64,000 nucleotides of DNA, from the NCBI GenBank assembly GCA_902728285.1, contig CACVBU010000292.1:2036977-2100976 (forward strand), in the 5' to 3' direction. The stretch is from Clytia hemisphaerica. Taxonomy: Eukaryota > Cnidaria > Hydrozoa > Leptothecata > Clytiidae. Positions 1-64,000 of this stretch are shown one piece after another. Below the pieces are notes generated by a model. The model was not told the DNA's origin. It saw only the letters and a list, made by a program, of their open reading frames with translations, and made no database searches. Within the stretch, counting starts at the first letter, position 1. The number at the start of each line of letters is the position of its first letter. The translations under genes and the position numbers were made by a program.

Positions 1-199
1 TTTGCGAGCAGTGGAATGTTAGCTAGCCGTGGAATATCTTATTTTTTACTTGACCTCTACCAAACCTTTTTAAACAGATAAAAATGACCACTCGAAAAAT
101 ATTTTAGGCTGACATATATGCTCATGTTATGCTTAGGAGTTCTGCAAATCTGAGCCTTCATATGCTTATAAGCGTTATGCTTATAAAAAAAAAACATGT

Positions 200-1348
200 A
201 CCTGGTTATGCATTTAACACATATATAATTGATATCTACGTGGGCATGACCGTTAAACAATCATTCAGAACACAAATAGTGACGATCTATTGAAATTAGT
301 CGTTTGTTTCTTATAAAAAAACCAAAATTTCATGCTCTTGAAATATTCTTTCATATTCAAGACTTCGAGAGCAAAATAAACATCTATCTCATAAAAAAAA
401 TTAGAAATTTGGCTAAGAACATTGATGTATGCTTATTAATAGTGATTCTTATAGATAAAGATGTGTTTTTTGAGCTGAAAAATTCTTTCTTTACCTACTT
501 TCATGCAAAAAAATCTGAAAAAAAAACAACAATGATCCAATATTTTACCCGTTTTTTAGCCCTTTTTTGCACCAAATTTGCCCAAAAACATTTTTTTTCG
601 AAAATTGGGCTCTGTCACCTTCGAGGGTTTATAGTTATGCATCTTTGTGCAAAAAATCATAAAGAATGAAAGAGCTAATCTCGAGAAAAGCTAATACCTA
701 AGTAATTGATAATGTGCTTATAAAAAATATAGAATTTGGCCAGTTTTTCTATAAAAACACACCAAGCAACCAAAATTTCATGTCTAAACACACATTATTC
801 TTTAAAAGTAAGCCCTCATGAGCAAAAAAATATCTATCTCACAAAAAAAATTCAGTAACTTGACTAAGAACATTTATGTATGCTTATTAATAGTGATTCT
901 TATAGATAAACACTGATAAACATGCGTTTTTTGAACCAACAAACCATCTTTTACCTATGATAGTACCCTACTTTCATGCAAAAAATTAGAAAAAATTAAT
1001 GAATCAATTTTTCACAAAGTCCAAAAAACCCGTTTTTTAGCTGTTTTTTGGCCCAAATTTTGCCCAAAAAATTTTTTTCTCGAAAATCGGGCTCCGTCAC
1101 ATTCGAGGGTTTATTATAGTTATGCATCTTTGTGCAAAAAATCAGAAAAAACTAATGAGCCAATCGAACGAACGAACTAACGAACGAACGAACGAACGAA
1201 CGAACGAACGAACGAACGAACGAACGAACGAACGAACGAACGAACGAACGAACGAACGAACGAACGAACGAACGAACGAACGAACGAACGAACGAACGAA
1301 CGAACGGACAGAGGTGAGTTTATAGGACGTCTCCACCGGGGTAGGTCC
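200..1348 (+). repeat. Interspersed repeat, GGACCTACC family, copy A
   Basis: This stretch is repeated at 2985-10408 and, inverted, at 35954-36495. Shared landmarks are a GGTTATGCATTTAACACATA start, a block around ATGTATGCTTATTAATAGTG, and a right end with GGGGTAGGTCC. The 5' end is truncated: the copy starts at ACCTGGTTATGC and lacks the outer GGACCT. The core block occurs twice here (about 300-670 and 720-1150), so the element carries an internal duplication. Small reading frames here are not conserved between copies and are not taken as genes. A non-autonomous TIR element is the likeliest nature. Confidence 0.75.
1164..1307. repeat. (GAAC)n microsatellite inside copy A
   Basis: About 35 uninterrupted copies of a GAAC tetranucleotide lie just before the right terminus of the repeat. 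The other two copies of the repeat have only short degenerate remnants at the same place, so the array expanded from an element-borne seed. It is open in several frames on both strands, which gives spurious NERT and SFVR repeat peptides. Confidence 0.95.
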
Positions 1349-1530
1349 AAAAAATGAGGGGTCATACACCTCCTAATGATAAGTGGTTCTGGAGATATTG
1401 AGATTTTGGTTCCGCTAAAATAGCACCTTTTTAGACATTTTTGAGGTTGACAATTTAGCCCAGAAATGGCATATAAAATGGCACCAAAATATGCTGCAAA
1501 AATTGAAAATTCAAGCTTTTGTATTGAGTC

Positions 1531-2127
1531 CAGGGGGGTACAAAGGCAGGGTACTAACCCATAGCCAGGTGGTGGTGTCTATTTTTTGCATTTCAAAAAA
1601 GTTAGTAACCGGTACTACTTTAGGGGTGGGGGTGTGTATTTTTCACTCTTCTAGCAAGTACAGGGTACTATTTGGGTACTTTTTCACAGAGTTTTGCTCC
1701 TTTTTCAATAAAAAAGTAGTCTTTTGTAATATTTTGACTTTTTTCAAATATTATTTTTTTGATTTGAAATTTTTTTTAATTGAGAAACTTTGTTTTACTC
1801 TTTTGAGAATTTTTTTGATTTTTGTGAAGACTAAACTTACGAAATGGTCAAGAAGTGTGTTATTAAAATCAAAGGACAAAAGCCTCTGACTTAATCAATG
1901 ATAGTTTGTTTGAATTATCTGTCCATTTCAGTCAGAAAAACTAACATAGTACGAGGGTAATCTAATCTGTAAAATATAAGATTTTAGGGGGTGGTGTCTC
2001 TATTTTTTACAGCAAAAATGAAGTAGTACCCGGTACTAAATATGGGTGGGTGGTACTAAAAAGAAATTGAGTGAAAAATCAAGTTAGTACCCTATGGGTT
2101 AGTACCCTGCCTCTGTACCCTCCCCTG
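1531..2127. mobile_element. hAT-like MITE with TTAGTACC iterons
   Basis: The ends are CAGGGGGGTACAAAGGCAGG and its imperfect inverse. TTGAGTC lies directly outside each end (1524-1530 and 2128-2134) as a 7-bp, possibly 8-bp, target duplication. The motif GGTACTA/TTAGTACC recurs many times inside, mostly near the ends. CAGGG ends and a 7-8 bp duplication are typical of hAT elements. No transposase is present. The larger element at 58207-60733 has similar ends and iterons. Confidence 0.75.
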
Positions 2128-2984
2128 TTGAGTCAAGATATTCCAGATATCTTCATTTTGACTGCAAACTTTTATCGAATTCTTTTTGTAATGGCTTGCT
2201 AACACTTCAAGGAAGAAGTGAAGAGACATTTTTTTGAAAAAGAAGACATTGCATTGCAAAAAACAATAAAAACGTTATAAAGCGGAAGTTAAAATTGCTG
2301 AGCCTACCTGTAATGTAATGTAATGTAAAATTTATTTGGTCAAGAAGGTCTAAAATTTAGTCATTACTACAAGCATTGTAGCTGGGAGACCCGTCTACTC
2401 TGTTCGTGTGGTTACGAAGTATAGCATTTAGTTTAAACGAATAATAATGTAGAAATCTCAATAGAAATAACAGAGTAGCCGGGTATTTTTGTATATGTCA
2501 AATCTGTACGCAGAATTCTATTGGCTGTTAAACAATTGTTGAAATCACGTGATATTATTGTTTTGATTGGAAGTGCGCGAATCTGATTGGCTAACCTTAT
2601 CAACAGCTTTTTTGGCATGAAATTCAAACTGGGTCATAAATACCATACTCTCAATGAGTAGCTTTTGATGGGAATTTTGCTTATGTGTTGTAAGTTTGAA
2701 TAGAGAGTATGGATCTCCAGACTACAAGCATTGATGTGGACCTACTATAATTTAAAAATAATAATAAGATAATAAAATATAAATAATCATTTCGACTATT
2801 AACATTAACCGACATAGCCGACTATTAATATTAACCTATCTTTGTAATCAAAGCGCTGCGGAGGAAAAATTCCCCATGACATATAAATAACTGTTTTAGC
2901 CTAAAAAAGGGTCAAATTTTTCAGTGGTACCACTCTCTATAATTCTAGTCCTCATTTTCAGACTGAAACAAGTGATACTTTTAT
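2128..2984. other. Intergenic, no gene recognised
   Basis: No coding signal is seen. A short (TGTAA)n run lies near 2312-2330. The sequence AGCGCTGCGGAGGAAAAA near 2850 recurs inverted near 11990, which suggests ends of a shared old repeat. Confidence 0.4.
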
Positions 2985-3900
2985 GGACCTACCTGGTTAT
3001 GCATTTAACACATATATATAATTGATATCTACGTGAGCATGAACGTTAAACAATCATTCAGAACACAAATAGTGACGATTTATTAAAACTAGTCGTTTGT
3101 TTCTTATAAAAAAAACGTTTAGAAACCAAAATTTCATGCTCTTGAAATATTATTTTATATTCAAGACTTTGTGAGCATAAAAACATCTATCTCATAAAAA
3201 AATTGAGTAATTTAACTAAGAACATTGATGTATGCTTATTAATAGTGATTCTTATAGATAAACATGCGTTTTTTGAGCCAATAAAATTTGTTTACAAAAA
3301 TCTGCTTGACCCATCTTTTACCTACTTTCATGCAAAAAATCAGAAAAAAACAACCATCCAATATTTCACAATGTCCAAAAAACCCTTTTTTTAGCCGCTT
3401 TTTGGCCCAAATTTGCCCAAAAACATTTTTTTTTTGAAAGTTGGGCTCCGTCACATTCGAGGGTTTATAGTTATGCATCTTTGTGCAAAAAGTCTTAAAG
3501 AATGAAAGAGCCAATCTCGAGAAAAGCTAATACCTAAGTAATTGATAATGTGCTTATAAAAAAATATTGAGCTTGGCCAGTTTTTCTGTAAAAACACGCC
3601 AAGCAACCAAAATTTCATGTCTAAACACACATATTCTTCAAAAGTAAGCCCTCATGAGCAAAAAAAAAAATCTATCACATAAAGAAATTGAGTAATTTGA
3701 CTAAGAACATTGATGTATGCTTATTAATAGTGATTCTTATAGATAAACATGCGCTTTTTGAGCCAAATAATTTTTTTTGCAAAAATCTGCTTGAGCCATC
3801 TTTTACCTATGATGGTACCCTACTTTCATGCAAAAAATCAGAAAAAATTAATGATCCAATTTTTCACAAAGTCCAAAAAACCTGTTTTTAAGCCGTTTTT

Positions 3901-4200
3901 GTGGAGTTATTTATAACTTAGATTAATTCCCAGATAATTAAACCACAACATTCTACTTACCTCTCTATTACTCTCAACTTACTATAGGCTAGATGCACAT
4001 CACTCTTACTTACTATAGCCTAGATGCACATCACACTCTACTTACTATAGCCTAGATGCACATCACAAGTATAGTGTCAGAGAGAAGTGAGCTAGGTACA
4101 CAAGCTAGAGGAGCCTGGAACCTAGTCCAGCCCACATGGTCTTAGGCTTATTTAAGCTCTGGCCCTCCTTGAGCACAGGTCCCTCAGATTTTCAGATTCA
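3901..4200 (+). repeat. Split direct repeat A1 (left end)
   Basis: This 300-bp segment is repeated at 9045-9344 with one difference seen (ATTACT versus ACTACT near 3967). It contains three tandem copies of a unit around CTTACTATAGCCTAGATGCA. It includes the first possible gag ATG (4136). It probably carries the promoter for genomic RNA, which is inference from position. Confidence 0.95.
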
Positions 4201-6007
4201 GACTTTTAGTTTAGCAATCCTCACTTTACATTGTACCACCATGAAAATCTGTACTATCATCATTTTTGCCTGCCTAAGCTTATCTTTAAAACTTGGTAGT
4301 GCAACACCTAAGAAAAAGAAATCAAAGAAAAGCTCTAACACAATAACGTCAGCAGCAGCATCCACAACTCCTACAACCCAACAACAGACAGAAACATCAA
4401 CAGCAACCTTCACTCTAGCTCCAGATGGCAATCCAATTCCACAACATAATCCTGCAATCTCTCCCCTCACCAACCTGAACACTTTCGGTAACCTTAGCCA
4501 AGGTGGCTACCAATCGTACGATGGTTTCTTACTCAACGATCCAATGATGCCAAGACCTAGCGGCTCGATCATCACTGAATCCCCAAATCCAATTTTACCT
4601 ACCCAAACTCCAAGACCGGCGGCAGAAGACACATCAACAGTTCCTCTCTCGATGATGCAACAGATCCATGTAAGACCACCCCTCGACGACCCAAGAATTT
4701 TCACCACCCCAGCTTCACCTCGTGGCGAGCATCACCACCCATTCGTTTTACAAACCATGTCCAGCCGACAGCAACATCCACGTTTTGCTGCCATCCACCA
4801 ACCCCCTGCTGTAGCGACCCCAGCACAAGTCACACTACGTCGTCCTGCCACCATGTTGGATCCTCTTCTAACTAGGCCTCCAATAATGACAAGAAGCCAA
4901 TCACAGGAAAACCATCTAGGCAGCCTGGCGCCATTGATCGCTCAACTTACAAGCCAGTTGAGGGAAACGTCTGAACAACAACAAAGAAGCCTCCGTCATG
5001 CCGCCCAATTGGTGTCGTCGTGTCGTCCCTCGAACCCGTCGTCGGGATTGAATGCGAGTTTTCCAGACCCTCGGCTGCCGGTCCATCAGCAAGACACGTC
5101 AAATATCCATAATGGCCTTTTCGAAGCTCCTTTGCATGTTCCAGCCGTCCAGCAACAATCGTCATTGCTTCCGCCCGCGCCTGCAAGAGTTATTCAACGA
5201 ATTCAACGCGGTGAGTTTATTAATCTCAACTCCCTTCTCCCCCAGAACATAAATGATAAGGACAAAAAGTCGCTGAAGGTTCTAATTGATGGGGATAGCC
5301 TCAGCCTTGCTCAAGACGATGCCTGGAACGATACCCCGAAGGACTACAAATATAAGGTGATTGACATGCAATCGTGGCTCCTAGCTTGGACTGTGTTTAT
5401 GCAAATTTTTCTATTTTACCGTCCTCATTTAACTGAGCAACTGATTAGGTACCAGCAATTCATTTCAAACCTGGCTTATACCTACAACTTCGGCGCATGG
5501 TACGCATATGATCAGGCATTCAGACACCATGTTGCAAACAATCCATCGGAACGTTGGGACCAGTCAAATGACTTAATTTTTAACCTACACGTCAGGGGCT
5601 CCCAAGGAAGGGGTAATTGTTACTTTTGTGGGGGGTCCGACCATCTGGTTTCCAGTTGCCCTAGGCGGGCTTCTGGAAAGCGTTCGTTTGCGCCTCAGCA
5701 GTCAGGTAACAGCGCCACAGCGTCCCGTGCTCGCTCCTTCTTGCAGCCTGCCAACTCTGCTTTTTCCACCCTGAGCCAGTCTGCTCCTGCGCCCAGTCAG
5801 CCCTTTCTCGCCCCTCAGGGTGGGCAGCGCCAGTCTTCATTCCCACGCCCCCAGAAAGCCCAAGCCGCAGGAACATCAGGGGAAGTGTGCTTCAGGTACA
5901 ATCAGGGCCTCTCATGCTCAGGTTGCACCCGCGTCCACAAGTGCCTCGCTTGTGGCATGGACCATCCCATCATCCGATGCCCCCACGTCGCCAGAGGGGG
6001 CAACTGA
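4136..6007 (+). CDS. gag: Gag-like protein of the Ngaro-like element
   Basis: The 623-residue frame starts at ATG 4136 inside repeat A1. A second start at ATG 4241 lies just outside the repeat and opens with a hydrophobic segment (MKICTIIIFACLSLSLKLGS) followed by a lysine-rich patch. The N-terminal half is rich in Pro, Gln, Ser and Thr and of low complexity. The C-terminal third carries a zinc knuckle C-X2-C-X4-H-X4-C (CYFCGGSDHLVSSC, about residue 495). A second Cys/His cluster ends in CLACGMDHPIIRC (about 595-610), the arrangement seen in DIRS-group gag proteins. The expected role is nucleocapsid binding of the element RNA. The 3' end overlaps the RT frame by 188 nt. Which start is used cannot be told from sequence. 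Confidence 0.88.
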   Translation: MVLGLFKLWPSLSTGPSDFQIQTFSLAILTLHCTTMKICTIIIFACLSLSLKLGSATPKKKKSKKSSNTITSAAASTTPTTQQQTETSTATFTLAPDGNPIPQHNPAISPLTNLNTFGNLSQGGYQSYDGFLLNDPMMPRPSGSIITESPNPILPTQTPRPAAEDTSTVPLSMMQQIHVRPPLDDPRIFTTPASPRGEHHHPFVLQTMSSRQQHPRFAAIHQPPAVATPAQVTLRRPATMLDPLLTRPPIMTRSQSQENHLGSLAPLIAQLTSQLRETSEQQQRSLRHAAQLVSSCRPSNPSSGLNASFPDPRLPVHQQDTSNIHNGLFEAPLHVPAVQQQSSLLPPAPARVIQRIQRGEFINLNSLLPQNINDKDKKSLKVLIDGDSLSLAQDDAWNDTPKDYKYKVIDMQSWLLAWTVFMQIFLFYRPHLTEQLIRYQQFISNLAYTYNFGAWYAYDQAFRHHVANNPSERWDQSNDLIFNLHVRGSQGRGNCYFCGGSDHLVSSCPRRASGKRSFAPQQSGNSATASRARSFLQPANSAFSTLSQSAPAPSQPFLAPQGGQRQSSFPRPQKAQAAGTSGEVCFRYNQGLSCSGCTRVHKCLACGMDHPIIRCPHVARGGN

Positions 6008-7658
6008 GTCACTTGGGAATCCTTCCTCCCAAGAGCTGGACCTTCTCTCAGAGGCAGCATTCCCTCCCCACGTTGTTATTTTTTCCCCTATTCTTGTTAA
6101 AGCTCTTGATTTTCTACTTTGTGGTTATGACAGTTACATTCACTCATACTTAGTTTCAGGTTTTCGTAACGGTTTTCATGTTGGTTTTTCTGGCCCTCTT
6201 CCAACTAACTCTACAACAAACAACTTTTCAGCATCACTCAATGAGGAAGCTATCTCCACAGCCATTGTCAAGGAACTTAAACGCTCACACACTGCTGGTC
6301 CTTTTGCATCCCCTCCCCTTTCCAATTTCAAGTGTTCCCCTCTTGGCGCAGCCCCTAAGAAAGATGGCACTCAACGCATAGTCCTTGACCTCTCATCCCC
6401 TCGCGGTTTTTCAGTCAATGACGGTATCCCCGCAGAAGAGTGCTCTGTCCATTACACCTCCTTTGACGATGCTGTGGAGATGGTTAGATTGTTTGGCAAA
6501 GATTGCTTTCTCGCCAAGGTTGATCTCAAGCACGCTTTTAGACTTTGCCCTGTCCATCCTAATGACTGGCACTTGCTGGGCTTCAAATGGAGGGGTAAGT
6601 ATTATTTCGACATGTGTCTTCCATTTGGCATGAGATCTTCACCTTTTATTTTCACTTGCTTCGCTGACGCTTTGCTTTGGATCCTGGTCAATAAGTTTTC
6701 TATCCCCAGTATCTGCCACTACCTGGATGATTTTTTATTAGCAGGCCACTCCCTCCAGGACTGCTTACTTAAAAGGGATAAAGTTTTCCTAGCTTTCTCC
6801 TTGCTTGGTGTCCCCATTTCGGAGGACAAGCTGGAAGGCCCAGCTCAAGTCCTCACTTTTCTTGGTATCGAAATTGATGTTCAGGCTTCTACTTTGAGAC
6901 TTCCTTTACCGAAACTTACAGAATTGCGCGGCTTAGTACTTCTTTGGTCCACTCGACGCAAATGCATTAAACGAGAGCTGTTATCATTGATTGGTTCACT
7001 TTCCTTTGCTTGTCGTGTTATTAAGCCCGGAAGAATTTTTCTCAGACGTCTTATTGATCTTGCTCACTCTGTTCGCTCTCTGCATCATCACATAGACATC
7101 TCGGTCTCAGTTAGGGAGGATCTTGCCATGTGGTCTGTGTTTCTACAGTCTTGGAACGGATGTTCTTTTTTCCAGCAGCCAACTACATCTTCTTTTGCCC
7201 TCAATTTATTCACTGATGCTTCTAAGCTGGGCCTTGGAGCCTTCTTCCACAATCAATGGATTTCTGAACCATGGCCAGACGACACGGTAGGTATCAACAT
7301 CGCTCTCCTCGAGTTGTTTTCTGTCTTCACAGCCATCAGCACATGGTCAAACCAGCTCCAGCACAGGTCCATCTGTGTCTTCACGGACAACGAGGCTATT
7401 GTCACAATATGGGCATCAGGTTCCTCTAAGGATGCGGTTATTTCGGCACTTATGCGTTCAATGTTCTTTCTCTGCACTCGTCACAATATTTCCATCTCAT
7501 TTAAGCATGTTCCAGGTGTTGATAATGTCTATGCAGATCTTCTTTCTCGGTTGCAGGTCGATCATTTCTTGTCAATTTGCCCTTCCGCACATCCGCTTCC
7601 ATCACCAATCCCACCGGCAGTCTGGCAGTGTTGGAAAGATCTTTGGTCAGCTTCTTAA
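5820..7658 (+). CDS. Reverse transcriptase / RNase H of the Ngaro-like element
   Basis: The frame is open from 5820 (a GTG) to 7658, about 612 codons. RT motifs are KVDLKHAF with catalytic Asp about 235, LPFGMRSSP (267-275) and the active site YLDD (301-304). RNase H follows, with FTDASKLG (D466), LLELF (E498), FTDNEA (D523) and VDNVYADLLSR (D573), a complete DEDD set. The first ATG in this frame is at 6480, already inside the RT domain. The enzyme must therefore be reached from gag by a +1 frameshift or by splicing. No methyltransferase or SGNH hydrolase follows. The last 82 nt overlap the recombinase frame. Confidence 0.93.
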   Translation: MGSASLHSHAPRKPKPQEHQGKCASGTIRASHAQVAPASTSASLVAWTIPSSDAPTSPEGATESLGNPSSQELDLLSEAAFPPHVVIFSPILVKALDFLLCGYDSYIHSYLVSGFRNGFHVGFSGPLPTNSTTNNFSASLNEEAISTAIVKELKRSHTAGPFASPPLSNFKCSPLGAAPKKDGTQRIVLDLSSPRGFSVNDGIPAEECSVHYTSFDDAVEMVRLFGKDCFLAKVDLKHAFRLCPVHPNDWHLLGFKWRGKYYFDMCLPFGMRSSPFIFTCFADALLWILVNKFSIPSICHYLDDFLLAGHSLQDCLLKRDKVFLAFSLLGVPISEDKLEGPAQVLTFLGIEIDVQASTLRLPLPKLTELRGLVLLWSTRRKCIKRELLSLIGSLSFACRVIKPGRIFLRRLIDLAHSVRSLHHHIDISVSVREDLAMWSVFLQSWNGCSFFQQPTTSSFALNLFTDASKLGLGAFFHNQWISEPWPDDTVGINIALLELFSVFTAISTWSNQLQHRSICVFTDNEAIVTIWASGSSKDAVISALMRSMFFLCTRHNISISFKHVPGVDNVYADLLSRLQVDHFLSICPSAHPLPSPIPPAVWQCWKDLWSAS

Positions 7659-8608
7659 GACAGTCTGTCGCCCAATCCACATCAGCCACTTATATGACAG
7701 GAGTTCGCTCCTACATCAACTTTTGTGGTTCTCTTAGCATCCTTGCTTTTCCAGTACGTGAATCTTCATTGTGTTACTTTGTCACAGCCGAAGCCAACCG
7801 AGGCCTGGCGCACGGATCAATCAAGGTTTACGTCTGTGGAGTACTTCACCAAAATACGTTGCTTGGTTTTAGTTCATCAATGTCTTCCTACCCTCTTCTG
7901 TTTCACACACTACGTGGTATCCGCCGTGCCCAAGGTAACTCTCGTCGCAGGGCACCAAAGCTTCCAATAACAGTTGAACACATGTTTCGTATCGCCAATC
8001 ACATCCGGCAGTCAAAAATGCCTACCAGAGACAAATTTATGTACATGGCAGCAGTTCTTACAGCATTCTTTGGACTTCTTCGGGTCTCTGAGTACACCTC
8101 TCCATCTACAACTCACTATGACAGCTCACTACATCTAACGAGATCAGACATCTCATTCAACAGACAGGTCAGTATCATGTTCCTGCGCATCAAGGGTAGC
8201 AAAACAGATCCTTTTAGAGTTGGACACACCTTGCGCATCTGTAGAGTCCCTGCGCTCCTTGACCCAGTCACTGCTATGCTCTCTTACCTGCGTTACCTAC
8301 CCAATGACCCACTCCCTCTCTTTCGAACTGTCCAAGGACAATTCCTTACACGACGACATATTAGCAATCTACTTTCACAGGCGCTCCCGGGAGTCAACCA
8401 CATTAGCACCCACAGCTTTAGAATAGGTGGTGCTTCTGCTGCTTTGTCTGCTGGCGCTTCTGATGCTCTTATCAAAATACTCGGTCGATGGTCTAGTGAC
8501 TGCTACATCCGCTACTTACGAGTCTCTGACAACCTTGTTGCTGACTTCCAAAAACTTATGGCAAAGGTATCCAGTACTACGTCCGTGTGGGACCCTGACA
8601 TGATCTAA
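7577..8608 (+). CDS. Tyrosine recombinase of the Ngaro-like element
   Basis: About 343 codons are open from a TTG at 7577. The first ATG encodes residue 40. The C-terminal catalytic domain shows Arg I in FGLLRVSEY (R169), the Lys in RIKGSKTDP (about K209), the HxxR box HSFRIGG (H279, R282), the Trp of GRWSSD (W305) and the nucleophile region CYIRYLR (Y310 or Y313). All catalytic positions are intact. In this group the enzyme inserts a circular DNA intermediate without target duplication, which agrees with the clean junctions. The frame overlaps the RT frame at -1, so a second recoding event or an internal start is needed. Confidence 0.93.
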   Translation: MPFRTSASITNPTGSLAVLERSLVSFLRQSVAQSTSATYMTGVRSYINFCGSLSILAFPVRESSLCYFVTAEANRGLAHGSIKVYVCGVLHQNTLLGFSSSMSSYPLLFHTLRGIRRAQGNSRRRAPKLPITVEHMFRIANHIRQSKMPTRDKFMYMAAVLTAFFGLLRVSEYTSPSTTHYDSSLHLTRSDISFNRQVSIMFLRIKGSKTDPFRVGHTLRICRVPALLDPVTAMLSYLRYLPNDPLPLFRTVQGQFLTRRHISNLLSQALPGVNHISTHSFRIGGASAALSAGASDALIKILGRWSSDCYIRYLRVSDNLVADFQKLMAKVSSTTSVWDPDMI

Positions 8609-8678
8609 GCTAGTTTTTCTTTTAGTGATTATTTTTTTTTTTTTTTTGGTGTTCATTATGTACAGGGTTTTGGGGATG

Positions 8679-9044
8679 GCGTTGGGGATGATTTGGGTTA
8701 CTTCGTAACCGGCTAGTTGTGTGTCAGTCTACTCATGCCTTGATACATCCCCAATGTTCCCCCAATTCCCTCCTTAGCATTTTGCGTTAGACTTATAACT
8801 TATATCTACTTTGAATAGTTCACATGTTGAGTTTCAATACATTTCAACTTTCGGCTAATACTCAATCGTCTCTGTTTACTTACTCTGACCAACCTGGATA
8901 GCCTACTTTACCTTTTGATATTATTTCGGACAATCTAGTATTAGCGCTAAAACACTAAGTGTCTCATCATTCACTCAGCTCTCATTTATTTCGGACAATC
9001 ACTCACAGCTCAAAAACTACGGGTTTCATTATCGCCAGAATTAA
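8679..9044 (+). repeat. Split direct repeat B1
   Basis: This 366-bp repeat starts GCGTTGGGGATGATTTGG and ends CGCCAGAATTAA. It is followed without a gap by A2. It matches B2 (9851-10216), with differences noticed only at the fifth or sixth base and near 8822. The preceding 8609-8678 holds a long T run after the recombinase stop. Confidence 0.95.
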
Positions 9045-9344
9045 GTGGAGTTATTTATAACTTAGATTAATTCCCAGATAATTAAACCACAACATTCTAC
9101 TTACCTCTCTACTACTCTCAACTTACTATAGGCTAGATGCACATCACTCTTACTTACTATAGCCTAGATGCACATCACACTCTACTTACTATAGCCTAGA
9201 TGCACATCACAAGTATAGTGTCAGAGAGAAGTGAGCTAGGTACACAAGCTAGAGGAGCCTGGAACCTAGTCCAGCCCACATGGTCTTAGGCTTATTTAAG
9301 CTCTGGCCCTCCTTGAGCACAGGTCCCTCAGATTTTCAGATTCA
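9045..9344 (+). repeat. Split direct repeat A2
   Basis: This is the second copy of A1, directly abutting B1. The B1/A2 junction (GAATTAA then GTGGAGTT) joins the right-end and left-end sequences of the element. It therefore mimics the junction expected in a circular intermediate. Confidence 0.95.
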
Positions 9345-9850
9345 CCCTTCCCACCCTGCCCTTTCAGGTCCAATCTGTCTGCTGTTTCCTCTCTCTCTTT
9401 TAGGTCGATGATCAACACTCGTCGAGCATCTCCTGCGCAACTAAGTCCTTGTTTCACGGTTTTTCCAGACCTTGGTTTTTTAGCCCAGAAACAAGGCGAT
9501 TTGGGTTGTATCAAGGCATACTTATATACAGACTAGTTTCTATACATGACGCACACTTATGGTATGGGCACACTTTTCACTTCTTACCTCATCGCACTGA
9601 TTCATACTTTTCATACTTAAGTCCTAGCACGGTGGGCACAGTAACCCGGAACGTTGGGTCCAACCCTTTGCTCAAGACCCAGCACGGTGGGCGTATCAAC
9701 CCAGGAAGGTGGGTTCAACTTCTCGCTTACCAGGTACAAATACATTCACATTCTTTCTCCCCGCTGCTTCATACACACGCATTTTCACCCGATGGGTCAA
9801 CGGGTCTTTGTCCCCTCTTTCACTAGTGTAGTTAGCTTTTTTAGTCATTC
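9345..9850. other. 506-bp spacer between A2 and B2
   Basis: The spacer is single-copy within the window and has no convincing gene. It contains two related phrases, AGCACGGTGGGC near 9627 and again near 9681, each followed by CAACCC-like text. It may act in replication or termination. This is undetermined. Confidence 0.6.
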
Positions 9851-10216
9851 GCGTTAGGGATGATTTGGGTTACTTCGTAACCGGCTAGTTGTGTGTCAGT
9901 CTACTCATGCCTTGATACATCCCCAATGTTCCCCCAATTCCCTCCTTAGCATTTTGCGTTAGACTTATAACTTATATCTACTTTGAATAGTTCATATGTT
10001 GAGTTTCAATACATTTCAACTTTCGGCTAATACTCAATCGTCTCTGTTTACTTACTCTGACCAACCTGGATAGCCTACTTTACCTTTTGATATTATTTCG
10101 GACAATCTAGTATTAGCGCTAAAACACTAAGTGTCTCATCATTCACTCAGCTCTCATTTATTTCGGACAATCACTCACAGCTCAAAAACTACGGGTTTCA
10201 TTATCGCCAGAATTAA
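9851..10216 (+). repeat. Split direct repeat B2 (right end)
   Basis: This is the right terminus of the retrotransposon. The last element bases are CGCCAGAATTAA, followed by TGGCCCAAATTTGCC of the host repeat. Confidence 0.95.
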
Positions 10217-10896
10217 TGGCCCAAATTTGCCCAAAAAAATTGTTTTCGAAAATCGGGTTCCGTCACATTTTGGCCACCACCGTTTTGCACCTTTGTACCA
10301 AAAATCAAATGATTCCTATGATTCAATCTTGAGAAAAGCTGGTAACGAACGGACAGACGGACGGACAGAGGTGAATTTATAGGACCTCCACCCCACCGGG
10401 GTAGGTCCAAAAAATAATAACTTTAATGAAAGAATTAATTTCAGAGAGTCAGTGAAAATTCCAAGCACTTTTCTGTGGCCGTTATACGGCCAGAAAACTC
10501 AATTTTAAATTGAGTTTTGAAACTCAATATTTGAAGAAAAAAATTTTTTTGAGTCATAAAAAGTCGGAAAAGTATAGACAGTAAACCTTAGTAAACAATA
10601 GTCAAAGTTATTTACTCTATAATCAAAGGTAAGCTCAATTTCTCTCATTCTTTATATCTTTTAACAATATAATATTTTTCCTTCTAAGAAGGCCGCTAGA
10701 AATATGTCCCATTTTCTGATCAATTTTTCCTTTATATTCACTTTTAAAACTCCAGATTTGTGAGAATAATATCGAGTGGAAAGTACATTCCACAATGTTT
10801 GCTCCTTTTTTATTTTGAAATCTTACTTTAATAAATAAAGCTTTGTTTCTTTTGTTCTTGAAGCATCTCTTTTGTTCTCCAAGCATTTCTTTCCAT

Positions 10897-11076
10897 CAGG
10901 GGCCGTAAGCTATAAAAAAGACCTGTTTTAACCAGTCTAGAAGGGCTAATTTTCAAAAATTTTCTCCCGTCGACGCCAACCATCGTGGCGTCTCCTTAGA
11001 CACTAATTAAGGGACACTAAACTACGGCCCTAGCACCCTAACACCTACCACTTTCAAAGTGGAGCCACGGCCCCTA
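10897..11076. repeat. Small foldback element, CAGGGGCCGT ends
   Basis: CAGGGGCCGT on the left is matched by ACGGCCCCTA on the right. TCCAT occurs just outside both ends. ACGGCCC recurs internally near 11025. Size and ends suggest a MITE, but the inverted repeats are short. Confidence 0.4.
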
Positions 11077-11489
11077 TCCATGCATGGTTAAAGTGTATTC
11101 TATTATAGTTACTAGTAAACGATAATTTTGTTTATGTTACGAAAGAAAAGTACTTATTTTTGTTGCATTTTAATTCTTGATATCATTAATAAACTCTTAA
11201 CTAGGAGTCTGTTAGGGGGGTCTCAGATAATAGCAATGGCATGGCTGAAACTCAATTTCTAGATCAAAAAATGGCCAGTGGGAAAAGTGCTTGGAATTTT
11301 GCCTGGTAGCACCATTGGATTTCTCAGGTATTTTCTGATAAAAAAGGAAAGTTTCACTGTCAGTTAGTCACACTAGGAAATCTAGCTTTCAGAAAAAACA
11401 ACATCAGTCACTTACAGGATGTATTTGCAACAACAAGGATGAGAGTTGCCTGAATCAAGTTCACAAGACAATTAATTAAAACTTGAAAG

Positions 11490-11985
11490 TTTGAAACAAA
11501 ATAAAACGTGCAGCAGCCAAAATCAACCAACCAAAATTTGTCATTCAATTCCGAGACAGCACTTCGATTTTTAAGGCCTAGTTTATACACTAAAGTAAAA
11601 ACAATTCCGCACTTGTAAATGGGTCAGTGTTTGAGGTCCGGCAAAATTTCTGGGAAATAGCCTATCCGGCAGTGCGCGGATCTCGGTGGGTTCCGTCTCC
11701 TCTGTAGATCTTTTTCTTGGGAAGTTGATCTTCAAATTAGTTTTCAAGGTTGGCTTTGCTCAAATTGTTTCATCTATGGCTCAAATTTTAGGCAATTTCT
11801 CATAGTTTTTGAGAACGTTAATTTCATTTAAAAGCGCCGGGTTATTTTTCCATCAATCCCTTTAGAAGTTTTGCGGCGCATTTTTTGCTTGAGAGTCAGG
11901 TAAACGATATAGCGCTTTCGCGGCATTAATCTTTGATACGCATTTTGGCGGGACGCTAGTGTGACTAACTGACTGTCTGAACATT
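11490..11985 (+). repeat. Diverged interspersed repeat, copy 1
   Basis: This matches 23860-24297 with many substitutions. Shared phrases include GGGTCAGTGTTTGAGGT, AATAGCCTATCCGGCA and GCTAGTGTGACTAACTG. It is an old repeat of unknown class. Confidence 0.65.
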
Positions 11986-12877
11986 TTTTTCCTCCGCAGC
12001 GCTTTGAAATCAAAGATGAGTTGTGAAATCTTTTGTGTCCCGCAGATCTAATTTTTCTAAAAATGGCCTTAGTTGGAACGAATTTTTAGACAAAAGTGTA
12101 GAATATTACACCTGCATATTATATATGGTTGGAAAGCTAAAAGAAAGCTCTAAATTATTACTCAAAAATAATTAATTTTGTAGCTCAACTACACAAAGAA
12201 CAAGTGCTTGTCAAAGTTGGACTTAAAATTGAAGATTTTCATGAGTGTCAAATAAAAAACAAGCATGCTGGAATGGCTAACTAGGTGGCAATCACAAATA
12301 TCTTTGTTTCGTGTCGCCCGACCGACTCTCGAAAATTGAGTAGAATTGAGTCGGTGGAGTCGGTAAATTTGTTGGACTTTTTCTGTAAGATCACGTGCGT
12401 TTGGTTTGGGAACGCGAAACACGCCGCCATCTTGTTTTTCGAATGAGAATTCTAGAGAATTCCATTCGTTTCCAGTTCCCGCGGTCGTTTTTCATCCAAT
12501 CAGATCGCGCGATTTCACTTTCGCTTTCTCTAGTCCAATAAAACTGCGGGATTTGAGTCATGTGACATCTCTATTAAAAACCCGCACGAAATACAGGGGG
12601 TCACACTACTGGCTACAGGAACTGAAAGCAAGCAATTAAGGCCAATATTTTTGGTTTTTCTGAAGGACAAAAGGTATAGGAAGCTTTACTGAAAGAGGGA
12701 TAAGGCTGGGACAATCTATTTTAAAGATATGGACAAAAAAAGGCACTTTTTTTGGGTGATAATTAAGATTTTACTTAGAAACTTTAATTCTCTTACCCCC
12801 GTCTCGGGCCCCCCCTGATATGAGCAAGGGAACCATGTTGGCCACCCCTACTGAAAATTTCAGATCAAAACAAACAA

Positions 12878-13583
12878 GGAATTAATTTAGTAGGGGGAAA
12901 TTTGTAAAATCGCTCGATTTTTTTAGTCAAAGCACTTGTTATACATTTTTGGAAAGCTAATGGGTAGGGGAATCAAAATAACTTGGGTGCCAATTTTGTT
13001 TCGGACACTTTGGTGTGATTTTCGGACAAATACGACGGTCTCGGGCAAAAATCATAGGGTGAAAAATTAATGAAAATTTCAGCTTGAGAAAACGGAGACC
13101 TGTTGTATATTTTTGGAAAGCTCTCAAAAAATTAAGATTAGTGATATATTGCGAGTATAGGTGATTTCAGTACCTAACTCGAGATATTGAGCTTCCGAAA
13201 GCGCAAAAACTTGACAAAACAGCTGTTTCTGGCTGAAAAACACTGAAAAACACTGTTTTTAAGGATTAATATCTCGAGTTAGGTAAAGAAATCACCTATA
13301 CTCGCAATATATCACTAATCTTAATTTTTTGAGAGCTTTCCAAAAATATACAACAGGTCTCCGTTTTCTCAAGCTGAAATTTTCAATAATTTTTCACCCT
13401 ATGATTTTTGCCCGAGACCGTCGTATTTGTCCGAAAATCACACCAAAGTGTCCGAAACAAAATTGGCACCCAAGTTATTTTGATTCCCCTACTCCTTAGC
13501 TTTCCAAAAATGTATAACAAGTGCTTTGACTAAAAAAATCGAGTGACCTCAAAAAAACGAACAAATTTCCCCCTACTAATTCC
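12878..13583. repeat. Large foldback (inverted repeat) element
   Basis: Two arms of about 300 bp (12878-13190 and 13265-13583) are near-perfect inverses around a loop of about 75 bp. Examples are CTCGAGATATTGAGC against ATATCTCGAGTTAGG, and TAGTAGGGGGAAATTTG against CAAATTTCCCCCTA. The transcript of either strand would form a long hairpin. No coding content is seen. It is probably a foldback transposon. Confidence 0.75.
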
Positions 13584-13850
13584 TGTAACTCGAAGAAAAT
13601 TGGAAAAAGCTGGTTTTTGACTGTTTCTGATCCTAAAGTGCTATTTTTTGGTAAAAGCTATGCAATTTATGTTTGGATTTCTAGAAAGCTTACCCATTCA
13701 TTGTTAGTACATTTTTTATTTGAAAGTAATCTCTTCATGGAATAAAAAGATAATAGTCAAATCCTGTAGGGTCATTTTTCAAAATTTTTTTGCCAAATTC
13801 GATTTTCGCATTTCTCCATTTTACCCTACGCAAACGCACGTGATATAGAT

Positions 13851-16139
13851 CAGGCGTAGTTAATTGATATAATCGATAATCTTGAGTAATCGATAAATAA
13901 TCGATAAGTAATTGATGGATTAGATATCGATTAACCGATAGAATCGATAGGTAATCAGACCTTCAAAAAATCTTGAGTATCGATCAGCGATCGATTATTT
14001 CCAAGCTATCGATTACTTATCGATCACATATTGACTACATACAACCTATCGATTACTTATCAATTATGTATCGATTGTTAACAATCATCGATTACTTATC
14101 GTTCATGCATTGATTACTTATCAATTATTTACTTATCTTCGATCACGTATCGTTATCGATTATATATAGATCGTGACCGACTATTGACTACATTATTGGC
14201 CCTTTTTACGCCGGCCCTTATTCCACCAACGAGCCCAAAAATAACGCTAATAAAGTCTGGCATAAAAAGGGCCAAGATAAGGTATTTAATGAAGTAAAGA
14301 AAATTTCTGGAATCCGCCAAATCTCATACCGATCGTATTTCTTTGAATAAACACCCGCTTTCGAATTAATAATGCTCCTCCAAAAAGGCAAACGATTCAA
14401 TAACGCCCCTTCTCTAAATAAAACGGTAACTTTGTTTTTTTTTAACTTTTTTTTGTTCAGCCTTTCATCAGAGGGTTTGAGAATGCCTCAGCCGAAATTT
14501 ACCGTATGCTTATAAAAAAAATGAGTGTAGTAGCTTTTCTAGGCCCTATGATGCTACCAGGGGATTGGATTCAATTCAAAAGTACATCCCAATCAAGGTC
14601 AGCGAAAAATGTTGTTTTTAATTTCGCGAAAATGGCGAAAATTCGAGAAATCGAGAAATTTAATCTCGCGAAGGCGAAAGTTAATCCAATTAAAAATAAA
14701 GTACCACTCCCTAAAATCTGATAGCGACTCCAGAAGTCATGCAACTTTCGTTGACGTCAAACCAAATGTTTCATTTTTCCGTGAACTTTGAACCCTTCGA
14801 ACTTTTATTCTATGTATGCTAAAGCGTTCCGGTTTTTACTAAATGAAAGCCCATGATCTTAGCTTTCCAGCGGTATTATAACACTGTGGACACGGGCTAG
14901 ACGGCAAATTGGTAAAATGCCGAACGTTTTGCAACATTTTGAAAATTGTTTGCCGACGGGAGAAAAAAAATTTACAACTATCGAAGAACAAATGTGTCTG
15001 GAAACGGAGGAAAATGTATTTGGAGGCTGAAACTTGGTATGTTTATCAGAAAAAGGGTGAGGAATTCAAAAATCACAATCGCTAATTCTAGTTCTTTCAT
15101 TTTCATGTAGTTTTTTTAACTTTTTTGCTTCTTTAGCATGGGAATGTCCCAAAAAAAAAGTTTTTATTTCTGCCGAAATGGATTTTCTTTTCATTTGGGG
15201 TTTCTCCTTTTAGAAAAACTTATTCTTTACTCATAAGTTTTTGTTCCTCCATTTCCAGAGGCCCCTTGAAAATGGGTCTTACCACCTTTTTTGACTCTTT
15301 TCAACCTTTTCCAAGCTATTTTCTTCAAAAACAAAAATAAAACAATGCAATGTCTTCTTTTTTCAAAAAAAGATATATCTTTCGTTATTTTGATAAATAT
15401 ACTAAATATTTTACAAATATTTTTATATAATAATATTTTAACACCATCAAAGAATTCTCCCTCCAAATTTGAGGTCTCTAGCTACACTAGAAAAAGAGAT
15501 AGGCAAAATTTAAGAAGCATGACTGGAAAATTGGGTTATGACCCCTCATTTTCTTTCTTTTTCAAAGCTCTACAAGATAGGATAGATTTAAAAAAAAAAA
15601 TTAAAACTTGAAAAATCTTCTGGAGTTGCTAAATCTGATAAATAATCGATCACGAATCGATTAACTATTTGATCGATGATTAATCAATTTCTGATCGATA
15701 TGTAATCGATCAAAAGCTGTGATCGATAGCTGATCGATTTTTAATCGATACTTAATTTAATCGAAGTATAATCGATCTATAATCATCGATAAACAATCGA
15801 TGACAAAATTGATCGATAAATAATCGAGCTTTGAAAAAATCTTGAGTATCGATTACCTATCGATTCTATCGGTTAATCGATATCTACTCCATCGATTACT
15901 TATCGATTATTTATCGATAGACCTTTTGTCAAAGAGGCCACCCTGTTGAATAATTATGTGGTCCAGCAGAAAAACAATGATAAACCCATGCATAATTATT
16001 ATAATATGCATGATAGAGTAATTATACATGGCTCTATCATTGTTTTTATGGCTGGACTACATAATTATTCAACAGGACGTCCTCTTTGAAAAAAGGTCTA
16101 TTACTCAAGATTATCGATTATATCGATTAACTACGCCTG
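13851..16139. mobile_element. TIR element with dense ATCGAT arrays, CAGGCGTAG ends
   Basis: The ends CAGGCGTAGTTAAT and ATTAACTACGCCTG begin long inverted repeats of about 135 bp, made largely of spaced ATCGAT/ATCGATTA units (13851-13985 against 15838-16139). The right arm is broken by the AGACC MITE at 15919-16099. More ATCGAT clusters lie subterminally (13980-14165 and 15630-15800). A CAG...CTG end and this size fit a hAT-like non-autonomous element. No clear target duplication is visible. The 14610-14704 segment has TTTCGCGAAAATGG-type motifs like those at 50416 and 57129. Confidence 0.7.
15919..16099. mobile_element. AGACC-family palindromic MITE, copy 1
   Basis: This 181-bp element has inverted ends AGACCTTTT.CAAAGAGG and conserved inner blocks such as TTGAATAATTATGT. 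AT flanks it on both sides. The uninterrupted left arm of the host element (13880-13905) shows the empty site, TCGATTACTC. Related copies are at 19726-19884 and 60405-60585. Confidence 0.88.
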
Positions 16140-16423
16140 GTATAATTGTGATTATTATTATTCAAACAGAGCTTATTTAGAAGATTTTATCTATATAAAA
16201 ACATTTTAAAGACCAAATAGTTGCTATGACGGAATTTGACAAGACATATATATATGTATGAAGTTTACGGTGGTTGAAATTGAAATTGAAGTTTCTTTCC
16301 TGTGAACTTTACCTAAGAAAATTTACAAAACCTACCTGGTGAAACAACCTTTATAGGTTCACAAAGCCACCAGGTAGTAAAATCGTAGTACAATAAATTA
16401 TAGTTTTTGAGAAGAAGAAACAT

Positions 16424-17338
16424 CGGCTAGTTCGAAACGCAGGTCACAGGTCACAGGTCAACAGGTCACAGGTCACAGGTCAGTGATGACAGGTTGACTC
16501 TAATCAATGTCATTGCAGAGGAAAATGTTTGGAAAACACAAAGAATTATCAAAAACATAATTCTCAAGCAATTTCATCCATATAAAACCATTTCAAACAT
16601 CAAAATTTAACCATGTGCTTTTATCGATCTTTCGCAGTTTGCGCCGTGTATAACGCAGACCAGAAAATTTAAAACCATCTTATACGTATAACAGGTATAT
16701 TACATATTGTAATGTTTGTAATGTTATATGATGGTTACATATAATAAAACTCATCGCTCTAAAACTACCTTCTCAGAGAACTCACGACTTCTCTGATTGG
16801 TGTAATTTTATATCCAGCCATATTGTTATCATCACATTCGGTATGCTAAATATTTTTGTGTTTTTCTCTTGTAAGACATGATATTTGTGATGATCTGTCA
16901 ACATTTTTGTCAAAAATTGTCATTAAGTCATTAAAATAACAATTGAATGATGAATAATTAGGTTCATCATCCTTCTAAAACCACTCTCTTAGGGACCTCA
17001 CAAGCTTCTGATTGGTGCCGTTTTATATCCATTCACACTATCAACATCACATTCTGTATTATAAATATTTTTCGTGTTTTTGTCTTGTTAGGCATGATAT
17101 TTTATGATTTTGTCATTATTTTTGTAAGTAAGTGTCACTAGGTTGTTATTTTATTCAATTGTCATTTTATAATATCTAAATAACATGTATTACTTTTTTG
17201 TAATTTAATGCGTTATGTATTGATGTTATGTTATGTATATGTTATGATCTTATTATCTTTTTTCCGGTCTGCACTTTGTTGACCTGTGACCTGTGACCTG
17301 TTGACCTGTGACCTGTGACCTGCGTTTCGAACTAGCCG
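16424..17338. mobile_element. Mutator-like MITE with 59-bp perfect TIRs
   Basis: The left end CGGCTAGTTCGAAACGC continues into six AGGTCA units. The right end is its exact inverse for 59 bp. AAGAAACAT flanks the element on both sides (16415-16423 and 17339-17347), a perfect 9-bp target duplication typical of Mutator-like elements. Inside, 16755-16915 and 16972-17130 are diverged direct copies of each other. No transposase is present, so it is non-autonomous. Confidence 0.88.
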
Positions 17339-17347
17339 AAGAAACAT

Positions 17348-19621
17348 GTAATAATTGCTAGGCATGAGGTTTTTCAAACTATTGGCAAACAGATCGAATT
17401 TTTCAGAAAGCCTATGCCTGGGAAAGAGATGTTTGAAGAAAGGATAAAATTCGAAATATTTTGCTCACCCATACATATCGTTTGCGTCCCTGCATAAAAT
17501 TTAACAGTCGCATTCAGCTTGATACAACTGAACTTCATATATTTCAGTAATGTATTTAGCTGGACCCGACTGTAAATGTGATCACTTTTCACTTCTCTAG
17601 CTACCATATTTAATTTTCGAACTTTTCCGATATTTCCATGCTCAGCCACCAAACTCAAAAACAGTTTTCTCAACTTCAACAATCATTCTTTTCTTCAGGG
17701 ATGACATGCCAGCTTGGATTAGTAAATTTCCAGAAAGACCGCGAAAACAGTATAAAAACAAACAACAAACTTTTTCTCATTTTTTCTGAATTTTATTTTA
17801 TGGATTTTGCAGGATTTTTTTTATCAAGTGCAAGGTTTATGCATGCCGAAGGTAACTTAATTTCAATCTCCTAGTCTCCTAATAAAAACTAGCTGTATTG
17901 TATAAGGGTTGCGAAACAATCCAGACTCCATCTCAGTTCGCAATGCAAGTTGCTAGCAAATAAGAGACAGACACTCTAAAAATCCCGCTAATAAAGCTGC
18001 TAAAGCCGCTATAAGAGACAGGGTCGTAAGAGCCTTAATGCCCCAAACACACCACATAATCCACGGAGGCACAACACCCGCCGCCGCCCGCCGCACATCG
18101 CTCTTTTTTTCCTTCTAGTTAGTTATTCTAGTGTAAATGGTGCCTTAATAAAATCGAACGATATTAGTCGAACGATCGAACATTTTTATTCAAATCACGA
18201 ATCGTCTGTCAAAATCATGAAAACATAAAAATAGAACAAAAACAAAAATGTACAAAGATGGCTAGTTGGTTCTTGGGCAGTTTTGATTTATTTCTTGACA
18301 AATTCGACAAATTTGATTACTTCCATACTTCTTTATCATAGAATATCCACTTGGTTTTGCAAGGTAAGTTTCGTTCACTAAAAGAGCACTCCTCCCGCCC
18401 GCCTGCGCGGCTTGCAAAAACCTCTCATTAATTGACCTTATTTGATACTTGATACTTGCTGTTAAAAGTCAAGGGATGATGAAAAGATCCTTTCTGCAGT
18501 GCGTCTCAAACTGCGATATTTCGAGAGCACGGAAGCGCGTCAAAACACCAGCTTTTTTAGAGTTTTGTCTCGTTTACCCAAACGCTGCAATCCTGCGTAG
18601 GCTTTGGGCTCAAGACTAGAACCCCCAATACGAGACATTGGCCTGACCGAAAAAAAATCATCATCATCAATTTTGTTAATTGTCAGAGTCGTTTACTCAC
18701 TGGAAATACGCAACTTTCTGAAGTTTCGTTTTTTTTCGGTTGTGCTTCATTTTAAAAATAACGAAGATGAAAAGTTACCATCAATCCCGCGAGTAAAAGA
18801 AAGTACTCCGACTAGTCTACGAAAAGTGCGCTCGCGCGGCGAATAGAATATCTCGCAAATTAATATATGCATAAAACTGACGAAATCCTTTCTTTTTTAT
18901 GCTTAGGTGACGTCACCATCGATCCTGACTCGACAATGGAGAACCAAATTTGGCAATGTATAATTATTACGAGCGGCCGAGAAAGTTTGTGTGACGCAAA
19001 AATTGCGCGATAAACGAAGCCCTAGAAGAACGCCCAGTGAAAATTGAAACCAGGAATTTATTGAATATTTCACTAATGAAGTATCAAACTTTTTGTTTTT
19101 TGTAATTATTATATATTCATAATTTTTAAATACTATTTTTTGAATGCCAAAGGACAATTAAAGTGAATTTAAGCTGATTGGGTGGATATTGGGCGGACGG
19201 GCGTTTTGCACGTGCCGAGATTGGAAATTAAATGAGAGTAAAAGACGGGGGCGTCTTAGTATGTAATATTAATTCTTTGTTCTTTTATCTTTATTTTTCG
19301 CGAATGAAAAATGAATTTTTGATTTTTGAATTAAGGAAATATAGTATAATATATTGTATTTGATTGTCAATGCCAAAAGATACTTACGAATAATCTGCTG
19401 TGTTGCTTCGCTATTTACCCCCGGATTGTTTTAGTAGGCACTTCGGTCACGTAAATAAAAACACGTGTATATGTTGAACCCGACTGTGGACTGACCGCAA
19501 TTGCAATTACATAAATTATTGTGGAAGGGAACGCTTGAGACGAATGTTTGGGAAATCAAAAAGACAACTTTTGTGAGAATGTTGAGTTTTGTTTATATGG
19601 CTGTTTGTGTCGCACTGTTCT
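17348..19621. other. Intergenic, no gene recognised
   Basis: Only short frames are seen, none with a recognisable domain or clear splice partners. A short GC-rich patch (CCGCCGCCGCCCGCCGC near 18070) stands out from the AT-rich surroundings. Confidence 0.4.
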
Positions 19622-20393
19622 GTCAGTTACATCAAAATGCCTCGAAAATGTTGATATGAAAATTGCGTAATCAGAGAACGTATGTCTCGCTCATTATAAA
19701 AAGGCCGAGACAAACTTTCAATAATAGACCTTTTTTCAAAGAGGACGTCCTGTTGAATAATTATGTAGTCCAGCCATAAAAACAAAGATACATTTGTATT
19801 GTAATAATTATGCATGGTTTTATCATTGTTTTTCTGCTGGACTACATAATTATTCAACAGGGTGGCCTCTTTGAAAAAAGGTCTATTGGATTGTAACATC
19901 GAGTTAAGTCTCTTTTGTTAAGTCACCAGGGGGTAAATAAAACAGACCTTGATACATTTATCGTTCGTTTCAACTTGACCATTCGTTTAAAACTCAGCGT
20001 CCCAAATATTTGGGGTAGGTAAAATATGTACAAAGAAATTCATACTTTTCCAACTTGGCAAATCTTTAAAAAAGAAGCGAACAATAAAATATAATTACCC
20101 TTTCCAAATAAACCTCTTCGGTGGCGAGCGTAGTCTACTCTGACGTAATTGTAAAATTTATGTGATGGGAGTTTGACATAGTAATGTAATGTTGTTTGGG
20201 GAATTATGAAGTTCTCTGGAATTTCGATTGCATTTATTCAGGTTGATTTTTTATGACTTCTAATGGTACTTTTTCTAACGAGTTTGATTACTCTGTTCTC
20301 ACACTTATGTCTTTTTTTTTTGCGTCCTTTTCTGTGATTACTTTTATTTATATTTTTAAAGACAGGTAAGAAGGCATATTGATGTAACTGTCT
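19622..20393 (+). mobile_element. CAGTTACATC-ended TIR element, copy 1
   Basis: The ends CAGTTACATCAAAATGCC and GGCATATTGATGTAACTG are inverted repeats. An inverted second copy is at 62046-62652. This copy is longer because the AGACC MITE (19726-19884) lies inside it. Without the insertion both copies are about 610 bp. Confidence 0.75.
19726..19884. mobile_element. AGACC-family palindromic MITE, copy 2
   Basis: This 159-bp copy is in reverse orientation relative to copies 1 and 3, with a small internal deletion. The host reads AACTTTCAATAAT before and ATTGGATTG after. The uninterrupted paralogue at 62540-62560 reads TTTCAATAATTGGATT (on its complement), which exposes the exact insertion point. 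Confidence 0.9.
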
Positions 20394-21898
20394 GTCAACG
20401 CTCAAACTAATTTTTTTCCATTTAACAGCAAAATAAATATTTAAAACCGAAGAACCACTGCTTAGATTGCTTAGATGTGTGCTGCCCGCACGGCAATTTG
20501 ATCAATTTCAGATTCTAAGTCCGTGTTTCGGCTTCCGGTAATTTTGTTGCTGTTCACTGTTAGAGTACACCATTTTAAAACGGCATTTTTTGCAGTCCTA
20601 GCTACCAAACCGAGAAAGTTTTTGTGTCTTCAAGCCAAACCATTTAAGGTCATTTTGATAAAATCATCGGTTAGAAGATGTGAATTTTTTAGCAAATTTT
20701 ATAGCAAATTTTCGCTTGGGATAGAAGTTAAAGGTACGTGCACAATATAGCAAAACTCTGCTTCGGTCATAAATTCGCTTTGCATAAATGTATGAATTTC
20801 CAAGGCAATTGAATTAAAAACGGCAAAAAAGAGTGAATTTTCTCATGCATTTTGCAAAAGAACATGGATTTTTATCGGAATTTCTGACCACCACTGGAAA
20901 AGAAAAATTATTTCAGAGGCTGGAAAAAATTAAAAAATGCACGTCGTCCGAGAGAGGGGCGGATTAACAAAAATTTTCTGGAATGGTCCCAATGCTGACA
21001 AGTTGACACAACACATTGACAAGTAATCCCTGTGAGAGAAGTTTATATCAAAATCTGCAACAAAAATAAAAGTGGTCTATTTTACTGATTGCTTCCCGGT
21101 GCTCCTTTGCAGCTGTCTATCAAATTTCCACCAATCAGTATAGACCTAACTCTTCATACAAAATTTACAGGAAACGCAAATTTGGACTGTGCACCCTATG
21201 CTGCACGCAAGCGCTTAAGAGCTAAAGTCCCCGCAAAAGCGGGACAAAAATCAGTTTTATGAAGTTTGCAAAAATACGCCACAATATAAGGAAGATATCT
21301 CAGGATATCTTTCAAACTTAGTATATGAATAGAGCAGTAAAAAATACAACTTTTCTATTTTTCCATTTTTTTGCAAAAGTTTGAGGAATGAAAATAAAGG
21401 TATAATGATAATACACCGTTTAGGAGTCTCGCTATCTCCACCGTGTTCCACCGTGAAAACGGTAGGTAAAAATGCACACTTTAGTACTGTGGAGTTATCA
21501 AAACAAATTTGTTGTCAAAGAGATTTAACAGTAAGTGAAAATACAGGCCAGATATAAAAAGTCCCATGTTTCGACCAATCGTCCTGAATCGTCCCAAGTT
21601 AGAGCAGTTAGCGGTAGGAGTTTAAGCATAGACTGATAGACCACTTCTCACTTAGTTTGGTTTGTTTTTGTGATCTCGCTAAGTCTCAATCTTGTTTTAA
21701 GATTTTCAGACTGAAATGACTTGAAATGACTGATCAATCAATGCAGCAAATTTTCAAAACAAATGATCTGTGCAGCTCTGCTTGCAGCTCTACTCTACCA
21801 TTTTTAATTTGATCTAAGTTTGTATTTTTTAATGACCAGCTAGGTCATTCATTTGAGGGCTATGCATGTTAGCCTCCACTGATGCAAGTTACCCGATC
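20394..21898. other. Intergenic, no gene recognised
   Basis: The sequence is AT-rich, with no repeat structure or coding exon that can be supported. Confidence 0.35.
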
Positions 21899-22080
21899 TC
21901 ACGGTACATAATTTGAAGAAGTTAATTAACAATTTAATCACACACACGCTGCTCACGTCTTGACATCATTTGTGTTTTTGTTTTTTTCTAGAGACTTAAT
22001 TTTCCAGTCTGCGCAATATTGATTGACATGTCAAAGTTACCGAGTGTCGATAACAGATCTCACAATTTACCGTGGCCAGT
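21899..22080 (+). repeat. Diverged repeat shared with 62898-63200
   Basis: GTACATAATTTGA, AACAATTTAATCACA, CATGTCAAAGTT and GTCGATAACAGATCTCACAA occur in the same order and orientation in both places. The second copy has about 80 bp extra in the middle. Class unknown. Confidence 0.6.
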
Positions 22081-23859
22081 CAGGACTTCCCTTTCACTTT
22101 ATCTATATTACGTGAACAGCAGTTTGCGCTAAATTATTTTGGTTTCGCTTTTGATTTCAAACGAAAGTCTTAGCAACAGGACGCGCGTACATAGCAACGA
22201 GGCTGGGTAGAAAAATCTAAACATAGAATTCCAAAAAAATACCGATCATTGTGTAGAGCACTAAAAAATACCCCCTTTCTATGTTTAGTTTGTTCTACCT
22301 TGGATTATAACTGAAAATATCTTCAAATAACCTTTGTCCGCCATCAGCCCGCGCGGTAATCTTTGCCCGCCTCAATTCGAAGATAATGAATAAGAGAGGT
22401 GTGCTCAGCTAAGCCACGCTCGCGGGCGATAAATTTATGTTTACTTATCTTGTACATTTTAGTGGTATTTATCCAATGAAAAGGATGTTGACAAAATATG
22501 CACGGCACTGACAAAATATGCACGGTAAAACATAAGTTAAGCCTGGGATATACGGATACGGGTACCATTTTAAAATATTTCCTTGGCTGCAATCAAAGTC
22601 ATACAAAATCATTTGACAAAATTACCGTTTTGTTGAAGATGCGATTTATATAGGAAATTTTTGCTTGGGTTAGAAGTTAAAGGTACAGTGGGGGTTTCGC
22701 ATGTCTTTACGTGTGCGCGAGGCTAAGATGGAACAACTGTTGGCAAAATATAAGATAAGGAGAAAAAGGAATAAAAAAAACAATGAAATTGTGTTTTTGT
22801 CATTTTGTCTTATTTATAGCGTGATTGCTGTTTTTAATGATTTTTTGAAATTTCGACCTGGAAAAAAAGTTTTTTTAAATAACTTTCGAACTACTTTTTC
22901 AAATTTAATGTGTGATAGCGCTGGATAGCTCAAAATTCAAGTTAAAGCATCCTCTCCACAAAAAAGAAAAGAATGAACAAAAAATCTAAATCCTGATTTG
23001 AAGCTCACAATATCTCGACAAAGTTGTATACTTTTTTTGGTGCACCCAGTATAAAAACCCCTTTACGTTTTATATTATATAGTGGGAAATAGCATGCACA
23101 TTGCACTTTTGATCAGAGATTACCCTAGTCTGACTCGCAGACCTATACTTCTTATAGCTCTGTTTAATACATAGTGTATGAATTGGCTCCTATGGTGACC
23201 AATTTGTTATTTTTCTTTTGACTTGGCCTCGTAAAGACTTGCTTGCTAGAGGGGGATAATTAGTCAGAAATTTAAACTCGCTAAATTTAATCTGATTAAC
23301 GTATAATCATGTATAAGGCTAACCAGCCATTAGCCTGCCAAAAACCAACTGCAAGTGCAACTGACTTTATTGCCTCACCCCCCACAAGCAAGCTCCAGGG
23401 CATCTCCATATAAGGCGTGCCTTGTATACATGACATAGGATGTAGAGTGTTTGTGTCAAAAAAAATTTTGGTGTCAAAAATAAAAGTCGATGTCAAAGAA
23501 AAAAGTTGGTAATTTATTAAAAGTAATTTGGCGCGCCATACTTTTGAATGATTGCATAGGTAGCAGATAAGTTACCTTTTCTTTGAGATGTTTTGAAAAA
23601 GGTACGAATCTAACATTCTTTTTAGGAATTATACCTTAAAAATGCTTATCTTAGTTTATTAAAAATACATTAAAATTCTAGCTAGAAAATGATTCTTCTA
23701 AAAGATAACTAGGACAAACATTAACCAAACAGTATAGGATAGATATAGATCACCCAAATATTGGTCGGTTATTTTTTTGAATCTGAAAATTGGTCGGTTG
23801 GTTTTCATTTCTGGTCAGTTTTAAACGATAACCAACCACTATTGTGATCACTGCATGCA
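22081..23859. other. Intergenic; one possible TA-flanked MITE end
   Basis: A 75-codon lysine-rich frame at 22701-22928 has no recognisable domain and no support. GGTGCACCCAG followed by TA at 23039-23051 resembles the right end of the CYGGGTG MITEs found in NCAPD2 introns, but no left partner was found. Confidence 0.35.
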
Positions 23860-24297
23860 GTAGCCAGAATCAAGAAACCAAATTTTGTCATTCAATTCCT
23901 AAGACAGCTCTTTGTTCTGTTAGACCTTCATTATACGTTAATTAAAGTAAAAATAATTCCGCACATGTATATGGGTCAGTGTTTGAGGTTCGGCAAAAAT
24001 TTCCAGGAAATAGCCTATCCGGCAATGCGCAGATGTAGTTTGGTTTCTTTGTCCCCATCAATCTTTTTTGGAAGTTGGCTCGGTTCAAATTTTTTCATCC
24101 ATGGCTCAAAAGGTCATTTCTCATATAGTTTATGAAAGTGTTAATTTCATTAAATAAGCACGAGTTTGTTTTTTCATGAATTCTTTTAGAAGTTTTACGG
24201 CACATTTTGTGGTTGTTGTGAGTCAAGTAAACGATAGAGCTATTTGGCAGCATTGATCTTTGATACACATTTTGGCGGGCGCTAGTGTGACTAACTG
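23860..24297 (+). repeat. Diverged interspersed repeat, copy 2
   Basis: This is the counterpart of 11490-11985. It ends in GCGCTAGTGTGACTAACTG, immediately before the minisatellite. Confidence 0.65.
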
Positions 24298-24298
24298 T

Positions 24299-24500
24299 TT
24301 AGAAACACTCTTAAAAGTTACGAAGAAAGCGATTTGATAAAAGTAATCTTAAGAAACACTCTTAAAAGTTATGAGAAAAGCGATGTGGTAAAAGTGACCT
24401 TTGAAACACTCTTAAAAGTTACAAAGAAAACGGTTTTATAAAAGTGATCTTACAAGCACTCTTAAAAGTTATGAAGAAATCACTTCTATAAAGAATAGAG
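24299..24500 (+). repeat. Four-unit minisatellite
   Basis: Four degenerate units of about 50-57 bp each contain AACACTCTTAAAAGTTA, then GAAGAAA-like and GATAAAAGTGATCTT-like blocks. The array lies 330 bp upstream of the NCAPD2 start codon. Confidence 0.8.
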
Positions 24501-24829
24501 TAAGAGACAGGGGTGTTCCTCTTTTCATTCTTACATCAATACAAAAAAATTTTCAGTCGGCCAGATGGCTTTTCCAGTTGGACATTGACTGATGACTGAC
24601 GCCTATTTACAGGCCTGTGACCCAATGCCATTTTGTTTGTAATTGTTATCTAATGTTGACCTTAGAACAAATAGCTACTAGGCTAAAACAAGTCAACCTA
24701 AACTCCAGTATCCATTTAATAATATACTTATTTTTTCTGGGCTCAACACTTATAAGTTTACGAGCTGTTTAGCTGTAAACTTTAAATGTTTATGTATTAT
24801 AGGAAAGAAAGTTAATTGAATGATTTGAA

Positions 24830-27800
24830 ATGGATTGTGACTTTGTTTTACCTTTGAACAAAGAAGATCTTTTGAGCAATCGAGCTGCAGATGGTTATGG
24901 AGTTCGAAAGATATATGAACCTGCAAAGCTTGGAGAAAAACTGGAAGGTAAAAGATGTTATTTGTAATGCTTGCAAGAGCTCTTCTCATCAATGCTGCAT
25001 TTAAAAGCCTGATTCTTTATTTTTAATCTACAAATATGGTCATTCATGAATCATGACATTTAGTTTTTACTTTTTATATTCAGAAAATGAAAAATACATT
25101 TTTATGGTATCAATCAATCATTTGTCAATCTGATAATCTTTTTTTTTAAACAAACTCAGATTGTAACATTGACTACAGAAATGATGGCCCCACTGCAATT
25201 CTCAAACAATTTGATGTATTCTACAGTGTATTACAGTAAGTTGAAATTCCTGTTTGGAAAAACTGTTTCTCAATATAAATTTGAGCAAGGTCGGATGAAA
25301 TTTTAATAAAAAAAACTGCATAAAACACAAAATATATGCAAAACTGTTATTGTACTTCAGAAATAGAAATATGTAAAGATTTTTTTTGGACACCGAATAA
25401 ATTTTTGTTTTCATTTTATAATTGCACTACAGGTAGTGTATAGTACACATTTTTATTAAAATCATAAAAAAAGTCAAAGTGGAAATGAAAATCAGCCGAA
25501 ATTCTTTCTTTTTTACTTTTTGATCTCTAATAAAAAGGTCTACAGTATTATATTTTATTATATTATAAAGTAACAAACTTCTGTTTTATTTTTTAGCCAT
25601 TTGACACGTCTTCAAGAAGAAATCAAACAACAAGCATGGGAGATGGTACTACAGAGTATGTTGACCTTGTTTTTAGAGATTTAGATAAAGTTAGAATAGT
25701 ACACAACATTATTATGTTCATTCATACTAACTAGCTCTTTCAATTATTATTTAGATGTTACAATACACATGAATTCTCTTCCAATGATTCTTGATCCAGA
25801 AGGTATGGATATTGAACTACGAAAAAGTCATCTAAATACAGTCAAGGTAATAATAATTAGATTTCAAGGCATAAAGTACTTTTAAAGACATCTATAGTAA
25901 CACAAAAAACGGTTGTTTGAAGAAGAATAAGTGAATAAAAAGACAATTTAAATTTTGCTTTATAAAAATATGATAATTTCTGGCTGAGGCTCATTATGCT
26001 TAGAAAATCTTCATGTTCAACTTCAATTGCTCAGCTTGGTCTTGGTCTTATGCTTACCAAAGTTTTCTCAAAATATCCTCGATTTTCATTTCCACTTTTT
26101 TAAATTTACTTTTTTTATAATTTCATCCACTCTACTAGAGTCATCCTTGACTCCCGCCATCGCATGTGAGGCCTGAGTTCGATACCCACCATGTCTGTAC
26201 GATTCACTTGGCTAGTGAATATACCTTCGCCTGGTACACTCTGATACAAGAGTGTGGGTAGATTAAACAGATTTTTTGATGTGCTGTGGCACAATCATAA
26301 GGTTCGGCCTCACATGAGCATTGCTCTCCCAGTGTCGTTCGAGTGTCATGGTATACGCCATGGCTTGACAGCTCACGCCTGTCAGCGCCGTGATTCCCAC
26401 TCAAGCGTCGAACCCATCCCAAATGTATTTGGAGGGCTCATATCTATATCTATCAACTCTACCGGGTGACCCACGAAAAAGTTCGGACGGTTTTCGTTGG
26501 CTAGGGTCTGTAATAAAAGTAATATAAACTCAATCTTTTTTTTAAAAGATAGAGGATGCTCTAACTTAAACTTTGAGCTATTACTTCCGAAAACTTTTTC
26601 GTGGGTCACCTGGTACTAATATGTTGAACAGTGAAAAAGGATGCGGCTATTATATTTTGATTTTCCCCTACATGTTTCGGCCTCGGTCCGTTCTCAAGGG
26701 AATCCACTCAACTAATACAAAGGTGTACAGTATTTTATTTAAAGCTATTTGAATTTTCAAAATATTCGTTGTCTTCCTGTATAATTGATCCCTTTTTCAA
26801 AACAAATCATGAATCACCACAATTTATTTGCATTTTATTCTCTTTGGAATTTCAGATGGAAATTTATATTTTGACGCAATTGATTGAGGAATTTGAAAGT
26901 GAAGCTGCGAAACCTGACATGAATACCGATATTACAAAGGTGATTTTTCTCTTTGTTCTCAACTTCAATGTGTGTATTAATTATTTTTGAGGTTCTGTAT
27001 ATTCTTTGGTACCTTTCGTTTTGACCAAATGAGATTAAAATCTTAAAACTCTGTAAATGTGTAATATTTTAAAAGATGATGCATAAATACTGCCCGTAGG
27101 GTCAATATAATATGCATGGTGATGTTTTTTCATATTATTTGATTTGTTTTTTTGTTAGTTTTGGGGGGGGGGCATTGTTTGCATGTAAACAATAACCTCT
27201 ACTAAATCTCTTTAGAAAATTGCTTTTTAAAATGTTCAAACCAATCAGATTTTACTCTTTACTTTAGAGAGGTAAAGGATCTAAGAAGAAGTCACATCAA
27301 TCATGGGACTGGTCCAAAGAGAGGAGTCAGGTGTTGAGTGTTATCAACCAATTTTTACAACTTGAACTCCAAAGATTGTGGGATCCACCCATTGTAGAAG
27401 AAGAATTCGCCAAGTAATTAGTTTTTCACTTTTTCTTCTACATGTTCTTTTTGATTTCATTTCTTAAGGTTTCGTTTAAAGAAACGTTTTATGCTATAAG
27501 GCTCTGTAATGACACAGCCATTATCTGCTTATTAAAAAATTTTATTAACATATGATTACAAATATATAGTTGGACATAAAATATTGATGTTGGAATGCCT
27601 TCTAATTTCTTTTTCAGTTTGTTCAGCTCCGTATGTTACAAAATGCTGGAAAATCCTGTCGTGGTTCGTCAAAAAGAAGATAAAGAATTGGTGATCAACA
27701 TCCTCGGGCAGCTCATCAAACGATATAAACATCAACTAGGTGAGAGACAACATTAAAATAATTGTGCATCCAGTACATCTATTTTAGGACATTTCGTCTA

Positions 27801-29113
27801 CTTCCTACCAGAGTAGGTTGATGTTTATTTTTCACTTTCTCCAGTGTTCCTCAAGTACATTTTGGACATTATTTAAGTGCTGATTCCAAAAATCATGCTT
27901 ATTTTGGGCTCGAATTTAATATGGATCATTTTACCTTTTGCACTGAATGCAATACTCTTGAACATTTGAACAATTTTTGACAAAGTGGTTTTTACAAACG
28001 TTATGTATGAAAGAGCAAGGGCATTAATCGATAATGCAATACCTTTTATTTTCACGCCTTTAATCAGGATATTCTTTAATTTTTGTGCATCTTGTAATTT
28101 CTGGGACATTTTTTAAGTGTTTTTGATGAGAAACGTAGTTAGTGTTTTTGATGAGAAACGTAGTTAAAGAGGGCAAAAAACTATGAAATCAGAAGTTTTG
28201 CTCACTTTTAGTTTGCATTTTAACCATTTCTTACATCCCAGGGATATATTTAAGGTAAATTTATTGGATTCTAGGATTTGGATTCAAAGATTCAGATTCG
28301 GATTCAGGATTCGAAAAAAGCTTTGTAAAAAAAATTGAAAGAAGATATTGACTTCAAACCAAAAGATCTTGAAAGATTACATAACATAAAGCAAATCTTA
28401 AGAAAAACCGTTATCAATACGGGCAAGGCCTTGATGCTAATTTGGGAATTTCCCCTTTTTAGGATTCAAATTGCCAGCATATTGCACACTTTGACTGGTT
28501 CCCAGTCCCCTCATTGTATTCGGATCAAATTTTAGACACCGGATCTTATGGACTAGGTGTTCTAGAAACTTGGGAAATCAATTTTTAACGATCCCAAACC
28601 AAAAACGAATGCAAGGTTACATGAATTCACTAAATTTTTATATTGCAAAAGTCTTTTTTTTCTGCTAAGTTTACGAAGATCACAAATTGTAAAAAAAACT
28701 CCCTTTCTCTGTTTTTTTTTTCAAGTTCTTGGAATTATTTATAGCACCAGAAATGGTATGAACAATGTATAAACAAATTGAAACCAAAAAAAGACGCTTG
28801 AATCCCAATCCTGCAATCCAGCGAATCTACCTATATTTAACCCTAATTAGAGGACTCGTTTCTTAAAAAGAGCGCTAAGATGATATTCCTACACATTTAT
28901 AATAATCACTAATTCACGCACACTTCGCACAGCCTAGTGAGCAAAAATTAATGGGATTAAGGTAACATTTTAAGCCATTTTGATTTCAGGTGCCAGTATG
29001 AAAATGATTCAGCTGCTGCAACATTTCGAGCATCTGGTGTCGCCTCTTGCACAAGCTATCACCACCTTTGTAACTGATTTTGGAGCCAAAAACCTTGTCA
29101 GTGATGTCATTAG
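24830..29113 (+). CDS. NCAPD2: NCAPD2 exons 1-8 (residues 1-274)
   Basis: Coding exons are 24830-24947, 25160-25235, 25597-25655, 25755-25846, 26856-26939, 27268-27413, 27618-27739 and 28990-29113. They encode the N-terminal Cnd1_N region, including LPLNKEDLL near the start, the conserved WDWSKERSQVL stretch (exon 6), RLWDPPIVEEEF, and LLQHFEHLVSPLA (exon 8). Intron 4 is enlarged by a MITE (26462-26613) and a possible SINE fragment. Intron 7 holds a 25-bp tandem duplication around TTTTTGATGAGAAACGTAG (28119-28168). Confidence 0.92.
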
Positions 29114-32100
29114 GTAGGGTTTATTATACAAAGGTACCGGACGAATATTATTTTGTTGTTGTTCTTACTTACTATTCTTTGTATTTTTCTGTACTTTTTT
29201 CTTAGGGAGATTGGTCGAATGGAATCGTCGGACTTGTCACGTGATACGAGTGGCACGCGAGCTTTCTCACAGTTCTTGGTAGAATTAGCTGATAAAATAC
29301 CAAACCAAGTGCTCCCAAACATCAGTTTGTTGATGGCCCATCTCGATGGTGATGTAAGTGTTGTGATTTATTTTTTCAACTGGCTTATATTTTGTAAAAT
29401 GTCAATATAGGGGTTAATTGATGGCCTGATAGCCCGATCTTATGAATTCACTAACCTACTGGGTGCGCCACAAAAAAGTTTCTCTCTTTAAAGTGAATTT
29501 TCTCGAAGTCTAAAAATTTAAAAATAACCAATCCTTTTTCATTGGAAAGAAGAAAGATAAACTTAAATTTTGATGGGTCACTTATAAAATTTGGTTTATT
29601 AGATCAAAAGTTATGCTCAATTGAAAAAAAAAGTTACTTTCAGAAAGTGCTCGAAAACGTTAAAAATTGAACTATCAAATCTTTATTTTAAATTTGGCAA
29701 TCGCAATAGCCTTTACATGATTAAGAGCATTTTTGAGTAACTTTAGCACATAAATTTTGAAAATGAAGGGTCGAATAGGTTTTAAATCTTCATCAAAATC
29801 AATTTAATTTATTTTTACCGAGATTTTCCTCAGATATTGGTTCTAGACTGGATAAAGTCCATGTAAGGCTGGATCTACCTCGAAACCCATATTTGATGTA
29901 TTTTTATGAATTTTATCAGATTTTTTTGGCCTTTTTCGACGAATTTCCTTCTTTTCATTGAAATTCAACCTTCCTTTATATAACAAAAGGTCATTTAGAC
30001 AGCTAATTATCATTTTTAATGACTGAAACGAAAATGCTGATGTATCATGTAATTATGCTTCTGTTTAATTTGATAGGTCGATTTTTAACGTTTTTGAGCA
30101 CTTTCCGAAAGTAACTTTTTTATTTAATTGAGGATGACTTTTGATCTAATGAATCGAATTTAATAAATGACCCATCAAAATTTAAGTTTATCTTTCTTCT
30201 TTCCAATGAAAAAGTATTGGTTATTTTTAAATTTTTAGACTTTGAGAAAATCAGTTTCAAAGAGAGAAACTTTTTTGTGGCGCACCCGGTATTTATATCA
30301 AATCCCTTTGGATTAATCCTCTATTTACTGTACTTTATGTATTCCTTAAAACTTTAATAGTTCAGCCTATTCTGCTTAATTAGAATTAAATAAATTTTAA
30401 TCGGTCAATGAATTGATTGAGAAATGAAATAAACTCTGCTGGAAATTGTTCTTACATTATTTTTTACCCTTTCTTTTTAAATATTTACCATACCAATGTG
30501 AAATCTGATATCTGAGCCATTTCCATTTCTCGCCACAACTCCCCTTTCATTATTTCTTAGAAAGTCTCTATACATTTAGAGCTACACAAAATCAAAAATT
30601 AGCTAGCTCTAGATGACAATGTGACAACTAAAGAGTAATTTCTTTATTCTTTATCTCTTTAGTCGTACACAATGCGCAATGGTGTGCTGGGTGTTTTTGG
30701 TGAGATTGTCATCAAGGTGTTGAGTAAGGAAGACTTGGATGAATCAATGAAGAAATCACGAGAGAGTTTCTTGGACAAACTGGAAGTAAACGAATACATG
30801 TTTTTCAGAACTATTGTTCTGAACCAATTGAACCAATTTTGCTCTCTTTTAACTTAATTTAATGCCCTTTTGTAACGTATCCTTCTCCGATCTTCAATTG
30901 TTTTAGGAGCATATACATGACGTACATGCGTTTGTGAGGAGCAAAGACTTGCAAATATGGCTTCGTCTATGTCAAGAAAAGGTACTCATTTTTGTTGCAT
31001 ACATGCAATGTAGTCAACGAAATATCACAGAGCTGCTACGTCTGCCAGAAATGTCTGGAATTAGGTAAAGGTATGGAAATGTCTGGAAAGTCTGGAAAAA
31101 GTATTCATCAGGCAAGACTTTCAGATGGACGTTACGGAAAAATTGAAAACCTTCCTAGTGGATTAAATCTCTGAAAAATATACCCAAGATTTTTGACATT
31201 TTCAGGTGGCTTTTGAAACTAAGAGTCTGGAATTTTGAGCTTGGTAAACCTGTAGCAACCCTGTATAAGTATTTTATTCAACTCGATACGATGGCTAAGA
31301 GTTTATTTAATAAAAGGCAATTTTTCTTTACTTTAGGCTATACCCATTTCAAGGCAGAGCCGAATCATCGAACTTATTTTGGGTAGATTATTGGACAAGT
31401 CCAGTCAAGTTCGAAAATATGCTGTCCAATTTTTGAAAGCAAGTTTAATCGGAAACCCCTTCGCTGCAAAAGTATGTATAATTGTTTCAGCAGGTTTAAT
31501 ATGTTTATGGTTTTTTTGTTTGCAAAACTTATTGTTACTCTAATTTACAAACATAACTTTTTTTGTTTCAGCTACCGATAGAACAATTGACGTCAAGTCT
31601 TGAAAAAGAAACTGACAAATTGAAAGAGATGGACACTAGTTCACAGAACGAAGACAACGCTCCCAGCAATGGTACTCTTATTTTTTTTGTACTGGGTGTT
31701 TCAAAAGAAAGTGTTCAAGTTTGAAATAAATAATATTGTGAGAAAACTAAATAATGCTATAAATCTAAACTTCGCCATCAGAAAGAGGAAAGGCTAACTT
31801 AAATTTTGAGCTATCATACTTGAAAATTTGCTTAACGTATTCAAAAGTTATAAAGAAAACTCGAAAAAGCGTCATTTTTGAGAAAAAAAGAGGGGATGGA
31901 TTTTTTTTCTCTTTTTCTTTTGTAGAAGAAAATAGCGTGTTTTTGTGTTTTTCTTGAATTTGATCCCCTTTTTTTCACAAAAATGATGCTTTTTCGAAAG
32001 AGAATTTTTTCGAATTTTCACGTTAAGCAAATTTTAAATTATGATAGCTCAAAATTTAAGTTACTCTTTTCCTCTTTCTGATGGGGAAAAGTTTAGATTT

Positions 32101-35100
32101 ATAGCATTTTTAGTTTTCTCACAACCTCACTTTTTAAACACCCGGTAGCTTTTGTGGCCTGCTTTTTAGAAAAATAACATGAAATGCCAGATTGACATTG
32201 GTTCGGAAACCTTTTTCTAATTTTACTTTGTGACGATTTTCAAAACATAATCATATTGTTCTTTCAATATAGTTTAGGTGGTCGACTCATGTAAACTTTG
32301 TCGACACAGGCTGTAAAAGATTTTCTACACGTTGTTGTTGTTGATAAAAGATTTTTGTTTTAACCAAGGTACTATAAATGATATTTGACATGTATTCGTC
32401 AAGCTTTTGTTCCCACTACAGAACTTGATAGAGAATGGAGTGAATTGGAGACAGTTTTATGGAAAGAGTTAACGAAGACGTCAGATGAAGAAGAAACGAG
32501 CGGAGATGAGGAGATGGAGGAAGACCAAGGAGAGGATGAAGAAGCATTTCAAATTTATGAAGATGACGAGGATGGTTTAGATAAGTGCGTCTTCTGTCAT
32601 CCTAGCTGTCGGTTTTTCCCGCTCTATATACTTTGTTATTGTCTCCACTGTTCCTCTCGCGGTCTCTCAGGATTCTGTAAGCTTGCTAGGTATCAAATAG
32701 GCTTAATTTGAATTCAGCATTAGAACAAGATTTCTCCTAAAAGTAGAATGAAATAGAAAAAAGGTTAAATCTTCGTTTGACAAAAAGGTTAAACCTTCGT
32801 TTGACTTGACTTGCCATTTGACTCGACTCGTTTTCCTTTTTATTACAGAGCCTTATTGAAAGTGCAAGGATTTCTGAAAGAGAAATTACACGACAAGGCG
32901 ATCAAGATGTTGAGCAGGGTGCTTGAGGTGTGGGGAGATGTAGAGGAGTTGCAAGTGTCTGATGAAGATGTGCAAAAGATGATGGAAAGCTCCGATGAAG
33001 TTGAGGAGGATGAAGATGAAGAGGACTCCGAAGAAACGGAAGATAAACAATCACGGTATATATGGTGATTGGCTGTTTAAGTGGTTACCTTCATGGTGTA
33101 CGCAGGAATTCCCACCTATACCTCTAATCTAGATCGTGAACGTTCTGTTTAGTGCACTACAAAATGGAATGTAGTCATAGTATAGCTCAGCATTCAGGAT
33201 GTAATAAAGCTAAAAAATCTTCGATTTCCTTACAACGGATGCGTATGGGAACTGAGATGTAGATACTCGATATTCCTTCTCTCGAATGCAAATACCGTTT
33301 GTTCTTCATGTTCTGATATCTTCTTACTTTTAAGGGAGAAGAAATTAAAGAAAAAGCTGTTCCTGTTGAAGAAAGTATATTGCTGTAAGTTTCTTCTATT
33401 TGATGATGTAACCAACATAAAGTAAGCTCACGTTTATTCCAACTTCTATTATTACAAATCTCTTAAAATTCTTTCTTCAATTTGAATCTGTCTGTGATTC
33501 GAACAAAGAAGTTTTCCCGTTCGATTTCCATTTAGCGAAAGTCTCAACGTTTTCTCCGTAAAGAGGAGGCGCACTCCCTTTCATTTGATTTAATGGACTC
33601 ATCCCAAAACGCTTGAAACATTTTGTAATCCTGAATGAAACAAAACGTTCAATTCACTATTAAATAGTCTCTTTTCCCTTTGAATGATCTAAAACCTCTA
33701 TTTGGTTTCGAATGAAGTGAAGCTATAAGATTTCTGTTTCTTTTGAATGTATGTAGTGAATGCCAGTGGTAATGATATGGAGATTGATTTGGACGCTGTC
33801 ACTCAACAACAACCCACTGAAGAACAAATCCTCAAAAATACTCAACTTGAACAACAAAAAGTTCTCGTCAACTACCTCAAGGTTGATCATTTTTGTGCGA
33901 CTGGTTAATTATTTTTTATATGCGAATTAAAACAAAGTGGACACTGAAAATTTTCTAACTCGAAATTATTTCGCTTTAAATATTGCAAAGTCTATGACTT
34001 TGGGTTGTGTGTAAAATATTCTGAAAGTAAAGCTCTCCGTCCTTATCCCACGAACAGGATTGTGTGAATTTCGCGCATCAAATGCGAAGAGCAATTCCAA
34101 TCCTTTGCCAACACTTGGGCTCAAAAACGAACTCTGACGTTTTGGAAACCATGGACTTCTTCATTGCTGCCCATGAGTTCGGATTGGCTCATTCTGAAGA
34201 AGGCATTCGCCGCATGGCCAACCTGGTCTGGTCACGTGACCCCATCGTAAAGAAAGCTGTGGTCACTGCTTTCGAACGTTTATATTTGGACATTGCATGC
34301 GATAATCCAAGGTTTGTAATTGTTTTTGTCTTGTTTTCTGCTAATGAAGGTTACATTTTCTACGAAGTCTTCTAAGCCTGCTTCACATTTTCTATGAAAC
34401 TTAACATTTCCATGGTATTTGCAAAGCATTTGTTGGAATTATATCTTAGAAAGGTGTCGTCTCTCGTATTTCCATTTTTACACACTTAACTATTTTATCT
34501 TTCTACTTTAGAAATAAACCAACGTTAATTGTCAACAGTTTAACATCGCTTATAACGAGTGCAAATCTTGGTGAATTGACTTCCCTCGAGGAGCTGGTAT
34601 TTATTTTACCATTGTTAATTTTGAACCTATTTTGAACGTAGCATATACTGTTTTTGAGAACTCAAAATTCCCATTTGCCAAGATACCATTCATAACATTA
34701 ATATGGCATCATCAGTTTCTGAAAGCTATGTTTCTTATTTCAGCTATGCGAACTGATGAAACAAGACTTGATTCCTCAAAATGTCGTCCAGTTGTTATGG
34801 CAACGTTTTGCATTGAAACTACCGCAAACAACAGAGAAGGAACAGCGCGGTGCTTTGAACATTCTTTCCATGGTAGCAGGCGCTGAAAAAGACATCATTA
34901 AATCCAACTTGAGCGTCCTTGTTGAACACGGTCTCAAATATAAATCAAATTTCCTTCTGGCTCGTGATACGTGTAATGCTATTCTGAAGATCAAAGAAAA
35001 ACAAAAGCTGGGTGAAAACAAGGAGCCTTTCCGATTACCAACCGAACACGGCGTATTCGTACAGCTAGAGAGCATGATTTTAGAAGGTTTAGCACAGTTG

Positions 35101-38100
35101 AATGACATGACTTGGGTTCCATTCAGTGAGGATGCGATATCAGTCATCTATCAATTGGCCGAACAACCTGACGTCATTACTGGTCGCCTGTTAAAGGCAT
35201 TGGTGCAAACACTGTTCGGTGGACCTCCAACTAATGACCAACCTCTACAACAAGGTATTTTTCAACCTATTCATCTCTTGGCTCTTTCTGTCGGTTTAGT
35301 TTTCATTTCGATTACCGCAATACTGAGACCTGAGGGACTAAAAAATCGATGGGTGGGCCAAGTTTGACGGGAAGTGTACCGGGTGCACCATAAATAAGTA
35401 TACAGGTCTGCTAAATTATTGTTAGTTTGCGTTTATTTATTTTTTATTGCACAAAAGAAAGCCTCACTTAAATTTTTGTGTATAAAACTTCCCTACAATA
35501 AATAATGAATCAACAGAAAATTCTTATCCGTAAACTAATAATCATTTAACAAACCTGTATACTTATTTATGGTGTACCCGGTACAGCCCCATGCGGACCC
35601 ATATATTTACCACAATTTTACTACGGCCTTATAATTTCACTTTATAGATGAGGACGATGTATTTCCCAAGCAATCTTCACAAGCACCGCCATCATCGTCA
35701 CAACAAAACAATAAAACACACCCACGTGTTGTTGCTAGAGTGCTCTCCATCGCAGGGTACATTGCACTCATGCATCTCTATCACTTGGACGTCAGCATAT
35801 TAAGTGAGTTGAAGCGACGTCACAACATTCAGGAGGAGGAGAAGGAGAGAAAAGGAAAGAAGAACGGCAAAACGCCAGGTGGCAGTCGAAGGAAAAGCGG
35901 TGCTCGTGATAGCAGCATACATAAGGTAGTGTAAACCTTAAAGTTGGCTTTTTGGACCTACCTGAGGTCCTATAAATAAACCCGTGTTCGTTAGTTCGTT
36001 CCTTTGTTCATTACCAGCTTTTCTCGAGATTGGCTCATTCGATTTTTCTGATTTTTTTGCTCAAGATGCATAACCAATAAACCCTCGAATGTTACGGAGC
36101 CTGATTTAAAAAAAAAAGAAAATGTGTGAAAAATTGGATCATTAATTTTTTCTGATTTTTTGCATAAAAGTAGGGTACCGTCTTGGTAAAAGATAGCTCA
36201 AGCAGATTTTCAACAAAAAAAATCTTATTTCATAAAAGGAACCTTGATCTATAAGAAACACTATTTATAAGCATACATTAATGTTCTTGGCCAAATTACT
36301 CAATCTTTTGATGAGGTAGATATTCTCTTCCTTCCAAGCGCCTCCCTTAATACCACCAACGGGGACAATCAATGATGAAAGCAAGCGACGAATTTTAATA
36401 AATCGTCACTATTTGTGTTCTGAATGATTGTTTTAACGGTCACGCTCACGTAGATATCAATTATATATGTGTTAAATGCATAACCAGGTAGGTCCATAAA
36501 AGTCTTTTATTTAATTTTCTCTCTATTTAGATCGCCTGTTTTTGTTGTAACTAAAAGAGCAAAGACTTTTTATAGCTCAATCTAAAAAAATATCTTAATT
36601 TCAAATTGACAGGATTCAGGCCTTGATGATGAGATGGGCGTTGGAGGGGCGGCCGCAGAAGATGCAGAGGCGGAATATATTCGTAAGATCTGCGAAAGAG
36701 AAATCGTCACTGGTATGAATGTTATCTGATTTCTTAAAAATTGAAATTGAAATTTGAAATTTGATTATTGCTAGGAAGTTACTTTCTTTGACAAAATAAT
36801 GCTTTAGGAAAAATGTACAGTCAGTCACTTTAATTGGGTTAATTTTCGGGAGATTTAATTTCGCAAGCCAATGTTTTGAAAAATTTCGTGTTGATTTAAT
36901 TTTGCGAATGAGTTTTAAAGCAGCTGAAAATGGCCTTAAAGGTGGCAAAATGGAACAATTAGAACGATTTTTGCATCGATGATTTAGATAAACGATAAGA
37001 AAGTATTTAGTCCATAAACAGCCAGTAAGCTTACTTGCTGCTTCACTGGAGGAGATTAAAGAGTCAATCGTTGTTTTAGGTGACAACCTATTGAGTGTAT
37101 TCGCTCCAGTTGCAGTGATGATTTGCAAAAACCCGTCAGCTTACAAAAATGCTGAATTACGATCCAGCGCTGCTTTGGCTTTGTCCAGATTTATGATGGT
37201 CAGGTATAGATTGCTTTTGTACTGCTGCTCATCTTTTGACATATTGCCCCCACTGGAACCCTTTTCGAAAAAATTAGTTTTTATTTTGCGTGCTAGATAT
37301 TTCAGCTTTATTTTGCGTGCTAGATATTTCAGCTTTATTTTGGTTCTCATATTGGTTGTGACAAAGCATAATACTAACTTGATTTTGGGTATTTTCTTAC
37401 ACTTAGTTCTGAATTTTGTGATCAGCATTTGCAACTTGTTTTCACCATATTGGAAAAGGTTCGTATAATTTATTTCGAAAACATGCTTTCTGTGTACGGT
37501 TTTTATCGATTTTCCGGAATGGATTATTTTTAGAAGGCCATACAGAAGAATTAAAGCTAAAGAAGGAATTTTGAACAATATCTTTTTAAGTTAATTTTAC
37601 CTCGTAGACATTTCGAAAAGAATAATTATAGATTGGAAACGCCCGAAAGAAACTTTTTGCATTATATCTGTTTCATTCAGTCTGAATTTGCGATCGTGCG
37701 TTCCAACATGATGATCACTTTGGGCGATCTGTGTTTCCGCTTTCCCAACCTCATCGAACCATGGACACCAAATCTCTATGCAAGGTAATCGCACCTTACA
37801 TTTCTACTGAGCAACCGTCTATATCTAAGAAAATGAGAAAATATTAGAGAGTATCCGTGAAACCAAATTCGGCATTAAAAAAATGTCCCCCTGTATTCCA
37901 GGCTTTATTCAATTTACTGATGGACACCAGATAATATGTTTATCCGGTGCCATCAGTAAGCATCGAACAGTTGAACAATATGCGGCGAACGAGGTTGAAA
38001 ACCAATCTATTCTTACCTTGGCTGACCTTTGAATTTGACAAATATTTTACGAGCCTGGTGATCAACACCCGGTATGTTTTCTTGAGAAAAAAAAAACGAT

Positions 38101-40338
38101 AGCCGAAAGGAGAAACGAAGCCGATGAATGACTATATATCCACTAGCACTAGAAAGACGTACAACTAGAAGTTTTTTTGTTTTTCAGACTTCGTGATGAA
38201 TCAGTTGAAGTGCGCAAGACAGCTGTCACCATACTAACACATCTCATTTTGAACGATATGTTGAAAGTGAAAGGACAAATCAGTGAAATGGCCATCTGCT
38301 TGGAAGATAAAGAAGACAAAATCGCTTCTTCGGCTAAAAGCTTATTCGCTGAGCTGGCTAGAAAGGTACTTATATCTTTGTAATCGCAAAAGTTCACATT
38401 TCTCTTCGTATTTTCATTTCAAATCTGCATCTATCACCTTCTCTTCACCAGAGTTTACTTGATCCTCAATTTAAAAGAATTGACCTAATCATTTCTTTTT
38501 CAGGGCAATGCATTGTACAACATAGCACCGGACATCATCAGTCGTCTCTCAGATCCGGACACTGGTGTCGATGAAAGTGTCTTCCGGACCATCATGAAGT
38601 AAGCCCCCCTCTACATCTAACCATAGATTCAATTCATAACTTTACTACAAGCCAGGTGATAATCTTACAATTACTTTTTTTCAGCTAAAAGACTAAAAAT
38701 TCTTTCTCTCAAGCAAAGAAATCTTCACAGGTAATCATTCTCTTCTCCAACAGATACATATTGCAGTTCATTCAGAAGGATAAGCAAGCGGAATCTCTGG
38801 TGGAGAAGCTGTGCCATCGATTCAGAGCTACAAGGTTTTACTTCTTTTCTAATTTGAGGATATTTTCAAGTTTCAAATTTCACGTTCAGCTTAGGAGCCA
38901 ATTCCCTGATAGAGTGGTCCACCACGACCAAGTGAAAATGTCATTGCGTCAAGGCAAGGCTAGACAGAACTCAACAGGTCACAATCAAGATTCTTCCATC
39001 AATGATTACTGAGTCTTATCCATGCTAATTTCTTACTAGAACGGATCGTCAATGGCGCGACTTATCATTTTGTTTATCGCTCTTACCATACACTGAGAAA
39101 ACGTTCAAGAAGCTGATGGAGAACATCCGTTGTTACCATGACAAACTTTCTGATGACGATGTCTATTCATGTTTCACCACAATCATTAGCAAATCAAAGA
39201 AATTCTCCAAACAAGAGTTCAAGGTATTTTTTTCTAATCATGCCGTCAAACTTAGCATAAGTCACTTTTATCTTCTTTTTATTTCGATTGATTTTCACGG
39301 TCACAAATTACGAAACCCTAACCCTTGTAATATTTCTTGCTTACCTGGCTTAGAAAGCTATATTGATCTTGAATATAATGGAATATTTTCTTCCTTTCAG
39401 ACACTAGTGGAAGAGTTCGAAAGCACTATAGAAGGATACCATAATAAAGGTGTTGAAGAAAATGCTGATTTCGATAAAGCTGCAAAAGTTCTCTCTCAAG
39501 CTGCTACACAAGGTAAGTAGAATCTTTTTAAATAGAATTTCAAAAGTTCTTAAAAAGAAGAGCACCGTATTTCTAGCGGTTTTTCCTAGTGGTTCATGAT
39601 TTGAATATTTGACTGAAGACTGCAATGGTAATTTCCTTATTCTGTTCGTTATCCATTGGAAACAGTATACTTCATTAGGGCAATGAACTGTTATCAGATA
39701 TAATCTTACTTTAGCTGCTTCATCGTCTATTCAGGTTCCTTTTGTTAAAAGTGATTATTGGTTGTAAAAACAGTTTCTCAAAATCTGAAGCGTTGATAAA
39801 AATGTTTATAGGGGGGGTATATTTTCACTACATTTGGTCTACATTTGGCGAAATTTTTGAATTTGTGAATTGAGCTTTTCGAAGTATTTCGCTCTAAAAA
39901 CTTTTGCGATTTATTGAATGATTTGTTTTTAAAGTAGGTTGTTTCTTTTTTGCAAACCTTCAGATAATTCAGCAAATTCTTTATAATAAATTTCTTTTGT
40001 ATAAAAATTTCGTTATTTCTAACTTGTCCTACTTAGAAAACACGACGAAAAATCGGAAGAAGTCGACTCGCACCGCACGAAAACCAAAACCGTGGGAAGT
40101 GAACGACAGTGAAGAAGACGTAGAAACGAACGACAACGAACCACCCAAACACCCTTCCCGAAAATCCACCAGAAACGTCTCCAAGAAAACCACCAAAGAT
40201 AAAAGCGATGACGATTTCTCAGACAAAGAAAATCGGAAAGCCTTACCGGGTGGCAAACGAAAAACAACGGAAAAGAAACGAAAAACGGTTCGGTTGAATC
40301 CAGTATTTTCAAGCGATGAAGAGGATTTGTTTACATAG
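24830..40338 (+). CDS. NCAPD2: Condensin complex subunit 1 (CAP-D2), 31 exons, complete
   Basis: NCAPD2 is the HEAT-repeat subunit of condensin I. It binds the kleisin NCAPH, and with SMC2/SMC4 it compacts mitotic chromosomes. Thirty-one exons with GT-AG borders can be placed by eye. Every intron phase matches across the junction, giving 4,407 coding nt, or 1,468 residues plus stop. Vertebrate CAP-D2 is about 1,400. The order of conserved blocks follows the family: an N-terminal Cnd1_N region, an acidic linker, HEAT repeats, the Cnd1 C-terminal domain with VRSNMMITLGDLCFRFPN, and a basic, acidic-tipped tail. The start at 24830 is the first in-frame ATG after a likely acceptor (TATTATAG, 24795-24802). 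Exon coordinates are in the next four entries. No frameshift or premature stop was seen. Confidence 0.95.
26140..26455 (+). repeat. Possible tRNA-derived SINE fragment in NCAPD2 intron 4
   Basis: GGCCTGAGTTCGATACCCACC-like sequence near 26170 resembles a pol III B box (GTTCGATACC). It is followed by about 270 bp of more GC-rich sequence than the intron around it. No convincing A box was found and no second copy exists in the window, so this is tentative. Confidence 0.35.
26462..26613. mobile_element. TA-flanked CYGGGTG MITE in NCAPD2 intron 4
   Basis: The ends are CCGGGTGACCCACGAAAAAG and its near-exact inverse, with TA immediately outside both. At 152 bp with a TA duplication and no ORF it fits a Tc1/mariner-type MITE. 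The terminal CCGGGTG is shared with three other intronic elements of different interior. Confidence 0.85.
29206..33384 (+). CDS. NCAPD2: NCAPD2 exons 9-16 (residues 275-607), acidic linker
   Basis: Coding exons are 29206-29353, 30663-30785, 30907-30981, 31337-31471, 31572-31671, 32422-32584, 32849-33055 and 33335-33384. Exons 9-12 carry HEAT-repeat helices (AHLDGDSYTMRNGVLGVFGE, GRLLDKSSQVRKYAVQFLKA). Exons 14 and 15 encode two highly acidic runs, around EEDQGEDEEAF and EVEEDEDEEDSEE, matching the variable linker of the family. Exon 16 is a short Lys-rich exon (50 nt). It and its junction to exon 17 are the least certain, because they rest on phase and splice sites alone. Confidence 0.88.
29459..30289. 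mobile_element. 831-bp TA-flanked foldback element in NCAPD2 intron 9, copy 1
   Basis: The ends CTGGGTGCGCCACAAAAAAG and CTTTTTTGTGGCGCACCCGG are inverse and TA-flanked. Inverse similarity continues more than 200 bp inward on both sides (for example AAGTTACTTTCAGAAAGTG against its complement). A second copy of 830 bp in reverse orientation is at 51452-52281. No ORF is present. Confidence 0.9.
31692..32145. mobile_element. TA-flanked CYGGGTG MITE in NCAPD2 intron 13
   Basis: The ends CTGGGTGTTTCAAAAGAAAG and AAACACCCGG are flanked by TA, and the arms are inverse for much of the 454 bp. The interior differs from the intron 4, 9 and 20 elements. Confidence 0.75.
33757..37203 (+). CDS. NCAPD2: NCAPD2 exons 17-23 (residues 608-1100)
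   Basis: Coding exons are 33757-33881, 34058-34311, 34512-34596, 34744-35254, 35648-35925, 36613-36712 and 37080-37203. Recognisable blocks are QKVLVNYLKDCVNF, RRMANLVWSRDPIVKKAVV, the long exon 20 with PFRLPTEHGVFVQLE and VIYQLAEQPDVI, and the exon 21 Lys/Arg-rich region. Intron 20 contains a 203-bp MITE. Intron 21 contains a GGACCTACC repeat. Intron 22 contains an end fragment of the CTTTAAT-type MITE. Confidence 0.92.
35379..35581. mobile_element. TA-flanked CYGGGTG MITE in NCAPD2 intron 20
   Basis: The 203-bp element has ends CCGGGTGCACCATAAATAAG and CTTATTTATGGTGTACCCGG, flanked by TA. TATACAGGT follows on both arms. Confidence 0.85.
35954..36495 (-). repeat. GGACCTACC repeat, copy C, in NCAPD2 intron 21
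   Basis: This copy is inverted relative to copies A and B and shortened to 542 bp. It ends in GGACCTACC at the left and GGTAGGTCC at the right. A remnant of the GAAC array (TTCGTTAGTTCGTTCC) lies at 35989-36004. Confidence 0.75.
36826..36915 (+). repeat. End fragment of the TTTCGCG iteron MITE family in intron 22
   Basis: CACTTTAATTGGGTTAATTT followed by TTTAATTTCGCAAG resembles the left end of the element at 57129-57922. The right end was not found. Confidence 0.5.
37407..40338 (+). CDS. NCAPD2: NCAPD2 exons 24-31 (residues 1101-1468), Cnd1 domain and tail
   Basis: Coding exons are 37407-37458, 37681-37784, 38188-38365, 38504-38598, 38754-38834, 39040-39223, 39401-39512 and 40037-40338. 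They encode the Cnd1 domain core (IVRSNMMITLGDLCFRFPN, VRKTAVTILTHLILNDMLK, GNALYNIAPDIISRLSDP, QFIQKDKQAESLVEKLCHRF). The last exon is a 100-residue tail rich in Lys, Arg, Ser and Thr, ending FSSDEEDLFT. Such tails carry CDK sites and DNA-binding patches in the family. Intron 23 has a 27-bp tandem duplication (37285-37339). Confidence 0.94.
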
Positions 40339-40707
40339 AATCTATATTTAATTTAGAACCTCGTCATTTAGACAACAATGAGATTCGGAGATGTGGTTGG
40401 CTACAAGTCTTTTTATGACAAGTGAAGACGTCATCCACTCGAGAATGAGGTATTTCTTCCACAAATACTTCTTCTATCTAGTTTTTGTCGAAATCTGCAT
40501 ATTTCCATTTTAATAAAACTGAGGGTTCCATTTTTAGGCTTGACGCCTGGTATCTTCTTATCGAATTCAACTCCTACGTACTAAAAATATAATTATGTAA
40601 ATTGTAAAATTCATTAACTTTCAGTTTTACAATTTTTGTAAATAACCTTATTAACCTTATGAGATTTTTGAGCAACCTTGTGTAACTATGCTCTCGTAGA
40701 ATGATAG

Positions 40708-40713
40708 AATAAA
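40708..40713 (+). terminator. Poly(A) signal of NCAPD2
   Basis: AATAAA lies 370 bp after the NCAPD2 stop codon in AT-rich sequence. It is the first canonical signal in a plausible 3' UTR. Confidence 0.6.
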
Positions 40714-40940
40714 TCAATAATCTTTACAAAAAAGTGTAGTGTAATTCGACTTGGTCCTTTTTACAGCTATGTTACAGTAGAGTAGATCGCCAATGATAAG
40801 ATGGGATTTTCGTTTGGAATGCCTTGATCGACTTATTTATTGAAAGTAAGCGCAATTCTTAGAGCCATTTATTTTGATCAATTTTTCCCCAAAAAATCCT
40901 TTAACTACTCAAAAATTCGTTTTTGGAGCGACGAAGATTG

Positions 40941-41069
40941 ATGATTGTTCTAGATGTTATGAACAGTCTTTTAGCTTTGGTGTGTTTAATTTCTTCACCG
41001 ACTTGCGTTATTTGGGGTAAAGACTTGTGGAATTTGTGTGCAATTGATGTTCAACAAGAATCCGCCGAG
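40941..41069 (+). CDS. Candidate signal-peptide exon, unproven
   Basis: An ATG-initiated 43-codon stretch opens with a hydrophobic leader (MIVLDVMNSLLALVCLISSP) and ends at a strong donor (GCCGAG then GTGAGC). The next acceptor (TTGATTTAG, ending at 41618) would continue in frame for about 44 codons to a stop, overlapping the promoter and 5' UTR of the next gene. It could be an alternative 5' exon or chance. Confidence 0.2.
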
Positions 41070-41666
41070 GTGAGCAAGTTTTCATCTTTTTCTTATCCGC
41101 CTCATGTTTTTACTGTGAAAATGTTGAATATTTTGGAGACTAAGTGCTTAAACTCGAGTATTTCATTGGGTTGTTTATTTTGATTTCGTTCAAATTCAAC
41201 CTCACTTTTAGTACCTACTTTTCTTTTGTTGCTTCAAGTGTGGTTTTGAAACAGGAAGTGTTAGAATGTTCAATATCAACTTTAAAACCAATTCGATCGC
41301 ACTGAAACACGTGTTAAAGATGTAATTATAAGAACGGTCTTTTTAGCCAACTACCATATATGTTTTAGGGTTAAACCACTCAAAATTATTTCAGAAACTT
41401 TTTAGAGGAGTAAGAAAGAGAAAGCCAACCCCCATTTGACTCATTTATTTCACACTTGCCTTTCAATAAACATTTTATAGGTCTCGTGTATTGGCCTTCC
41501 TATCGACTATTCATTAACTGATGAACAATTATAATCAAACAAAAACAAAACATTAAAACATGTTTGAAATTTTGATTGATGATGATGATATTATTGGTTT
41601 TGTTTGTTGATTTAGGAGACGCAATATCTGTCACCTGTCTCTGCTACTTCAATTGCTTCAACACCT

Positions 41667-41674
41667 TATAAAAG
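41667..41674 (+). promoter_or_regulatory. TATA box of the secreted-protein gene
   Basis: TATAAAAG stands 68 bp before the ATG. TTCAGTATC, an initiator-like sequence, lies about 25 bp further on, where the transcript should start. Confidence 0.65.
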
Positions 41675-41734
41675 CGCACAACGCGTGCTTCAGTATCATT
41701 CGCAAATATCGAAGAACAAATTGAGACTGAGAAA

Positions 41735-43350
41735 ATGGCTGCATCAATGACGCAAATTTTGATTTCGCTCACTGTGACTTGTATAGCCTCAGTTGTCCAT
41801 ACGATGAGCTTGGACTCGCTTGTTTTACAGAGTGGTGCTACAACAAATGAAGATCAATTGAACACAAGACAGGACATGAGCAGTCAAAACCCCTTGTATT
41901 GGAGTCAGTATCTTACACCCAATGACAAAGGTTTGTAAATGTACCTCATTTTTTAACAATATGTTCCCTGCTCGTAAAAGACTGATTGGGCTCTTCCAGA
42001 AAAAAATTATACATGGGGGGTGGAGGATATTTTGTCCGGGGATAGCTAAAAATCATCAAAATTTGTCTTGTCCGGGGGGTAAATTTGCTCTGTCCGGGGG
42101 TAATTTGGGGTGTCCGGGGGCCAAAAGTCACCCTGTTCGGGGGGTAAATCACTAAAAATTGTTATATCCTCCAACCCCCCATGTACAAATTTTTTCTGGA
42201 AGAGCCCATTGTACGCAATTTTCTTCGTAAAGGAGGTTTGCCATTAACAGTGTGAATGAGTTACTTTCCTCCCTGAAAAGGGCTCTATATCCTGTGTCCA
42301 GGATGACCATCTCGTGAAAATAATGTTATTTTATCTAATTTCAGAATTATATTTACTGGTCCAAAAACGCGCAACACTAGCTGGCCAAAAAGCATGTCGA
42401 CCTGTACTGACAGCTTTAAGCACCTTTACACACGAGAGAGGAATTCAAACACCTAAGACAGTGTTTACATCACGCTGCCAAGGTGGCTTAAAGAATCCAG
42501 AGAATTATCAATGTCAACCCAGCAAGATGGTCATTGAATGTTTTCACTTGCAAAACGCTCAAGGGAAATCAGACTTTCTTGGAGTGTATTCACATGAAGG
42601 TTGTCAAGAAAGATGTGTCTGTGGACGCAAAAGTTGTAAAAATAAACTAATCTACAACTTGATCTGTCCTAAAGGGTGAGTTGTTTTCTTTAAATTCCCT
42701 CCACCCGGTTCTTTCTAAGATCTTTCGAGATGAAAAATGCTTCCTTCAAAGCTGTTCCGAATTACAATACATCCAATAAATCGGTTCGAGCCATACAGAC
42801 GATTATAATTTATGAGTACTTAATTAATCGATGTGAAAGTAAATAACAACTCGATAAAATTTCATGATGTTGATTTTGCAATGGAATATTAGTTCCTTTC
42901 CTTACAAGTTGGCCGTCCTCTGATGATACCATTTACACAGTGAAGTGAAAAGATCGAGTTACGTTTTCAAGTACTCGGAAGGCTCGTGTCATGAAATGTT
43001 TAACTTTTTACCGACACTTTGATTCACCGACCGTTTTGCGTGCGTATCACAATCGCATCCTTAGGGTACAACTTTGTACTCTACTGTTGTTTAAGTCAGC
43101 AACTGAAGCTAGTCAAGAGTATAAATTGACGTATAAGGCATGTGTTGAAGATACCTTTTGTCTTTAATTAGATCTTCAATGTTTGTCTAAAGCTGGGACT
43201 TGTGTGGCTCATGTATTCTTTAACCTTATACAAAATTCACTTTTCTCCTTTTTAGCTTTGAAGAGGATAAGAACACTTGTCAATGTAATTCTATGGTGGG
43301 TCAGTCCATCTTTTACAGAACGTTAGGTGTGATTGCTGATTGGGATAAAA
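41735..43350 (+). CDS. Secreted cysteine-rich protein, unknown family, 3' end open
   Basis: Three exons agree in phase: 41735-41930, 42345-42675 and 43256-43350. The first encodes a signal peptide (MTQILISLTVTCIASVVHT) and a short linker. Exons 2 and 3 encode about 140 residues with eleven cysteines, including a CQERCVCGRKSC cluster and NTCQCNS. No transmembrane segment is visible after the leader, so secretion is inferred. The last exon ends at AAAA|GTAAGA in phase 1. Reading on instead of splicing reaches a stop near 43443 after about 30 poorly conserved-looking codons. A final exon is therefore probably missing; TTTATTACAG at 43731 with a stop after three codons is one weak candidate. I do not recognise the family and assign no function. 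Confidence 0.7.
41988..42207. mobile_element. MITE with TTGTCCGGGGG iterons in intron 1 of the secreted gene
   Basis: Inverted ends GGGCTCTTCCAGAAAAAA and TTTTTTCTGGAAGAGCCC are flanked by ATT on both sides. Inside, TGTCCGGGGG recurs about five times in direct orientation. A 3-bp duplication would fit a PIF/Harbinger-type MITE. The right-end sequence TTTTTTCTGGAAGAGCCC also occurs alone at about 44098-44114. Confidence 0.8.
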
Positions 43351-45480
43351 GTAAGATGCAAATTCTACTCATGATAATGTACGGCTCAAATAGCAACAAT
43401 AGTAGAAATTATCTTAATTTTGGCAAGATGGTGGTTTCTTGCTGAAAAGCTCCTATCTTTGGATTAAAGCTATTAAAACAGTCATTTTTAGCAGAAAAGA
43501 GTCAATTTATCCCTCATGTCTAGCATAAATCTTCTTCAATTTATAGACCTTCACAATATTTGTCGATCGAAGAGCAAAGACCACATTACAAGTATTGGAC
43601 AAAGCTTCAAGTTGAATCTTGTTTAACCCCACAATATGAAGTCGTGCAGTGCAAACTTTTTTTTTTAATTTTATGTTAAGTCGATATTTATTTAGAAGCT
43701 TTTAGAACATTTGAAATATATTTATTACAGAATTTTTTTAAGTACAAAGAATCTATTTTCTTCCTCTTTCAAAAATAAGGCGTGTTAAAGTAATGGCAAA
43801 GCCATTCGCAAGTCTATTTTATATTGTATTGAAGCCCTAGTGGAATTTTTCCCAGTAGGGATAAAGATTCATATCGAAATCCTAATGGGGAAAGAAATTC
43901 GATTGTTCCAGGCTCAAAAAATCTAGTGAAGATGGTTTTGAAATGCAATTTTCACATCGAGTTTCCATCCCCCAAATTTGTAGGTTTTTTTCCGACCAGG
44001 GAACGAAATTTTCCAATGGATTAGGTGCTCCGTCAGGTCTGTGATATGTGTGATAAGCATCAAAATCGACCCCCTCGATACTAAATTGACTGTTTTTTTT
44101 TTTCTGGAAGAGCCCACAAAGAAAGATCTGTGTATAAAACTGATTGGATAGACTGACCTCGAATCCTAAGGGAAAAAGTTACTTAAGAAAAATCACTGTC
44201 CAAGAAATAAGCTCAAAGCCGAAGAAAATTTGCAAACGGGTTTTTTTGTCGAAAAGAGTTTACAGCCGATAGACTTTACCCGTTTCTTAGAAACTCTCAC
44301 GCCGATTTTTTCCATATACCGCCAAAACGGCTGTAAAATCCATGCGTATAATATTTTCCCGCCTTTTACCATCACAGTAACGAACGATAACATATCGTCT
44401 AAACGTTTACAAGCATACTTATTTAGGCTCAAAATCTAAAAAGCTGAGAAAACTCATCAAAAAGTGAAAATGAAAATCAGTCAAAATTGCCGATGTTATG
44501 ATATTGATGATATGACTAAGTATAAATTGAGGCTGAAAATGAAATTTTGCTAAATCTATCGAGCCTCGACCCGATTTCCCCGTATGCTTATAAGAAAAGA
44601 GTATACCCCTACAACTCAGGTTCAGCACGACGAAATGGTTAGAATTGAGTTATAGGTACCGATGAAAACTAGAATAGCTTTAGTTTAGACGGCCCGTTTT
44701 CGCCCTGCTGATAGACGATGCTATCGTCTGTTTAGAGGTCAGTAAACGCGGGAAATAGTTAGGGCGTCAGAGCTACTGTAAACATCTCCGCCACTGCTTA
44801 CTCCACCCGAATTTATCACGCCTCTCCTAAACTATTCCCTTTTTTAGTGATCTTGTGTAGACGATAGGATAATCATCTACCCTGCTCTTTGAGAATTAAA
44901 GTGGCCATAAAGTTAGCTGTCTAAAGTCAATGCATTGCCCTCTTTTGACGTCAATGCAGTGTCTTCTTTCAACCTTTTTCAAGCAAAGGTTTTAGCTGCC
45001 AACTTTTTGCCTCCTTTCTGCCTTTACTCTAACAATTAAAATTGGCAGTGCAGAAAGTCGGCTATCTAAACTGGAGCTAAACCCTTGAGTTAAAGGTAAA
45101 AAAAAAATTTAGTTTTGTGAGCCTTCAAAATGATCGGCTTGTTAGTTATCTTTCCAGCGAGGTAATGGTACCATCTATATTTAAAACCATATAATAAGTC
45201 AAAGGTGAAATACATTCTGACGACTAAACCAAGAACTGGAATCAAGATATATTTCAGAATCAAAATTCAATACAGTAACCCGAAACTCCTGTTTCGTGTG
45301 CTTCTTTCTGTAAAAACACCATTGAAATAAAATATTATAATCATTAAAAACTTTTTTTCGAAAGAGTCTTTAAAGCAAATGATTCTCTTGCTAATTGTCC
45401 GAGCGTAAGTATCTCAGTTTCAATTTTAGAGCGCCATGCTATACACAAGATTTGAAATTCGGCAGCTAGATGACATTTTA
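43351..45480. other. Intergenic or 3' region, no gene recognised
   Basis: This stretch may include the terminal exon and 3' UTR of the secreted-protein gene. A lone GGAAGAGCCC end lies near 44107. No other exon can be supported. Confidence 0.35.
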
Positions 45481-45759
45481 ACACCCCCTTCTCACAGACC
45501 CACTGGCCAAAATATTGTCCGCCCAGTGGAAAATTATACTCTATTTTTTGAGCCCAATAAAAATAATCAGAAAAGCAAATCATCGCTGCAAAATATTGTT
45601 CTATTTTTTCCATCCCCACTAAATGTTTTGGCAAGAAAACAAAGGAATTCAACCCCAACCATAAAAAAACATGTGAATATGGATATCGATCCCCCATCGA
45701 GTTTTGGTCCGTTATTTTTACCGCCCCACTGGCTCATCGGGTCTGTGAGAAGGGGGTGT
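45481..45759. mobile_element. MITE with ACACCCCCTTCTCACAGACC ends
   Basis: The 279-bp element has inverted ends ACACCCCCTTCTCACAGACC and its complement. An inner CACTGG / CCAGTG pair sits on each side. No clear target duplication is seen. Overlapping frames on both strands here are artefacts of the palindrome. Confidence 0.75.
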
Positions 45760-46054
45760 ATTCTAAAAATGTCCAATGAAGACCTTTAGTTCCCACGGTC
45801 AAGTCTGATTGTAGAGGGATAAATTCAAAAGAGCAAGAAGCAACCATTCAGCCATTTTAATTTCTCGCTATCAATTTTCATTTCATCTATAAAAAAACGC
45901 GAACTAATAAAGGACAGTATCATTTAAAAAATATGTATAATATATTCAATTGGAAACTTATATATAAAACTATTTCATTAATTAAGTCTACTTTAATGAG
46001 TCTTTGAGAGAGGAAAGTTTAATACCTCGAAATTTCTTCAACCCGTGAAAGTAA

Positions 46055-47111
46055 TTACGATAAAGAAGAACCGATAACGCAAGCCTGTACGTCGTCACTC
46101 ATGTGGGAGCCATCGCAATAAGGAGGTGTTTTGGTTTGTTTACATCCACAAAAGAAGACTTCACAAGTTTCTTCTGCTTTCATACGATGTGGCCGCATTC
46201 CCGAACCTTTGTGGCTTCCATCGCAAAATGGCTGAAACGAAAAAGAGTACTCTTTGAAATTTGAATAATGAGCGCTATGTCATAAGATGTTGATTTTTTG
46301 TTTGTTCAAATACTGTACTAGAGCGAGTAGGAGCGATGCCGTATTTTGGGCTCAAAAACCATCATTTAGAAATCGCAAAAAGATGACAGCATTCTCTTTA
46401 CCTGTTTGTGGCTTAAACCACAAGTGCACCATGAGTAACGAGTTCCTTTGGTTAAGCTCTCACAGAAAGGTTCTTTTGATGCTACGATCACTTTCCCCGT
46501 GCTTGTGCTTCCATTTCGAATCTGATGACGAAAATAAAAATTTTAGAGTTGAGTAAAATTTGAAGAAGTATTTGATAATCGCCAGTTGGGCAGAATCACT
46601 CGAGTCACTCTGGTTGGTTTAGAGGGATGCAATTACCAAATTCTCTCAAATAAACGCCGCTGGGTCTTACAACAAGAAGTTTTAATAGCGCAATTAGTGA
46701 TTCGTTGCACTTCTCTAAATCAATCAGATTCTCGCAATTTCGTACCATACTTTCTAAATAAAACTCATACCACTTATCACCATGAAAATGTTATAAAGGA
46801 ATCCAATGGACTTTATCATGTACATTTTTATTGTCACTATCGGATGTTTTACTCTGTTTTAACACAACACAATGCATGGCATCACCTACTATTGCGTAAG
46901 GCAGTAAAAGTGCGGCTTAAGGTGTGTTCAGAAAATGAACTGAAATACCAATATGAGAATTGAAATCAGTCCTCCTCACAAAAACCTGTCTACCTCTTTA
47001 CTTATTGATAAAGGTATAATCCTTTATCACAAGAAAGGAATTTAACCATACCTGACACCATTGTCTTCCGATAGAAAAAATGAAACTTCTGGAGAGAAAT
47101 TTGGTTGACAT
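46055..47111 (-). CDS. CISD3: CISD3-type mitochondrial CDGSH iron-sulfur protein, 3 exons
   Basis: Minus-strand exons are 47111-47052 (ATG), 46521-46402 and 46231-46055 (TAA), all phase 0 with good GT-AG borders, giving 118 residues. Exon 1 is an Arg/Ser/Phe-rich leader (MSTKFLSRSFIFSIGRQWCQ) typical of mitochondrial import. Two CDGSH motifs follow: C52-T-C54 with PFCDGSH (C63, H67), and C88-G-C90 with PPYCDGSH (C99, H103). All ligands for two [2Fe-2S] clusters are present. The tandem motif on one chain marks the CISD3 (MiNT) class; CISD1/2 have one motif and a membrane anchor. The product is expected in the mitochondrial matrix, in iron-sulfur and redox handling. The exons are too small to stand out as long frames. 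Confidence 0.92.
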
Positions 47112-49141
47112 TGTTGTTTGGCCTAGAAAAAGTCAGTTAAAACATTTTTATAATGTTGAAGCAGATACTGTTTACTCTGCTAAGCATGGATTGATTCTTG
47201 ATTTTTGAAAAAAATAAAGATCTGTTTAAAACTACAAAGTTGTGTTATGTCGGTGTTTTTTACACTTTTGGCGTAAACCTGACACTTAATTTTCGTCAAA
47301 AACAGTTTTTATGGTCTGACGGAAAGAAAAATCAGCATTATTGGATGAAAAGTTCCACAAAGATGCAAAATCGGATTGTAAACATGTATTTTTTTCTATT
47401 CGAGCAGAGAGGGATAAGATATTCCAAAAATAAAGATTTTCTGTTTCTATCTATTATGAGACTCTGGCAATCATCTCCAAGGATATTATATTGTCCCTAA
47501 TTCCAAATAAAAAACTTCCAAAGTTTGAGGAAAATGAAAAGGTTTTGAAGTTTCTATTAAAGAACATCGAAAAAATAAGGATTTTCTTCATCCTAAAAAG
47601 CTCTTTTTCAGAACTAAAATATTGCTGAGCGACTCATTATTAACAGCTCTCTCGTATTCTTGCATTCTATTGTTCAAAATCGCAAGCTTTACAGGATTAG
47701 ACGTTCCATTTTCAAACCTTGCAAATGTAGGAATAAATGGAATAGGCAATCCTTAAGCGCTCCAACAGTCTTCAAACTGAGTTTTCTGCATGCAGTAATA
47801 TTAAAGTGACCTAAAATCAAAACAGTCACTCACGATGACATTTATTATCAAGAAATAGAGCTCTATCAAACAAATGTCCAAAAATAGCAGTGCTAGGCTG
47901 TGCTAGGTTAGTGCTGGTCGAAGACTGGAATTCTAGAATCCCTGAGTGCTCCCAAAGTATTGAAAATACGATTTCTAAATAAAGAAGAGTTTACAGTTTT
48001 GGAAACTCTTATCCCGACAACAAAAGAAATTGGTCACCAGCCTATATATTTGCTAATGAAAAAGGCCTCAAGAATTTTTAAAACTGGAATAGATGATCCA
48101 AAACTGCTGATCCAAAAGTAGAATTTCATCTATAAAATTGCCTAAAAAGGCAGCAAAAACTACTACATCTTGACAAAAATAAGAAATAGAAACTAAAAAG
48201 ACACAAAAAGTCGAATTCACGGATAAAATGAAAAATTAAACATAAAATTCTCAAAACCTTAGAAAAACTACCAAAATTTTGAAAAATTGGCAGTCTATAA
48301 AGCTATGAAAATAAAAATGTACTACCAAAATCAATTTTATTCTTATTTTGACGTTTGGAATTTCAGGGTCGGTCGGGCCCGTAAAACAACCAATCAAATT
48401 GGTCTCGCCTTATAGAAATTTGAAAATGGACCACCACGGTTAAAACAGGCATAGTGTTCTGGATCAACTGCCTGACCCCCCCCCTGGCCTGAGTTACATT
48501 TGAAGATTTATCCACAATTATCAACATCACTTAAATTTCCGACGTTCGAAGATAGTTTGGAATTGTTTTCCTTCCGTTCCTATGCAAACATATTTTTTAC
48601 GCATGCGTAAGAAAAAATATTCTAGGTGGCCCCTAAGTTTGAGAAATTTGAAGAACAAGATTGGTGATGAATTTCCAAGAAATGGAAATTGTACTTTTGC
48701 GGGAAATTACAAAATCTAGGAAGGAAATTACAAGTTCGCGGGAAATTACAAATTAACGTAAGCAAAACCGTCAATCGAATTTCAATCAACCATGAGATTA
48801 ACACAATAATTTAGAATTCAGCCCCCATTTTAGTTTGAATAATTGTAGGTGACCCCTAGCTGAGTAGGTGACCCCTGACCTGAAGCTATTTCTAGGTACC
48901 AGTTGTTGTTGAACCTTTTAGCCCCCCCCCCTTACGGCTAGGGGGTGAAGCTTGGTTTCTCAACAAAAAATCACACTTTAAAAAACATTTTATACTATTA
49001 TTAAGGGGTAGAGTACGTACTACTCTAACAAATTACTGTAACTAAAAACCAAAGCAGGGAAGAAGTTCAACTAGTGTTGACTTTCACAAAAGAAATGTTC
49101 CACTTTCACTTTCCACCCACTATTCATAACATTACTATATT
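47112..49141. other. Intergenic upstream of CISD3, no gene recognised
   Basis: The CISD3 promoter must lie at the left edge of this stretch, but no TATA box was identified. The rest is AT-rich with no supported feature. GTGACCCCT phrases near 48850-48880 recur near 54410-54440. Confidence 0.35.
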
Positions 49142-50393
49142 GGGTACAGTATATGGCCCCCAAAACGGAGACGGCCCCCAAAACGGAGGTTTTCATTAAA
49201 ATGAAGATTCTGACTTGTAGATTTATCAAAATTAAACGATTTTTGTTTATTTTGAAAGAATGATGGTTATACTTAAAAATGAGCATGTTTTTGCTGGTTT
49301 GAGACGGATTCAAAATAACATATTTGCGTCTAAAGGAAATATTTTAACACCAAAATTAGATAAAAATTGCATATAACTCACTCTAGCTCCTTGGATATTG
49401 AAAATAAGTTATGAAAACGGGGTATAGGAAACTTTCTACACCTAATGCCGTTCAGAAAATGTAAATACATCTGTGACTTTAGAGGCTGGGTAAAAGATAT
49501 AGTATCTTGAAGGTCAACCAGTTTTTTGGAGCCCTAGAATCAGCATTGACAAAACCGAAAATTCTAAATATGAGAAAAAGCAAAAAATCTTGGAATTCTA
49601 TTCCTGTCACCTTGAGTTTATAGCTAAAATTTTTCGCTGAATCAGCAAAAACGGCAAATTCTGTCATTTTTTTGCAAAATATAGGAGAAAAATATCTTCA
49701 AAGCTTAATATTTTCAGTTTCAGTTAAGCTTTTTTTCTAAAATTTTCACAGCTTATTCCATACATGAATGGAACTATTTTCAAAAGAGATTTGTTTTCAA
49801 AAACTTGATTGAGACGTTGTTAAATCAAAATTGTCATTTTGAAAATTTCTAAATTTTCAGTTTGGACTTTGCAATATCGAAAATCCTGAAATATTTCATA
49901 AAAAACATAAATTTTACATCCATCGGGTCGTAAATTTAAGGGAAAACACAAATATGTTCATAGTTTTCCCCCCAATTACCACTGGGCTTAATAATTTGAT
50001 TTTAGCTACACCTCCGTTTTGGGGGCCCCAAACCTGCATTTTGACAACCAGGGGTATACTGTAAAAATTTTATCAAATAAATTTATGCCCAAAACCCTCT
50101 AAATCATATTTCAAAACTATGGTCAAAATTTTGTATTCATATCTTAAAGATATCTCGAGAAATCGCTAAAATTTCAAACCTCCGTTTTGGGGGCCATTAG
50201 AAAAAAGCTACCTATCTTTAAGTGATTGAAAAATATTGTTGAAATTGAAAATTTTGAAAAAGAACTTCCAGGAAATAAAGTAGAGATGTTAAAGGTTTTC
50301 ATGCAGCAAAAATTTTTGTAAAATCTCTTTTCCTCTAGATTTGAGAGAAATTTCAAATTTGATCGCCGTTTTGGGGGCCACATACTGTACCCC
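49142..50393. mobile_element. TIR element with CCCCCAAAACGG iterons
   Basis: The ends GGGTACAGTATATGGCCCCC and GGGGGCCACATACTGTACCC are inverted repeats, bordered inside by AAAACGG/CCGTTTT. The core CCCCCAAAACGG occurs five times: about 49156, 49174, 50012, 50180 and 50366, the first two in one orientation and the last three in the other. No coding region is seen in the 1,252 bp. Superfamily unassigned. Confidence 0.75.
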
Positions 50394-50415
50394 TTTTTGT
50401 AAATCTTAATGGATA

Positions 50416-50844
50416 CCTTAAGGGAAGAAATTTTCGCGGAATTTAATTTCGCGAATTTGGGCGTAATTCGCGAAATTAAATTCCGCGAAACACACCAAAA
50501 TTGTTAAATCGCGAAATTAAATTCCACGAAATTCGATTTTTTTTCTTCTTCTTTTATTTTGTTGTTTTTGACCAGGTATTACCTAAAAAGATGGACACAA
50601 TTGATTTTTAAGCATTATAACGTGTATTTTTTATCAAATATAAACAAATATAAACAACTCCGTGATGCTTAAAAGTTAATCTAAGTTGATAAATTCTTCT
50701 CAATCGCGAAATTAAATTCCGTGAAACTTTTAAAATCGGGTCAATCGCGAAATTAAATTCCGCGAAATTTGCCATTTTGAAACTCTGATTCGCTAAATTA
50801 AATTCCGCGAAAATTTCTTCTCGCAAAAATTTCTTCCCTTAAGG
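50416..50844. mobile_element. MITE with TTTCGCG/AATTTAATTTCGCG iterons, TA-flanked
   Basis: Ends CCTTAAGGGAAGAAATTTT and its inverse lie between TA dinucleotides. The motif CGCGAAATTAAATTCCGCG recurs at least five times. It is related to the element at 57129-57922 by motif and end structure. Confidence 0.8.
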
Positions 50845-51077
50845 TATTCACTGGTTTCACTGTTGAGGCCATAACATAGGCCATAGTATCAGTGTATACT
50901 AAACTATTCCACTTGTTAATTTCGCCTAGGTACTTGATACGGTGGACGAACTCACTAAATTTAATTTACAAATTACACGCTCGTATAACCACGGACAATT
51001 TTCGTGGGTTTTCTTTGGATTACGTCATATATCTTTGTGTCTTTAGCCTCACAGTTTTGATTTTTTCTTTGTTTTCT

Positions 51078-51450
51078 TATAAGCATATATACTTTATAAG
51101 ATTCAAACCAATAAATCTTGATAGATACCTTTCGGTAATTAGTTCTTCAAAGTTAACAAGGGATGGCGCACAAAATGAGCATATTTATTTTTTATAAGCA
51201 TATACTTTATAAGAATCAAATCAATAACTCTTGTTAGACGGTGATATACCTTTCGGTAATTAGTTCTTACAAAGTAAACAAAGGACGGTGCACAATATGA
51301 GCATATTTATTTTTCTTATAAGCATATACTTTATAAGAATCAATTCAATAACTCTTGGATAGACGGTGATATACCTTTCGGTAATTAGTTCTTACAAAGT
51401 AAACAAGGGATGGCGCACAATATGAGCATATTTATCTTTTATAAGCATAT
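51078..51450 (+). repeat. Minisatellite of about 122-bp units
   Basis: Three units start TTATAAGCATATACTTTATA and contain ACCTTTCGGTAATTAGTTCTT and GGCGCACAATATGAGCATAT. A fourth unit is interrupted at 51450 by the foldback element and resumes at 52284 with CTTTATAAGAGTTAA. Confidence 0.85.
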
Positions 51451-51451
51451 A

Positions 51452-52281
51452 CCGGGTGCGCCACAAAAAAGTTTCTCTCTTTAAAACTAATTTTCTCGAA
51501 ATCTAAAAATTTTAAAAGAATCATTCCTACTCCATTGGAAAGAAGAAGGATAGACTTAAATTTTGATGGGTCATTTAATGAATTCGGTACATTAGGTCGA
51601 AAGTTATGCTCAATTGAATAAAAAAGTTACTTTCGGAAAATGATCAAAAACGTTAAAAATCGACCTATCAAATTAAACAGAAGCATAATTACACGATGCA
51701 CCGGTTTTTTCGCCTCAGTCATCAAAAATGATAATTAGCTGTCTAAACGACCTTTTGTTATATAAAGGAAGGTTGAATTACATTAAAAGGAAGAAAATTC
51801 GTCGAAAAAAGCCAAAAAATCTGGTAAAATTCATAAAAATACATCAAATATGGGTTTCAAGGTACATCCAGCCTTACATAGACTTTATCCAGTCTAGAAC
51901 CAAAAATCTGTGGAAAATTTTGGTAAAAATAAATTAAAATGATTTTGATGAAGATTTAAAACCCTTTCGACCCATCAGTTTCAAAATTTATGTGTTTAAT
52001 TCCTGAAAAATGCTCTTGATCACGTAAAGGCTAATGCGATTGCCAAATTTAAACTAAAAATTTGATAGGTCGATTTTTAACGTTTTCGGGCACTTTCTGA
52101 AAGTAACTTTTTTATTCAATCGAGCATAACTTTTGATCTAGAAAACCGAATTTGATAAATGACCCATCAAAATTTAAGTTTATCTTTCTTCTTTCCAATG
52201 GGATAGGCATGGTTCTTTTGAAAATTTAAGATTTCAAGCAAATCAGTTTCAAAGAGAGAAACTTTTTTGTGGCGCACCCGG
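51452..52281. mobile_element. 830-bp TA-flanked foldback element, copy 2
   Basis: This copy is in reverse orientation to the one at 29459-30289, with ends CCGGGTGCGCCACAAAAAAG and the inverse. It sits inside the minisatellite. The intact neighbouring units read AGCATATACTTTATAAG and show that one TA was duplicated. Confidence 0.92.
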
Positions 52282-53665
52282 TACTTTATAAGAGTTAATT
52301 TTTTTAGCAATTTTAAGCCTCGTTGTTCTTGTAAAATTGTTTCATCAAGTAAAGTAGATTTTAGATTAGCTTCAATCTCTACTTCTTTTTTTTCCCATGC
52401 AGTTCAAATTCTAGGCGAAATTTTCGACTTCAAGTCGTCTTGTCTTCATTGTTTTGATGCTAAAGACAGTGAAGTTTTTTATTATTCAGCATGACATAGT
52501 GATCAGGAAAAGGTCTTTTTGATACCTTGAGAGCTTTTAATTACAATGACCCAGACATATGCTAGTAAATAGTTAATGTTTACCAAATTATTCCCTCTCT
52601 AAGTAGACTGATGAACTTCTTTAATAAAAAAGCATTTAACACTACGGCAAGAATTTCAAGATGGCAGTTAAAGTGATAAAAAAGTGTAACATATAAACCA
52701 AATATAATAAGGTACTTCTTTTGAAAAATGAATACTGTATACTTCCTCACTGCTTTTTTGAAAATATTTTGTTATTATTTTTTTAACAGGGATGTGTAAT
52801 AGCGGAGCTGGATAACGCACATTTGAAAAAGCCCTCTTCTATCTCTGTACCCTAACATTAAAATTTGATAATGAAATTTAATTTTTTTAATTACAAACTC
52901 GTGAAATTTGAATTTCCTCTTAGCCAATGATTCTGCTGCTGCATTTATCCTTCACGATTAAAAACTTTTAATTATCACGAGGGTTTGTAAAACATCGGTG
53001 GATGACAATTAAAAAAAAAGAAAAACATTGTTTTCATTAGTAAAGTTATGAGGAAGTTCTTCAGTAGCATTATTTATAGTACTTTTTCATTTGAAATACA
53101 CCGCGGGGTACCTGACTTTCTAACTGGTATTGTCAATTGAAACATTATTTATCAAAATATTCACATCCAAAATTTTAAAGAAGAATCCTGAAAGCTTCTC
53201 AAATTCAGAACACACGCTGATAAAATTAGATTTCATTTACAAGGAAGCTTTTGGGGTATCTTTTGCAAATATTATTTTGATGAAAAGCGGGAACATTGTA
53301 GCAAAATATGTGCAAATGTACTGCATGAATATACTTTGTCTGCTTCATTTTTCTTATAAAAACAGAACACTCAAGGGGACAAAGATGGATTTCTATTATG
53401 AACAGTTTAGAATAGAAAAAACAAAGAAGCAACCCGCCAAAGAATTCTTGTCCTTCATCCAGCTTTGCTATTACATATCCCTGGTTATTATGTAATGTTT
53501 AAAAATCGCTACTTTGGTTCTCTCAGTCTTCTTTCGTAGGGTATTTTCGAATGCACCTAAATGATCAAGACATACAAAAAGTTTTAATGATGTCAGTGGT
53601 AATGGCACTTTCACTGTATATTTTTTTATGGCGTGAGATGCTAGGCAATTCGATCTGCCTAGCCA

Positions 53666-53729
53666 GGGTGCAGTATGCAGTGCTGACGAGTCCTAATAAG
53701 GACGAAATGCATATGCTGCTCTGCCACCC
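53666..53729 (+). ncRNA. Type I hammerhead ribozyme, copy 1
   Basis: The conserved core is complete: CTGACGA (53683-53689), stem II GTCC/GGAC with loop TAATAA, and GAAA (53704-53707). Helix III is minimal, with TGCAT closing on itself, then the NUH triplet ATA, with cleavage predicted after 53713. Stem I pairs GCAGTG with TGCTGC (with G-U pairs), then an internal loop, then GGGTG (53666-53670) with CACCC (53725-53729). The stem I internal loop and stem II loop are placed for the usual tertiary contact. Confidence 0.92.
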
Positions 53730-54502
53730 AAATCTCCTGAAAGAAGATAGTTGGACAGAAATTCTTTGAATTTCTTCACATATGGGTAAAGGCCACATTT
53801 TTGGTACACCTGTCCCTTCCGTTACGCTAAAAAAAATTTCATCCTCAAAATTGCTTAAAACCTATTTATTTGGATATCTATGATGATAATCAAGTATGTG
53901 CTCCTCTATATTACCTTTTTGCAGAACTGTAGGACCCTAGAAGTTGTTGTGGTTGATTTTTTTCTGATTTTCAACCAATAACTAAAAACTTGTTATTTCT
54001 ACAAAAAGAAAACTTATAAGACTGTACTTACTCTTAAAATGTTTCTACAAAGTGTTTTAACCAATTCCTAATCGTTTTTCATGAATTTACATTTTCGGGT
54101 TGGAGGGGTAGCCTAATTTGCGTAACGGAAGGGACAACTTTCAAATTTTTAATTAACATCTTTACTAGGAAAAAACTTGTTTCAAAAGATAGTTTGAATT
54201 TTAATAGTCAAATATGATCTTTTAACCTAAAATGATAGAACTAACCAGAACTAACTATATAAACTTACAAATACTCCTAAAAACTGTAAATATTAGGTAT
54301 AGAATAAGCGTAACGGAAGGGACAAATTTTCTGAAAATTTTTCAAAATTTGAAAATAGCTGTTTTGGGCCATCCAAGCCTCATCCCAAGTTTTAGATGAT
54401 CCCTAAAATTTAGGTGACCCACTGTAGGTGACCCCTGAAACCGAAAATGTGACTTGCATTTCAGTTTTTCTTTAAAATTTTACATTGAGCATTCAAAAAA
54501 GA

Positions 54503-55630
54503 AGATGCGAAAACGCGTCCTATGGAGCCTAAAGGGTTAATGAGACCCCTGGTAAAATTTGTTATGGTCAAAACAACTTCGAATAACTCCTAATTGTCAT
54601 TTTCAGGCATTTTGAGCAGTTTGGAGTCTTCAAAAAAAATCTTTTATTTAACCCTTTGAGCGCGCATTAGTTTTGAAAATGTTGAAAAATTTCAATGATT
54701 TTTTTTTGAAATTTGAAACTTCAAAATGGCGTAAAAGCTTGTAGCTTTTGATTCAGACACTCGTTTTGGTACCAACCATTGGAAAGGTAATTCTATACTC
54801 TTTCAAAAACATTTGGTTTCTTTCCCTTTAAATCAAGTCCTAGGGAGCTGAGACCCAAGCTTTGGGACTTGGTATTTTGGCTGTTTCAGGACGCGAAAAC
54901 ACGTCCTATGGAGCCTAAGGGTTAATGAGACCCCTGGTAAAGATTTTTTATGGTCAAAACAACTTCGAATAACTCCTAATTGTCATTTTCAGGTATTTTG
55001 AGCAGTTTGGAGTCTTCAAAAAAAAATCAAAAATTTTTTGGTTAACCCTTTGAGCGGGCAGTAGTTTTGAAAATTTTGAAAAATTTCAATGATTTTTTTT
55101 GAAATTTGAAATTTCAAAATGGCGTAAAAGCTTGTAGCTTTTGATTCCGACACTCGTTTTGGTACCAACCATTGGAAAGCAGTGGCGTGGTGGCAGGGGG
55201 GGCCAGGGGGGCCAGGGGGCCAGGCCCCCCCAGCGGAGCCCTTTTTAGAAGGGGCGCCCAAAAATAAGCGACGCCAAGAAGGATTTTTCAGGCGCCCATA
55301 TCGAAAGATTGACAAATGAAAAAACAAAAATGGCGCCCCTTATCACCTCAAAAACTCAAAATTTTCTGGCTCGCTTCGCTCGCACACTCCCTTTTTTGTG
55401 TTCATAATGAGCGTATAGAGAGGGGCGCCAAAAACAAAAAATCTTTAAAAAGGGCGCCATATTTGCCACCCCAGATATATTTTCCCACCACGCCACTGCA
55501 CTGTTGGAAATGTAATTCTATACTCTTTCCCTTTAAATCAAGTCCTAGGGAGATGGGACCCCAACTTTAGGACTTGGTATTTTGGCTGTTTTAGGACGCG
55601 GAAACGCGTCCTATGGAGTCTAAGGGTTAA
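54503..55630 (+). repeat. Tandem duplication (about 380-bp unit) inside the TIR element
   Basis: Unit borders are marked by GACGCGAAAACNCGTCCTATGG at 54503, 54890 and 55595. The first unit is 387 bp. The second is 373 bp after removal of the hAT-like insert and its target copy. Both carry GGTACCAACCATTGGAAA. Confidence 0.85.
55180..55503. mobile_element. hAT-like MITE, CAGTGGCGTGGTGG ends
   Basis: The left end CAGTGGCGTGGTGG is matched by CCACCACGCCACTG followed by CACTG at the right. TTGGAAAG (55172-55179) and TTGGAAAT (55504-55511) form an 8-bp duplication with one mismatch. The first unit of the surrounding tandem duplication shows the uninterrupted target. The insert is much more GC-rich than its surroundings. 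Confidence 0.85.
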
Positions 55631-56761
55631 GAGATAAAAAGAAGTTATTGTAGTGTAGCAAATGTGAGAACAGTCTACAATAGGTCTTTCAACAATGCAA
55701 TAACTTCAGATATCTTGGCTTTGAAAAAAGAGACACTATATTGAACATCCAAGTCCCTGTAACACTCCCTTTTAAAAAAGGCGTAACGGAAGGGACATCC
55801 AAAACGGAAGGGACCTGAAGGGACATCAAATTTTCCAAGGAGATAACTCCCACCACATTGTTAATATAAAGTTTAAATGTACCTGCAAGTAAGAAGTCTA
55901 ATGAGGGTAGTAGTCAACCAAAAGGAAAAGTTTTTAAGTCAAAGACTTGAGATGCTGTTCAATTTAATGTTTGCGTAACGGAAGGGAAAAAACCAAGGCA
56001 CATTTCCAATGGGAAGGACTGTCAATGAAAAAACATGTCAAAAATAGAGGATAATGGTTTGCAAATTGAATTTGGAGTAATCCCAATGGTAACTTGTGAG
56101 AATTTAACATAAACTATAGCTATTTGACAAAGATTTTCTTGAAAATGAATTTGCGTAACGGAAGGGACAAGATCAGAGTCGCAAAACATGCTTTTTAGAA
56201 AAATGCAAAACCTGAGCAACAGTGAAAAAAGTATTTACTCAAAATATTGTGAAAACTCGCTCCTATCAATATTAGGTGGACTGAAAAAAAATTGAAAGTG
56301 AATATTTTTATCCCAGTTGAAGAAAAAACAATTTTGAATCTTTTTTTTTTTGCATTTTTCGTAGAAAAATGTGAAATTTAGACTTCTGCAGGGTCTGTAA
56401 GAGGAAAGACTGTCCTATTGCTGGCCAAACTCTAATTGTAAGGGCACTTTCTACCCCAGATCAATAATCAATTGGAAGTTTTGCAAGTTTAATGCTAGTT
56501 TTCAAGATATGAGCAGTAAAAGTCAAAAGTGTAACGGAAGGGACAGGTGTACCAAAAATGTGGCCTTTACCCATATATATTCTTTTTTGAGACCATGCAG
56601 TGTTGAGGCTTTCCTCCCTCTTGGCTCTCTTCAAAGCCTGACTCCAGAGGAGTCATTCACAGAATTCCTTAGGGAATTTCCCTTTGTCCACTTCTTCTTT
56701 CAGTCTGCGCCACAATTAGTTTTATGGCGTGAGATGCTAGGCAATTCGATCTGCCTAGCCA

Positions 56762-56825
56762 GGGTGCAGTATGCAGTGCTGACGAGTCCTAATAAGGACG
56801 AAATGCATATGCTGCTCTGTCACCC
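56762..56825 (+). ncRNA. Type I hammerhead ribozyme, copy 2
   Basis: This matches copy 1 except for T instead of C at 56820, in the stem I internal loop. Core residues are unchanged and cleavage is predicted after 56809. Confidence 0.92.
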
Positions 56826-57128
56826 AAATCTCCTGAAAGAAGATAGTTGGACAGAAATTCTTTGAATTTCTTCACATTTTAAAAAACGGTAGCTTTTGTA
56901 TCCTAAAAAACAATGCTTTTTGTATGTGACTCAAACAATGTTTGGTTGCCACATGGTATTTTTCAGTCTTTGCTGGGTCACAGTGAAAAGTTACTTTACT
57001 TCAGTTTGTATATTTGAAATAATCATTTTAATCGTTTTCTCTGCTGATTTATTAGATATATATATATATATTACTAGTTAGGATAACATTATAAACGGCG
57101 AAGACATGACGTAATGACTCCGTACATA

Positions 57129-57922
57129 CTTTAATGGGATAAATTTTCGCGGGGATTAAATTTCGCGGTTGAGCTCATCCACGAAATTTTAAGATTTCAC
57201 GGGGATTAATTTTCGCGGATGAGGGATTTCCTGATTTTTCGCGGGGATTTAATTTCGCGGATTGGGGTACAAATTAAAATTTTTGAAAAGGCTTAAAACA
57301 TTGAAATAAAATTTTTCCAGGAAAATTAAGAATTTTTTTTTCAAGTAATAAGAGATGTATTACAACTATCAAAAGTTGAATTTGAACTTCCATGGTGCGG
57401 AGCTAAATTTTCACAGCCTATTTGGGAAAAAAAGCGGAAGAGAAATTCGGGATAAGAAAATTAAATTGAAAATGAATTCTTTTGTTTTCCGTTTTCCCTC
57501 CTTTTCTTACATATCCTTTTAAATGTTTAATTTCAAGCCAGTTGGATTACCCTCTTGCATTGAAAAGTTAACAATAGGCGATCACTTAAAATAAAAATTT
57601 TTCCAATACCTCTTCCAAGTTTGTAAATTTGTGAAGAAAATTTTGAGAAAAACGATTTTTTGCTAACAAGCATATCGAGGATTTGACCTTTTTCGAGGGT
57701 TGCATGCCCTCATGTAGAAAAAAAAAAAAAAACGATAAGAATAGAAATTTCGCGGATTCCAGTGGATTGCAAAAAAAATTCAAATTTTTCGTGGAAACTA
57801 ATTTTTGCGGATGGGCCTGTTTCAAATTTCCAATGGGACTTATTTTCGCGGATGACACCCAAATCCGCGAAATCCGCGAAATCCGCGAAAATTAATCCCC
57901 GCGAAAATTTATCCCATTAAAG
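57129..57922. mobile_element. MITE with TTTTCGCGGGGATTAA iterons, TA-flanked
   Basis: The ends CTTTAATGGGATAAATTTTC and the inverse are flanked by TA. The motif TTTTCGCGGGGATTAA or its variants recur at least eight times, concentrated at both ends, including three ATCCGCGAA units in tandem near 57862-57886. The interior has no recognisable gene. Confidence 0.85.
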
Positions 57923-59345
57923 TACATAATTGCTACTTTGGACTGAATTGGACTTTGTAACAGTGTAACCTAAATATGTTTGCATGTGTACTTTTAGGCT
58001 TAGCATGCAGACGCTAATTAGTTCAAGAAACACTTAAAAATTAAATGAATGTGTTTTTGTGTAGTGTATTATGTGTCAACTATATAAGCATTGTATTGTT
58101 GGAAAAGAAAAGAGAAAAGAGGTAGTCTAGCCTAGCCTTATTGTCAGCTGTCCAGACAGGGTTGGAAAGTTTTTTGCAACCTTCTCTGACTTCTTTCTGG
58201 CTTATACAGGGGGGGTGAAGCAGTTAGTACGTAAGACATCATGCCGGTTAGTACCGTGGTGGTGTGCCATATGAATTGGATAAAATCACTTAGTACTCAG
58301 ATGTACTAACTGCAAAAACGGGTGGTCCCCTGCTAAAAATTTGCCAAATTTTGGTACTAACTCTGTAAAAAATAGGATTTTGTGAGAAAATTAAAAAAAA
58401 AAGACCGTATTTTACCAAAAAAATTTTTTGGGAAGTAAAGTAGATTATTTTTTCAAATTTTCGAAATTTCTTTTTAAAATCTTAAAAACAATTTGCTGGT
58501 TGCAATAGAAATTTGATTTTCTAAAATGTTGTTTTTTCCTATTGAAAGCTATGGAAAATTGAATCATTGCGCCCGTCAAGGGCGCCTTAATGAGGAGTAC
58601 CTAGGGAAAATCTCACGATTCAGTTTTCCGGCTCGATTATTCATGTTTGTTCTCGATCATTCATTGCATCAGGGACATGCCTTTTTGCATCGTGTAAAGA
58701 CTTTATTTGCTCTAGTTTTCGTTGATTTTTATGAACTATTTTTTACCAAAAGTGAGACTTATTTTTTGCTTTGTTTTGGTTTGTTGTTTTATGATTCCAT
58801 GATGATGCGATGGTTGATTGCAATAAAAAACATATTTTCCTTTTGGGCTTGGAGAAAGTTATGGATGGATTATTGGATGAAGTATCCTAACGTATACATT
58901 TCCTATGTAAATGTAATGAAGAAGAAGAGAGAAGTAATTTTCACCAAATTATGGCGGCTTTCACTGCAATTCGATTGAAGACGATAATGTGATGAACAAT
59001 ATTCGATGAACTTTTAGATCGTATACTGGAATTTCATTAAGTAAGATGAAAGTATCTTCCAACAAATTATGGACAAAAATCCAGACGGTGCGATTATCGA
59101 TTTGCAATTGATGCATTGGAGTTTTTTCACCACTGTCTGGACAAAAATCAGTGGACCACTGCTACGATTTGATATTTAAGACGATGATGCGATGGATGAT
59201 TTGAACTTTTAGATCATTTATTATCATAAAGTGTTACTGGGATTTGATTAAGTAAGACCAAAGTATTTTTCAACAAATTATGGACAAAAATCCAGACGTT
59301 GCGATTATTAATTATTGTGATTGCGATTGATTGATGCATGGGTTG

Positions 59346-59582
59346 GGCGGCAATCGAAAATATGTTCCGTTCGCGTCAAAAATCTTCTTAAAATTGAGTC
59401 GGTCGATCGGTAGTAAATTTAGTCCGTTTTTTTGGAAAATGGTTTCAAAGTATAGTTTTTAATATTTATTCGTTCGCTTGATGAAAAATTCCGACAATTT
59501 TCTGACTCGTCTGACTAGGAATTTTTGTCTGCCAATTTGGTCAGTCGGCTGACGCGAACGGAACATATTTTTGATTGTCGCC
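59346..59582. mobile_element. MITE nested in the hAT-like element, GGCGGCAATC ends
   Basis: The inverted ends GGCGGCAATCGAAAATATG and CATATTTTTGATTGTCGCC continue with GTTCCGTTCGCGTCA on both arms. TTG flanks both sides. Adjacent repeat units show the undisturbed host context GATGCAT...GGAGTTTTT. Confidence 0.82.
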
Positions 59583-60404
59583 TTGGAGTTTTTCACCAAA
59601 TTGCGATTTGATATTGAAGACGATGGATGATTTGATGAACTTTTGGATCATTTATTATGATAAAGTGTCACTGGAATTTGATTAAGTAAGACCAAAGTAT
59701 TTTTCAACAAATTATGGACAAAATCCAGTTCTTGTGGTTATTAATTGCGATTGCGATTGATGCATGGGTTTGAGTTTTTCACCACTGCGATTTGCTATTG
59801 AAGACAATGGGTGGTTTGATGAACTTTTAGATAATTTATTATGATAAAGTGTTACTGGAATTTGATTTAAGTAAGACCAAAGTATTTTTCAACAAATTAT
59901 GGACAAAAATCCAGATGGTGCGATTATTGATTATTATTGATAAATAATCAATTATGATTAAATATCGATTGCAGTCGATCACTATAAATTTAAGTACATT
60001 ACATTTTTGTTGTTCTGTTGTTGTATATTGATTTTAGGTGTTCTACACTTGGAAGCTGCTAAATTTATTTTTTCCTGTACAAGGACCATAAAGGAGTGGC
60101 AAAGAAAACTTCTTGTGTGATTTTTAAGAAAACTATATATTGTTTTGTTTTTACACATTTTCCTTGCAGTTCTTATAAATAAAACTTAAAAAAGCAAATT
60201 TTATTGCAACTTTCTGACTCATTTAACATGTCATTGAAATGGTTTACAGAAACTGTAATTATTTGGGCCTCCTGCTTTTTGTTTCCTTGGTTCTCACTAA
60301 CCGACGTCAGTTTCCCAGAAAAACATTGCAACGGGCGCATCATGGCCTTGGCTATTAGCTAGTTTTTAAGATATTAAATTTTATTTTCTTTGATTTTATT
60401 GAAT

Positions 60405-60585
60405 AGACCTTTTTTCAAAGAGGCCACCCTGTTGAATAATTATGTAGTCCAGCAGAAAAACAATGATAAAACCATGCATAATTATTACAATATGCATGAT
60501 ACAGTAATTATGCATGGCTCTATCATTGTTTTTATGGCTGGACTACATAATTATTCAAAAGGACATCCTCTTTGAAAAAATGTCT
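60405..60585. mobile_element. AGACC-family palindromic MITE, copy 3
   Basis: The copy is 181 bp, in the same orientation as the copy at 15919-16099 and flanked by AT on both sides. It is inserted in the hAT-like element. Confidence 0.88.
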
Positions 60586-60733
60586 ATTTATGAAGGTCGA
60601 AAGCCTTTTTCAAGGCTAAATTCATTAGTACTAACTGTACTAAGTGTACCAAGGTGGTGGTGTTACTAACTTCTTCCGAGAAAGCAGTTAGTAGGCATGA
60701 TGTCTTGTACTAACTGCTTCACCCCCCCCCCTG

Positions 60734-62045
60734 GCTTATAGATAAATCATTGACAGAATTACGTAGTTTGGAGACTATGAAATTTACCCCATACTACTTA
60801 TAAAAGTAGTCTCAAATGAAGGCTGAATGTACAAAAATTTACTTACTGTTCAGTTATGTCAGTGTTCAGTTTAGCTAGTTCTTAGCCTGTTAGGGTCTCA
60901 CTACGCTCTAGCTGTCTGATCCCCAATTTTTTCACCGAGATTTCTCAGAGTACGGACGGAAAAGTAACCACTTTCGATTATGATAATTGTGACGTAATGG
61001 AATTCAAAATGGATAACCCATGGTAGTCATTGTGATAAATCAGGGCAGTCAGGGTTAGGATGAATTTTTTACGACAGAAAAAGTATCAAAATTTACACGT
61101 TTTTGATTGACATGACGCATGTCATGATCCCGGTCATGATAAAATCACTTCTTTTGGTGAGTCACTAATCTCCGTCCACTAAAAACGACGCGTCATTCAT
61201 ACGTCATTCATTCGTGATAAAGAAGGAGCCACGGGTTTACAACTTACTCATTGATTGGAGCGTCGATTTATTACGGATCGATTACTCGCGGAAGATGGAT
61301 CAAGTTGAAACGCCTATAATGGCGGCCAGCGTACCTCCTTTCTGACTTTCTGACTTTCTGACAAGACATTTTTGAGATGGTCAAACTTAATTGCCTCATG
61401 ATTTGGATAGGTAAGAAAAAATTAGGTTGACTTCTGTTATAATCTTTTCACTAGTACCGTTTTTTCTCATACCAACCGAGAAACCTGGCGATGAAAAACA
61501 GTTTGTTGAATCCTAACTTTTTTGATGATGAATTTGCTTTTTTTATCGTGTCGAGTGTTTTTGTCGATGGATACAGCAAATTGTTTTGATTGCCAGGACT
61601 AAGGTAGAGCAGATTCCTGTGTTCATATCATAATTTTTTGAGAAAAAATAATTCAAAATTGAATATAATAGCAAAGAAAGCATAAAAGAGAGACAAACCT
61701 CTCCAGCCAGCAAAGAAAGGTTACCACCATACGTTTCCCCCTAGCTATATCAATTATGTGGAAAAGTAGTTCAATTTTACAGTAGTCTAGACTGATTTTT
61801 GAAAACATGAGCCAACATTTATTTTTGTTATTCTTTGATGTATTATTTTGCATTACAGATATAAGATTCCCAACTGCAAGAATCTTGACACTTTTCCAGA
61901 TTCTTTCCGCCATTTTTTCCCCTGGAATAACAAGCGTGAGATTGGGAAGGGTTTGTTTCTAAAGGTCTGACAAATCTTGTGTCTACAATCTGAATATTTT
62001 CCAGGGGGTGAATTTTTTTTGTTTTTCTTCTATTTCTTCATGCAG
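60734..62045. other. Intergenic with possible gene start
   Basis: AATGGCGGCC near 61318 resembles a YY1 site, with TTTCTGAC in three tandem copies after it. At 61377-61410 an ATG gives eleven codons (MVKLNCLMIWI) and a good donor ATAG|GTAAGA. An acceptor TTGCATTACAG near 61858 continues in frame for about 35 codons to a stop. No family is recognised, so this is only a candidate. Confidence 0.25.
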
Positions 62046-62652
62046 TTTATCAATATGCCTTCTTCTTACCTGTCTTTAAAAATATAAATAAAAGTAATCA
62101 CGGAAAAGGACGCAAAAAAAAAGACATATGTGTGAGAACAGAGTAATCAAACTCGTTAGAAAAAGTACAATTAGAAGTCATAAAAAATTAACCTGAATAA
62201 ATGCAATCGAAATCCCAGAGAACTTCATAATTCCCCAAACAACATTACATTACTATGTCAAACTCCCATTACATAAATTTTACAATTACGTCAGAGTAGA
62301 CTACGCTCGCCACCGAAGAGGTTTATTTGGAAAGGGTAATTACATTTTATTGTTCGCTTCTTTTTTAAAGATTGGCCGGGTTGGAAAAGTATGAATTTCT
62401 TTGTACATATTTTACCTACCCCAAATATTTAGGAGGCTGAGTTTTAAACAAATGGTCAAGTTGAAACGAACGATAAATGTATCAAGGTCTGTTTTATTTA
62501 CCCCCTGGTGACTTAACAAAAGAGACTTAACTCGATGTTACAATCCAATTATTGAAAGTTTGTCTCAGCCTTTTTATAATGAGCGAGACATACGTTCTCT
62601 GACTACGCAATTTTCATATTGACATTTTCGAGGCATTTTGATGTAACTGTCA
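62046..62652 (-). mobile_element. CAGTTACATC-ended TIR element, copy 2 (inverted)
   Basis: This is the inverse of 19622-20393 without the AGACC MITE. The two copies are highly similar over about 610 bp, for example GAGCGTAGTCTACTCTGACG on the complement. Confidence 0.78.
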
Positions 62653-62897
62653 TGTTCGCCAATCTGGGGAGTCTTCATATATAATATACTAAAGGAAAAC
62701 TCACGAAACCTGCTAACTTAATCTTGAGTTTGGGAAATCCCCAAGATTGGCAAACAATAAATTTTTCCCACTTACGGCTTTTTCTCTTTGATTTTTTATT
62801 GGCTTCTTCTTTTGTTGATTTCTTGTGTCATCAATGACTTGCGCAAAACTTCTTGAAATGGAAACACACAGATTTTGCCAAGCTGTTTTAAAGCATT

Positions 62898-63200
62898 TAA
62901 AGTACATAATTTGAGGGAGTAATTAACAATTTAATCACAAACTCAATGCTCAAGATTTCAAGTGGGTTGGACAAAATGTTCGATCAGGTTTGCTTTAGCT
63001 TGAAAAATATGATTTATTGGTCTGACAAGGAGCAATTATATAGCAAATACCTGATGTTTAACCGTTATTTCAAGTCCTGATGGCATTATTTATTTGGTGT
63101 TGTTTTTTTCTAGAGGTACGCTTTTCCCAGCGTGCGCTATTGATTGGCATGTCAAAGTTGCCGAATGCTGTCGATAACAGATCTCACAATTGTTCACGGA
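62898..63200 (+). repeat. Diverged repeat shared with 21899-22080
   Basis: The same sequence landmarks occur in the same order as in the first copy, with an extra middle segment of about 80 bp. Confidence 0.6.
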
Positions 63201-64000
63201 AGAATGAACTTTCTTTCTGTGTTTGGACGCTTGCGCGAAAATCAATTTCCCGCTTTCTTCTGTAAATTGATGATGAGAAAAAACCTAAGCCCTAGGATCA
63301 CGGATTGAAACAAATATATGAAGGGTGGGATTTTATAGGCGTCTGTTGTGCAATGCACTGAAAGGCCTGTCACAGGTGCAGGGCTGCAAATAAGCGTTGG
63401 TCATCGGTCAATGTCCGACTGACAGTTAGGAACATTTGGCGAGTTCCTGTACGCAACCGCAATCTAAAAAATCATAACAACACTCATTAAAAAATGACGC
63501 TTGTGTCTTTTCGCACTTTTTTTAGCCTAGACGATTTAGCAAACATAGTAAATATAAGCACACTGTGCTTTTAATTGGCTGAAATTTTTTTTTGCGTTGG
63601 AAAAACTTTTTCAAACTTTCAGCAATGATTGAAACTGTTAAAATGAAAATTAACCAGCGCATTTTTTATCTTCTTATCTTCTTAATCTTCAATGAAGCAC
63701 TCAAAGTTTACTGAATTTAAGCACATAAGATATATTCTTATAATTATTGATATTCACTAAAACACCGTTTGTTGTGCGCTGCGGTGGAGTGGATGACGTA
63801 ACTCGCGCGGTAACTAACTCGCCTTTAGTTGGAAGATCATATTGGGCGTTTTGGCGTTACCACCCTCGAAGCTAGCGGGCGCCCCTGACTTTCCGCAACT
63901 CTTTCCACCATTTCAGATGGCCATAACAATAGATCCAAAAGGGCGCCATAATCTTGGAAGATAATTTGTTTTGGTCTCCAGCTTTGGGAAGTAGCAATGT
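63201..64000. other. Right edge, no gene recognised; possible hAT end
   Basis: CAGGGCTGCAAATAAGCG at 63383, followed by GGTCATCGGTCAATGTCC, resembles the inverse of 24560-24620 and has the look of a hAT terminus. A partner end was not found in the window. Confidence 0.3.

Follow-up and report, generated by a model that had tools for sequence, protein, structure and literature searches.

The window analysed here, a 64,000-nt stretch of the Clytia hemisphaerica genome, contains a pair of hammerhead ribozyme motifs, and raises the question of whether such a pair is the fixed design of a mobile element or one outcome of the way in which the element is inserted. Insertion is an open step for animal retrozymes, whose priming, by a DNA target or by a small RNA, is left undecided in the available text of Cervera and de la Pena (2020, PMC7229834). 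The first-pass annotation had described the locus as an animal retrozyme dimer interrupted by a DNA transposon. The features of the locus are listed below in window positions, with unit positions (u) numbered from u1 = 53625.

53624..53782, + strand: first, 5'-truncated part of the retrozyme (u303, then u1 to about u159), defined by the direct repeat
53666..53729, + strand: hammerhead 1, its extent counted from the cut, with stem I as assigned here
53713..53714, + strand: predicted cleavage 1, after ATA
53781..53782, no strand: TA, left copy of the target duplication, within the TATATAT tract of the retrozyme
53783..56573, no strand: inverted-repeat DNA element of 2,791 bp, inserted later
56574..56575, no strand: TA, right copy of the target duplication
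56574..56719, + strand: what is left of the TATATAT tract, then the spacer of the unit (together about u158 to u302), by alignment to the unit (98.7%)
56720..56877, + strand: second 158-nt repeat, ending at u157, the 3' end of the insertion, by the direct repeat and unit alignment
56762..56825, + strand: hammerhead 2, with one C-to-T change in outer stem I
56809..56810, + strand: predicted cleavage 2

The two 158-nt direct repeats (53624-53781 and 56720-56877) are 99% identical and start 3,096 nt apart, and each holds a type I hammerhead core on the same strand. Coordinates and arithmetic bear out the earlier description in most respects: both cores are intact, the predicted cuts (after 53713 and after 56809) are 3,096 nt apart, an inverted-repeat DNA element flanked by TA at 53781-53782 and 56574-56575 interrupts the retrozyme, and removal of its 2,791 bp together with one TA leaves the 303 nt that had been proposed (3,096 - 2,791 - 2 = 303). 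The arms of the inverted repeat are 49 nt long and 98% complementary, and the DNA element is probably non-autonomous since all frames confined to 53783-56573 are shorter than 150 aa. The window copy would represent one retrozyme insertion, afterwards struck by this TA-targeting element; it starts at u303 and ends at u157, about 1.5 laps of the unit, and spans 3,254 nt with the DNA element counted. The unit is, as had been supposed, without a protein of its own: 303 nt is too small for a mobility protein, and the sole frame across it (154 aa stop-to-stop, 56401-56865) fuses the DNA element with the unit. A Pfam search of six window frames left five without a name.

Hammerhead 1 comprises a stem I with internal loops, the core CTGACGA, stem II GTCC/GGAC, GAA and the cleaved A; where stem III would stand, between the last two, it has the palindrome ATGCAT. 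A strict scan of both strands of the window (CTGANGA core, 4-bp stem II, A15.1/U16.1, cleavage base A, C or T, 5-bp stem I) returned exactly two matches, the two retrozyme hammerheads, and none in 150 dinucleotide-shuffled windows; five further loose CTGANGA...GAAA matches in the window were dropped by it. The Rfam check suggested in the first pass gave a partial answer, in that Hammerhead_HH9 matched below threshold (24.1 and 22.9 bits, E 0.014 and 0.034) and no Rfam match on the window reached its gathering score, which is 52 for this model. A scan of the whole host genome with RF00163 gave no match, a result of no weight since the control genomes gave none either. The fold of one hammerhead region lies 4.0 sd below shuffles; in its minimum-energy form the stem III letters pair with stem I letters, unlike in a hammerhead. 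As AUGCAU is palindromic and lies between GAA and the cleaved A, a lone copy would have at most a token stem III. Since a weak helix III often blocks cutting by single type I motifs and not by dimers, as stated in the part of the review available (PMC7761336), a lone hammerhead inside a circle may be quiet. Folded as a circle, the 303-nt unit exceeds 200 shuffles in stability by 5.9 sd, and the G+C content of the unit is 0.44, i.e., below 50%.

Further copies, which the earlier annotation had proposed to look for and whose absence would have counted against its reading, are present across the host genome (417 Mb, 951 contigs). With the 158-nt repeat as query at least 41 matching places at no fewer than 23 loci were found (best 40 of 692 candidates scored), and the spacer and the 66-nt tail added 7 (best 40 of 125) and 17 further loci (best 40 of 529), respectively. 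Young copies are over-represented because only the best-scoring matches were scored; older copies exist, as the spacer-query loci are at 77-91% identity. Uninterrupted arrays with a spacing of 302-303 nt on C897 and 303 nt on C663 confirm the unit length at the DNA level, and an uninterrupted unit of C897 is 100% identical in alignment to 53624..53782 of the window. A second, 757-nt unit at C797 was traced to an assembly gap (a run of N) with a duplicated flank, and this locus was counted once. The 47 insertions range from 81 to 3,975 nt and up to about 13 units (the C932 array), and many are shorter than one unit, with no second repeat. The retrozyme unit and its tandem arrangement stand and a fixed dimer design does not, given insertions from 81 nt to about 13 units.

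The ends of these insertions differ in kind. All 47 were aligned to repeats of the unit, and both ends are visible in 46 of them; L083, the 3' end of which lies beyond the fetched stretch, was left out of the end counts. The 3' ends fall at u157-171 in 45/46 insertions and exactly at u163 in 29, the lone exception being L077 (u32). Position u163 is the end of CTTCACATATATAT, at a TATATAT tract 74 nt past the predicted cut. The 5' ends are spread over u1-u303. For the first 30 loci, 3' ends are non-uniform (Rayleigh p of about 4e-12) and 5' ends are compatible with uniformity (p of about 0.2), their largest 15-nt cluster, seven ends, equalling the 95th percentile of random sets. Over the 46, 5' ends are somewhat uneven, with ten at u44-50 and seven at u211-226; the former lie just 3' of a hairpin read at u16-39, which suggests stalling near this point. 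Judged from these ends, the element is not built as a dimer by design: the pair in the window is one outcome of about 1.5 laps, the dimer being a by-product of lap length. As far as genomic copies can tell, the end pattern is the signature of target-primed reverse transcription in which copying begins at one set point inside a circular or multimeric template. On this evidence, the useful new fact is the constancy of the internal 3' end; no description of a fixed 3' end with free 5' ends in retrozymes was found in the available parts of the open-licence literature.

The same ends bear on two readings in which the element would be of another kind. Seen in isolation, the window copy resembles two terminal repeats, as if the 158-nt repeats were the LTRs of a plant-type LTR retrozyme flanking a core; nevertheless the repeat length of each copy tracks its 5' truncation point, many copies are under one unit and have no second repeat, and the hammerhead is of type I, so that this reading has a negligible probability and, as 5' ends vary, is ruled out in the sampled copies. 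Alternatively, the family may be a satellite that owes its spread to unequal crossing-over or to DNA circles that integrate, with no reverse transcription involved, an option to which the occurrence of arrays (about 13 units on C932) and the possible guidance of DNA circles by (TA)n homology lend some substance. It is very improbable in view of dispersed partial copies, down to 81 nt, with one end fixed and one free; crossing-over with a DNA circle predicts both ends at the tract, and 5' ends at u157-171 occur in only two of the first 30 loci. A satellite-only account was rejected because 3' ends are fixed although the sites are dispersed.

Target sites have a preference of their own. TATATA or ATATAT occurs within 20 nt to the left of 21/46 insertions vs. 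1.8% of 11,875 background stretches from the same loci, and to the right of the insertion end in 5/46; the left flank is without such a tract in the other 25, and the 3' end of the window copy (u157) lies in AT-rich DNA without (TA)n. The exact junction is ambiguous in the (TA)n cases because a TA tract is present both at the unit end and in the target. In animal non-LTR retrozymes target duplications, where they occur, exceed 4 bp; here (TA)n matches are seen at many loci, and among the 25 non-TA loci no clear target duplication was found (mean match 3.00 vs. 2.22, sd 0.42, for swapped flanks), and inverted flank matches show no excess.

The best explanation, which is held with good though not full confidence, is that of an animal non-LTR retrozyme, recently active in the host genome, with a 303-nt unit inserted by target-primed copying from an internal tract. 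What can be read directly from the genomic copies is that the unit measures 303 nt, that 3' ends are fixed and 5' ends variable, that sequence continues across the cleavage junction and that (TA)n is enriched on the left. Hammerheads would cut transcripts of a copy or array into 303-nt monomers, and these would be closed into circles, as the hammerhead and published animal retrozymes suggest. A reverse transcriptase, most likely that of a Penelope-like element, would then prime on nicked AT-rich DNA, often (TA)n, and begin copying at the internal UAUAUAU tract, 74 nt beyond the cleavage junction; it would cover anything from part of a lap to many laps before stopping at variable points, leaving a constant 3' end, varying 5' ends and a varying number of hammerheads. 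As to the priming left open for animal retrozymes, the ends in the host copies favour the DNA target.

For copies that hold the spacer, the hammerhead and the u163 end, the template was continuous over the junction 89/90, either as a circle or as an uncut multimer; cut linear monomers are not the main template, to judge from the absence of 5' ends at u87-93 (0/46). An uncut linear multimer in place of the circle would give the same element and end signature, and the copies speak for continuity across the cleavage junction and nothing beyond it; moreover, in the available text on a Penelope-like element inserted in vitro the hammerhead is not needed and unprocessed RNA is the dominant substrate (PMC11167929). 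This template is nonetheless considered rather unlikely: circular RNA is reported for coral, mussel and axolotl retrozymes in the part of PMC7229834 available, which makes the circle the better guess, most source loci found are too short for long multimers, and three of the 46 5' ends (u155, u157 and u161) lie one lap from the start, slight support for a circle.

For the enzyme step, a Penelope-like element has about an even chance of being responsible. These elements are named a strong candidate for retrozyme mobilisation in the available text of PMC7229834, and the host genome is rich in them, with at least 123 GIY-YIG matches at E ≤ 0.001 (best 150 of 401 candidates scored). Part of the Penelope-like loci were grouped by score and alignment; L143 and L150, which do not match their groups, were left out, as was group G8, in which the alignment of the copies continues to the limit of the fetched sequence and the 3' end is beyond reach. 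Eight copies of group F1, aligned to L049, differ by no more than ten nt in their 3' ends, and five of these are 5'-truncated, the match starting at inner positions 294-1452; L046, L051 and L053 show AT-rich target duplications of about 7-11 bp by eye, and the F1 protein scores above the cut-off for GIY-YIG and below it for RVT_1. The copies of each of the groups F2 to F7 likewise end at shared points. Among the scanned copies, those of F1, F6, F7, G9, G10 and G11 have CTGANGA...GAAA motifs ahead of the end, a TTGANAA variant occurs in G12 and, by eye, in F2 to F4, and neither was found in F5. From the predicted cut to the end there are 74 nt in the retrozyme, 63 in F1 and 50 in F4, and the corresponding distance from cut to start in an Anolis element is 85-92 nt, derived from positions 26 and 111-118 in the accessible part of PMC11167929.

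Group F4 has an open 857-aa frame that continues past the fetched sequence, and both RVT_1 and GIY-YIG score above cut-off in it. TATATA or ATATAT follows the 3' end in 10 of 13 usable F4 copies (16 stretches minus L100, L105 and L111, which are without the anchor), in 1/9 of F1, 0/8 of F3 and 0/7 of F7. The (TA)n at F4 ends was first taken for target DNA, a view abandoned since the tract lies on the element side in the two copies with readable duplications (by eye); as TATATA is also found within 20 nt to the left of only 1/7 F4 5' junctions (by eye), this (TA)n seems to be at least partly the element's own tail, unlike the (TA)n to the left of the retrozyme. These features, and the fact that no sequence in common with the retrozyme was found, speak against F4, which is put forward as a candidate driver and nothing beyond that. 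For a bdelloid Penelope, according to the available text, terminal sequences were enough for an unrelated gene to be integrated in trans (PMC3846280). Tentatively, with somewhat less than an even chance, the retrozyme may live as a minimal parasite on F4, with its (TA)n end, or on a close relative of it, having kept nothing but the hammerhead and the start tract, with the partner's reverse transcriptase copying the ribozyme-made circle from the fixed TATATAT start. If so, a genomic copy would record its laps in its hammerhead count, and animal retrozymes generally would carry a fixed 3' end naming their driver.

The retrozyme might instead owe its mobility to a LINE-type element whose 3' end resembles a microsatellite. 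No sequence in common was found between the retrozyme and nine Penelope-like loci including F4, and the F4 junctions differ in their left flanks, both of which suit a LINE; against it, the retrozyme and the Penelope-like elements share a layout in which a hammerhead-like motif is followed 50-74 nt on by a fixed 3' end, the Anolis element is similarly built (in the text available, PMC11167929) and F4 too ends in (TA)n. A LINE-type mover is considered rather unlikely. In near-identical copies from one genome the 3' end is constant and internal, the 5' ends are free and (TA)n targets are preferred; the same genome offers, for direct testing, a Penelope-like family whose frame is open and whose end is similar.

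Among known systems, comparisons below refer to the parts of the cited sources that were available. Terminons (PMC12477314) are alike in that pairing of hammerhead-adjacent RNA end repeats with the DNA end aids priming; they are giant telomeric coding elements, whereas the retrozyme is a 303-nt non-coding unit at internal AT-rich sites. Plant LTR retrozymes (PMC4918200, PMC7761336) share non-coding tandem hammerheads and a proposed circle, and have type III hammerheads, LTRs of about 350 bp and fixed length, 4-bp duplications, a primer binding site and a polypurine tract; here the hammerhead is of type I and the repeats are variable. The Anolis Poseidon Penelope-like element (PMC11167929) also combines a hammerhead with an internal start of reverse transcription further on (85-92 nt past the cut, 74 here), AT-rich targets and partial tandems, and a fixed internal start downstream of the hammerhead, a trait of the Penelope-like mechanism, is seen in 45/46 copies from genomic ends alone. 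Unlike hammerhead-bearing Penelope-like elements, the retrozyme is protein-less, with no room for a reverse transcriptase or GIY-YIG domain, its core is canonical where many motifs of the host's Penelope-like elements are minimal or altered, and it matches (TA)n targets. Animal non-LTR retrozymes (Cervera and de la Pena 2020, PMC7229834) are non-coding and dispersed, carry a type I hammerhead in repeats of about 170-400 bp that are tandem or partial-tandem, and have a G+C content below 50%, in genomes that also contain Penelope-like elements; the 303-nt unit is likened to them by layout, and no mention of variable 5' ends combined with a 3' end fixed at a TATATAT tract was found in the part of that account available. 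As a class, these retrozymes also lack a primer binding site and a polypurine tract, and their self-cleaving RNA occurs in tissue in linear and circular form. The family studied here has a type I hammerhead with an intact core (sub-threshold in Rfam), dispersed short tandem repeats (150-450 bp as a class, 303-nt spacing and one to about 13 units here) and no LTRs, 5' ends being variable and repeat length following truncation. By its genomic copies, it is a new member of the animal non-LTR retrozymes, in which the evidence for integration is unusually clear.

The retrozyme, a hammerhead-bearing non-coding family with a 303-nt unit, forms an array of about 13 units on one host contig (C932; loci L038–L039), in which the units at the 3' side are closer to the family unit than those at the 5' side (95% to 100%), and which includes an N and one shortened unit. 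An apparent unit of 757 nt at another retrozyme locus (L041) was discarded, as an assembly gap (N, 2837–2846) together with a duplicated flank mimics a unit of this kind.

Some flanking sequences are common to different loci. A right flank, CTATTCCCTATTCCTAGGTTGAATAGG, is found at the retrozyme loci L043 and L037, so that one of these may represent an insertion into a repeat or, alternatively, a duplicated segment. The left flank ending in CTTCACTATATATA occurs both at a retrozyme copy and at a copy of F4, the (TA)n-ended group of Penelope-like elements (L034 and L130). This flank may itself be the terminal part of a further repeat family, one that ends in (TA)n. A different left flank, ending in CTATATATAT, is common to L089 and L096.

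Hammerhead-like folds with the core UUGANAA instead of CUGANGA are present near the 3' end of the Penelope-like groups F2, F3, F4, and G12 (L056–L064, L148–L151). Both C3 and G8 are replaced in this core, in such a way that pairing between the two positions could still take place. Many of the hammerhead-like motifs of Penelope-like elements in the host genome also seem to carry an extra single base ahead of stem II. Immediately 5' of the motif, many families display a T-run followed by AG, which resembles a 3' splice site (L069–L075, L137–L146, and the F1 reference copy L049 at ~1865).

Within the 2,791-bp inverted-repeat DNA element which splits the retrozyme copy of the window, a GCGTAACGGAAGGGACA-like motif occurs six times, and longer internal direct repeats are present as well (window 54115–56546). 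By eye, CAGTGGCGTGG...CCACGCCACTG bound a G- and C-rich stretch (window ~55181–55500) which probably represents a small nested element within this DNA element.

Elsewhere in the window, an exon-like frame (34723–35364) shows similarity to condensin complex subunit 1 (E 1.3e-17), and a retroelement with long overlapping frames occupies 4109–8608. RVT_1 lies in the middle frame of the latter, and the order of its frames may resemble that of DIRS-like elements.
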